From Promethearchaeota archaeon (GTDB taxonomy: Archaea; Asgardarchaeota; Lokiarchaeia; Sigyniarchaeales; SOKP01), in assembly GCA_004524535.1 (NCBI GenBank), contig SDNY01000018.1, positions 1 to 40,493 of the forward strand: DNA of 40,493 nucleotides, in the 5' to 3' direction. The notes beneath the pieces are model-generated. The model was not told the origin of the DNA, searched no databases, and saw nothing but the letters and a program-made list of their open reading frames with translations. Position 1 is the stretch's first letter. Each line of letters begins with the position of its first letter. A program made the translations under genes and the position numbers. Below, piece after piece: positions 1-40,493 of this stretch.

Positions 1-215
1 AGAGGTAATAACTCGGTGAGTTGAGATGTGATATGAGATTTAAACCATGCTATTCTGAGGAAACTTGTTTTACGCTGAAGATAAGTTGAAAAAAACACAA
101 ATTTTGTCGTATAAAAAGATTTAAGTAATTCTTCAGCTATTCTTTAATATACATACTCAAATAATTAATAAAATTTGAATCAAACTTTTTAATTAATCAT
201 TCTCTTTTATTTTCA

Positions 216-1526
216 ATGGATATTTATAACAGTGATCTCCACATTCATTCACCTCATTCTATTGCTGTCTCAAAAAGTTTAAATCTCGATACGATGGTTC
301 AAACATGCAAAAAGAAAGGGTTAAATATATTAGGTACAGGAGACATTTTGCAACCAGAATGGCTTAAATATATGGAAAGTAATCTTGATAAAGATGAAGA
401 TGCCGCTTTTAAGTATAAAGATATTTATTTTATTCTGCAAACTGAAATAGAAGATCAAGAAAGCATACATCAAGTTGTTTTTTTCCCTGATTTTAACTCG
501 GTTAGGGAAATTCAAAAAAAATTAAATCCTTATTCAAAAAATATCTTAGATGAATGGGGTGGGCGCCCTAGAGTTAATTTATCACCTGCAGAATTAGTTG
601 ATATAGTGGCTGATTCGGGAGGATTAATTGGTCCTGCTCACGCTTTTACGCCCTTTAAAGCAATCTTCCGTCAAAATAAATTCAAAACTCTTAAAGAATG
701 CTACCAAGATGCAATAAAAAAAGTTACTTTTATTGAATTAGGTCTTTCTGCTAATACAGATCTAGCAGATAGGTTATCTTGTCTAAAAGATGTGACTTTC
801 CTAAGTAATAGTGATGCTCATTCTCAGAACCCTCGCTCGCTAGGTCGAGAATTTAATAAATTTGATATTGATTGTCCTTCTTTTGAAGAAATTCAATTAG
901 CATTAGAACGTAAGAATAATAGAAAAATCACGCTCAATTTGGGGCTTTCTCCTATGCTTGGAAAATATTATAATATGTTCTGTCATAAATGTAGAAGAAG
1001 GGTATTATTTAAAAAAGTGAAAAAAAAAATAGATACAATTTTTACTCAGTATTCTATTTCAGAAAATTTTATTATATTTTACACTAATGATCCTGCTAAA
1101 GCTAAAGAAAACTATATAGACCAAACAGCAAAAGATAAAATGATATGTCCGGCTTGTCAAGAAAAATTAAAAAAAAATTTTAAAATTAAATTGGGTGTGA
1201 GCGAAAGAATTGATGTCATATCTACTTACGATAAACCTCAACATCCTGACCATAGACCACCATATATTAACGCTATACCTTTAATCGATATCATTCGTTC
1301 AGTAAGGGGTATAAAAAGTACAAGTAGTAAAACAGTTTTAAATTTCTACGATAAAATTATAAAAGAACTTGCTCCTGAATTTGAAATATTAATTGATACA
1401 CCAATAAATCAAATCGAAAATTTCGATAAAAATCTTGCTTCTGTAATAAAAGCCTTTAGAAATAGTGAGATAGATTACACTCCTGGTGGAGGAGGAATAT
1501 ACGGACAAATAAAAATCGATTTATAA
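216..1526 (+). CDS. Endonuclease Q-like PHP-domain DNA repair nuclease
   Basis: The 436-residue protein resembles archaeal endonuclease Q (TIGR00375 family), which nicks DNA 5' of deaminated bases and abasic sites. The N-terminal PHP metal-binding motifs are visible: DLHIHS at residues 7-12, GTGD near 41, GPAHAFTP near 139 and NSDAHS near 197. A zinc-ribbon insert has paired cysteines C256/C259 and C311/C314. The C-terminal region ends with GGGGIYGQI, resembling the glycine-rich end of the family. The ATG lies after an AT-rich stretch with no clear Shine-Dalgarno site. It converges with a small zinc-ribbon gene and is not obviously in an operon. Family assignment is confident; the substrate range is inferred from the family. 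Confidence 0.88.
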   Translation: MDIYNSDLHIHSPHSIAVSKSLNLDTMVQTCKKKGLNILGTGDILQPEWLKYMESNLDKDEDAAFKYKDIYFILQTEIEDQESIHQVVFFPDFNSVREIQKKLNPYSKNILDEWGGRPRVNLSPAELVDIVADSGGLIGPAHAFTPFKAIFRQNKFKTLKECYQDAIKKVTFIELGLSANTDLADRLSCLKDVTFLSNSDAHSQNPRSLGREFNKFDIDCPSFEEIQLALERKNNRKITLNLGLSPMLGKYYNMFCHKCRRRVLFKKVKKKIDTIFTQYSISENFIIFYTNDPAKAKENYIDQTAKDKMICPACQEKLKKNFKIKLGVSERIDVISTYDKPQHPDHRPPYINAIPLIDIIRSVRGIKSTSSKTVLNFYDKIIKELAPEFEILIDTPINQIENFDKNLASVIKAFRNSEIDYTPGGGGIYGQIKIDL

Positions 1527-1543
1527 AAAATTAGAAATTATTG

Positions 1544-1783
1544 TTAAATTTCAAAATCTAAATTTAAACTAAGTAGCTCGCCGCAGCTACATGTCATGTA
1601 GTCAAAACATTTCAATGAGACAATCATATGCTCTATATTTTTTAGACGAAATTGATTTTTGAACGATTTTTTATAAGAACAACTAGGACAACTCAGAGTG
1701 GCTCTAACCTTGATTAGGTCAGAAGCCAATTTATTTGTAGATTTTATGTCATTTCCGTTATTATTATTATAATCAATTTCCAA
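1544..1783 (-). CDS. Small zinc-ribbon protein, function unknown
   Basis: This short minus-strand ORF of 79 codons starts at TTG. Its C-terminal half carries CPSC (residues 32-35) and, about 28 residues later, a CSCG motif, which together could form one zinc ribbon. The N-terminus is polar and asparagine-rich. The gene converges with the EndoQ gene, ending 17 bases from that stop codon. A GAAGGG stretch lies about 12 bases upstream of the TTG and may be its ribosome site. I do not recognise a family. The spaced cysteine pairs argue for a real gene rather than a shadow, because no other ORF occupies this strip. Confidence 0.5.
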   Translation of the reverse strand: MEIDYNNNNGNDIKSTNKLASDLIKVRATLSCPSCSYKKSFKNQFRLKNIEHMIVSLKCFDYMTCSCGELLSLNLDFEI

Positions 1784-1956
1784 AATAGCAACCCTTCACT
1801 TTCTAATATATTAGAAATAATTTTTGTTTATAAATCTATGTGCAATATACTTATCTTTTATTTCGCACCATCAAAGAGAATACTCAAAAATTAAAAATTA
1901 AGATCTTTAAGCATAATATTTAGATATTACAATCAAATATTATTCTGATATAATTT

Positions 1957-3138
1957 ATGTATTATGATTATAAAACAATATCGGAGATGACAAATTTGAA
2001 GGAATTTCGATTTAATGAAGGATCACAATTGCCCAATTTTTCACTATCTGAAACAGCAATAACCTCAAGATTTAAACAACTCTCTAATCTACAGAGAAAT
2101 GCAACTTCAAATCATATTTACGATAATGACGATTATTTATCGGATTTATTAAAAGTTTTAAAAATTAAGACGCTTGTTGTCGGTGTTGGTGGAGCAGGAA
2201 ATAATACTGTTTCGAGATTACAAGAAATGGGTTTAGTTGGTACTGAAACTTTAAATATAAATACAGATGCTCACGATTTATATTATTCTAATGCGAAAAA
2301 AAAATTATTAATTGGTAAGGATCAATGCAATGGTACAGGTTCGGGAAATAATCCTCTTATTGGTTCAAAAGCTGCTGAGGAGGATGCTGATCGGTTAAAT
2401 AAAATTCTAAATGCTGATGTTGTATTTTTGACATGTGGATTGGGCGGTGGTACGGGAACTGGAGCGGCACCCATTATTGCGAGAGAAGCAAAAAAAAACA
2501 ATTCCTTGGTGGTAAGTTTTTGTTCAATTCCCTTTAGAAGTGAAGGAAACCAAAGAAGATTAAGGGCGAAATTAGGACTCAAAAAACTTGCCAAATATTC
2601 CGATTCTATTATTCCAATACCTAATGATAATCTATTACAACTGATCCCCAAAGCACCTATTTTAACATGCTTTAAAGTTATGGACGAAGTGTTAGTTAGA
2701 AGCATAAGGGAAATTGTAACTCTTATGAATAACTGCGGATTAATTAACATCGATTTTGCTGATGTAAAAAAAATTCTCGAAAGAACTGGAAATTATCCTT
2801 CTGGTCTAATCGGAATAACTGAAACATTAGGAAATGAACATGATATCATTCATAAGTCAAAATTAGCTATACATAACCCTCTTTTAAAACCAAATACAAA
2901 TGAGGTCGATCGTTGTTTAATTTCAGTTTCAAGCAACCATAAATTATCGTTATCAAATGTCGATAAAATAGTATCAACCATCTCAAATGAAGTTCCTCAG
3001 AACGCAAAAATAAAGTTCGGTGCTAATATGGATCCTAATTTGGATACAAAAATAAGAATTATGGTCTTAGGAAAAGGGCCAATCTCTCCTTATGTAAGAT
3101 CTGCTGTTAATGCTGCTGATGATATTCCCTTTCAATAA
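1957..3138 (+). CDS. ftsZ: Cell-division GTPase FtsZ
   Basis: Tubulin/FtsZ-family GTPase expected to form the division ring. Visible motifs are VVGVGGAGNN (about residues 72-81, nucleotide loop), INTDA near 99, the signature GGGTGTG at about 163-169, and the T7 loop NIDFADVKK from residue 264, which supplies the catalytic aspartate to the next subunit. The NIDFAD form favours FtsZ over CetZ or tubulin. About 70 polar residues precede the GTPase core. The protein stops soon after the C-terminal domain at ADDIPFQ, so there is almost no disordered linker. The ATG at 1957 follows an AT-rich, TATA-like stretch without a ribosome site, suggesting a leaderless transcript. An internal ATG at codon 11 is an alternative start. 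Confidence 0.93.
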   Translation: MYYDYKTISEMTNLKEFRFNEGSQLPNFSLSETAITSRFKQLSNLQRNATSNHIYDNDDYLSDLLKVLKIKTLVVGVGGAGNNTVSRLQEMGLVGTETLNINTDAHDLYYSNAKKKLLIGKDQCNGTGSGNNPLIGSKAAEEDADRLNKILNADVVFLTCGLGGGTGTGAAPIIAREAKKNNSLVVSFCSIPFRSEGNQRRLRAKLGLKKLAKYSDSIIPIPNDNLLQLIPKAPILTCFKVMDEVLVRSIREIVTLMNNCGLINIDFADVKKILERTGNYPSGLIGITETLGNEHDIIHKSKLAIHNPLLKPNTNEVDRCLISVSSNHKLSLSNVDKIVSTISNEVPQNAKIKFGANMDPNLDTKIRIMVLGKGPISPYVRSAVNAADDIPFQ

Positions 3139-3407
3139 ATATTATCTCAGCATTATTATATGAATCTTTATTACTAATTCATTTAAAGAAATAAAAGAAA
3201 TTTTAGGCAGTTTTAAAATGTTAAATGATGATAAAAATAAGTTTAAATATAAAAATTTAGATTGATTTATTAAAGACTTTATGGTTAAAAATTTTAGATT
3301 ATTAATTTTACTTTTACTAATTTCAAAAAATTTAAGATTACTCTTTACCAAGGTAATAAATTAAAATATTTCATAAGAAATAAGAAAATCTTTAGGAGAT
3401 AAAAAAT

Positions 3408-4733
3408 ATGCTACAAAAAGTCCTTATAACTAAAGATGATAAAATAATTTATCGTAGAGAATTTGGAAAAGCTATGGGTGAAGAGGAGCTTAAATTTCTT
3501 TTAATGCAACTGAAAAAGGAGGTAAATTTAGATCTAACAAAAAATTTGGGTAATTATATATCGTTTCAAAATAGACTTTCATATATAATTGAAAGAGATT
3601 TTAATTTATTTTTTATTTTAATATCAGGTTTAGGTGATGAACCTGAAGATATTGAAATTGAGTTAAAAGAATTTAGAAATGAATTTTTAAATATATTTGG
3701 CGAAGTGCTTACAAATACTATAGATAGTTCATTATTAGAATTATTAAATCCTATTGTTGATAAAATCTTTGTAAATCTGAGACCTAAAATATCTCTAATT
3801 GGTTTTTCTGGAGTAGGAAAAACTACAATTTCTAAATTAATTAGAGAAGAAGAGATTCCGACTGTACATGTTCCAACAATTACAGGGAAGAGGTCAATAA
3901 TTAAAATAGGAAAATTACAGTTTATTTTATGGGATTTTGCTGGTCAAGAACAATTCAGCTATTTATGGAATAGTTTCATTGAAGGTTCGGATGCTGCACT
4001 TTTAATTACAGACTCAACTTTAGAAAATGCAGAAAAAAGTAAGTTTTTTATTGAACTTATACATGAGGAAGCGCCTTATGCAAATTCAGCGATTATAGCA
4101 AATAAACAAGATTTGCCTGGTGCCTTAAAACCTGACGAATTGGAAAAAATTCTTGGATTAAAAGCTTATTCTATGGTAGCAATTGACCCTAAAAATCGAG
4201 AAAAAATGATTCGAATTATTTCAGAGATTCTCGCGATAAGTACTGAATCATCACCTTTGTTAAGACCTATATTTGAGAGAGACCTTCTGATTTTAGATGC
4301 TCAGAATGCCTATGACCGGGGCAATTATGATAATGCATTATGTTATTTTGAAAAAATTGCCACTATTTGTCTTGAATTAGGCGATGATTCGCTAGGAAAG
4401 GAATATTACGAGAAGGCTCATAATTTAAGAATACAATTGAGTGAAAATTCATTTCCACCGGCTCAAGTATCCGAAATTCCAGAAGAACCTGAAATGCCGG
4501 AGATAACAGAACCTAATCCTTCACCGACTCAAATATCTGACGATCCAGAAGTATCTTTTGCACCTGAAGTTTTAAAAAACACTGACCCCCTACCAGAATC
4601 ACACGAAAAATTGAAAACATCCACAACATTAGACTCCATTGACGCAATTGAAATACCAGAAAACCTTCAAAACCCTATTGAAAAAAATAAAACTAAAAAA
4701 AGGTTTTTTCATAGAAGAAAAAAAGCTCGTTAA
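3408..4733 (+). CDS. Longin-like domain fused to Arf-like GTPase, TPR-like region and basic tail
   Basis: This 441-residue multidomain protein has an N-terminal part (1-125) that reads as a longin/roadblock-like alpha-beta module. A complete small GTPase follows: P-loop GFSGVGKTT from residue 132, WDFAGQEQ around D176, and NKQDLPGA from N232. The WD.AGQE and NKQDLPGA forms are closest to the Arf/Arl family. Residues about 288-345 resemble one or two TPR helical hairpins (AYDRGNYDNALCYFEKI). A proline/glutamate-rich linker then leads to a very basic C-terminus (KKRFFHRRKKAR) that could contact acidic membranes. An AGGAG site lies 11 bases before the ATG. Asgard genomes are rich in longins and small GTPases, but usually as separate proteins, so the fusion is notable. 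The cellular role is unknown. Confidence 0.85.
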   Translation: MLQKVLITKDDKIIYRREFGKAMGEEELKFLLMQLKKEVNLDLTKNLGNYISFQNRLSYIIERDFNLFFILISGLGDEPEDIEIELKEFRNEFLNIFGEVLTNTIDSSLLELLNPIVDKIFVNLRPKISLIGFSGVGKTTISKLIREEEIPTVHVPTITGKRSIIKIGKLQFILWDFAGQEQFSYLWNSFIEGSDAALLITDSTLENAEKSKFFIELIHEEAPYANSAIIANKQDLPGALKPDELEKILGLKAYSMVAIDPKNREKMIRIISEILAISTESSPLLRPIFERDLLILDAQNAYDRGNYDNALCYFEKIATICLELGDDSLGKEYYEKAHNLRIQLSENSFPPAQVSEIPEEPEMPEITEPNPSPTQISDDPEVSFAPEVLKNTDPLPESHEKLKTSTTLDSIDAIEIPENLQNPIEKNKTKKRFFHRRKKAR

Positions 4734-4962
4734 AATGAAAATTCTCTTCGAAAAAGCTCTAAAAAAAAGAAAACGCAAATAGATTCTCTCAATAGTTATA
4801 AGAATGAATTAATTTTTATTGTTATATAAAGTAAAATTAAGTTGAAGTTTTTTGAATTAGATAGGATTTAAATACATACTTTATTACTATTATAACTAAC
4901 AAATATTTTGTTATATTTTAATAAAAATTAAAATCTCATTTTTTTAAAAGAGGTTTAAGTTA

Positions 4963-7900
4963 ATGACAAAAAAGACTAAATTTCAGAAGCAAATAACAAC
5001 ACTGACACTTCTTTTAACTATCTTTCTTTCAAGTTTTTTTATGATCTTTCCAATGAAAAAATCTGATTTAGAAACAGATTCTAATCTAATATCTAATGAC
5101 AAAAAAATTGACACTGAGCTTGATACTATTGAAAACATAGAGAGCCCAAGAGCAAGCCTTACGGGAAATGACACATGGTGGCACATAAATTGGAATTATA
5201 GACAGTTAATTACTATTGAAAATCCTTATGATGTAGGTTTTGAAAATTACCCTGCAAAAATTGAATTCAACTATACCGGATTAGTTAATTTAGAAAATGG
5301 AATGAATTCAACTTGCAAAGATATCAGAATTGTGGAAAATGGAGTATTAAGAAAATATTACTTCCAGCAAGATTATCCTACTTCTGAAAACGTAACAGTA
5401 TGGTTTGAAACAGATATAGCTAAAGGGCCAGGGACTGTAGAATATGATACTTATTTGTATTATGGAAATAAGGATGCTAAAATTGATACAACTTATTTTA
5501 TGAACGAGTCCTCTTCAAACTCAGGAGATGCATTTGGAGTAATTAGAAATGGTAATTTTGAATGGGAATACCAAGGGGGAAATAAAATTAATAACTTTTT
5601 TGGTTGGTATTATACAAATAATCCCCCATCAGATCTTTTTGATGTTATAGATACAGAACAGTATGGACCTAGTTATGAACATCGTTTAGTATATTATAAT
5701 GATATAGAATTCCAAGAAAGAGTGCCTGAAGGCAATTATTCATTTAAATGGGGGGATGTCGATGGATATGTTGATGATTCTAAGATAAATCCTAATGGTC
5801 AAGATTATCAAGGAACTCTCTATAGTTATCCTTTTATAATTCCTACTCTAGTCGATGCCGATATTAATGATAAATTATATATTAGTTTTTATGCAAATTT
5901 TAGAAGCTATACTGACCAACCTCAAAATCCCAACGGTTTTAACGTAAGGGTTAGTGATGTTTCCAATTATGGCGCTGGGGGGAGTTCTCCAGGTACATAC
6001 ACAACTTATCATAATTATGAGACAGACAATAAACAAACATCAGACACATTATTGAATCTTATAGAAGGTTCTGGCCCTGCACCTGCTGAAACGAGAGATC
6101 TAACTGAGCCAGGTCCAGACTATTATAATGATGGTGATTTAACAAGATATTTTACTGATTTTGATGTGACTGCCTTGCAAGGAGATTGCGTATTTTTTGA
6201 AGCTTGCACTTATGGACCAGAGGGTGGGAAAAAACGATCTGTTTACGCTCAAATAGATGATATTAAGTTTAACTATGAATTAGATGTAAATTTAGAAACT
6301 GAACCACAAGCAATTCAGACAGAAGTATATGTTATCACTAAAGACGTTGATGGAAGAATTGTACCAAATGCCGAAGTAACACTTGTATCAACTTCCCTTC
6401 CAAGGACACAGTATACAGATGATGGAGGATCCACTCTTTTTTCAAATGTTGGATGGGGAACTTATAATTTTACGGTTAATTATACATTATCTACAGGAAA
6501 GGAAGCAGTAGTTTTTGATAGTACTAAACCAGGAGAAGAAAATTTTATATTTAGTTCAGATGAATCATATTATGATGTTGTACTTATATTAAACATGTCA
6601 ACATATGATTTCGAGATTGTTGATTGGGGTGGAAGACCATTAGATTATGGTTTTGTAAATATAAAGGAAAGTAAGAGTGGAGAATCTCTGGGAAATTTAA
6701 CTCTTGATTCTATAGGAACCGCAACATTTCGTTGGTTAAATGTAAGCAGTTATTATTACGAAATATATTATAATAATACAGATTATGCGGGGATTCCAAT
6801 CAAGTTAAATGAAAGCATTATATATAGATCTGATTATGTAAAAGCAAATGAAAAATTCAAGACTCACACATTTGATGTTAATAAAACAAATATTACGCCA
6901 GGAGGTACAACATTCGAAGTAAATCAATACTTGTATACAAATGGATCAACGAGAGAAATAGGGAATAAGAAAATTATTAATTTCACTGTTATATTAGAAA
7001 ATATGGAGGAGTATCTAACCAATGTTTCCATCTATTATATTAATAAAGCTAACTCAACGGCGGGAAATCTTATTTTCACAGAAATTGATGGATATATACC
7101 TCCCCCTGTTAAGGATGATGTAATAGAAATAACTATAAGAGATCCTCCTGAAGAATGTGCTAATTTGGTGGCTGATAATTATGAAGTTTATGGCCTCTTG
7201 ATCGTTGTGAAGGGTATAAATACGTCAACACCATGTAATGGCAGAATAAAAGTTGATTTAGTCGAAACATGGAATATATATAATAAAACTGCATTGGCAA
7301 GAATGAATATTCGAGTAGAAGATAAAGGAATACCAGTAGATGTTGCCAGAGTATATGTTAAAGATTTAAGTTCTAATTCAATAGTAAATCTTTCATCCTA
7401 CGTTGACAAAGGAGAGGAATTATTAAATAGCGATGGATGGGTATTTGGTAGAATTAATTATTTAATCCCATTTTGGTATATAATTGGAAAAACATATAAT
7501 TTTACAATAAAAATTTCTGGGCAGGATATGGACTTCAATGTGACTGAAACACTTACTGGTGAATGGACGGCACCGGAAGAAATATTATCATGGTATAATT
7601 TAACAATGTCTTACGATGATGGTACACTGAAATTTGATGTTGGAGTAGAAACATTAAATCCACAAACCAAATTTGATAAATATACAATAACTGAAGAAGT
7701 GACATGGAAAGAATTTATCTATGTTAATATATATTATAATTATACAGTTGATGGTATTTCATGGAATCCAATACCATATACGGGGAATGTAAAGATAAGT
7801 TTTAAAACTACTGGGATTGGAAGTAGAGTCTATTATACAAGTACAATGTTAGATGGAGGAGCTGCTGGTTGGCTAACATTTACTCTAAATTCAAGTAAAT

Positions 7901-9336
7901 TAACAGCTGGAACGAGTGCAGAAGATTATATTGTGACAATATCTGCAGATGAGGATGATTATCTTAATCCATCAGATGCCATTAATTTTACGGTTGTGAA
8001 TGCACTAGCTACGGGTCTAAGTATTCATGAATATTCCATAGATTATAATATACAAGAAGGAGAATATTCGCAATTTTTTGGTGAATCAATTAATATATCA
8101 ATTAAATATTATGATAATTTAACGAAATCAGCTATAACCGGTGCTAATCTATACTATAATTGGCTTAATTTAGGTGATATACAATTTTATGAAGATCCAT
8201 TAAATACTTCATTTTACACACTTACTCTCAATACATCATTGGCGGGGTCTATTGGATTACAAACCATTAAAATTACTACTTTTAAAGAGAATTATACGTT
8301 TCAGCAGAAATTTGATATTTACCTAAGAGTAAAGGAGAGACCTACGTATGTAAATAATAAAACAGGATTCATATATGAGTTTTATCAAATTTGGGTTGGT
8401 GATTCTCATAATTATACATATGTTTATAGAGATATACGGAAAGATGTAAGAATTGGAAATTTGAGTGTTTACAGTTACGCTTGGCAAAGAACTGATTCTT
8501 CGGGGAATCCATTAGGACAAAGTGGAACAGATCAATTAATATCAAAAAGTAATGATGACTATCTCTTAGATTTTGATACAGAAAAAAAGGCTATTGGTTA
8601 CTATTTAATTTATATAACTATGCACAAGGATAATTACGAATTAAGGACAGTGGTAATTAATCTAGTAATTAAAATTAGAATTTTCGATGCAGATTTGGAC
8701 GCAACGAATTTAGACGATGATATAATTACAGTAGTTCATGGAAAAAAGATAGAATTTGAAGTGAGTTTAATAGATACAACAAGGGATAATATCCCCTTAA
8801 AAGAAGCAATGGTCACAATTGAAATCGGTAATAAAGAATATGACATGGATGAAGATGAGCGTGGTGTGTATAAGTACACATATGATACAGACGATGTTGA
8901 AGCTTTCTATACATCTAATACTTTTACAGTCACTATAACTATTGAGAAAGTGGATTTCGATAGCGATGAAATCGAAGTAACTGTTGTCGTTGAAATGGAA
9001 GAGATTTTCCCTGGAATGCCAACATTCTATTTTATATTGATTATAGCTGCTATTATTGGTATTGTGGGCGCTATTGTGGGATATAGAATCATTCAACAGG
9101 CTAGAATTCCTAAATTCGTTAAAAATATTAGAAAAGTAAAAAAATCAATTAAATCAAGAAGTTCTATTCCTTCAATTCCTATTCCTACAAAGAATAAAAT
9201 CTTTTTGAAAGAACTTGGTAGAGAATGGAGCCAACTTGGAATCCCACTTAAAGATATATTAGGAATTAAAGAAATAAAATCGCCAACTTTAGGTAAAGCG
9301 AAAGATAAAATTAGAAAAAATGGAGGTGCTAAATAA
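4963..9336 (+). CDS. Large cell-surface protein with DUF2341 and Ig-like repeats, one C-terminal TM helix
   Basis: The 1457-residue secreted, membrane-anchored protein starts with a signal peptide (basic MTKKTKFQKQ, then a hydrophobic stretch to about residue 30). Residues about 70-180 match DUF2341 (WWHINWNYRQL start, YYGN near the end), a lectin/laminin-like fold in archaeal surface proteins. The middle is a long series of beta-rich Ig-like or carboxypeptidase-regulatory-like segments with many NxS/T glycosylation sequons. A single TM helix follows (about 1352-1376, FILIIAAIIGIVGAIVG). The roughly 80-residue lysine-rich tail should be cytosolic. An AGAGGT ribosome site precedes the ATG. Its stop codon directly abuts the next gene, so the pair is probably co-translated. 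An adhesin, S-layer-associated or receptor-like role is possible. Confidence 0.85.
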   Translation: MTKKTKFQKQITTLTLLLTIFLSSFFMIFPMKKSDLETDSNLISNDKKIDTELDTIENIESPRASLTGNDTWWHINWNYRQLITIENPYDVGFENYPAKIEFNYTGLVNLENGMNSTCKDIRIVENGVLRKYYFQQDYPTSENVTVWFETDIAKGPGTVEYDTYLYYGNKDAKIDTTYFMNESSSNSGDAFGVIRNGNFEWEYQGGNKINNFFGWYYTNNPPSDLFDVIDTEQYGPSYEHRLVYYNDIEFQERVPEGNYSFKWGDVDGYVDDSKINPNGQDYQGTLYSYPFIIPTLVDADINDKLYISFYANFRSYTDQPQNPNGFNVRVSDVSNYGAGGSSPGTYTTYHNYETDNKQTSDTLLNLIEGSGPAPAETRDLTEPGPDYYNDGDLTRYFTDFDVTALQGDCVFFEACTYGPEGGKKRSVYAQIDDIKFNYELDVNLETEPQAIQTEVYVITKDVDGRIVPNAEVTLVSTSLPRTQYTDDGGSTLFSNVGWGTYNFTVNYTLSTGKEAVVFDSTKPGEENFIFSSDESYYDVVLILNMSTYDFEIVDWGGRPLDYGFVNIKESKSGESLGNLTLDSIGTATFRWLNVSSYYYEIYYNNTDYAGIPIKLNESIIYRSDYVKANEKFKTHTFDVNKTNITPGGTTFEVNQYLYTNGSTREIGNKKIINFTVILENMEEYLTNVSIYYINKANSTAGNLIFTEIDGYIPPPVKDDVIEITIRDPPEECANLVADNYEVYGLLIVVKGINTSTPCNGRIKVDLVETWNIYNKTALARMNIRVEDKGIPVDVARVYVKDLSSNSIVNLSSYVDKGEELLNSDGWVFGRINYLIPFWYIIGKTYNFTIKISGQDMDFNVTETLTGEWTAPEEILSWYNLTMSYDDGTLKFDVGVETLNPQTKFDKYTITEEVTWKEFIYVNIYYNYTVDGISWNPIPYTGNVKISFKTTGIGSRVYYTSTMLDGGAAGWLTFTLNSSKLTAGTSAEDYIVTISADEDDYLNPSDAINFTVVNALATGLSIHEYSIDYNIQEGEYSQFFGESINISIKYYDNLTKSAITGANLYYNWLNLGDIQFYEDPLNTSFYTLTLNTSLAGSIGLQTIKITTFKENYTFQQKFDIYLRVKERPTYVNNKTGFIYEFYQIWVGDSHNYTYVYRDIRKDVRIGNLSVYSYAWQRTDSSGNPLGQSGTDQLISKSNDDYLLDFDTEKKAIGYYLIYITMHKDNYELRTVVINLVIKIRIFDADLDATNLDDDIITVVHGKKIEFEVSLIDTTRDNIPLKEAMVTIEIGNKEYDMDEDERGVYKYTYDTDDVEAFYTSNTFTVTITIEKVDFDSDEIEVTVVVEMEEIFPGMPTFYFILIIAAIIGIVGAIVGYRIIQQARIPKFVKNIRKVKKSIKSRSSIPSIPIPTKNKIFLKELGREWSQLGIPLKDILGIKEIKSPTLGKAKDKIRKNGGAK

Positions 9337-10455
9337 ATGCCAGTTGGAATAATAGTCATGAGATGGGATAAACGTCTTGGTACGAAAATTGAAGCCATAT
9401 ATCCAGAAGAGATTGAAATAAGTGAAGACACATTGATGCAGATCTACAGTGCACACGAATATAGCGGCGAAGCAGGCGTAATCAGTTTGCTGGTTGGTCC
9501 TTTAAATCTCATTTCTTATTATAGTGGCCCTGATGTGGGTTATTACATTGTCTTACTTCTAAATTTAGATGAAGATGCAGATGCTTATGAGGGAGGATTA
9601 TCTGACATTAGTAGAATGATTTTACAAAATATTGAGGAAAAAACCTTTAAAACATTGTTACCATCTCTTTTCCATCGTATTTCTGTTTATCCAAGTCTAT
9701 CTGAAGAATTAAGACTTGCTATTGCTTACGAAGATCAGGTTAAAAGAATGATTATCGAACGGCTCAGAGAAGAAGGTGTATTTACTAAATCAGAATTAGT
9801 TATCTGGCTTAAAGACAAATATCGACACGGATATGTGGATATAAATGCGCTTATCGTCGATTTAATTAAAATTGATATTATAAAGGAATCATCTGTAAAA
9901 GGTATGCCCTCAGAGTTGATTTTTTTCATTAATGATTTGTTAATATCTCGAAGACCTCCTCCAAATAAATTGCTGAAAAATTCTCTAGAGCTAGGCTTGC
10001 CAGAGAATTTTGCTAATGATTATTATATAGAAGTAAAAAATTTTTTCCAAAATTATCGTCCATCAGAAGAAGACAATTTAAAACTGATAAATATTTTGAT
10101 GGATCCTCAAGTTTATGAGACATTAAAATTGTTGAGAACTTCTATTTGTACTAAAAACGAAATTGAAAAACTTAAAAAGAAAGGCGTTGAGGATGTCGAT
10201 GGGGTACTAAAAATCTTATGGGAGAATCAAATAGTCCATGTCTTCCAGAGCTCTAAAGGTATTGAATATTATGCACTGCTCTCTGATTTTTACATTGCCA
10301 AAATTTTTCCAAAATATATTTTACAAACAATAATTTCAGAATACGATGTAAAATCAAAATCAGATAGAGTCTTAATAGAATACTTAAATGTGCTGGAAGA
10401 TGCTTATTTTGAACACAAAGCACAACTAAAAGCTAAAAGTAAAGAATCTACTTAA
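9337..10455 (+). CDS. Cytosolic longin-like/winged-helix protein coupled to the surface protein
   Basis: The 372-residue protein has no signal peptide or TM helix. Its N-terminus (GIIVMRWDKRLGTKIEAIYPEE) has the alternating strand pattern of longin/roadblock-like domains. Residues about 125-200 (MIIERLREEGVFTKSELVIWLKDKY) look like a winged helix, and a second helical/winged segment follows around 245-310. The ATG comes immediately after the TAA of the 1457-residue surface protein with no intervening base, implying translational coupling. The tail of the upstream gene carries AAATGGAGG, which can serve as the ribosome site. The gene ends just before a strong T-tract. I infer a cytosolic partner of the surface protein's tail; the function is not known. 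Confidence 0.7.
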   Translation: MPVGIIVMRWDKRLGTKIEAIYPEEIEISEDTLMQIYSAHEYSGEAGVISLLVGPLNLISYYSGPDVGYYIVLLLNLDEDADAYEGGLSDISRMILQNIEEKTFKTLLPSLFHRISVYPSLSEELRLAIAYEDQVKRMIIERLREEGVFTKSELVIWLKDKYRHGYVDINALIVDLIKIDIIKESSVKGMPSELIFFINDLLISRRPPPNKLLKNSLELGLPENFANDYYIEVKNFFQNYRPSEEDNLKLINILMDPQVYETLKLLRTSICTKNEIEKLKKKGVEDVDGVLKILWENQIVHVFQSSKGIEYYALLSDFYIAKIFPKYILQTIISEYDVKSKSDRVLIEYLNVLEDAYFEHKAQLKAKSKEST

Positions 10456-10460
10456 AAATC

Positions 10461-10472
10461 TTTTTTTTTTTT
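10461..10472 (+). terminator. T-tract terminator after the surface-protein/longin pair
   Basis: A run of twelve T residues begins six bases after the stop codon at 10455, without an obvious hairpin. Oligo-T runs of this kind are the usual intrinsic terminators of archaeal RNA polymerase. Confidence 0.6.
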
Positions 10473-10580
10473 ATAAAAATTATAGGAAAGCGTTAATTTT
10501 AAGTTATAATTTATAATCATTTTTAAGAAAAATTAGGCAATAAATAAAAAAAAGATTAATATTGTTACGTTCATTAATAT

Positions 10581-10621
10581 TTATTATATACTCACTGGAA
10601 TTAATGTATATACTTATAAAT
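10581..10621 (+). promoter_or_regulatory. TATA-like elements upstream of the glycyl radical fusion gene
   Basis: Two TATA-like stretches, TTATTATATAC and CTTATAAATA, lie 10-50 bases before the ATG at 10630. There is no Shine-Dalgarno sequence between them and the start, so a short-leader or leaderless transcript is plausible. Which element is used cannot be told from sequence. Confidence 0.3.
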
Positions 10622-10629
10622 AGCCAAAA

Positions 10630-13600
10630 ATGCAAACAACTGAAAGCCTAAAAACCTTTCAAATACAACGTACCTGTGTTTATGACGGCCCCGGGATTAA
10701 TACCACATTGTTTTTCAAGGGGTGCAATTTGAGATGTTTATGGTGTCAAAATCCAGAAATGCAATCATTTCAGGGCGTCATGGCGTCTGATTGCAATTAT
10801 TCAATAGACGACATAATGGAAGTGGTTTCGAGAGATATTGATTATTTCCGCTCAACCAACGGTGGAGTGACGCTGAGCGGCGGGGAGCCTCTCTTACAAG
10901 ACCCGAATAGTCTAATAGATTTATTGAAATTATTAAAAAAAGAGAATATAAAGATAACCGCTGAAACATCGCTTCATGCGCCTTGGAAAAATATCAGTAA
11001 AATCGCACCTTACATAGATCTTTTTCTCGTTGATCTTAAGATTGTCGGTGACGACAAGCTCCATATAAAATACACAAAACAAGACAGCACCTTGATCCAT
11101 AGTAATATAAAGAAATTAATTGATTTAAACGCCAATATTAGATTTCGCATGGTGATGGTGCCGGGATTCACCGATAATGAAAGCAATATACAAAGAACTT
11201 CCGATTTTTTAAAATCAATCAATTATGACTCAATTGAATTAATGAAATACCAAAACTTGTATGAAGAGAAAGCCCAACGCCTTGGTCTAAATGTAGTTTC
11301 ATTAAATATCACCCCAGAACAAAGCCTTGAATCACTAAAGAATGGGGTAAAATTATTCAACTCTTATGGAATCAAGGCCGAAAACACGGATCTGGATTCT
11401 TCCAGACATCAAACCGTCTTTACTCAGCGCGTTAAAGAGATACAGAAAGATATAAGAGAGAGTAGGCTAGCTCTTTGTATAGAAGCAGCTAAACTTAAAA
11501 CAAAATATTATAAGAAGCATGGTTTTAAAAAACCGACCCCTATTCATAGAGCGGAACGCCTTTCATATGTTTTGCGAAATAAAAAAGTTATAATCTATCC
11601 CCGGGAGCTACTCGTTGGTAATTTTACATCCAAAAGAACCGCTGGCCAGCTTTGGGAAGAGTATGCTGGCACTTCGGCTATTATGTTTCTCTATAAAATA
11701 AATCGCCAAAAACCAGTTTCATTTCAAATTTCTCGTAAAGATAGGCTGTACTTTTATTTTCATTTATATCCTTTCTGGTCGAAACATAGCCTTTTAAAGA
11801 AGATATATCCAAAATTATCTAAATTTATCTTCTATCTGGGGCGAACTTCAGAGATGGATTCTGGATTTAATAATAATTTAGTATCGATAGCACATTTTAT
11901 TGCAAATTTTGAACCCATTCTTAATCTAGGAACCTCTGGTCTCATAGAAGAGATTAGAGCAAAGCAGAAAAAAAAGCCAGAGAATAATCAGGACTTTTAT
12001 AATGGTACTATAATTGCTCTAAAAGGATTGGAATCTTTTGCGCTGAAATATGCTGAAAAATTGTCGAGTTTGAGCAAGAAAGAAAAAGATCCGGAGCGCC
12101 GCAGGGAATTGGAAGAAATGGAAAGGATCTGTAGGCATGTTCCTATGTATCCCGCTCGCACATTTCATGAAGCTTTGCAATGTATATTGTTTATACAAAT
12201 AGCACTTTGCCTTGAATGTTTTGAAAATGCGATATCCTATGGACGTCTTGATCAGATATTATATACTTATTATAAGAAGGATAAAGAAGCAGGGTTAATT
12301 ACTTACGAAAAAGCAAAAGAACTTCTTTGTTTATTTATTCTCAAAATGGACGAAGTATTTTTTATAAATGATGGCAACTCATTTTTAAATCTTTATAAAA
12401 ATTTTGAGACACTCTCTACTGATCAGGCTTTGACTTTTGGCGGTGTTGACAAGGAAGGCAAGGATGCCACCAATGACATTACCTATATGCTGATTGATGC
12501 CTGTGAACTGCAACCACGCTGTATAGATATGGCAGCACGAGTTCATAAGAACAGTCCTGTTCAATATCTGGAAAGAATTGCAGAGGGATATATCAACGGA
12601 TGTCCTATACCACAATTATTCAGCGATGAGATTTACATAGAAACCATACAAAGACATTATCCTACTACTCTGGAACATGCAAGAAATTACGCAATAATAG
12701 GATGTGTTGAACCAAATGCTTCAGATGACCATTTTGGCAATACAGATTGTGCTAATATGAATCTCGCTCTTCCTTTCTTGCAGGCACTTAGAGGACATGA
12801 ACATGATTTATGGAACTATGAATTTCGTTTAGGATTGTTGCAATTAATAAAAAATTTTAATAAATATTTATATTCATACAAGAAAAATATAATTTCCAGA
12901 TACATTAATACTGTTTTTAACAAGATAATTAAAAGACGTAATATTAAGAAAGGTCTCTATATTTATAACCCACCATCCAGTATGGATGAATTGCTTGAAC
13001 GCTTCCAGACACGATTGAACCATCTGGCAAATTCAATATTGACTGATCACCAGAAAATTGAAAAAGAGCTTTGTAAAAATTTTACCACACCTCTTGCTTC
13101 CTCACTCTTTGATGGATGTATTGAAAGTGGAAAAGATGTATACGAAGGCGGTACAACGATTAACAGCAGCGGTATTCAAGCACTAGGGGTCACGGATGTT
13201 GCAGATTCGCTACATGCTATCAATGAGGTTGTATTCAAGAAAAAACTTTATAGTATTAATGATATCATTAATGCCATTGAAAAAAATTTCCAAGGAGACT
13301 ATAACCAGAATATCCGGTCTGCATTGCTCGCGGTACCGAAATTCGGGGATGATTCATCTCGTGCAGCTACAGAATGGGTGAGCAAGGTAATGGAGATTTA
13401 TAACAATGCCCTGGACTCTGTGAAGAATTGTCCGCGTAACGGCAGATATTCAGCTGGGTATTATGCCTTGAATGTCTGCACTAGTTATGGTAAAAATACC
13501 CCAGCCCTACCTTCGGGAAGATTAAAAGGCGTCCCTCTTGCCAACAGTGTTATTCCGCATTATGGAATGGAACAATCGGATCTATTTTCAGCCCTGAATT

Positions 13601-13908
13601 CTATCGCTGGTGTTAATTTTACGGATCATGCTGAGAATGGCACAACGGTTACGTTTACTATTGATTCCTCATTATTTCAGGGCAAAGAGGGTGTAAAAAA
13701 TCTGGCAAGTATAATCAAAACATTTCTTACAAAAGGGGGAATGGAACTTCAACCTAATGTCATTAACCGTGAAATATTACTGGATGCCTATAAAAATCCA
13801 GAAAAACACCCCTACCTTTTGGTTCGTATTGCCGGTTACTGCGCATACTTTAATGAGCTTTCTGATGAGATGAAACAGATTATTATCAATAGGACCTGTT
13901 ATTCCTAA
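10630..13908 (+). CDS. Fusion of glycyl-radical-enzyme activase (radical SAM) and glycyl radical enzyme
   Basis: One uninterrupted 1092-codon ORF holds two enzymes that are normally separate. Residues 1 to about 260 are a PflA-like radical SAM activase: GPGI at 20-23, cluster motif C32-x3-C36-x2-C39, and GGVTLSGGEPLL for SAM binding. It lacks the extra ferredoxin insert of many dehydratase activases. Residues about 265-1092 are a full-length glycyl radical enzyme: thiyl cysteine C692 in GCVEP and glycyl motif VRIAGY with G1069 near the C-terminus, followed by the usual Q..I.NRT end. GC-V-E rather than the Cys-Cys pair excludes classical pyruvate formate-lyase and points to the dehydratase/decarboxylase/lyase branch (GxCxE enzymes). 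The substrate cannot be assigned. By eye parts of the gene are richer in G+C than its neighbours, hinting at transfer. It is flanked by a T-tract upstream and alaS downstream. Confidence 0.9.
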   Translation: MQTTESLKTFQIQRTCVYDGPGINTTLFFKGCNLRCLWCQNPEMQSFQGVMASDCNYSIDDIMEVVSRDIDYFRSTNGGVTLSGGEPLLQDPNSLIDLLKLLKKENIKITAETSLHAPWKNISKIAPYIDLFLVDLKIVGDDKLHIKYTKQDSTLIHSNIKKLIDLNANIRFRMVMVPGFTDNESNIQRTSDFLKSINYDSIELMKYQNLYEEKAQRLGLNVVSLNITPEQSLESLKNGVKLFNSYGIKAENTDLDSSRHQTVFTQRVKEIQKDIRESRLALCIEAAKLKTKYYKKHGFKKPTPIHRAERLSYVLRNKKVIIYPRELLVGNFTSKRTAGQLWEEYAGTSAIMFLYKINRQKPVSFQISRKDRLYFYFHLYPFWSKHSLLKKIYPKLSKFIFYLGRTSEMDSGFNNNLVSIAHFIANFEPILNLGTSGLIEEIRAKQKKKPENNQDFYNGTIIALKGLESFALKYAEKLSSLSKKEKDPERRRELEEMERICRHVPMYPARTFHEALQCILFIQIALCLECFENAISYGRLDQILYTYYKKDKEAGLITYEKAKELLCLFILKMDEVFFINDGNSFLNLYKNFETLSTDQALTFGGVDKEGKDATNDITYMLIDACELQPRCIDMAARVHKNSPVQYLERIAEGYINGCPIPQLFSDEIYIETIQRHYPTTLEHARNYAIIGCVEPNASDDHFGNTDCANMNLALPFLQALRGHEHDLWNYEFRLGLLQLIKNFNKYLYSYKKNIISRYINTVFNKIIKRRNIKKGLYIYNPPSSMDELLERFQTRLNHLANSILTDHQKIEKELCKNFTTPLASSLFDGCIESGKDVYEGGTTINSSGIQALGVTDVADSLHAINEVVFKKKLYSINDIINAIEKNFQGDYNQNIRSALLAVPKFGDDSSRAATEWVSKVMEIYNNALDSVKNCPRNGRYSAGYYALNVCTSYGKNTPALPSGRLKGVPLANSVIPHYGMEQSDLFSALNSIAGVNFTDHAENGTTVTFTIDSSLFQGKEGVKNLASIIKTFLTKGGMELQPNVINREILLDAYKNPEKHPYLLVRIAGYCAYFNELSDEMKQIIINRTCYS

Positions 13909-13935
13909 AACTATGTTTCTCTTTTGATAAAAATT

Positions 13936-14058
13936 TTGATTTTAAATATAAAAGCGCAAATTGTTATATTAGGAATAATAATAATAGTTTTAGGAAATGT
14001 TTTATTTTATTTCTTAGTAGTCATCTATATTTCAAGATTATACTTTAATGAAACTTGA
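13936..14058 (+). CDS. Possible 40-residue single-TM peptide between the fusion gene and alaS
   Basis: A TTG-initiated frame of 40 codons plus stop, absent from the ORF track, is open across most of the gap before alaS. It encodes a very hydrophobic stretch (IVILGIIIIVLGNVLFYFLV) followed by a polar end. It is in the same frame as the upstream fusion gene but lies beyond that gene's stop. AT-rich non-coding DNA easily gives hydrophobic translations and there is no clear ribosome site, so this is weak. Confidence 0.2.
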   Translation: MILNIKAQIVILGIIIIVLGNVLFYFLVVIYISRLYFNET

Positions 14059-14063
14059 TTAAA

Positions 14064-17018
14064 ATGCCTTCTAATGACCTTGAGACACAGCTTAAAAACA
14101 GCAAAACAGATAAAGAGCTGAAAAGCGTCTTCAAAAAAATCGCTTCAAAAGAACCCGAGAAATATTTTCCTACTGAAGAGCTCAAAAAACTTGGATATAT
14201 GAGAAAATTGTGTAAGTGCGGGACCTATTTTTGGACTGTTCATAATGATAGAGAAGTTTGTGGAGACCCAGCTTGTTCAGGAGGATTTCAAGTTGTTATA
14301 GATAATCCATCAGCAATAAAACTATCATTTATCGATGTTTGGAATAAAATTGTTGAAATTTTAGAGCCAAGAGGATATCAACCAATAAAAAGGTATCCCT
14401 GTGTAGCAAGGTGGAATCCCACATCTGAGTTTACTATAGCCTCAATTTCAGCATTTCAGCCATACGTCATAACAGGTGAGGTAGAACCACCAGCAAAAAA
14501 ATTATTAATCCCTCAGTTCTGTTTGAGATTTAATGACATCGAGAATGTAGGGGTTACTGGAAGTCATAACACTGGTTTTGTAATGATTGGACAGCATACG
14601 TTTGTTTCACCCGAAGAATGGGATCAAGATCAGCTTTTTATGGATATGCATGATTTTATCCATAAAGGGGTTGGTCTTGCGAAGGAAGAGATTACTATTC
14701 ATGAAGACAGTTGGGCAGGTGGAGGCTCTTTTGGATGTAGTCTTGAATTCTTTAGTAGAGGTGTTGAACTTTTTAATCAAGTTTATACTATGTTTGAACA
14801 AACCCCTGAAGGACCACGTGAATTACAGCTTAAAGTCTTAGATATGGGCCTTGGACAAGAACGAGTTGCATGGTTTTCACAGGGTACTCCTAATATGTAT
14901 GAAGCAATTTTTCCTCATGTCCTATCAAAATTAAGAGAAATCACAAAAATCGAATTAGATTTAGAGCTATATAATAAATTCTCTCAATATTCTGCGTATT
15001 TAAATATCGACGAAGTTGATGATATGGATGTTGCTTGGAATCGCGTTGCCAATGAATTAAAAATAGATGTTAAAGTTTTAAAAGAAAAAATATTACCAAT
15101 GACCGGATTATATTCAATTGCTGAGCACGCTCGAACTTTATTGTTTGCAATTAATGATGGTAAACTTCCCTCAAATGTAGGTGGTGGTTATAATTTAAGA
15201 GTAATCTTTAGGCGTGCCATAAGCTTTATTGACAAATTTGATTGGAATATTGATATGGCGGATGTATGCTCTTGGCACGCTGAAGAATTAAAAGATCTAT
15301 TTCCTGAAGTTTCTGAACATCTTGAAGAAATTAGAGAAATATTAGATGTTGAAAAGAAAAAATATTATGCTACTAAGAAGAAAGCTGGAAAAATTATAGA
15401 AAATATCATTAAAAAAGGTGATATTACCACAGAAACTTTGATTGAATTATATGATTCTAATGGAATTAACCCAGACATGGTTAAAGACGCAGCTAAAAAA
15501 TATGGCAAAAAAGTGAAAATTCCAGATGATTTCTATTCTTTAGTTGTCGAAAGACATGAAAAAATTGAACAAATTCATGCAACTGAAAGAGAAATTGAAT
15601 TAGATTTAACTGGTATCCCTGAAACCGAATCACTATATTATTACGATTACACGAAAATATCAAATGAGGCAAACGTATTGAAAATCTTAGGTAATATGGT
15701 GGTTTTAGATAAATCAGTAGCATATCCCACTTCCGGAGGACAGCTGCATGATATTGGTATGATTAATAAACAAAAATTTAGCGATGTTTTCAAACAAGGG
15801 AATTACATAATTCATGTTTTAGATGAAAAACCAAAATTCAAAGAAGGAGATATTGTAAAAATAGAAGTTGATAAAGAATGGCGTAGGCAACTCTCTCAAC
15901 ATCATACAGCAACTCACATTGTTAATGCAGCTGCTCGAGATGTTTTGGGTAGCCATGTTAATCAGGCTGGTGCTAAAAAAACGCTTAAAAGTTCTCATTT
16001 AGATATCACTCATTTTGAACAAATTCCACGTGAAAAACTTAAGGAAATTGAAAGAAGAGCGAATGAAATTGTTGATCATGGAATTGAGCTATATCTTGAT
16101 TTTATCCCAAGAACAGAAGCGGAAAAAAGATATGGAATGACAATATATCAAGGAGGAGCTGTTCCTGGTAAGAATATTCGAATAGTGGAAGTTCCAGGTG
16201 TAGATGTAGAGGCATGCGGAGGTACGCATTTAAATAATACAAGTGAAACTGGAAGAATTAAAATTGTAAAATCACAAAAAATCCAAGATGGAGTAGTAAG
16301 ATTAAAATTCACTGCTGGAAAAGCTACTGACAGAATTAAAAAGAGAAATGCTCAAATTTTAAGTGAATTAAAAACACTTACAAAAGTTGAGTCAGAGAAG
16401 ATGGTAGGAAGAGTGAAGGAGCTTTTTGAAAAATCTAAAAACCTCAACAAAGCTTTAAGGACTGGCAAGGTGGATGAGATAGATTTGGAATTAATCTCTG
16501 ATGAAGTTTTTAAGGGAGATGTCTTAACTGAAATTTCACACTTTCTCAACATTAGTAAATACCAAATTCCCTCAAAAGTAGAAAAGCTATATATAGAGTG
16601 GAATGACGCTAGGGGGAAGATTGAACAGATAACGAAGCTTTTTAGTGATGAAAATATAAAAAATCTGATAAATAATGTTCGTGAATTCAATAATTTTAAA
16701 TTGGTTATTGAAACCTTTGAAAATCTTGATCAAAACGACCTAAAGAATTTTGGAGTTAAAATATTGAAAGATAAAAATGATTTAATAATTATATTTTTAA
16801 ATAAGACCCAAAATGGAATATCAATTATGGGAATGTTGGGAGTACGTCCCTCAGAGAAATTGGAGTTTAATATGGGTAATTTTGTTAGCAAATGTGTATC
16901 TCAATTTGGTGGAAAAGGTGGAGGCAGGAAAGATTTTGGACAGGGCTTCATCTCTAGAAATGATTTAAAAGTAGATGATATAATAAATTATATCAAAAAA
17001 CAACTTTTTGAGAGTTAA
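14064..17018 (+). CDS. alaS: Alanyl-tRNA synthetase, archaeal type
   Basis: Charges tRNA-Ala. The N-terminus has the archaeal-type metal-binding segment (KLCKCGTYFWT...CGDPACSGG). The catalytic core includes GPRELQLKVLDMGLGQERVAWFSQG. The editing domain has the zinc-site motifs HHTATH (from about H613) and CGGTH (from about C718), which remove misacylated serine and glycine. The C-terminal end has GGKGGGRKDFGQG, as in the C-Ala domain. Length near 980 residues suits archaeal AlaRS. The track starts at a TTG at 14055, but the ATG nine bases later gives MPSNDLETQL and is the more natural start. No operon partner is evident. Confidence 0.96.
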   Translation: MPSNDLETQLKNSKTDKELKSVFKKIASKEPEKYFPTEELKKLGYMRKLCKCGTYFWTVHNDREVCGDPACSGGFQVVIDNPSAIKLSFIDVWNKIVEILEPRGYQPIKRYPCVARWNPTSEFTIASISAFQPYVITGEVEPPAKKLLIPQFCLRFNDIENVGVTGSHNTGFVMIGQHTFVSPEEWDQDQLFMDMHDFIHKGVGLAKEEITIHEDSWAGGGSFGCSLEFFSRGVELFNQVYTMFEQTPEGPRELQLKVLDMGLGQERVAWFSQGTPNMYEAIFPHVLSKLREITKIELDLELYNKFSQYSAYLNIDEVDDMDVAWNRVANELKIDVKVLKEKILPMTGLYSIAEHARTLLFAINDGKLPSNVGGGYNLRVIFRRAISFIDKFDWNIDMADVCSWHAEELKDLFPEVSEHLEEIREILDVEKKKYYATKKKAGKIIENIIKKGDITTETLIELYDSNGINPDMVKDAAKKYGKKVKIPDDFYSLVVERHEKIEQIHATEREIELDLTGIPETESLYYYDYTKISNEANVLKILGNMVVLDKSVAYPTSGGQLHDIGMINKQKFSDVFKQGNYIIHVLDEKPKFKEGDIVKIEVDKEWRRQLSQHHTATHIVNAAARDVLGSHVNQAGAKKTLKSSHLDITHFEQIPREKLKEIERRANEIVDHGIELYLDFIPRTEAEKRYGMTIYQGGAVPGKNIRIVEVPGVDVEACGGTHLNNTSETGRIKIVKSQKIQDGVVRLKFTAGKATDRIKKRNAQILSELKTLTKVESEKMVGRVKELFEKSKNLNKALRTGKVDEIDLELISDEVFKGDVLTEISHFLNISKYQIPSKVEKLYIEWNDARGKIEQITKLFSDENIKNLINNVREFNNFKLVIETFENLDQNDLKNFGVKILKDKNDLIIIFLNKTQNGISIMGMLGVRPSEKLEFNMGNFVSKCVSQFGGKGGGRKDFGQGFISRNDLKVDDIINYIKKQLFES

Positions 17019-17218
17019 TATTATTTTTGAACGAAGAAATAATAGGTTAAAATATAAATAGATCATATCTTATTTATATAGAATTAATTTTCTTAATCTT
17101 ATTTTATGCCAAATCGTTTTCATTCAAGTAATTTCTCCTATATAGAACTATATAGACATTATATTTTATAAAGAAACTACTTAAAACTGTTTAATTATGA
17201 TAGTTACTTAGATAGAAA

Positions 17219-17386
17219 ATGATAAATGACGAAGAATTAATTCTTTTCCTATTAAAAGAAAGAGAAGAATTTGTAAGACTTAATGATTATATTTCTGAAA
17301 AGAAGCTCAAAAAACCTGTTAATAAAATTATAAAAAGAATAAATCGAAAGTTAGGAAGAGCTTTTAAGAGAATCTTCGTCAAATGA
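17219..17386 (+). CDS. Small basic 55-residue ORF, unknown
   Basis: ATG-started, 55 codons, too short for the ORF track. The translation begins MINDEELILFLLKEREEFV and ends in a lysine/arginine-rich helix (KKPVNKIIKRINRKLGRAFK). The charge-patterned, helix-compatible composition looks coding rather than random. It ends 13 bases before the downstream HAD-family gene, so the two may be co-transcribed. No family is recognised. Confidence 0.4.
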   Translation: MINDEELILFLLKEREEFVRLNDYISEKKLKKPVNKIIKRINRKLGRAFKRIFVK

Positions 17387-17399
17387 ATAAAATTGAAAT

Positions 17400-18125
17400 G
17401 TGAATGAGTTTAAAATGGAAGAATTAATAAAAGAACAAGATTATAATGAAATATTAGAAAATATAAAAGCGCCTCCTCAATCAAAATCACCCAAGAGTTA
17501 TAATATTAAAACTCTAGTTTTTGATTTAGGAGGGGTTTATTTTACTGCTGGGACTCCCATTGCTATAAAAAAAATAGAGAGTCTATATGGTATTCAAGAT
17601 AAAAGATTACTAAAATATCTCTTTAGTTCAGATACTGATTCTATTGGATCTCAGGTAAGACTAGGATTAATTACAATTGATGAATTTGAAACTCAATTTA
17701 GATCCAAACTTAGAATTCCTAAATCTAAAAATCATAGTATTTGGCAATTTTGGTTTAATTCATATGTTCCAAATCCTAACATGCCCGAATTAATTCAAAA
17801 ACTGTCTAAATCTGGAAAATATAGAATGGTGATTTTTAGTGGAAATGTCAGAGAGAGGATTGAATTTTTAGATAAAAAATATGACTTTTTAAAATATTTT
17901 GATGATACTGTATTTAGCTTCGATTATCAATATAATAAAAGACATATTGAGTTTTATCATGAATTATTAGACCATATTAATTGTAAACCTAAGCAGGCAT
18001 TAATTATTGATGATCATAGATCCGTTTTAGAAAACGGTCAATCTTTAGGTCTTAATGGCATCCAATATTCTTATACAGAGCAACTTATCGAAGATTTTGA
18101 AAAGTTAAATGTCTTAGTTGAATAA
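17400..18125 (+). CDS. HAD-superfamily hydrolase
   Basis: A 241-residue HAD-like protein whose first motif is TLVFDLGGVYF with nucleophile D42, as in YihX-like and epoxide-hydrolase-N-like HADs that have glycine at the +2 position instead of a second aspartate. Motif II is VIFSGN near residue 142 and the acidic motif is ALIIDDHRSVLENG near 200. A cap region lies between motifs I and II. About 35 polar residues precede the HAD core. The start may be GTG at 17400 or the in-frame ATG at 17415. The substrate is unknown. It follows a 55-codon small ORF by 13 bases. Confidence 0.8.
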   Translation: MNEFKMEELIKEQDYNEILENIKAPPQSKSPKSYNIKTLVFDLGGVYFTAGTPIAIKKIESLYGIQDKRLLKYLFSSDTDSIGSQVRLGLITIDEFETQFRSKLRIPKSKNHSIWQFWFNSYVPNPNMPELIQKLSKSGKYRMVIFSGNVRERIEFLDKKYDFLKYFDDTVFSFDYQYNKRHIEFYHELLDHINCKPKQALIIDDHRSVLENGQSLGLNGIQYSYTEQLIEDFEKLNVLVE

Positions 18126-18224
18126 AATTTATTTTAATTCATAAAAGTTAATTTAATCAAATTTTTTTACTATTTTTTTAATCAGCAACTAAAGTTTTTA
18201 ATGCATATAATCTATAATTTATTT

Positions 18225-18641
18225 ATGCCTAGACCAATATGTCCACTTCTTACAGTCGATGCTGTTATTTTATATGAAAAAGATAAATTAGTTTTAATAA
18301 AGCGAAAAAATCCTCCATTTCAAGGGGAATATGCGCTCCCAGGAGGATTTGTAGATATTGGAGAAACTGTAGAAGACGCATGTATCAGAGAAGCTAAAGA
18401 AGAAACGAATATAAACGTCAAAATAACAAGATTAATTGGAGTATATTCGAATCCAGCAAGAGACCCAAGAGGCCATGTAGTTTCAATAGCATATCTATGT
18501 GAACCCAAGACAAAAAAAGAGAAACCAAAGGCTCAGGATGATGCTATGTCTTTGGAAATTGTCCCGTTTTCAAAAGTTCCTTCTTTAAAATTAGCTTTTG
18601 ATCATATGGAGATTTTAAAAGATTCCGGTATTATCTTATAA
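18225..18641 (+). CDS. Nudix hydrolase (ADP-ribose pyrophosphatase-like)
   Basis: The Nudix box is complete: GGFVDIGETVEDACIREAKEET fits GX5EX7REUXEEXGU except for N in place of the last G. The N-terminal MPRPICPLLTVDAVI and the YSNPARDPRGH segment resemble archaeal ADP-ribose/NADH pyrophosphatase-type Nudix proteins. The track begins at 18201, but the ATG at 18225 gives the usual family start and lies a suitable distance after a TATA-like stretch (ATATAATCTATAATTT). The 3' end overlaps the convergent GTPase gene by six bases. Confidence 0.87.
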   Translation: MPRPICPLLTVDAVILYEKDKLVLIKRKNPPFQGEYALPGGFVDIGETVEDACIREAKEETNINVKITRLIGVYSNPARDPRGHVVSIAYLCEPKTKKEKPKAQDDAMSLEIVPFSKVPSLKLAFDHMEILKDSGIIL

Positions 18642-19412
18642 TTTCTCCATCGAAAAAATCATTTTGAAACAGGAACAGCACGGAATTCCTACAATCATCT
18701 TATATCTCTTATTAAAATCCATTGATTTTTTCACTATTTTCAATAGATTTTCTTTTATCCTCATCATATCCTGATTTTTACTGAAATAGAATTGTTTTAA
18801 CTCTTTAAAATGATTTTTACGATTACAAATAGGGCATACTGAAAATAATTCGAGAAAAGTTTCGAAATCATAATCGTACTCAGTTAATGGAATACTAAGC
18901 TGATAAATGTGAGGAAATTTTATACTTTCTAATAAATGTTTAAATATCTCTATATGATTCTTTTCTTCAATTGTCGTAAAAAAAATCCCATTTAGCTGAT
19001 TTTTTTTAACGTATTCGTTAATTTCGTTATTTGGCACAGTCTGATCATTTCGATCACGTTTAGTGCCTATTAAAATAATTGGAATGCAACCTGCCATTTT
19101 TCTTATAATTTGAATCCAGTAATTCAATTCGTTAAAAGAATTACGATCAGTTATATCGAAACAAACTAGAGCTCCTTTAGCTCCTTTACAAAAGCTCGGA
19201 TATAGGCTTTTTAATACGGAATTCACTTTTAAATCCCATATCTGTAGCAGACAGGAGTCTTCATTATTTATCAGACAATCTACTAATTTGAAGGAGACCC
19301 CTATCTGAAGATACTCACTATCATTAAAAGGATAAGACAATCCGTTTAAAAACGAGGTTTTTCCTGAGCCAGAAGCTCCCGCTATAATAATTTTAAATAC
19401 ACTATTCTTCAA
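18636..19412 (-). CDS. Ras/Rab-like small GTPase with degenerate switch II and cysteine-rich C-terminal extension
   Basis: The 258-residue protein starts at TTG. Residues 1-175 are a Ras-superfamily G domain: P-loop GASGSGKTS, a Rab-like core (KGALVCFDITDRNSFNELNYW) and G4 motif GTKRD. The G3 motif is WDLKVN instead of WDTAGQE, so the usual glycine and catalytic glutamine are missing and GTP hydrolysis may be slow or absent. A C-terminal extension of about 80 residues contains C193-x2-C196 and CCSC at 245-248, a likely split zinc-binding site. There is no prenylation-type CaaX end. The gene converges on the Nudix gene with a six-base overlap. A role in membrane or signalling processes is inferred from the family only. 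Confidence 0.83.
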   Translation of the reverse strand: MKNSVFKIIIAGASGSGKTSFLNGLSYPFNDSEYLQIGVSFKLVDCLINNEDSCLLQIWDLKVNSVLKSLYPSFCKGAKGALVCFDITDRNSFNELNYWIQIIRKMAGCIPIILIGTKRDRNDQTVPNNEINEYVKKNQLNGIFFTTIEEKNHIEIFKHLLESIKFPHIYQLSIPLTEYDYDFETFLELFSVCPICNRKNHFKELKQFYFSKNQDMMRIKENLLKIVKKSMDFNKRYKMIVGIPCCSCFKMIFSMEKL

Positions 19413-19523
19413 ATTTTCACTTTTATCCTTTTTATTCCAAATATAACATTTATTTAATCTAATTTAAAAATATTTTAATTATTCTTTTTTACTATACCCG
19501 CAACGAATTAATTATATGACTTC

Positions 19524-19904
19524 TTATTTGATTTCATATAAATTTCCAAACGAATCCTTAACAAAAGAATAATATCCTTCCCCATCTTTCCGTTGGACTT
19601 TTATCGTTTTAAATCCCATTGACGATGATTTCTTTATGAAAGCCTCTCTATTCTCTACTATTAAGCAGGAATGCGTAAAAACATCAATAGCTTTACTATT
19701 TTCATTTGAAATGATTACCTCGACTCCTAAATTATCGTTTTGATATCTTACAAAATTATGTTCTTTATTTATTCCGAAAAATTGTTCCATTAATTCTGCT
19801 GAAACTGTGAAAGTTTTGCTCTTTTTTAGGCCTAATAATTCCATAAAAAATCTATCGCTAGCTTCAATCGAGTTTGATGCTACTGCTATATGATCAATTT
19901 TCAT
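19524..19904 (-). CDS. VOC-fold (glyoxalase / methylmalonyl-CoA epimerase-like) protein
   Basis: The 126 residues have the beta-alpha-beta-beta-beta pattern of vicinal-oxygen-chelate proteins. MKIDHIAVA supplies a metal-binding H5. E62 (GVEVII), H78 (THSCLIV) and E124 (NLYEIK) sit where the other metal ligands are expected. The length suits methylmalonyl-CoA epimerase or lactoylglutathione lyase relatives. The neighbours give no hint of a propionate pathway, so the reaction is open. Confidence 0.75.
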   Translation of the reverse strand: MKIDHIAVASNSIEASDRFFMELLGLKKSKTFTVSAELMEQFFGINKEHNFVRYQNDNLGVEVIISNENSKAIDVFTHSCLIVENREAFIKKSSSMGFKTIKVQRKDGEGYYSFVKDSFGNLYEIK

Positions 19905-20021
19905 TATTTTAAAAACACCAACATCTTTTAGATTTAAAAAATAATTTAATCTAAATAAATTAAATAATTTTAATCTGAATAAAAACTCATATATAAAACA
20001 ATAAGAAAAGTAAATTATTTT

Positions 20022-20381
20022 ATGGAAAATAGAGAAAAATTGAGAATTTTTGCTGGTATTTTATTAATAATTTCTACAATAACCCATGTTTCCCAAATAT
20101 TTTTTTATGGAACTGATTGGCATACAATTGGTGCTGCCATTTATGGTTCAGTTTATGCTGTGCTTGGAATTTTACTAATATATTACAGAGAAAAAAAGAT
20201 TGTTGATTTGTTATGCATAATCATTCTCACAATTGGTGGAACCTTAGGATTAATTAGATTTATAATCGTTTTAACAACAGAAAATATTTTTAATGTGTTA
20301 AATCTCTTCCATGTAATTGTAGATATTATCGTAGTACCTATCTGTATTTATTCTTATTTAATATTAAGGGAAAAAGATTAA
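20022..20381 (+). CDS. Small four-helix membrane protein, unknown
   Basis: The 119-residue protein has four predicted TM helices (roughly 9-27, 36-54, 60-82 and 90-113) and short charged loops. The ATG follows a TATA-like ATATAAAACA by about 30 bases without a ribosome site. Its stop is 13 bases from the sulfatase start, so the two may be co-transcribed. No family is recognised. Confidence 0.6.
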   Translation: MENREKLRIFAGILLIISTITHVSQIFFYGTDWHTIGAAIYGSVYAVLGILLIYYREKKIVDLLCIIILTIGGTLGLIRFIIVLTTENIFNVLNLFHVIVDIIVVPICIYSYLILREKD

Positions 20382-20394
20382 GGAAATAATTATT

Positions 20395-21894
20395 ATGAGT
20401 GAAAAGATGAATGTTTTGTTTATTATAACGGATCAGCAACGGGCAGATAGTTTAAGTTGTATGGGAAATCCCGTCTTAAAAACACCTCATATTGATAGTA
20501 TAGCAGAAGGAGGTGTTAAATTCACAAATTATTACTGCAATACACCAATTTGTATGCCAAATAGAGCAAATTTCTTTACAGGAACCTATCCAAGCGTGCA
20601 TGGGACGCGATCAAACGGTATCAATTTAAATCCTAATAGACCCGTAATTTCAGAAATTTTAAGAAAAAGTGGATTTCATACTGTTAGTGTTGGAAAAACA
20701 CATTTTCATTTTTTTAGTCGTCCAACGTCAAGAAAAATAGTTTCATGGGAGAATATAGTCGGATGGTTGCATGGAAACCTTAAAGCTAAAGACTTTCCTA
20801 GCCCTTGGTATGGTTTTAATGAAGTCTATATGACAGCTGGACATGGAGATTTCATGGCAGGTCATTATTCCGAGTGGTTAGAAGAACAGGGATGGAATCA
20901 ACATGAATATGCTTTAGAAAGACCTCTAACTCTGAATGAAAATTACTGTGAAACTGAACTGTCAGAAGAATTATATCCTTCAAGCTATATTACTGATAAA
21001 ACTATTGAATATCTTGAAAGACATGTAAAAGAAGGAAAGAATAATCCGTTCTTCATCCATTGTTCTTACCCCGATCCACACCATCCCGTTTGCCCCCCTG
21101 GAAAATATAGAGATTTATATAAACCAGATGATATTGAGTTACCTTCTAATTTTGATGACGTAAAAAATTTACTAAACCATGAATTTTTAGGACCTCATAT
21201 AAAAGATGCACGTTTCCGGCAGTTATTACCCCAAATAGTGACAAGAGACGAAGCAAAGATATTCACAGCTCTAACCTATGGCTCTATTGCTATGATTGAT
21301 GATGGAGTGGGAAAAATCTTAGCTAAATTAAAAGAATTAGATTTAAATAATGATACAATGGTTATTTTTACTAGCGATCATGGTGATTACGGCGGTGATC
21401 ATGGTTTTCTACTAAAAGGACCTGCACATTATCGAGGCATTATTAATATGCCTTTGTTATGGAGAATTCCAGGAGTAACAGAAACTTCTACCTCAGATTC
21501 TCTAATTAGTACAGTAGATCTACCAAAAACCATTCTTAACTTATTAAAGATTCACCCAAAATTTCATCCTAGGGTATTTCAAGGTTATGATGCTACTCCA
21601 ATTTTGAAAGATCCCTCTGTTAAAATAAGAGATCGAGTACTTATAGAGCATGATGAAGAAATAGCTAAAGATAAAATTATACGCCTCCGAACCTTAGTTA
21701 CTGAAAAGCATAGACTAACAATTTACGATGGGCACGATAATCTTGGCGATATTTTTGATTATAAAAATGATCCAGATGAAGTCAATAACTTATGGAATAC
21801 AGATAAAGAATTAAGGAATAAACTTTGTGAAGAGCTTTTAAGAGAAATCATTAGAGTCCGACCAAGATTTCCTAAAAGAAATGCTTATAATTAA
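20395..21894 (+). CDS. Sulfatase-family hydrolase with formylglycine motif
   Basis: A 499-residue member of the alkaline phosphatase superfamily, type I sulfatase branch. The N-terminus has the metal-binding IITDQQRADSL with D13. The signature CMPNR (C53-x-P-x-R57) is the motif whose cysteine is oxidised to formylglycine. GKTHFHF near 95 and TSDHGDYGGDHG near 325 supply further active-site and metal residues. There is no signal peptide, so the enzyme is probably cytosolic. Substrates could be sulfate esters or phosphonate/phosphate diesters; the motif alone does not decide. It follows a small membrane protein by 13 bases. No formylglycine-generating enzyme or anSME maturase is present in the window. 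Confidence 0.88.
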   Translation: MSEKMNVLFIITDQQRADSLSCMGNPVLKTPHIDSIAEGGVKFTNYYCNTPICMPNRANFFTGTYPSVHGTRSNGINLNPNRPVISEILRKSGFHTVSVGKTHFHFFSRPTSRKIVSWENIVGWLHGNLKAKDFPSPWYGFNEVYMTAGHGDFMAGHYSEWLEEQGWNQHEYALERPLTLNENYCETELSEELYPSSYITDKTIEYLERHVKEGKNNPFFIHCSYPDPHHPVCPPGKYRDLYKPDDIELPSNFDDVKNLLNHEFLGPHIKDARFRQLLPQIVTRDEAKIFTALTYGSIAMIDDGVGKILAKLKELDLNNDTMVIFTSDHGDYGGDHGFLLKGPAHYRGIINMPLLWRIPGVTETSTSDSLISTVDLPKTILNLLKIHPKFHPRVFQGYDATPILKDPSVKIRDRVLIEHDEEIAKDKIIRLRTLVTEKHRLTIYDGHDNLGDIFDYKNDPDEVNNLWNTDKELRNKLCEELLREIIRVRPRFPKRNAYN

Positions 21895-22231
21895 ATAATA
21901 ATAAAGAGTATAAGAAAAGAGTAAGGAGAAACATTGAAATTACTAAATTGATGCCATAAAATAAAAATACTATAAAAATTTGTTTCTTTTTATTAAATAC
22001 TATCTATTTGAAAAGAGTTTATAAGATTCAAAATTTCTTTTAAAAAATCTCTTCTTTCTTCTGTTTTATTCATTTTATTTATATTAGAAGGATTCTATCT
22101 GAACTTTACACTACTGATAATCACTAAGAGTAATCTTTAAATAATTAATAATCATAATAAACTCAATAAAAAAAAAATACTGCATTAAAAGAGCTTAAAA
22201 AAATAACATAAAAGAGGTATTTTTAAAGAAA
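21895..22231. other. Intergenic gap between the sulfatase and the redox cluster
   Basis: This stretch of 337 bases is AT-rich. The only structure I see is a 26-codon minus-strand frame at 21993-22073 (MNKTEERRDFLKEIL...), too short to call, and the AGAGGT ribosome site of the next gene near 22213. A promoter for the redox cluster must lie here but no single TATA box stands out. Confidence 0.4.
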
Positions 22232-23320
22232 ATGATTGTAAATGAAGAACATAGAGCAGATTTGATAAAATTGGCTAAAGAATACAAAAATTCTGCGCAA
22301 TCTTATCCGGCAGATGAAAATGGGGAGCCGAAAAAGGCTTACCTTGAATATTTAAGCTTAATGTGGGATCCAGAACTCGTGAAAATAATGCTGGAACTTC
22401 CTATTATGCCTAAATTATTAGCTATAAGAAAATTAGCAAAAACATTAAATATTGATAAAAATAAATTAAAGGCTAAGTTGGAAGAGCCTGCAAAAAGAGG
22501 ATTTGTAGTTAGAGTAGGAAATCTTTATGCTCGTCCTTCTCCTTTACAGATCCATGATATGCCGTTTATTCTTCAAAAGAATCTGGATCGGGAGGATGTT
22601 GTGAAATTTGCTAATTTAAGTAGAGAATATTTTGATGGTGGTTATTATAAAACCTGGGAGACTAGTAGATCCGGGATTCCTCGCACCAGAGTTTTAACAG
22701 TACAAGAAAAAATAGAACCTAGTCAGGAAATTATTCCTATAGAAGCTGTTTATGAAGTAATTGATGGTCAAACAGATATTGCACTTTTTCCTTGTCCTTG
22801 CCGTTCTAGAAGGGAAATCGAGGGAAATAGAAAATGTAAAGGAAAATATCCAATTAATAATTGTATTACTTTTGGAGTTTTTGCCAAAGCATTGTTAGAG
22901 ATGGGAGATCCGGCGATAAAAGCTATAACAAAAGAAGAAGCAAAAAAAATTACAAATGAAGCTAACGAACTTGGGCTTGTTCATATGTCAGATAATAATG
23001 CTCCTAACGCTCATATTCTTTGTCAATGCTGTGAGTGTTGTTGTGGAAATTTAGCTGGATTGACAAGATTAGATAATCCTAGATGTATAGCAAGAGCAAA
23101 TTATATCTCTAGTATTGATGAAGATTTATGTGTTGCGTGTGGAACTTGTATTGAGAGATGCAAGTTTGATGCTATTAAAGTTGAGGAATTTGCACAGATT
23201 AATCCCGATAAGTGTGTGGGGTGTGGACTATGCGCTGTAACATGCCCCGAAAATGCAATTACTATGAAAAGATTTGAAAGAGAAGATATTCCCGCAAGAA
23301 GGGAATGGTCAGAAACATAG
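22232..23320 (+). CDS. Iron-sulfur protein: N-terminal helical domain, cysteine-rich middle, two C-terminal 4Fe-4S clusters
   Basis: The 362-residue protein begins with a helical, winged-helix-like region (to about 110: ALAIRKLAKTLNI...EPAKRGFVVRVGNLYAR). A middle domain carries CPCRSRR (C188, C190) and CQCCECCCGN near 265, a cysteine-rich motif typical of a family of multi-cluster ferredoxins in anaerobes. The C-terminus has two classical ferredoxin motifs: C300-x2-C303-x2-C306-x3-C310 and CVGCGLCAVTCP about 25 residues later. It should carry electrons, probably to the reductase-like proteins encoded downstream on the same strand. An AGAGGT site lies about 15 bases before the ATG. Confidence 0.82.
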   Translation: MIVNEEHRADLIKLAKEYKNSAQSYPADENGEPKKAYLEYLSLMWDPELVKIMLELPIMPKLLAIRKLAKTLNIDKNKLKAKLEEPAKRGFVVRVGNLYARPSPLQIHDMPFILQKNLDREDVVKFANLSREYFDGGYYKTWETSRSGIPRTRVLTVQEKIEPSQEIIPIEAVYEVIDGQTDIALFPCPCRSRREIEGNRKCKGKYPINNCITFGVFAKALLEMGDPAIKAITKEEAKKITNEANELGLVHMSDNNAPNAHILCQCCECCCGNLAGLTRLDNPRCIARANYISSIDEDLCVACGTCIERCKFDAIKVEEFAQINPDKCVGCGLCAVTCPENAITMKRFEREDIPARREWSET

Positions 23321-23408
23321 AATCCGATAAGTTTAAAAAAATATTGAAAAAAATATTATTTAAATCTTACTTAAAATATAACAAAATAAGTAAAAGAGGT
23401 TAAAAAAT

Positions 23409-23921
23409 ATGAAAATATTGGTATGTTATTTTTCCGGAACTGGAAATACTAAAAAGGTGGCTGAATCAATTAAAGAAGGATTAGAAGGGCAAGAAGTGGA
23501 TCTTCAAAAAATAAAAGATGTAGATCCTGCCGAGATTGGTAAATATGATCTTGTTATTTTAGGCTCTGGTATTTATGGAGGAATGGTTAGTAAAAACATT
23601 TTTACAATGATGAAGAAAATTACAGAATTCCCTCCAAAAGTAGCCTTTTTCAACACACATTCGAGTCCAATGAGTTACAGCAAAAAAGCGTACAAGAGAA
23701 TAATAAAAAAGTTCGAAACTGAAGGATCAAAAGTTGTTGGAAATTTCGAATGTATTGGTGAAAATATTGGTGTACCTAAAGAAGTTCAAGAAAATATGTT
23801 GTCTAATTTACCTCCAGAGGAACAAGAAAAACAAAGAAAGCGTTTGGAAGAGATTAAGGGTCGTCCAAACGCAGAAGATCTTGAAAATGCTAAGGAGTTT
23901 GCTAAATCGATTATAGAATAA
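23409..23921 (+). CDS. Flavodoxin-like FMN protein
   Basis: The 170-residue protein starts with YFSGTGNTKKVAESI, the flavodoxin FMN-phosphate loop, and continues with GSGIYGGMVSKNI and FFNTHSSPMSYS, which line the isoalloxazine site. It is a single-domain electron carrier. The C-terminal helix is highly charged. It has its own AGAGGT ribosome site and ends 16 bases before the first QueG/RdhA-like gene, so it is the natural candidate to reduce that enzyme. Confidence 0.88.
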   Translation: MKILVCYFSGTGNTKKVAESIKEGLEGQEVDLQKIKDVDPAEIGKYDLVILGSGIYGGMVSKNIFTMMKKITEFPPKVAFFNTHSSPMSYSKKAYKRIIKKFETEGSKVVGNFECIGENIGVPKEVQENMLSNLPPEEQEKQRKRLEEIKGRPNAEDLENAKEFAKSIIE

Positions 23922-23937
23922 CCTTGGAAATAGAATA

Positions 23938-25080
23938 ATGAAAACAATTAATGAAAAAACAGAAGAAATTTCAATTGAAGAACAGATAAAATCCTTAGCA
24001 AGAGCAGAAGGAGCTGCTTTGGTTGGCATTTGTTCAGCAGATAGTATTAAAGATAAAGAATTTTCAGACTCTAATTATTTATTACCGGGAGCTAAATCAG
24101 TAATAAGCATTGGAGTTAATATGGATGACGAGATTGTTAGAAAATATTTATCCAAAGAAGATTATTTATCTCTATGTGAAGAAGAAGGGCATCTCACTAA
24201 AGATTTACTTAGAATAGGAGAAAAAATTAAGAAATTTTTAGAAGAGAAAGGATTTAAAGCTTATCGATGTCAGGTCAATTTTAACTATCGAAATGTTAAC
24301 ACTTCAGGTAAGGCAGCTATCCCCGCAATTCGAAATCTAATTGAATTAATTAATAAAGAAAAAGATCAAACAACGAAATTAACTCAAAAAGATGAAAAAT
24401 CTCTTATTTTTTTAAAAAAAGCGATACTTCCTGCATTAAAGAATACCCCCATGCATTTAGTTCCCAATTTTTCACATAGGTGTGCTGCAGTAGCTGCAGG
24501 ATTAGGCCGTATAGGTTGGAGTGGAAATGTAATTACGGAAAAATATGGTGCAAGAGTTTTATTCAACTCCATATTAACTGAAGCAGAACTAAAACCAGAT
24601 CCTTCTATGGAAAATAATCCTTGCGTAAACTGTAAACTCTGTGAAAAATCCTGTCAAGGAGGGCTTTTTGCAAGAGATGAATCAGAATCAGTGAAAATCG
24701 CCGATGTAGAGGAAACCATTGCCAAGAGAAATAATTATGCTTATTGCATTGCCATTTGTAGTGGTATGGCAGGTCAGAATAAGTTTAAAGAGTGGTCCAC
24801 TTGGTCTCCATTTCGTTTTGATGATATTGAAAGACTTCCATTAGATGATTCTGTGGTCGATTATGTTAAAAATATGTTTGCTAAAGCTATTGAAAAAGGG
24901 GGCAAAGAAGCTGAAAATGTTCTTAGATTAGTCGAAAACACTTTTCTGGGACGTAATGATAAGCCTCCAGAAGATTTTAGACCGAGCTGTGGGTTTTGTC
25001 AATTGGTATGTGGACCCACAATGCAAGATAAAAAAGAAAGCTATAAATTAATTATAGAATCTGGATGTGTAAATGAATAA
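23938..25080 (+). CDS. Reductive-dehalogenase/QueG-like iron-sulfur protein, copy 1
   Basis: The 380-residue soluble protein resembles the corrinoid-binding plus ferredoxin region shared by reductive dehalogenases and epoxyqueuosine reductase. The fold marker AAVAAGLGRIGWSGNVITEKYGARV (about residues 182-205) corresponds to the GLGxxGxSG...YG.R segment of those enzymes. One cluster motif is C229-x2-C232-x2-C235-x3-C239. A second set of cysteines is C270-x3-C274 with C351-x2-C354-x3-C358. There is no TAT signal and no membrane-anchor subunit, unlike respiratory RdhA. It lies between the flavodoxin and DUF169 genes. A paralogue follows two genes later. The substrate is unknown, and cobalamin binding is inferred from homology. 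Confidence 0.75.
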   Translation: MKTINEKTEEISIEEQIKSLARAEGAALVGICSADSIKDKEFSDSNYLLPGAKSVISIGVNMDDEIVRKYLSKEDYLSLCEEEGHLTKDLLRIGEKIKKFLEEKGFKAYRCQVNFNYRNVNTSGKAAIPAIRNLIELINKEKDQTTKLTQKDEKSLIFLKKAILPALKNTPMHLVPNFSHRCAAVAAGLGRIGWSGNVITEKYGARVLFNSILTEAELKPDPSMENNPCVNCKLCEKSCQGGLFARDESESVKIADVEETIAKRNNYAYCIAICSGMAGQNKFKEWSTWSPFRFDDIERLPLDDSVVDYVKNMFAKAIEKGGKEAENVLRLVENTFLGRNDKPPEDFRPSCGFCQLVCGPTMQDKKESYKLIIESGCVNE

Positions 25081-25159
25081 AAATCCCAATTAAAAATAAA
25101 TCTAAATTAATTTTTTCCTTATTTTAATTAAAATATACAGAAAGCGAGTCTGAGATAAA

Positions 25160-25984
25160 TTGGATGATTTAGAAAAATATAAGAAAATTGGAAAAGAATT
25201 GATGGATAAATTGAAACTTCTAACTTATCCCGTTGCTGTAAGGTTAGTACCTCCAGATGAAGAAGTTTCTACAAACGCACTTCGACCTCATAAAGTTTTT
25301 GGTTCAGAAGTTCCAGCTTGTTTAACTTATACTTGGTGTAGACGATCCGGATTTTCTTTTTTCTTAAAAGGTGAAGATATTGCATGTAAACCTGCCTCTA
25401 TACGCTATTTTGGTTTAGAAGAAACTTCTAATCCGGATGATGTTTTTATAGCATGGGAAAAGAAGGCAGGATACAAAAGAAATGGAGAAGCAGAGAAAAG
25501 ATCTCGTGAATTAGATGCAGTTTTAAAACCAGGAGAAATTAAAGGGATTATAATTTCCCCTTTAAATCTGACTATTGTTAAACCGCACTTGGTTATGATC
25601 TTCTGTACACCATTAATCCTTTCGCATTTGATTTTAGCCTATTGTTATGATGGAGATCACATTACTAGTCATTTTAATGGAATGGAATCTTCTTGCAAGG
25701 AAGGTATTATTAGAACTTTTAAGACCAAGCAGTGTCAAGTAGTTTCACCTGGTATGGGGGATCGTGTGATGGCAGGAGTTCAAGACAATGAGATGCTCTT
25801 CTCCATTCCGGAGAGTAAAATCGAACTCGTGGTTAATAATCTATTTAAAGCAGGAAGTAAACTTCCAATGCCTGCTTTTGGAATTCCTCATTTAAATGCT
25901 AGTCTTGGTCCAATTTCTATATATGGATCCCCTGTTGAGCCAGGAGTTTGGCCATTATTAAGAAAAAAAATAAAAAAGGAGTGA
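25160..25984 (+). CDS. DUF169-family protein
   Basis: The 274-residue protein starts at TTG (no in-frame ATG fits) and resembles DUF169, a family of unknown function seen in anaerobes and methanogens. Recognisable parts are LTYPVAVRLVPPDEE near the start, PACLTYTWCRRSG around 55, and a C-terminal half with GDRVMAGVQDNEMLFSIPESK. No TM segments or known cofactor motif are visible. It sits between two paralogous reductase-like genes, and only five bases separate it from the second, so a shared pathway is likely. Confidence 0.72.
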   Translation: MDDLEKYKKIGKELMDKLKLLTYPVAVRLVPPDEEVSTNALRPHKVFGSEVPACLTYTWCRRSGFSFFLKGEDIACKPASIRYFGLEETSNPDDVFIAWEKKAGYKRNGEAEKRSRELDAVLKPGEIKGIIISPLNLTIVKPHLVMIFCTPLILSHLILAYCYDGDHITSHFNGMESSCKEGIIRTFKTKQCQVVSPGMGDRVMAGVQDNEMLFSIPESKIELVVNNLFKAGSKLPMPAFGIPHLNASLGPISIYGSPVEPGVWPLLRKKIKKE

Positions 25985-25989
25985 AAAAA

Positions 25990-27117
25990 ATGGATTTAAT
26001 AGAACTTAAAGAAAATATAAAAATAATAGCTCTCGATTCAGGAGCGAATTTATTTGGTGTTGGGAGTCGAGAAAGACTTGAAGGTAATCCTCCTTCTGCT
26101 GATATGGATTATTCTCTTCCTAGAGCTCAGAGTTGTATTATTTGGGCATATCCAAATGATATTGAAGCATTAGAAAATTATTTCTCTAAGAAAGAAAGAT
26201 GGAGCATTAAAGTATTACAAGACTTAGGTTATGCAACTGGTTGGAGAACTGCTCAACAGATTGCTAAGTTTATAGAAGATAATACTGATTATAAGGCTCA
26301 TCCAATAATTCCGAATGGAAAATATAGAGGTGGTATTGGTAGTGCAATGAAAAATGCAGAATCCTTCCCACCGTTCTCACTTCGGTATGGCGCTGTTGCT
26401 GCAGGACTTGGTCATCTTGGATGGTCTGGAAATCTTGTTAGTAAAGAATATGGAGGTTCATTATACTTAGATGGGGTTCTTACAACCGCACCCCTCGAAG
26501 CAGACCCTATGGCAGAAGAAAATAATTGTAATCAATGTAAAATTTGCCAGAAAGTGTGTACTACGGGATATGTAGCCAAGGAAGAACCTGAGGAACGACA
26601 ACCCGTAGTTATTGGAGGAGTAAAGCAAACTTATGGAAAGAGAGGTACATACATGAGATGTGGAGTAGGATGTGCGGGGTTTACTGGATTGTCGGAAGAT
26701 GCAACATGGAGTACATGGACAGCAGACCATACATGCTTAAAAAAGATCCCCGATAAGGATTTAACAAGAGGATACATGCGAAATTTAGTGCAACAATTAA
26801 TGTCTGGAAGGGAAACACCCCGACAATTACGTAAATTTAATCAAAGAATTGCAGCCTCCTTTGCTAAAGTGGGGAAATCAGAAAATGTTGGGCTACGACC
26901 AATTGAAGATACGAACCCTCGCTGTGGAAACTGTAATTTTATTTGTGTCGCGGATCCTAAGAAAAGAGCAGAACTTTATAAAATGTTAAAAACTTCAGGA
27001 ATAATGTATCTCGACGATAAAGGTCGAGAATACGTGAAAAAAATAGATGAAAATGGAAAAGAAATAATATATTATCCTCCAACATGGGAGGAATATAAAA
27101 AAGAAAAGGGGATTTGA
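25990..27117 (+). CDS. Reductive-dehalogenase/QueG-like iron-sulfur protein, copy 2
   Basis: Paralogue of the reductase-like gene two positions upstream. With the start at 25990 it has 375 residues. The corrinoid-region marker is AAVAAGLGHLGWSGNLVSKEYG-like (here GAVAAGLGHLGWSG). The first cluster is C180-x2-C183-x2-C186-x3-C190. The second set is C224-x3-C228 plus C312-x2-C315-x3-C319, the same spacing as in copy 1. The track start at 25948 overlaps the DUF169 gene. AAAGGAG ends nine bases before the ATG at 25990 and decides the start. There is no signal peptide. It is followed after seven bases by the metallo-beta-lactamase gene, indicating one operon. Confidence 0.77.
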   Translation: MDLIELKENIKIIALDSGANLFGVGSRERLEGNPPSADMDYSLPRAQSCIIWAYPNDIEALENYFSKKERWSIKVLQDLGYATGWRTAQQIAKFIEDNTDYKAHPIIPNGKYRGGIGSAMKNAESFPPFSLRYGAVAAGLGHLGWSGNLVSKEYGGSLYLDGVLTTAPLEADPMAEENNCNQCKICQKVCTTGYVAKEEPEERQPVVIGGVKQTYGKRGTYMRCGVGCAGFTGLSEDATWSTWTADHTCLKKIPDKDLTRGYMRNLVQQLMSGRETPRQLRKFNQRIAASFAKVGKSENVGLRPIEDTNPRCGNCNFICVADPKKRAELYKMLKTSGIMYLDDKGREYVKKIDENGKEIIYYPPTWEEYKKEKGI

Positions 27118-27124
27118 GAGAAAA

Positions 27125-28411
27125 ATGAAAATGTCAACCGAAATAGCAAATGCGATGATGGGAAATACACCCGCCATAACTTTTGCAGAAGGCACTTGCC
27201 ATATTATACCTGCTTTTGGGAATATGGGCGTTTTAGAATCGGATGAGGGATTATTAATTTTTGATACTCCGATTAGACCAATGGCACGGGGAGCATTTCG
27301 TAAGCTAAGAGAAATCACTGATAAGCCAGTTAAATATATCATTTATTCCCATGGACATATAGATCACGCATATGGATTTGGACCAATCATACAAGAAGCA
27401 GAGGAAAAAAGCTGGGAAATGCCTTTAGTAATAGCGCATGAAAATTGCGTGGAGAGATTTAAAAAATACCGCATGCTGGATAAATATCACGAGTGGTTAA
27501 ATCAACAGCAATTCTCATCTTTAACTAAAGGGAAAGGAAAAATTTTTCCCGCTCATGATGAATTAGAACCAAATATAGTAATTAAAGGAAAAGATGTTTA
27601 TAAATTTAAATTTGGGGATTATGATTGCGAGATATATCACGATTGGGGAGAAACTGACGATGCGATTTGGTTATGGGTTCCAGAAAAAAAAGTAATCTTC
27701 GCAGGAGACCTCATGGTAAGCCACTTTCCAAATGTAGGTAATCCATATAAAGTTCAGAGATATCCAAAACATTGGGCTTTAGCAATGGAAAAAATGATGG
27801 AAAAAAATGCTGAATATTTATTACCCGGACATGGCCTCCTAATAGAAGGAAAAGAAAAAGTCAAAGAAGTATTATCTATTACAGCAGAAGCATTAAATTT
27901 CGTTCATGATGAAGTAGTAAAGAGAATGAATGAAGGCAAATGGTTTGAACAAATTTTTCACGAATTACTTGAGATTTTTCCAGAACATTTGAAAAAGCAC
28001 AAGAATTTACGCCCTCTATATGGTTGCTTCGAATTTGCCATACATGCGGTATACAGAGAATATCATGGATGGTATAACACAGGTAATCCTACGGATCTTT
28101 TCCCAGCAAAATCTCAAGATGTAGCAAAAGAATTTTTGAAAGTTGCGAATGAAGAAAAGTTTTTAGAACAAGCCAAGAAGAATTTAGAAGAAGGTAAATT
28201 ACAACTTGCATTGCATTTGATAGACGTGATAATTAAAGGAACAGATCCCGAGAACTATGAACTCCTATTAGAAGCTTATTCTTTAAAAAGCAATATCTTA
28301 AAAAAATTATCTGACGAACAAACATCTTTTATTGCTTCAAATATAATTGCTAATGGCGCAACAGTTCTAAAACCATTAATTAGAGAATTAAAGAAAAAAG
28401 TAAGAAAATAA
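27125..28411 (+). CDS. Alkylsulfatase-like metallo-beta-lactamase-fold hydrolase
   Basis: The 428-residue protein has an MBL core: SHGHIDH with H76, H78, D80 and H81, FAGDLM near 195 and PGHG near 237. The middle region includes YREYHGWYNTGNP, close to the GWYDGNP-type motif of the BDS1/SdsA1 alkyl sulfatase family, followed by a helical dimerisation-like part (KNLEEGKLQLALHLID) as in that family. Members cleave alkyl sulfates with a two-zinc site. It starts seven bases after the second reductase-like gene and ends at a T-tract, so it appears to close the cluster. The true substrate could differ; other MBL hydrolases share the core. Confidence 0.82.
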   Translation: MKMSTEIANAMMGNTPAITFAEGTCHIIPAFGNMGVLESDEGLLIFDTPIRPMARGAFRKLREITDKPVKYIIYSHGHIDHAYGFGPIIQEAEEKSWEMPLVIAHENCVERFKKYRMLDKYHEWLNQQQFSSLTKGKGKIFPAHDELEPNIVIKGKDVYKFKFGDYDCEIYHDWGETDDAIWLWVPEKKVIFAGDLMVSHFPNVGNPYKVQRYPKHWALAMEKMMEKNAEYLLPGHGLLIEGKEKVKEVLSITAEALNFVHDEVVKRMNEGKWFEQIFHELLEIFPEHLKKHKNLRPLYGCFEFAIHAVYREYHGWYNTGNPTDLFPAKSQDVAKEFLKVANEEKFLEQAKKNLEEGKLQLALHLIDVIIKGTDPENYELLLEAYSLKSNILKKLSDEQTSFIASNIIANGATVLKPLIRELKKKVRK

Positions 28412-28415
28412 AATA

Positions 28416-28426
28416 TTTTTTTTTTT
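28416..28426 (+). terminator. T-tract terminator at the end of the redox cluster
   Basis: Eleven T residues start five bases after the MBL gene stop, and a second T-run lies about 12 bases further on. The strip separates two convergent genes and fits an archaeal oligo-T terminator for the plus-strand cluster. Confidence 0.6.
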
Positions 28427-28453
28427 ATTTTTAAATAATTTTTTTGTTATAAT

Positions 28454-29260
28454 TTATATTGATGATTCATCTTCTACTTGCTTAATTAATCCCAATAAGT
28501 AAGGAATAGCTAAGAAGGGCAAATATATAAGAGCAATCTCTACAAAAGCGTTATAAAGTATTACCATTAACTCTATTATCGGAGGTGCTCTTCGTAAATT
28601 AGAATAAGTTCCGTCAGGATTTTTTGTACCAATTTCAACCCACCTTTGACCAGATAACCAATATACAAAATACCATGCACACCCTAGAAAAAACATTATA
28701 AGAAACATATACAATCCTCTTTTTCTCGTATCTTTATCTGTTTTGATTAACCAATATATTGCAGGAGAAACAAGCGGAATTATAAGCAATTCCCAGATAG
28801 GAAAGACATCTCTTCGACCTGGAACGTCTCCTCCTATATTCGGAGTATAAATTCCATGACTAAACATAATTAAAGAGATAGTAATCACCACGATCCCCAG
28901 AACCAACACGCTATATTTTCTTGTTTCCTCATTTATATATAAATCTGTTATAAATAATGCCATTATCCCTACTGTAGTTCCTTCAGCAAGCCCTTGAAGT
29001 GGAATAGAAAGCCAAATCGGGATCTCCATCCCAAATAGAAATCTGTGCGGCATTTCTCGAATACCCATCAAATTAATTGCTAATTCAACTGAACTCCAAA
29101 AAAGAAAACTTGTTATATATACACAAAAATAATCTTTTCTCCCTTTCCATTTCCAATCTATAATACAAATACATAAAGCAACAATGGCAAATAATAGTTT
29201 GAAATCGTATTCTTCTCCCCAAAATCCTCCTCGCACAATGAAAATACTTTCAAATAGCAT
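28454..29260 (-). CDS. Polytopic membrane protein, about seven TM helices, unknown
   Basis: The 268-residue protein starts at ATG, with hydrophobic segments at roughly 20-36, 47-66, 82-105, 117-137, 152-169, 180-200 and 230-260. A polar loop near 205-225 (KNPDGTYSNLRRAPP) sits before the last helices. No transporter or enzyme signature is visible. It converges with the redox cluster and is separated from it by T-tracts, so no functional link is implied. Confidence 0.65.
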   Translation of the reverse strand: MLFESIFIVRGGFWGEEYDFKLLFAIVALCICIIDWKWKGRKDYFCVYITSFLFWSSVELAINLMGIREMPHRFLFGMEIPIWLSIPLQGLAEGTTVGIMALFITDLYINEETRKYSVLVLGIVVITISLIMFSHGIYTPNIGGDVPGRRDVFPIWELLIIPLVSPAIYWLIKTDKDTRKRGLYMFLIMFFLGCAWYFVYWLSGQRWVEIGTKNPDGTYSNLRRAPPIIELMVILYNAFVEIALIYLPFLAIPYLLGLIKQVEDESSI

Positions 29261-29356
29261 AATTATTAATAACTAGAGTAAAGATTATAAAAAACTTATT
29301 TAATTTAATCCTTCTTTTATTATCATAAATTAAAACTCATTAAAATAAAGAATTAT

Positions 29357-30547
29357 ATGTCAGATAATTATTCGAAATTTATTGAATTAGAAAAACAGCA
29401 TCACACAAAGCTATACTCTAAACGAGACTACGTTATAATAAAAGGAAAAGGCGCTCTCCTTTATGATGAGAAAGGAAACGAATATATTGACTGTATAGCG
29501 GGGCATGGTGTATTAAATATAGGTCATAGTCATCCAAAATACATTGAGGCAATAAAACAACAAGTTGAAAACTTAGTTATGGTGCCACCGGGATTTGTTG
29601 TTGAAGAAAGAGCCAAATTACTCCAAAAATTAGCAGATATAACTCCAAAAAATTTAACGCAAACTTTTCTTTCAAATAGCGGTACCGAAGCAACTGAAGC
29701 AGCAATTAAATTAGTATTAGCTAGTAATAGAGACAAAAAAAAACCTGAAATAATAGCTTTTAGAAGAAGCTTTCATGGTCGGACATTAGGTTCTTTATCA
29801 ATGACACATAATATAAAATACAGAAAACCCTTTTTATCTTGGTTATCCCCCCACGTAAAATATGCCTCATATGGAGATATAAATTCTGTAAAAGAATTAG
29901 TTAATGAAAATACCTCGGCAATTTTCTGTGAGTTGATTCAAGGAGAAGGAGGGGTGAATCCTGCTCCAGAGGACTTTCCTAAGCAATTAAGAGAGTTATG
30001 TGATGAAAAAGATTTAATTTTTGTGGACGATGAGGTTCAAACTGGATTTGGAAGAACAGGAAAGATGTTCGCATTTGAACACTACGGTGTTGTACCAGAT
30101 GTTATATGTATGGCTAAGGCTCTAGCAGGAGGATTACCAATAGGAGCAACTATTGCTTCCGAAGATTTATATAATAAATTTAACGTAGGAGAACTTAATA
30201 CAACTTTTGGAGGTAATCCCTTAGTATGCGCTGCCGCAAATGCAACTATTGACATTATAATCGAGGAAAATCTCATAGAGAATTCATCAAAACAAGGTAA
30301 TAAAATATTTTCAAATCTACAAGAATTTGCCAAAGATTGTGACATGATACGGGAAATACGAGGTAAAGGTTTAATGATTGGAATTGAATATAGAAAAAGA
30401 GTGAAAGATTTAATAACTCAGGCTGAGAAAAAAGGTGTGTTAATGTTGAATGCAGGATTAACAGTTATTAGATTATTACCTCCATTAGTTATTAATGATA
30501 GTCAAGTAGAAAAAGTTATAGAAGTTCTTCACCACATTTCAGAATAA
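29357..30547 (+). CDS. Class III PLP-dependent aminotransferase (ArgD/LysJ-like)
   Basis: The 396-residue enzyme is of fold type I. Motifs are LSNSGTEATEAAIKLV (phosphate-binding), FRRSFHGRTLGSLS, VDDEVQTGFGRTGKMFAFEHYG and the PLP lysine K254 in MAKALAGGLPIGA. The length and the DEVQTGFGRTG form suit acetylornithine/acetyl-lysine or related omega-aminotransferases. No lysine or arginine biosynthesis neighbours are present, so substrate assignment is uncertain. GABA or beta-alanine aminotransferase is an alternative. Confidence 0.85.
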   Translation: MSDNYSKFIELEKQHHTKLYSKRDYVIIKGKGALLYDEKGNEYIDCIAGHGVLNIGHSHPKYIEAIKQQVENLVMVPPGFVVEERAKLLQKLADITPKNLTQTFLSNSGTEATEAAIKLVLASNRDKKKPEIIAFRRSFHGRTLGSLSMTHNIKYRKPFLSWLSPHVKYASYGDINSVKELVNENTSAIFCELIQGEGGVNPAPEDFPKQLRELCDEKDLIFVDDEVQTGFGRTGKMFAFEHYGVVPDVICMAKALAGGLPIGATIASEDLYNKFNVGELNTTFGGNPLVCAAANATIDIIIEENLIENSSKQGNKIFSNLQEFAKDCDMIREIRGKGLMIGIEYRKRVKDLITQAEKKGVLMLNAGLTVIRLLPPLVINDSQVEKVIEVLHHISE

Positions 30548-30618
30548 TCATTTTAACAAATACATAATAAGAGATATTTATTCATAAATAGGCCAAAATT
30601 AATTTTTGAGTTATTTCT

Positions 30619-30624
30619 AAGGTG
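30619..30624 (+). promoter_or_regulatory. Possible ribosome site deciding an ATT start
   Basis: AAGGTG lies eight bases before the ATT at 30633, which opens a coding-looking 33-codon extension of the 255-residue ORF. It supports initiation at ATT, though a GTG start within the same motif plus a one-base deletion is an alternative. Confidence 0.35.
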
Positions 30625-30632
30625 TTTTAAAC

Positions 30633-31499
30633 ATTACAAAAATAACAGAAAAAGAGTTTCTAACAAAACTATTAGAAGTTGTTGCTAAGCTCGTAAGCAT
30701 AGTAAAAGCACAAGGATCGCGCTTTGAAAAAATGTGGAATGAACATTTAAAAAAATTTAATGATACGCCTCATAAAATACGTCAAATTCCTCTAAATGAG
30801 GAAAATTTTCTCAAGGACATCGATTATCGAATCAAAATTTTAAAAATAGTAGAAGCGTCTCAAGTAGACGGTTTTTATGCTATAAAATCAATATTAGAGA
30901 CTATCTATAATTTATATTTTAATTCTGATTTATTTAAAAACACGTTTTCCCTCATAGATCAAAAAATGATAGAATATATGACTGCGAGGGAGATCCTAGG
31001 AAATTTAATTCAATATAACAAAATGGATCATGAAACTGTGCCATTAAAATATAATATTATGGCTAGAAATTATCTACTAATTAAACTCAAAGGTCAAGTG
31101 GACGTAGATATTCTTGAAAATATGAAAAAACTGAACTTAGATCTAGATTTAGTTGAATTGGACAAAATAATGGATGAAATCGTAGCAGATGGCTTAATTA
31201 ATAAGGAAAAACAAGAAGACAAATATTTCTATAAATTAGAAAAAGAACTGAAATTGAGTGAAGAAGGAGAGATAAAATTTAATGAGAGTGGAATAAGAGC
31301 TATTATCCAATGGCCCACTCAATTTTGGAGAAGCTTCTACAACTTACGGGAATTAAATATAACAGTAGAAGAAAACGTTAAACATCGTGATTTTCTCCAT
31401 CAAATCCTAAGTAAATCGGCAACACAGGGTTTCGGACCTACAAATTTCGTAATTAAGAATTTAATCAAATATTTTGAAAAAATTAAAGAGACACAATAG
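30633..31499 (+). CDS. Hypothetical protein, N-terminally extended beyond the track
   Basis: The track gives 255 residues from ATG 30732, but the same frame stays open back to a TAA at 30618. The extension reads ITKITEKEFLTKLLEVVAKL..., clearly coding-like and continuous with MWNEHLKKF. No ATG, GTG or TTG occurs in it. Initiation may be at ATT 30633 behind AAGGTG. Alternatively one T is missing from the T-run after GTG 30622, which would give MFLNITKITE. The rest is mostly helical, with a winged-helix-like part around 150-220 (DKIMDEIVADGLINKEKQ... YKLEKELKLSEEG). Function unknown. It converges with dtdA, five bases between the stops. Confidence 0.6.
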   Translation: MTKITEKEFLTKLLEVVAKLVSIVKAQGSRFEKMWNEHLKKFNDTPHKIRQIPLNEENFLKDIDYRIKILKIVEASQVDGFYAIKSILETIYNLYFNSDLFKNTFSLIDQKMIEYMTAREILGNLIQYNKMDHETVPLKYNIMARNYLLIKLKGQVDVDILENMKKLNLDLDLVELDKIMDEIVADGLINKEKQEDKYFYKLEKELKLSEEGEIKFNESGIRAIIQWPTQFWRSFYNLRELNITVEENVKHRDFLHQILSKSATQGFGPTNFVIKNLIKYFEKIKETQ

Positions 31500-31504
31500 A
31501 AATA

Positions 31505-32413
31505 TTAGAAATCTTTGGTTTTCTTAATTGGTATATCGAATTCTTCTAATAATGGAATTAAATGTTTTTTATCATCTGAGTTTGTACCTTTCCAATCAAT
31601 TAAAAAACAATTTATTTGTTCCAAGTTATTAGAAATCATTTGTTCAATCATCTCCTTGTTCAAATCTCGAATAAAGTATTTAGGACATATAAATGAAATC
31701 GCTACGTTCTTATTTGAAATTAATTTTTGAAATTGAGGGGCATAATGTGGTCCTCCAAAACCAATGCCAATTTCTGGAGGTTTTTTTTTTCGAAATTCGA
31801 CATATTCTAAGCAAGTATCGAGAATAGCATGCCCCACGACAAGAGCGCCTTTTTCGATTTTCCATTCCTTTTCACTACTGCCCAACTCCAAAAATATTAA
31901 TGGTTTTTCTAAAGATGTTGGTCCATGGTGAGTTACTTCGATATCTAATGAGAAATCCAACATTTGTTTTTTAGATCTTTGTGATTCTAAGGAGACATAA
32001 GCCGATTTAAGCAAGATTGCGCTTGATTTGGACAATACTCGTGGTTTGCCTCCAAAATCTGCTTTATTACTCCAATTTCCTGTAGTATGGACTAGAAATG
32101 CCGGGCGTTCTGTCTCTGACTTATGCCGACTGGCAAAAATAAGCAAATCAGGATTAATGTCTGACTCATCTAATTTTAGCTCATTTAAATGAATTAAAGG
32201 ATCATCAGTTAAACCAAGATATATCTGATTCTCGTTTAAATAACTATTTTTTTTTTCTGGATCTGATGTGAATCCTTCAAATATAAATAGAGGATTATTA
32301 TGCCACTTATCATCTATTTTTTTGAACGAATATAACGCTGAATTTAATAATTTATCGCGTATATTCATAGAAGCTATATCCTCTGTTGAAGTTATCACCA
32401 AAAATTGCGTCAA
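31505..32413 (-). CDS. dtdA: D-aminoacyl-tRNA deacylase, archaeal type (DTD2/GEK1)
   Basis: Hydrolyses D-amino acids from mischarged tRNA. The 302 residues match the archaeal/plant DTD2 family: IFASRHKSETERPAFLVHTTGNW near residue 92, FGGKPRVLS, DIEVTHHGPTS near 157, LELGSSEKEW, and GIGFGGPHYAPQFQKL near 228, all with conserved histidines and glycines. The start is TTG at 32413 (no better ATG nearby). Length is slightly above the usual size of about 270-280 residues because of charged inserts. It stands alone between convergent and divergent neighbours. Confidence 0.92.
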   Translation of the reverse strand: MTQFLVITSTEDIASMNIRDKLLNSALYSFKKIDDKWHNNPLFIFEGFTSDPEKKNSYLNENQIYLGLTDDPLIHLNELKLDESDINPDLLIFASRHKSETERPAFLVHTTGNWSNKADFGGKPRVLSKSSAILLKSAYVSLESQRSKKQMLDFSLDIEVTHHGPTSLEKPLIFLELGSSEKEWKIEKGALVVGHAILDTCLEYVEFRKKKPPEIGIGFGGPHYAPQFQKLISNKNVAISFICPKYFIRDLNKEMIEQMISNNLEQINCFLIDWKGTNSDDKKHLIPLLEEFDIPIKKTKDF

Positions 32414-32528
32414 ATTTCTACCACCAGAAAATTTTTATAAAACTACGCCTAAAAATTCAATAAATTATATTTATAAAAAATTATATTATTATTGAATTAA
32501 AATTATAGCAAATTTATATTAAATAAAA

Positions 32529-33500
32529 TTGATAGAAATAGATTTAATAATCATCATAATAATAGCAATTATTTTTGGCACTGCATTCTTTATAGCTGAT
32601 TTTTTTGAGCACAAGCATCATCAATTACATATTTCTCTAATCGCTGGAATATCCGTGGCCTATTTCTTTCTTGTAGTCCTTCCTGAAGTGGCTTCAGGAA
32701 TGCCTGAGTATCTATTAAATTTCGAAATATTTGAATATTTTTTCATTCTAATGGGCTTTATTTTTTTCCACGTGTCTGAGAAATTAATCTTACAAAAAGT
32801 TGAGTCTAAATCACAAAAACGAATGCGTAAATTACTAAAAATGGAAAAAGATTTAGAGTTCGTAGAAGAAAATATTGAAAATGTTTTGGAATCTGAATTG
32901 CAAGAAGAAAAATTAGATATTGCTGCGTTAAAAAATTTAAATGAGTCTATTTTGGGATTAAAAGAGCAGGAAAAAACAATAAAAAAAGAAATTGAACAAT
33001 ATAAATTAAAAATCCAGAATCATCTTAATAAAGATTTATCCGAATTCAGATTTTTCACTAATTTTACTTACCATCTTTTAGTGGGGATTATTTTGGTTGG
33101 GCTTCTATTTATAGAATTCTTAGCAGCATTTCTTTTTTTTATTTTTGCGTGGTTCAGAATAATCATTTCTAATAGATCAGAAAGACACATAATATTCACT
33201 GACTTAGAAATTTACGAAGAAACCGATTATGGCACTAATTTAATTAAAAAAACATTATTAGGATTGGCAGCACTTACAGGCGTCTTTATTGGTTTGGTAT
33301 TTGAACTGGTTCTGCCAATAAAAATTGAATTAGAATTAATTTATATCTTATTTTCTTTTATTTCTGGTGTGATTTTATATACGATTGTTCGAGAAGTAAT
33401 TCCAGAGAAAGAAAAAGGTAATCCGTTGTACTTTTTAGTCGGAGCGGTTGGTTTCATAATTATAATACTCTTTATTAAGATTTTCACAACTTTAATATAA
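32529..33500 (+). CDS. ZIP-like membrane protein with cytosolic coiled-coil loop
   Basis: The 323-residue protein starts at TTG. Hydrophobic segments at about 5-24, 35-54, 67-85, 182-215, 240-262, 268-290 and 300-320 suggest seven or eight helices. Two segments resemble ZIP metal transporters: AGISVAYFFLVVLPEV (ZIP TM2-like) and SGVILYTIVREVIPE (ZIP TM7-like). A highly charged 80-residue stretch (about 92-172, KRMRKLLKMEKDLEFVEEN...) predicts a coiled coil where ZIPs have their variable loop. TYHLLVG could match the metal-site helix but lacks the full HExPHE motif. Transport activity is therefore uncertain. Confidence 0.6.
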   Translation: MIEIDLIIIIIIAIIFGTAFFIADFFEHKHHQLHISLIAGISVAYFFLVVLPEVASGMPEYLLNFEIFEYFFILMGFIFFHVSEKLILQKVESKSQKRMRKLLKMEKDLEFVEENIENVLESELQEEKLDIAALKNLNESILGLKEQEKTIKKEIEQYKLKIQNHLNKDLSEFRFFTNFTYHLLVGIILVGLLFIEFLAAFLFFIFAWFRIIISNRSERHIIFTDLEIYEETDYGTNLIKKTLLGLAALTGVFIGLVFELVLPIKIELELIYILFSFISGVILYTIVREVIPEKEKGNPLYFLVGAVGFIIIILFIKIFTTLI

Positions 33501-33628
33501 ATTTAAAACATATTATTTTTATCATAAAATCAAAAATAAAGCTCTAATAACACTCAGTTATTTTACAATAATGTAATCAATAATTTCAAAGATAAAAAAA
33601 ATATATAAACTTATTAAAGGAGAACAAT

Positions 33629-34030
33629 TTGGCTAAAATTATTAAAGATATCTGGATTTTAACCCAAACAGGTACAGTTGTATTCAAACGCGTTTTTAAC
33701 TCTAATGTTAAGGCTCAGCTTTTTGGAGGGCTTATGAGCGCTCTAAACTCTTTCGCAAATGAACTTGAGAGTGGAGGGCTTACTAATTTTGGATCGAGCT
33801 CTATGAAATTTACACTCTTAAAAAACCACGATTTTTTATTTGTATGTACAGCTGAAAAAAAAGTTAAAGAGAAACGCCTTCATGAAGTAATAATAAAAGT
33901 AGCTGAAAAATTTTTTAATCTGTATCCTGCAGAATGGTGTAAAAATGAATGGGATGGAGATATCTCTATTTTTGATAATTTTGTAAATGAAATCAAATTC
34001 GCTCTTCAACAACCGGCGAAGAAGGTTTAA
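33629..34030 (+). CDS. Stand-alone longin-like domain protein
   Basis: The 133-residue protein starts at TTG, seven bases after AAAGGAGA. The pattern IWILTQTGTVVFKRVF, then a long helix (AQLFGGLMSALNSFANEL), then SSSMKFTLLKNHDFLFVCTAEKK and a C-terminal helix is that of longin/roadblock-type modules common in Asgard archaea. No TM or lipidation motif is present. It precedes cdhE by 283 bases and probably has its own transcript. It may partner small GTPases, by family analogy only. Confidence 0.72.
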   Translation: MAKIIKDIWILTQTGTVVFKRVFNSNVKAQLFGGLMSALNSFANELESGGLTNFGSSSMKFTLLKNHDFLFVCTAEKKVKEKRLHEVIIKVAEKFFNLYPAEWCKNEWDGDISIFDNFVNEIKFALQQPAKKV

Positions 34031-34297
34031 GCCGGGCTTTAATGATTATACAAAAACAAAAGTTCATGATTTTCGAACCGACAAGTCTTATAAAAGTTTG
34101 AAATAAAAAAAATTTTCATCTGTTTTTGGATAGATAATTATAATTTTTAGAAAGGCAATCATTATTTTGTCTTTAGATTTTTAAGCAAATTTTTAATTAT
34201 CTCCATAATTAACCTATATAAAAATATTAAATATATTGTTTTATGAAGTCAATCTATTAAATTAAAAATTAATTAAATTAATTGAAATGTTAAAATG

Positions 34298-34305
34298 AAG
34301 GAGGA
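34298..34305 (+). promoter_or_regulatory. Strong Shine-Dalgarno site for cdhE TTG start
   Basis: AAGGAGGA lies nine bases before the TTG at 34314. It supports the TTG as the true start of cdhE, since there is no in-frame ATG nearby. Confidence 0.65.
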
Positions 34306-34313
34306 AATTAACG

Positions 34314-35762
34314 TTGGCACGTCCTAGCCCTTTGGACATTTATAGCTTACTCGACAGGAGTAATTGTGGTGATTGTGGCTACGCAACATGCATGGCGTTT
34401 GCCACAGATCTCTTAGAAAGAAAAGTTACATTAGAAGATTGTACTCATCTTATGCAACAACCAAAGCAAGCTAAAAACCTTGCAAAATTAAGAGAAATTA
34501 CAACTCCTCCACAGAAACCAGTAATTATTGGTGTAGGTGAGCGAGCTTGTATTTGCGGCGGAGAAGAGGTCCTTATGAGGCATCAACTTACATATTACAA
34601 TGAAACAGCTATTTTTATGGAAATTGCGGACGATAATCCTGATTTAGAAGAAATTATAAAGTATTTAACTGATTTAAAACTTGAAAGAATGGGAGATGTC
34701 CTTAGAATTAATGGTATTGCATTGAGATGTGTTTCTGGAGACCTTGACCAATTTAAACTCGCTGCGAAGAAAATTTCAGAGATAACGGATCTTCCAATTA
34801 TGTTATGTTGTATAATGAATCCAGAGATCTTACTAGCTGGTGCCACTGAAATAAAAGATAAAAAGCCTTTATTATATGGAGCAACTAAAGATTCATGGGA
34901 ACAAGTTGGAACATTTGCCGTACAAAATAATTTACCAATTGTGGCTGTATCAAGTGATTTGGATGAATTGATTTCTTTAAGTGCGACCTTACAGAAATTA
35001 GGCGCAAAAGAAATCGTTTTAGATCCGGGAACCTTCTTTGGACCTGGTAAATTAGCATTTACTTACGATAATATTCTACAATTACGAAATGCTGCTATTG
35101 ATAAGGAAGATCCCAACGCTGGTTGGCCAGTAATGGGTGTTCCAGCAGCTTATTGGGTTCAAATGGATACTAGTCAAGGAGATTTATGGACTCATCAATA
35201 TCAAGAGGTTATCATGGGAGCATTAATGGAATCAATTGATACGTCTCTCATTGTATTACATACTGGTAAAAAGAAAGACGATATCTGGGCTTTATTGGCG
35301 TTAATGACTTTACGCCAAAGTGTATTCTCTGATCCACGAATATATCCAACAGCAGATCCTGGTTTAATTCAAATTGGAGAGCCTGGGGATATGGCTCCTA
35401 TTTTTGTTACTTCAAATTATCGATTAACTAAAATTCCTGTCGAGATTGACATTAAAGGAGCCAATCTTGATAGTTGGCTCTTAGTGGTTAATAGCGAAGG
35501 AATCGGGATCGAGTCTGCTGTCGCGGGAGGACAATTTAATGCGACTTCCATAGCTGAAGCTGTACAAGAATTCAAGGCATTTGATAAAGTGAAACATAGA
35601 ATACTAATAATTCCTGGCATGGCTGCTAGATTAAGTGGTGCCCTAGAAGATGAAGCTGATGCTGTTGTATTAGTTGGACCACGAGACAGCTCAGGTATAA
35701 AAAAATTCTATGATACTCGATGGGATCCTGAAAAAGATATGAAAGAGTACGCAGAACGCTGA
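34314..35762 (+). CDS. cdhE: Acetyl-CoA decarbonylase/synthase gamma subunit (corrinoid iron-sulfur protein large subunit)
   Basis: The 482-residue protein carries the methyl group in the Wood-Ljungdahl pathway. The N-terminal cluster motif is C18-x2-C21-x4-C26-x16-C43 (SNCGDCGYATCMAF ... LEDC), binding the low-potential 4Fe-4S cluster. The middle is a TIM-barrel domain (KPVIIGVGERA, LYGATKDSW, LDPGTFFGPGKL). The C-terminal corrinoid-binding part ends with IIPGMAARLSGALEDE and VVLVGPRDSSGI. Starts at TTG with a strong ribosome site. In this window it is alone: no cdhA, B, C or D genes are adjacent, although many archaea cluster them. Confidence 0.95.
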   Translation: MARPSPLDIYSLLDRSNCGDCGYATCMAFATDLLERKVTLEDCTHLMQQPKQAKNLAKLREITTPPQKPVIIGVGERACICGGEEVLMRHQLTYYNETAIFMEIADDNPDLEEIIKYLTDLKLERMGDVLRINGIALRCVSGDLDQFKLAAKKISEITDLPIMLCCIMNPEILLAGATEIKDKKPLLYGATKDSWEQVGTFAVQNNLPIVAVSSDLDELISLSATLQKLGAKEIVLDPGTFFGPGKLAFTYDNILQLRNAAIDKEDPNAGWPVMGVPAAYWVQMDTSQGDLWTHQYQEVIMGALMESIDTSLIVLHTGKKKDDIWALLALMTLRQSVFSDPRIYPTADPGLIQIGEPGDMAPIFVTSNYRLTKIPVEIDIKGANLDSWLLVVNSEGIGIESAVAGGQFNATSIAEAVQEFKAFDKVKHRILIIPGMAARLSGALEDEADAVVLVGPRDSSGIKKFYDTRWDPEKDMKEYAER

Positions 35763-35775
35763 GTTTAATAACTTA

Positions 35776-35797
35776 TTTTTTTACTTTCTTTTTTTTT
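35776..35797 (+). terminator. Paired T-tracts after cdhE
   Basis: Runs of seven and nine T residues follow the cdhE stop within 35 bases and end before the convergent HAD gene. They fit archaeal oligo-T termination. Confidence 0.5.
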
Positions 35798-35818
35798 AAC
35801 CATTCATTTATGTGTATT

Positions 35819-36460
35819 TTAAAATAGAGAATTTATTAAATCAACCGTAATCTCATTCACGCTTTTTAGAATTAAAACATTTGAATTCTCATCCAGCCTT
35901 AATTTTTTTTCATTATGGAATCCCGTTAAGACTCCAATAAATGGACAATTCAACATTTCTGCGAGTTCTCTATCCTTTGGGTGGTCTCCAATAATAACAA
36001 AATTATAGTTGGGATATTTTTTGAACAAATACTCTTTCAGCTTTGGATCAGTCTTTCTTTTTCTCGATTCGGTTTCTCCTAAGATATAATCAAAATGAGT
36101 GTCAATTTTTAAGTATTTCAACAATTTTACGGCGATCTCCTCCTTCTTCGACGTAATTACTCCTAAGATGAATGATTTTTTTAGCTCCTTCAATTTATTT
36201 TTTACTCCTGAAAATAACCTTACTTGGTAAATCCCCTTCGAGCTATAATATTCTCGAAAGGTAGATGTTAATATTGAAGGGTCTATATTGGAAAATCGAG
36301 CAAATACATCATCTAAAGGCATTCCTATCGTTTTCTCAATTTCAGATCTATCTAATTTTGGTAGATTGAACTTTTTCAAAGCATACTTAAAGGAATTTAT
36401 AATTCCTTCTCTATTATCGATGAGAGTAAAATCTAAATCGAAACTTAATATTATTTTCAT
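35819..36460 (-). CDS. HAD-superfamily phosphatase (phosphoglycolate phosphatase-like)
   Basis: The 213-residue protein has the full HAD set: SFDLDFTLID with D8 and D10, GVITSKKEE near 100 (motif II), lysine in TDPKLKEY near 138 (motif III) and VIIGDHPKDRELA near 155 (motif IV). A helical cap lies between residues 15 and 80 (DDVFARFSNID), as in Gph/PGP-like subfamily I enzymes. ATG start. The substrate is unknown. Confidence 0.85.
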   Translation of the reverse strand: MKIILSFDLDFTLIDNREGIINSFKYALKKFNLPKLDRSEIEKTIGMPLDDVFARFSNIDPSILTSTFREYYSSKGIYQVRLFSGVKNKLKELKKSFILGVITSKKEEIAVKLLKYLKIDTHFDYILGETESRKRKTDPKLKEYLFKKYPNYNFVIIGDHPKDRELAEMLNCPFIGVLTGFHNEKKLRLDENSNVLILKSVNEITVDLINSLF

Positions 36461-36500
36461 CTTTATTTAATTGAGATTTATTGTTATGATTATGATAATT

Positions 36501-36511
36501 AAAAAAAAAAA
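36501..36511 (-). terminator. T-tract (minus strand) after the protease-like gene
   Basis: Eleven A residues on the plus strand read as a T-run on the minus strand, 30 bases past the stop of the gene ending at 36541. This could terminate that transcript before the HAD gene's start. Confidence 0.45.
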
Positions 36512-36540
36512 GTTAATTGAAAAAATTATATTAAAATAAT

Positions 36541-37794
36541 TTATGTCATATAAATCGTAGCAAAAGGATCTCCCAGTATTGTCATACCATAGTAGTTAGG
36601 TTCTTTATTAAGCTCCTCAATTTCGGGATTTTGAAGCCAAGTATAAAAACCCTCTCCAAATGTTTTTCCTTGCTTTAAAGCATCGTAATAAGGTTCATAT
36701 AAATCAACTCCGCCACTTCTTGAACTTGCTACAACTGTTATTGTTGATCCCCCTGTGAAAAGATAATGAGAAGCAATATTATTCTTAATGGTATGATTAA
36801 ATATCGTACAAGCATACATCATGTAAAACAGCGGAGTTGTATTATTAGATATAATATCTTGGTATCTTAGAAATCCTTGTGTCCCTGAAGGAGGTCCAGC
36901 AGGTCCAAAAGCATGTTTTTCTGGATATGAATGAACTAAGGGATGAACAAGTTCATAACAAATTTGAGTTAAATTATTCATGTAATTTGTTGAGTTTGTT
37001 AAAGCATTATTACTATGCACAACCCTTTGAGTTCCAGTATAAGCTGTAAATGCACCCGCCCATTCTGTTGTCCAAGTTGACCAATCATCATCAATATAGA
37101 GCATCGCTTTATGTGGTCGAACGAGGGTTCCGTTTCTAAGTTCACGAGTTCGTTTAAAAAAATCTTTAATTGAGTTGATATAATTGAAACCAGCATAAGA
37201 AATGGAATAAGGATCTATCCGAGCAAGCCAAATTTCAGGTCCCCAATCACCCGTTCCATTACCATGTTCTAATTTAAAAGGAAGATTGGGATCAAAATCA
37301 TAAACATTATCACCACTAAAATCAGTCCAATTCCCATCTAAATCCATTAGATACATATCTATAGGACATACAAAATTTTTCGAAAAGGGAGGGACCGAAT
37401 AAGTTTCTTGATATCTCCCCATAGCATACGGCATCTTACCAATAAGTATCACTCCACTAATACTATTGTTACCATATTCGTTAGTTATGTTTAATTTAAG
37501 GGTATCTACATCTGGAATAGACCAATTTATTACTTTTATTACAAATCCTTGGCTTGTCGCATTCTGTACATACTTATCAACATCAGTTTTAATACTACTA
37601 TAAAGGGTTGAATTTACATAAATATTTACACGAGGGTTTGATGTAGGGGGTCCAAGTAAAACTCCATCATCATCATCGTCATCTCCACCACCAGATTTTT
37701 TCAATGAATTTATATAAATAACACCCGCGATAGAAGCAATGATTATCCCTCCAATAATTATAAAGACTAAAGCGTATTTTGATGAACTATTCAA
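36541..37794 (-). CDS. Membrane-anchored gingipain (C25)/clan CD-like protease candidate
   Basis: The 417-residue protein starts at TTG. An N-terminal TM anchor (about 8-29, ALVFIIIGGIIIASIAGVIYI) is followed by an aspartate-rich linker (GGGDDDDDDG). The outside domain has several NxS/T sequons. GVILIGKMPYA, then PIDMYLMDLDGNW, GPEIWLARIDP and the final YYGMTILGDPF match the layout of gingipain-like C25 proteins, which end in an LGDP motif. The candidate catalytic pair is a histidine in the HSYPEKH segment (H288 or H294) and C329 in MMYACT. This is family-pattern evidence, not proof of activity. Confidence 0.65.
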   Translation of the reverse strand: MNSSSKYALVFIIIGGIIIASIAGVIYINSLKKSGGGDDDDDDGVLLGPPTSNPRVNIYVNSTLYSSIKTDVDKYVQNATSQGFVIKVINWSIPDVDTLKLNITNEYGNNSISGVILIGKMPYAMGRYQETYSVPPFSKNFVCPIDMYLMDLDGNWTDFSGDNVYDFDPNLPFKLEHGNGTGDWGPEIWLARIDPYSISYAGFNYINSIKDFFKRTRELRNGTLVRPHKAMLYIDDDWSTWTTEWAGAFTAYTGTQRVVHSNNALTNSTNYMNNLTQICYELVHPLVHSYPEKHAFGPAGPPSGTQGFLRYQDIISNNTTPLFYMMYACTIFNHTIKNNIASHYLFTGGSTITVVASSRSGGVDLYEPYYDALKQGKTFGEGFYTWLQNPEIEELNKEPNYYGMTILGDPFATIYMT

Positions 37795-37903
37795 GTTTTA
37801 AACCTTTTTTATTTTTTTAAAAAATTTCTATTAAAGAATAATAGGGCATAGATAATATAAAAAACTATTCTCCAATAATGTAATTTTTTCTCTGAACTAA
37901 TAA

Positions 37904-39605
37904 TTATGAAAGAACCGTAGTAGGAGGTTGCAGGTTTTTAAATAATCCAAGTAAGTACATAATTTCTTCTGAGCCATTAATGATTCTCTTTATATGATAA
38001 GGAAAGCTTTCAAATCTAACTTTCTTTCCTTCATTAACCCAATCAATTATCAACTTAACCATTTCTTTATATTTATTGATGGTATTCCCTTCAGAATCTA
38101 TTTCATCCATGATTTTCCATGCTTTCCCTAATTTACCATTGAGAATAAGGGATAAAGAAGCTAATACGTAAGAATGGACTATGTGTGAGTAGCCGATTTT
38201 TTTTAAATTTGCGGCTCTATAATAATATCTATACACAGATCTAACCATTTGCCTTAAAAAAATATCTTGTGCGATATCTAATTGCTCGTAAAATTTTAAA
38301 CTCTCTAAAATAAGTGTTGCTGAGGTGTAAAATTGTTTATTTTTCACTTCTTTTTTTGCAATTTTACTCAATCCTCGGATAATTTGATTAAATATTCCAT
38401 ATCGGTTAAATTCAAGGTTTCCTTCAACTGCTATGTCGTATGCATTTAAAAAACATTCAGTCGATTGATTTAAATCCCCGATTTTCCAAAAGTTATGTCC
38501 TGCTTTTACTAAATGCTTATAAGCCATTTCAAAATTATTTAAATCCTTAAAAATATTTGCCGCATTAATAAAATTCTCTGCCGCTTCGGAATAATCTTCA
38601 ACCTTTTCAATATAATTTCCCGCTAAAACAAAACACGAAGCGGATTCAATTAGATTATTATTGATCTCTTTATAACATAATCCTGCTCCTCGGTAATAAC
38701 TGGCAATTTTTTGAAAATTCTGTGTATTTTTTTCTAAGCTTTCTGCTAAATTGATATATGCACCTGCTTCTCTTTTAGTGTAATTAAGATATTGATCTTT
38801 ATCATCCAGTTGATTATAGAGATTTTTTAATATCTGACATATTTGAGCTAACCCCAAATTTATATTCATTTCTTCAAATTCATGAAATAAATTTGAGAAA
38901 AAATCTATTCCATCCAAAATAATATTTTTAGATTGGTTATAACTGTCTAATTCCTCATAACAGAGGGCAAGTTGTTGATAGGAAAAGGATAAAATATCGT
39001 AATAATTATAAGTTTTTGCGAATTCAATTGCTTTTTCGTAAGTTTTAATGGCTTTTTTAAAATCAGACGATTTTACGTATAATTCCGCTATATTTTGATA
39101 ATTTTGAGTCATTTTTCTAGTTCCAAAGTTACTTGTATCGTTAAAATCGTTCAAAAGTTTGTTTTCTTGGTTCAAATACTCGATACTTTTTACTATATTG
39201 TCCTTTTGTGATTTGCCGTCTTGAAATTTTTCCTCATAAATATCAGCGATTTTTAAATAAATCTCAGCAATTTCGTGTAGTTTAGCTTGAATGATGAAAT
39301 TCTCAATTAATTTTTCCCATAATTTAATATTATGCTTATATAATTCAAGAGCGAAAGAATAATCAAGATCCTCTAATATTTCGGCTGCTGAATTTATAAA
39401 CTCTCCTGCTTCCCAAATATCTCCTGCTTCAGCAAGTTTGTTCGAAAATTTAACTGAGATTTTAACAAGCTGTTGAAGTAAATTCTTCTTTTTGTTTTTA
39501 TCACTGATTTTTTTTATATTTCTAACGTAATCTCTTAGACGCTCTAAAAAATCTATGTAATCACTGTAATCCTCTTCTTCCTCAAGAATCTTAAGATCAA
39601 CTCAT
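37904..39605 (-). CDS. TPR-repeat protein, apparently frameshifted right after its ATG
   Basis: The track gives 423 residues from a TTG at 39175, but the same frame continues upstream to 39601 with coding-quality TPR sequence (AGDIWEAGEFINSAAEILEDLDYSFALELYKHNIKLWEKLIENF). That adds 142 residues without any ATG, GTG or TTG. An ATG at 39605 is one base out of frame: ATGAGTTGATCTT. Removing one T gives MSDLKILEEEED, which joins the open frame. The whole protein, about 567 residues, is helical TPR-like repeats with the consensus A..Y..A, as in SNAP/MalT-like scaffolds, ending in a non-TPR helical region. No TM or catalytic motif is seen. It probably mediates protein-protein contacts. Confidence 0.72.
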
Positions 39606-39820
39606 TAAAACTAAGTAAAGATCACATATTGAAATTAATTGAAAAATAAAAAGAAATGGTTTTTCAGAATTAGTTTTAACCTCTTAAAAACAACGAGAAT
39701 GGAATTCCGAAAGAATTATCTATTTCACATTAATATATATGCTGCCAACTTATAATTCTAAACAATAACTATAAAATATTGTGATGTAATTAATTATTTA
39801 AATGAAAATTATCATATAAT

Positions 39821-39849
39821 AAATATATAAATTACATTACTAAGGATGG
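39821..39849 (+). promoter_or_regulatory. TATA-like box and ribosome site for the MoaD-like gene
   Basis: AAATATATAA at 39821-39830 is a TATA-like element, and AAGGATGG at 39842-39849 ends ten bases before the ATG at 39860. The arrangement suggests a short-leader transcript divergent from the TPR gene. Confidence 0.4.
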
Positions 39850-39859
39850 TATAAAAAGA

Positions 39860-40057
39860 ATGAAACAAGTAAGTGAGCTTTTAGAGACAGGAATATACGA
39901 GACGTTTACCGCTGAAAAAACAATGACTGTTAAAGATCTTCTAAAAGAATTGAATTTAGAAGGAAAATACTTCGGGATCCTCATTAATGGGAAGAAGGCA
40001 ACCGAAGATCAAAAAATAACAGCGGAAGATGAAATCGTCATACTTCCTCACAGCTAA
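39860..40057 (+). CDS. MoaD/ThiS-like beta-grasp protein lacking a C-terminal GG
   Basis: The 65 residues match the MoaD/ThiS family: TMTVKDLLKELNLEGKYFGILINGKKATEDQKITAEDEIVILPHS. Family members end in Gly-Gly, which carries the sulfur as a thiocarboxylate. This protein stops at ILPHS, two or more residues short of where the GG would fall. It therefore may be non-functional as a sulfur carrier, a structural homologue, or truncated by a nonsense change. The neighbours are a divergent TPR gene and an alpha/beta hydrolase, with no E1-like activating enzyme. Confidence 0.75.
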   Translation: MKQVSELLETGIYETFTAEKTMTVKDLLKELNLEGKYFGILINGKKATEDQKITAEDEIVILPHS

Positions 40058-40115
40058 TTTTACTTAAAAATTGGCGTGGAAATAGCGGGTGGCGATTTCT
40101 AGAGAATAAAAATAA

Positions 40116-40124
40116 TTTTTTTTT
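40116..40124 (+). terminator. T-tract after the MoaD-like gene
   Basis: A run of nine T residues (followed by CTCTTATTTTT) lies about 60 bases after the MoaD-like stop, consistent with an archaeal terminator. Confidence 0.4.
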
Positions 40125-40308
40125 CTCTTATTTTTAATTTATAGAGTTTACGATATAATTTCAATTTTAATGTTATCCTTATTAGATCCTTAAGTAATAT
40201 TTTCTTCACTTTTAAATTAAAATTTAAGCTTTATTCTAGTTAAATTTATAATAAGCAAAGAATTCATTAAAAAATGAATTTAAATGATAAATGGAGCTTG
40301 AATAGATC

Positions 40309-40493
40309 ATGGAAATATTTAATGAAATGGAAGAAAGATTTGTTGAAATTAATGGAATAAAACTTCACACTGTTATAATTGGTTCAGGAGAACCTTTAAT
40401 GCTATTACATGGCTTTCCTGACTTTTGGTATGGATGGAGAGATATAATTCTCGGACTAAAGGACAAATATAGATTAATAGTTCCAGATATGCG
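40309..40493 (+). CDS. Alpha/beta hydrolase, partial (cut by window end)
   Basis: Only the first 61 codons are present, too few for the track. The translation has NGIKLHTVIIGSGEPLMLLHGFPDFWYGWRD and then YRLIVPDM at the edge. The oxyanion-region HGFPDFWYGWR and the strand ending in VPDMR are typical of epoxide hydrolase/haloalkane dehalogenase-like alpha/beta hydrolases. The nucleophile elbow and the rest lie beyond the window. The ATG at 40309 has no clear ribosome site. Confidence 0.82.
   Translation, partial: MEIFNEMEERFVEINGIKLHTVIIGSGEPLMLLHGFPDFWYGWRDIILGLKDKYRLIVPDM

Follow-up and report, generated by a model that had tools for sequence, protein, structure and literature searches.

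A recurring gene cluster of Lokiarchaeia links sulfate-ester hydrolase homologues and a DUF169 protein with a probable third family of class III corrinoid/iron–sulfur proteins

Class III B12 enzymes have two established reaction types; more families were predicted, and could not be searched for because a motif was lacking (PMC4646009). Cytosolic homologues of the reductive dehalogenases (RDases) have been published in Loki- and Thorarchaea (PMC6737245; PMC8072921), and PMC8072921 also mentions a cluster of Asgard Rdh proteins without the dehalogenase domain, possibly related to the genes described here. Single-cell genomes of marine Desulfatiglans carry rdhA as well as sulfatases, and use of both sulfate esters and organohalides was proposed (PMC6129605). 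Our literature searches, which combined reductive dehalogenases with arylsulfatases and Lokiarchaeia with sulfatases and also covered DUF169, returned no described system, and a linked sulfatase–reductase–DUF169 locus was not found in the literature searched.

We analysed a window of 40,493 nucleotides (contig SDNY01000018.1, positions 1 to 40,493), which is one contig of a Promethearchaeota MAG of 3.66 Mb and 99% completeness, with Lokiarchaeota MAGs as its close matches. The locus of interest comprises six ORFs on the forward strand, termed A to F (22232–28411; Table 1), and, as argued below, a sulfatase gene, S. We read it as a catabolic island whose cytosolic enzymes break down sulfate-esterified organic compounds, with reductive removal of a substituent by E, and give this reading a probability of roughly 45%.

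Table 1. Genes of the cluster, in window coordinates.
Feature	Coordinates	Strand	Evidence or remark
Small membrane protein, 119 aa	20022..20381	+	directly 5' of sulfatase S; possible module part
S, arylsulfatase-type (formylglycine type)	20395..21894	+	PF00884 3e-45
A, iron–sulfur protein, 362 aa	22232..23320	+	PF00037, PF14697
B, flavodoxin	23409..23921	+	PF12641 3e-20
C, class III cobalamin/[4Fe-4S] reductase homologue, sub-clade C	23938..25080	+	profile homology to QueG and PceA
D, DUF169 protein	25160..25984	+	PF02596 5e-34; TTG start
E, class III cobalamin/[4Fe-4S] reductase homologue, sub-clade E	25990..27117	+	ATG start
F, alkylsulfatase-like metallo-beta-lactamase	27125..28411	+	PF00753, PF14863 1e-22

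The six same-strand genes had been recognized in an earlier sequence-only reading, and both the ORFs and their Pfam and NCBIfam matches confirm them. Spacings of 5–16 bases, claimed there for several pairs, hold for three of the five gaps, which measure 88, 16, 79, 5 and 7 bases in order from A to F; the gaps of 79 and 88 bases leave room for internal promoters. A longer alternative TTG start for E lies at 25948 in the ORF listing. S, which that reading did not include, ends 337 bases upstream of A on the same strand. In the congeneric genome G106 the order S-A-B-C-D is kept at 96–99% identity, with E-F on a second contig (94–96% identity), and because S there precedes A-B-C-D in the same order, the module should be extended upstream to S at 20395 and perhaps to the 119-aa membrane protein at 20022. 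A homologue of the latter adjoins the sulfatase at the same position in G106 (contig C183; cluster 76), and a Pfam search with it gave zero matches above cut-off. A second congener, G107, has A-B-C-E-F and lacks S and D. The unit as claimed thus consists of real genes and was drawn too small, its recurrent partner being the arylsulfatase as well as the metallo-beta-lactamase (MBL). Elsewhere in the window we noted an FtsZ/tubulin-family protein and an N-terminally extended Arf-like GTPase (1957–4733); zero RNA families and zero tRNAs were found in the window.

C and E had been described as two paralogous, soluble RdhA/QueG-type proteins, a proposal staked on their folds not proving unrelated to that class, and fold, profile and cysteine evidence all agree with it. 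In a fold search of the PDB with an AlphaFold2 model of E (pLDDT 88.6), all 46 matches at E ≤ 0.001 were RDases or QueG, followed by the B12 chaperone MMACHC; TM-scores of about 0.4 indicate that the core is shared with RDases and QueG while the substrate-facing parts differ. The structure model is that of E, and the fold of C was assigned by homology only. A profile of 38 C/E relatives matched only two RDases (including PceA) and two QueG in the PDB (3e-10 to 2e-8). In an alignment of C and E to six RDases and three sequences of the QueG type, all eight cluster cysteines (C180, C183, C186, C190, C224, C312, C315 and C319) coincided in both proteins, which are about 30% identical to one another. 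Matches to the known subfamilies were weak: partial ones to QueG (TIGR00276, cut-off 200 bits) of 31 bits for C and 42.8 bits for E, and one to the reductive dehalogenases (TIGR02486, cut-off 160 bits) of 24.7 bits for E and none for C. PF13486 was absent from both in a Pfam search, as was a twin-arginine signal, and no RdhB-like ORF was seen beside them in the ORF listing. The earlier view that this is not a classical respiratory dehalogenase therefore stands.

In a phylogenetic tree, C, E and their relatives, 47 sequences in all, grouped in a clade of their own, separate from both RDases and QueG (UFboot 94). The family is invariant at N109, Y112, R113 and R132, which differ from RDases, and at GWSGN, and carries the signature NxxYR...SxRY...GWSGN. 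Its members come from Asgards, Desulfobacterota, Dehalococcoidia, Spirochaetes, Actinobacteria and others, and E has orthologues of 55–94% identity in other Loki- and Hela-type MAGs. We consider it very likely that C and E belong to a class III corrinoid enzyme family forming a third clade beside RdhA and QueG, and both would be expected to bind a corrinoid. CobS (PF02654) had zero matches in the 99%-complete MAG, which counts against our reading and implies that corrinoid is obtained by salvage or another route. Several family members (G115:C88:9057-10133, G145:C2:41940-43139 and others) were matched through one to five in-frame stop codons (TAG, TAA, TGA), which marks them as pseudogenes, assembly errors, matches running past the gene end or recoded genes. 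Two further small families of class III-like Fe–S proteins occur in the same islands (L041:5019-5882 and L064:8662-9522), one of these proteins having a 66-bit RDH match.

The active site separates C from E. Tyr81 was present in all 15 E-type members, aligned with the tyrosine of all six RDases; C-type members had Thr or Asn at this position, and bacterial family members A, V, I, T or N. We had considered Tyr81 as family-wide proof of RDase chemistry and dropped it, since it is variable outside the E clade. With their separate sub-clades, and the RDase-aligned tyrosine only in E, the two proteins are probably not interchangeable. Another family member lay within 2 kb of 7 of the 12 C-type genes, and a two-component arrangement of C and E is possible.

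As the family invariants N109, Y112, R113 and R132 are unlike those of RDases, the chemistry may not be dehalogenation. C and E might instead work in a desulfation pathway and cleave a C–O bond, be it by opening an epoxide, by reductive dehydroxylation or by cleaving an ether. Within the class, QueG is an enzyme that reduces an epoxide, and the authors of that work expected further chemistries (PMC4646009); the NxxYR...SxR invariants of the active site differ from QueG as well as from RDases; and genes for SDRs, acyl-CoA ligases and acyl-CoA dehydrogenases occur close to relatives of C and E, an oxygenated-substrate setting. The tyrosine at the RDase position, kept in every E member, speaks against such an activity, which we regard as somewhat unlikely.

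Reductive removal by E, as in our preferred reading, would be preceded by hydrolysis. S was assigned to the formylglycine sulfatases on PF00884, its CxPxR motif (C53-M-P-N-R) and a sulfatase-maturase relative, above cut-off, encoded elsewhere in the MAG; it matched the PRK13759 arylsulfatase model at 227 bits, below cut-off, and has no obvious secretion signal. F, of 428 aa, has an HGHIDH motif and an MBL core joined to an Alkyl_sulf_dimr dimerisation domain, and its best PDB match was the sec-alkylsulfatase Pisa1 (7e-21). Its description as an alkylsulfatase-like MBL was right as to the core, the HxHxDH motif and the dimerisation domain; the C-terminal SCP2-like domain of a true alkylsulfatase was not found by Pfam, the protein ending after the dimerisation domain. 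F adjoins E in G106 and G107 and lies near E in other Asgards. Other Lokiarchaea have a sulfatase paired with an F-type MBL, often with a TauE/SafE-type exporter, a partner to be expected where sulfate is released, and this exporter supports real sulfate-ester hydrolysis. On these family assignments, S and F are predicted to hydrolyse sulfate esters. A paralogue of E in the same MAG (contig C61) adjoins two carboxylesterases, as a copy in G107 also lies beside carboxylesterases; ester hydrolysis beside an E-type reductase is a repeated theme. In two lokiarchaeal loci (L181:4896-12039 and L187:1121-8219) the sulfatase–TauE/SafE–MBL set encloses arsenosugar-biosynthesis-like genes, which encode a radical SAM protein, a methyltransferase and two glycosyltransferase-like proteins (including TIGR04283).

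Two gene products could carry electrons. A, previously called a polyferredoxin, does have ferredoxin modules; the term is imprecise, as the protein combines a two-cluster ferredoxin (two C-terminal [4Fe-4S] modules) with an uncharacterised Cys-rich part. In 15 homologues 18 of its 19 cysteines were invariant, ten of them outside the ferredoxin part. These ten lie in residues 188–271 (window 22795–23050) as CPC, C, C and then CxCCxCCC, and the domain suggests further clusters or a novel cofactor site. B had BilS as its best NCBIfam match, below cut-off. In several Asgard genomes 5–22 bases separate its gene from that of a reductase, and we propose that B is an electron donor to C and E. Ferredoxin A was found in 10 of 40 Asgard reductase loci. 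In one locus (L060), a gene for a glycyl radical enzyme above the cut-off for trans-4-hydroxy-L-proline dehydratase (5502–7862) lies some 1.4 kb away from a family member and from ferredoxin A.

D is a secure member of DUF169 (PF02596; 118 bits against a gathering score of 27), with C54, C76, C179, R61, D73 and E112 invariant in the alignment. It had zero relatives in the PDB by sequence, and a fold search with its model (pLDDT 78) gave no PDB match better than E 0.4. Our guess is that D is an accessory protein, maybe a metal- or cluster-binding partner or a chaperone of C/E. Three tandem DUF169 genes occur in another Lokiarchaeon (L196:7499-10665), not beside this reductase family.

The sequence-only reading had asked whether the gene order recurs and whether DUF169 accompanies these reductases. 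We collected 40 Asgard loci around C/E family members (619 kb in total), which held 18 DUF169, 18 sulfatase, 13 MBL, 13 ferredoxin-A and 9 flavodoxin genes, so that DUF169 does accompany them; a sulfatase was present in 14 of the loci. Expected numbers were about 0.39 for DUF169, 1.2 for sulfatase and 0.32 for alkylsulfatase-type MBL, derived from genome-wide counts in phylum and family searches with densities that are rounded averages. The corresponding Poisson P values (4e-24, 1e-15 and 4e-17) are overstated, as related loci were treated as independent. An excess of 15- to 46-fold across several genera is not chance, given that gene order is kept in two congeners and the partners are enriched in 40 loci. 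Recurrence is thus clear in Asgards, in enrichment and in congener order, and weak in bacteria, where two deltaproteobacterial loci had a sulfatase, two Desulfobacterota loci had ferredoxin A and none of the family loci had DUF169. An SCP2-domain (sterol carrier type) protein is encoded close to the bacterial members in L114, L139 and L144 and hints at lipid-like substrates there. Steroid catabolism, which we considered from bacterial relatives beside SCP2, acyl-CoA dehydrogenase and SDR genes, was set aside, the window offering zero support for it.

Recurrence also bears on whether this is one pathway at all. The cluster might be a loose gathering of catabolic genes from separate pathways, an island of exchangeable functions, as its varying composition would suggest: the G107 copy lacks S and D, and the MBL–sulfatase pair joins other gene sets too. 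Against our own reading, E is found without a sulfatase in several genomes, and the MBL–sulfatase pair occurs without C/E-type reductases. We find a loose gathering improbable, because the same three partners are enriched over tens of loci in different genera, and reductase and partner genes are separated by gaps of 5–22 bases in several genomes.

It is quite improbable that C and E process cobalamin itself, as MMACHC-like proteins or as activators of a corrinoid protein. MMACHC was indeed the next fold match after the class III enzymes, and a gene for a CO dehydrogenase/acetyl-CoA synthase delta-type (CdhD) protein, a conceivable client, lies in the window at 34314–35762. The neighbours of the family are hydrolases, dehydrogenases and ligases, however, not corrinoid proteins, and its patchy spread (45 of 228 genomes), with several divergent copies per genome, fits catabolic specialisation better. 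For C and E, a function as tRNA epoxyqueuosine reductases (QueG) located here by chance is hardly credible despite their partial TIGR00276 matches (31 and 43 bits), and QueG identity was ruled out: scores fall far under the 200-bit cut-off, neither the Asp-Tyr-His motif nor the catalytic Asp is conserved, the clade is separate with several paralogues per genome, and queuosine synthesis is bacterial (PMC4646009).

We return to the catabolic island with reductive removal by E, for which we propose three steps. First, S and F would hydrolyse sulfate esters, exposing free hydroxyls; their families are assigned and their activities predicted from these. Second, E would feed low-potential electrons to a base-off corrinoid by way of its two [4Fe-4S] clusters and strip a substituent, most plausibly a halide, off the unmasked molecule; fold and ligands support this step, from which the chemistry is extrapolated. 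C, whose active site differs, would be a related subunit or a second enzyme that probably acts on another substrate or as a partner, and D would assist C and E. Third, ferredoxin A and flavodoxin B would supply the electrons. We favour, with some reserve, a functional coupling of the reductases to sulfate-ester hydrolysis; a halide as leaving group is a tentative choice. The full proposal, in which C and E are a third class III B12 family that, with a DUF169 partner, removes halides or another leaving group after linked desulfation, is unlikely as a whole.

One candidate class of substrates, offered only as an idea, would need every enzyme: the sulfated bromophenols of marine algae. Lanosol-4,7-disulfate, a major red-alga metabolite, bears two bromines together with one aryl and one alkyl sulfate (PMC9322897); sulfatases for the aryl and the alkyl ester, along with debromination, would be required to break it down, and the gene set is consistent with this. 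The recurring cluster suggests an unknown route for dismantling sulfated, perhaps halogenated, sediment compounds. If this is correct, it would be a cytosolic desulfation–reduction pathway in Asgard archaea, would provide the first context for DUF169, a family with no known function, and would show what becomes of sulfated natural products in abundant sediment Lokiarchaea. The NxxYR...SxRY...GWSGN signature and the strong genomic context make the prediction of further class III families testable.

Compared with known systems, C and E share with RdhA (PceA, NpRdhA; TIGR02486, PF13486) the fold, two [4Fe-4S] clusters and the same eight cysteines, and E has a tyrosine that aligns with the catalytic one. 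They differ in scoring below the RDH cut-off, in lacking PF13486, TAT signal and RdhB, in forming a separate clade and in their own NxxYR and SxR motifs. QueG (TIGR00276), the better NCBIfam match, is likewise soluble with the class III fold and Fe–S chain; unlike it, C and E fall below cut-off, do not conserve the Asp-Tyr-His motif or catalytic Asp, and are linked to sulfatases, not to queuosine genes. The published Asgard RDases (PMC6737245) are different genes that carry PF13486, a domain found in 42 of 65 genomes of the window's family and 0 of 5 of its genus; we ruled out that C and E are these RDases, since both lack PF13486, which belongs to a separate gene elsewhere. F shares the MBL domain, HxHxDH motif and dimerisation domain with SdsA1 and Pisa1, and differs in its length (428 aa against about 650) and in its C terminus, where the SCP2-like domain was not found. 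For Desulfatiglans, an excerpted account (PMC6129605) describes no linkage of rdhA and sulfatases in a single cluster, unlike the present locus; what the two have in common is a sediment organism that combines both functions, and the use proposed for them is the same.
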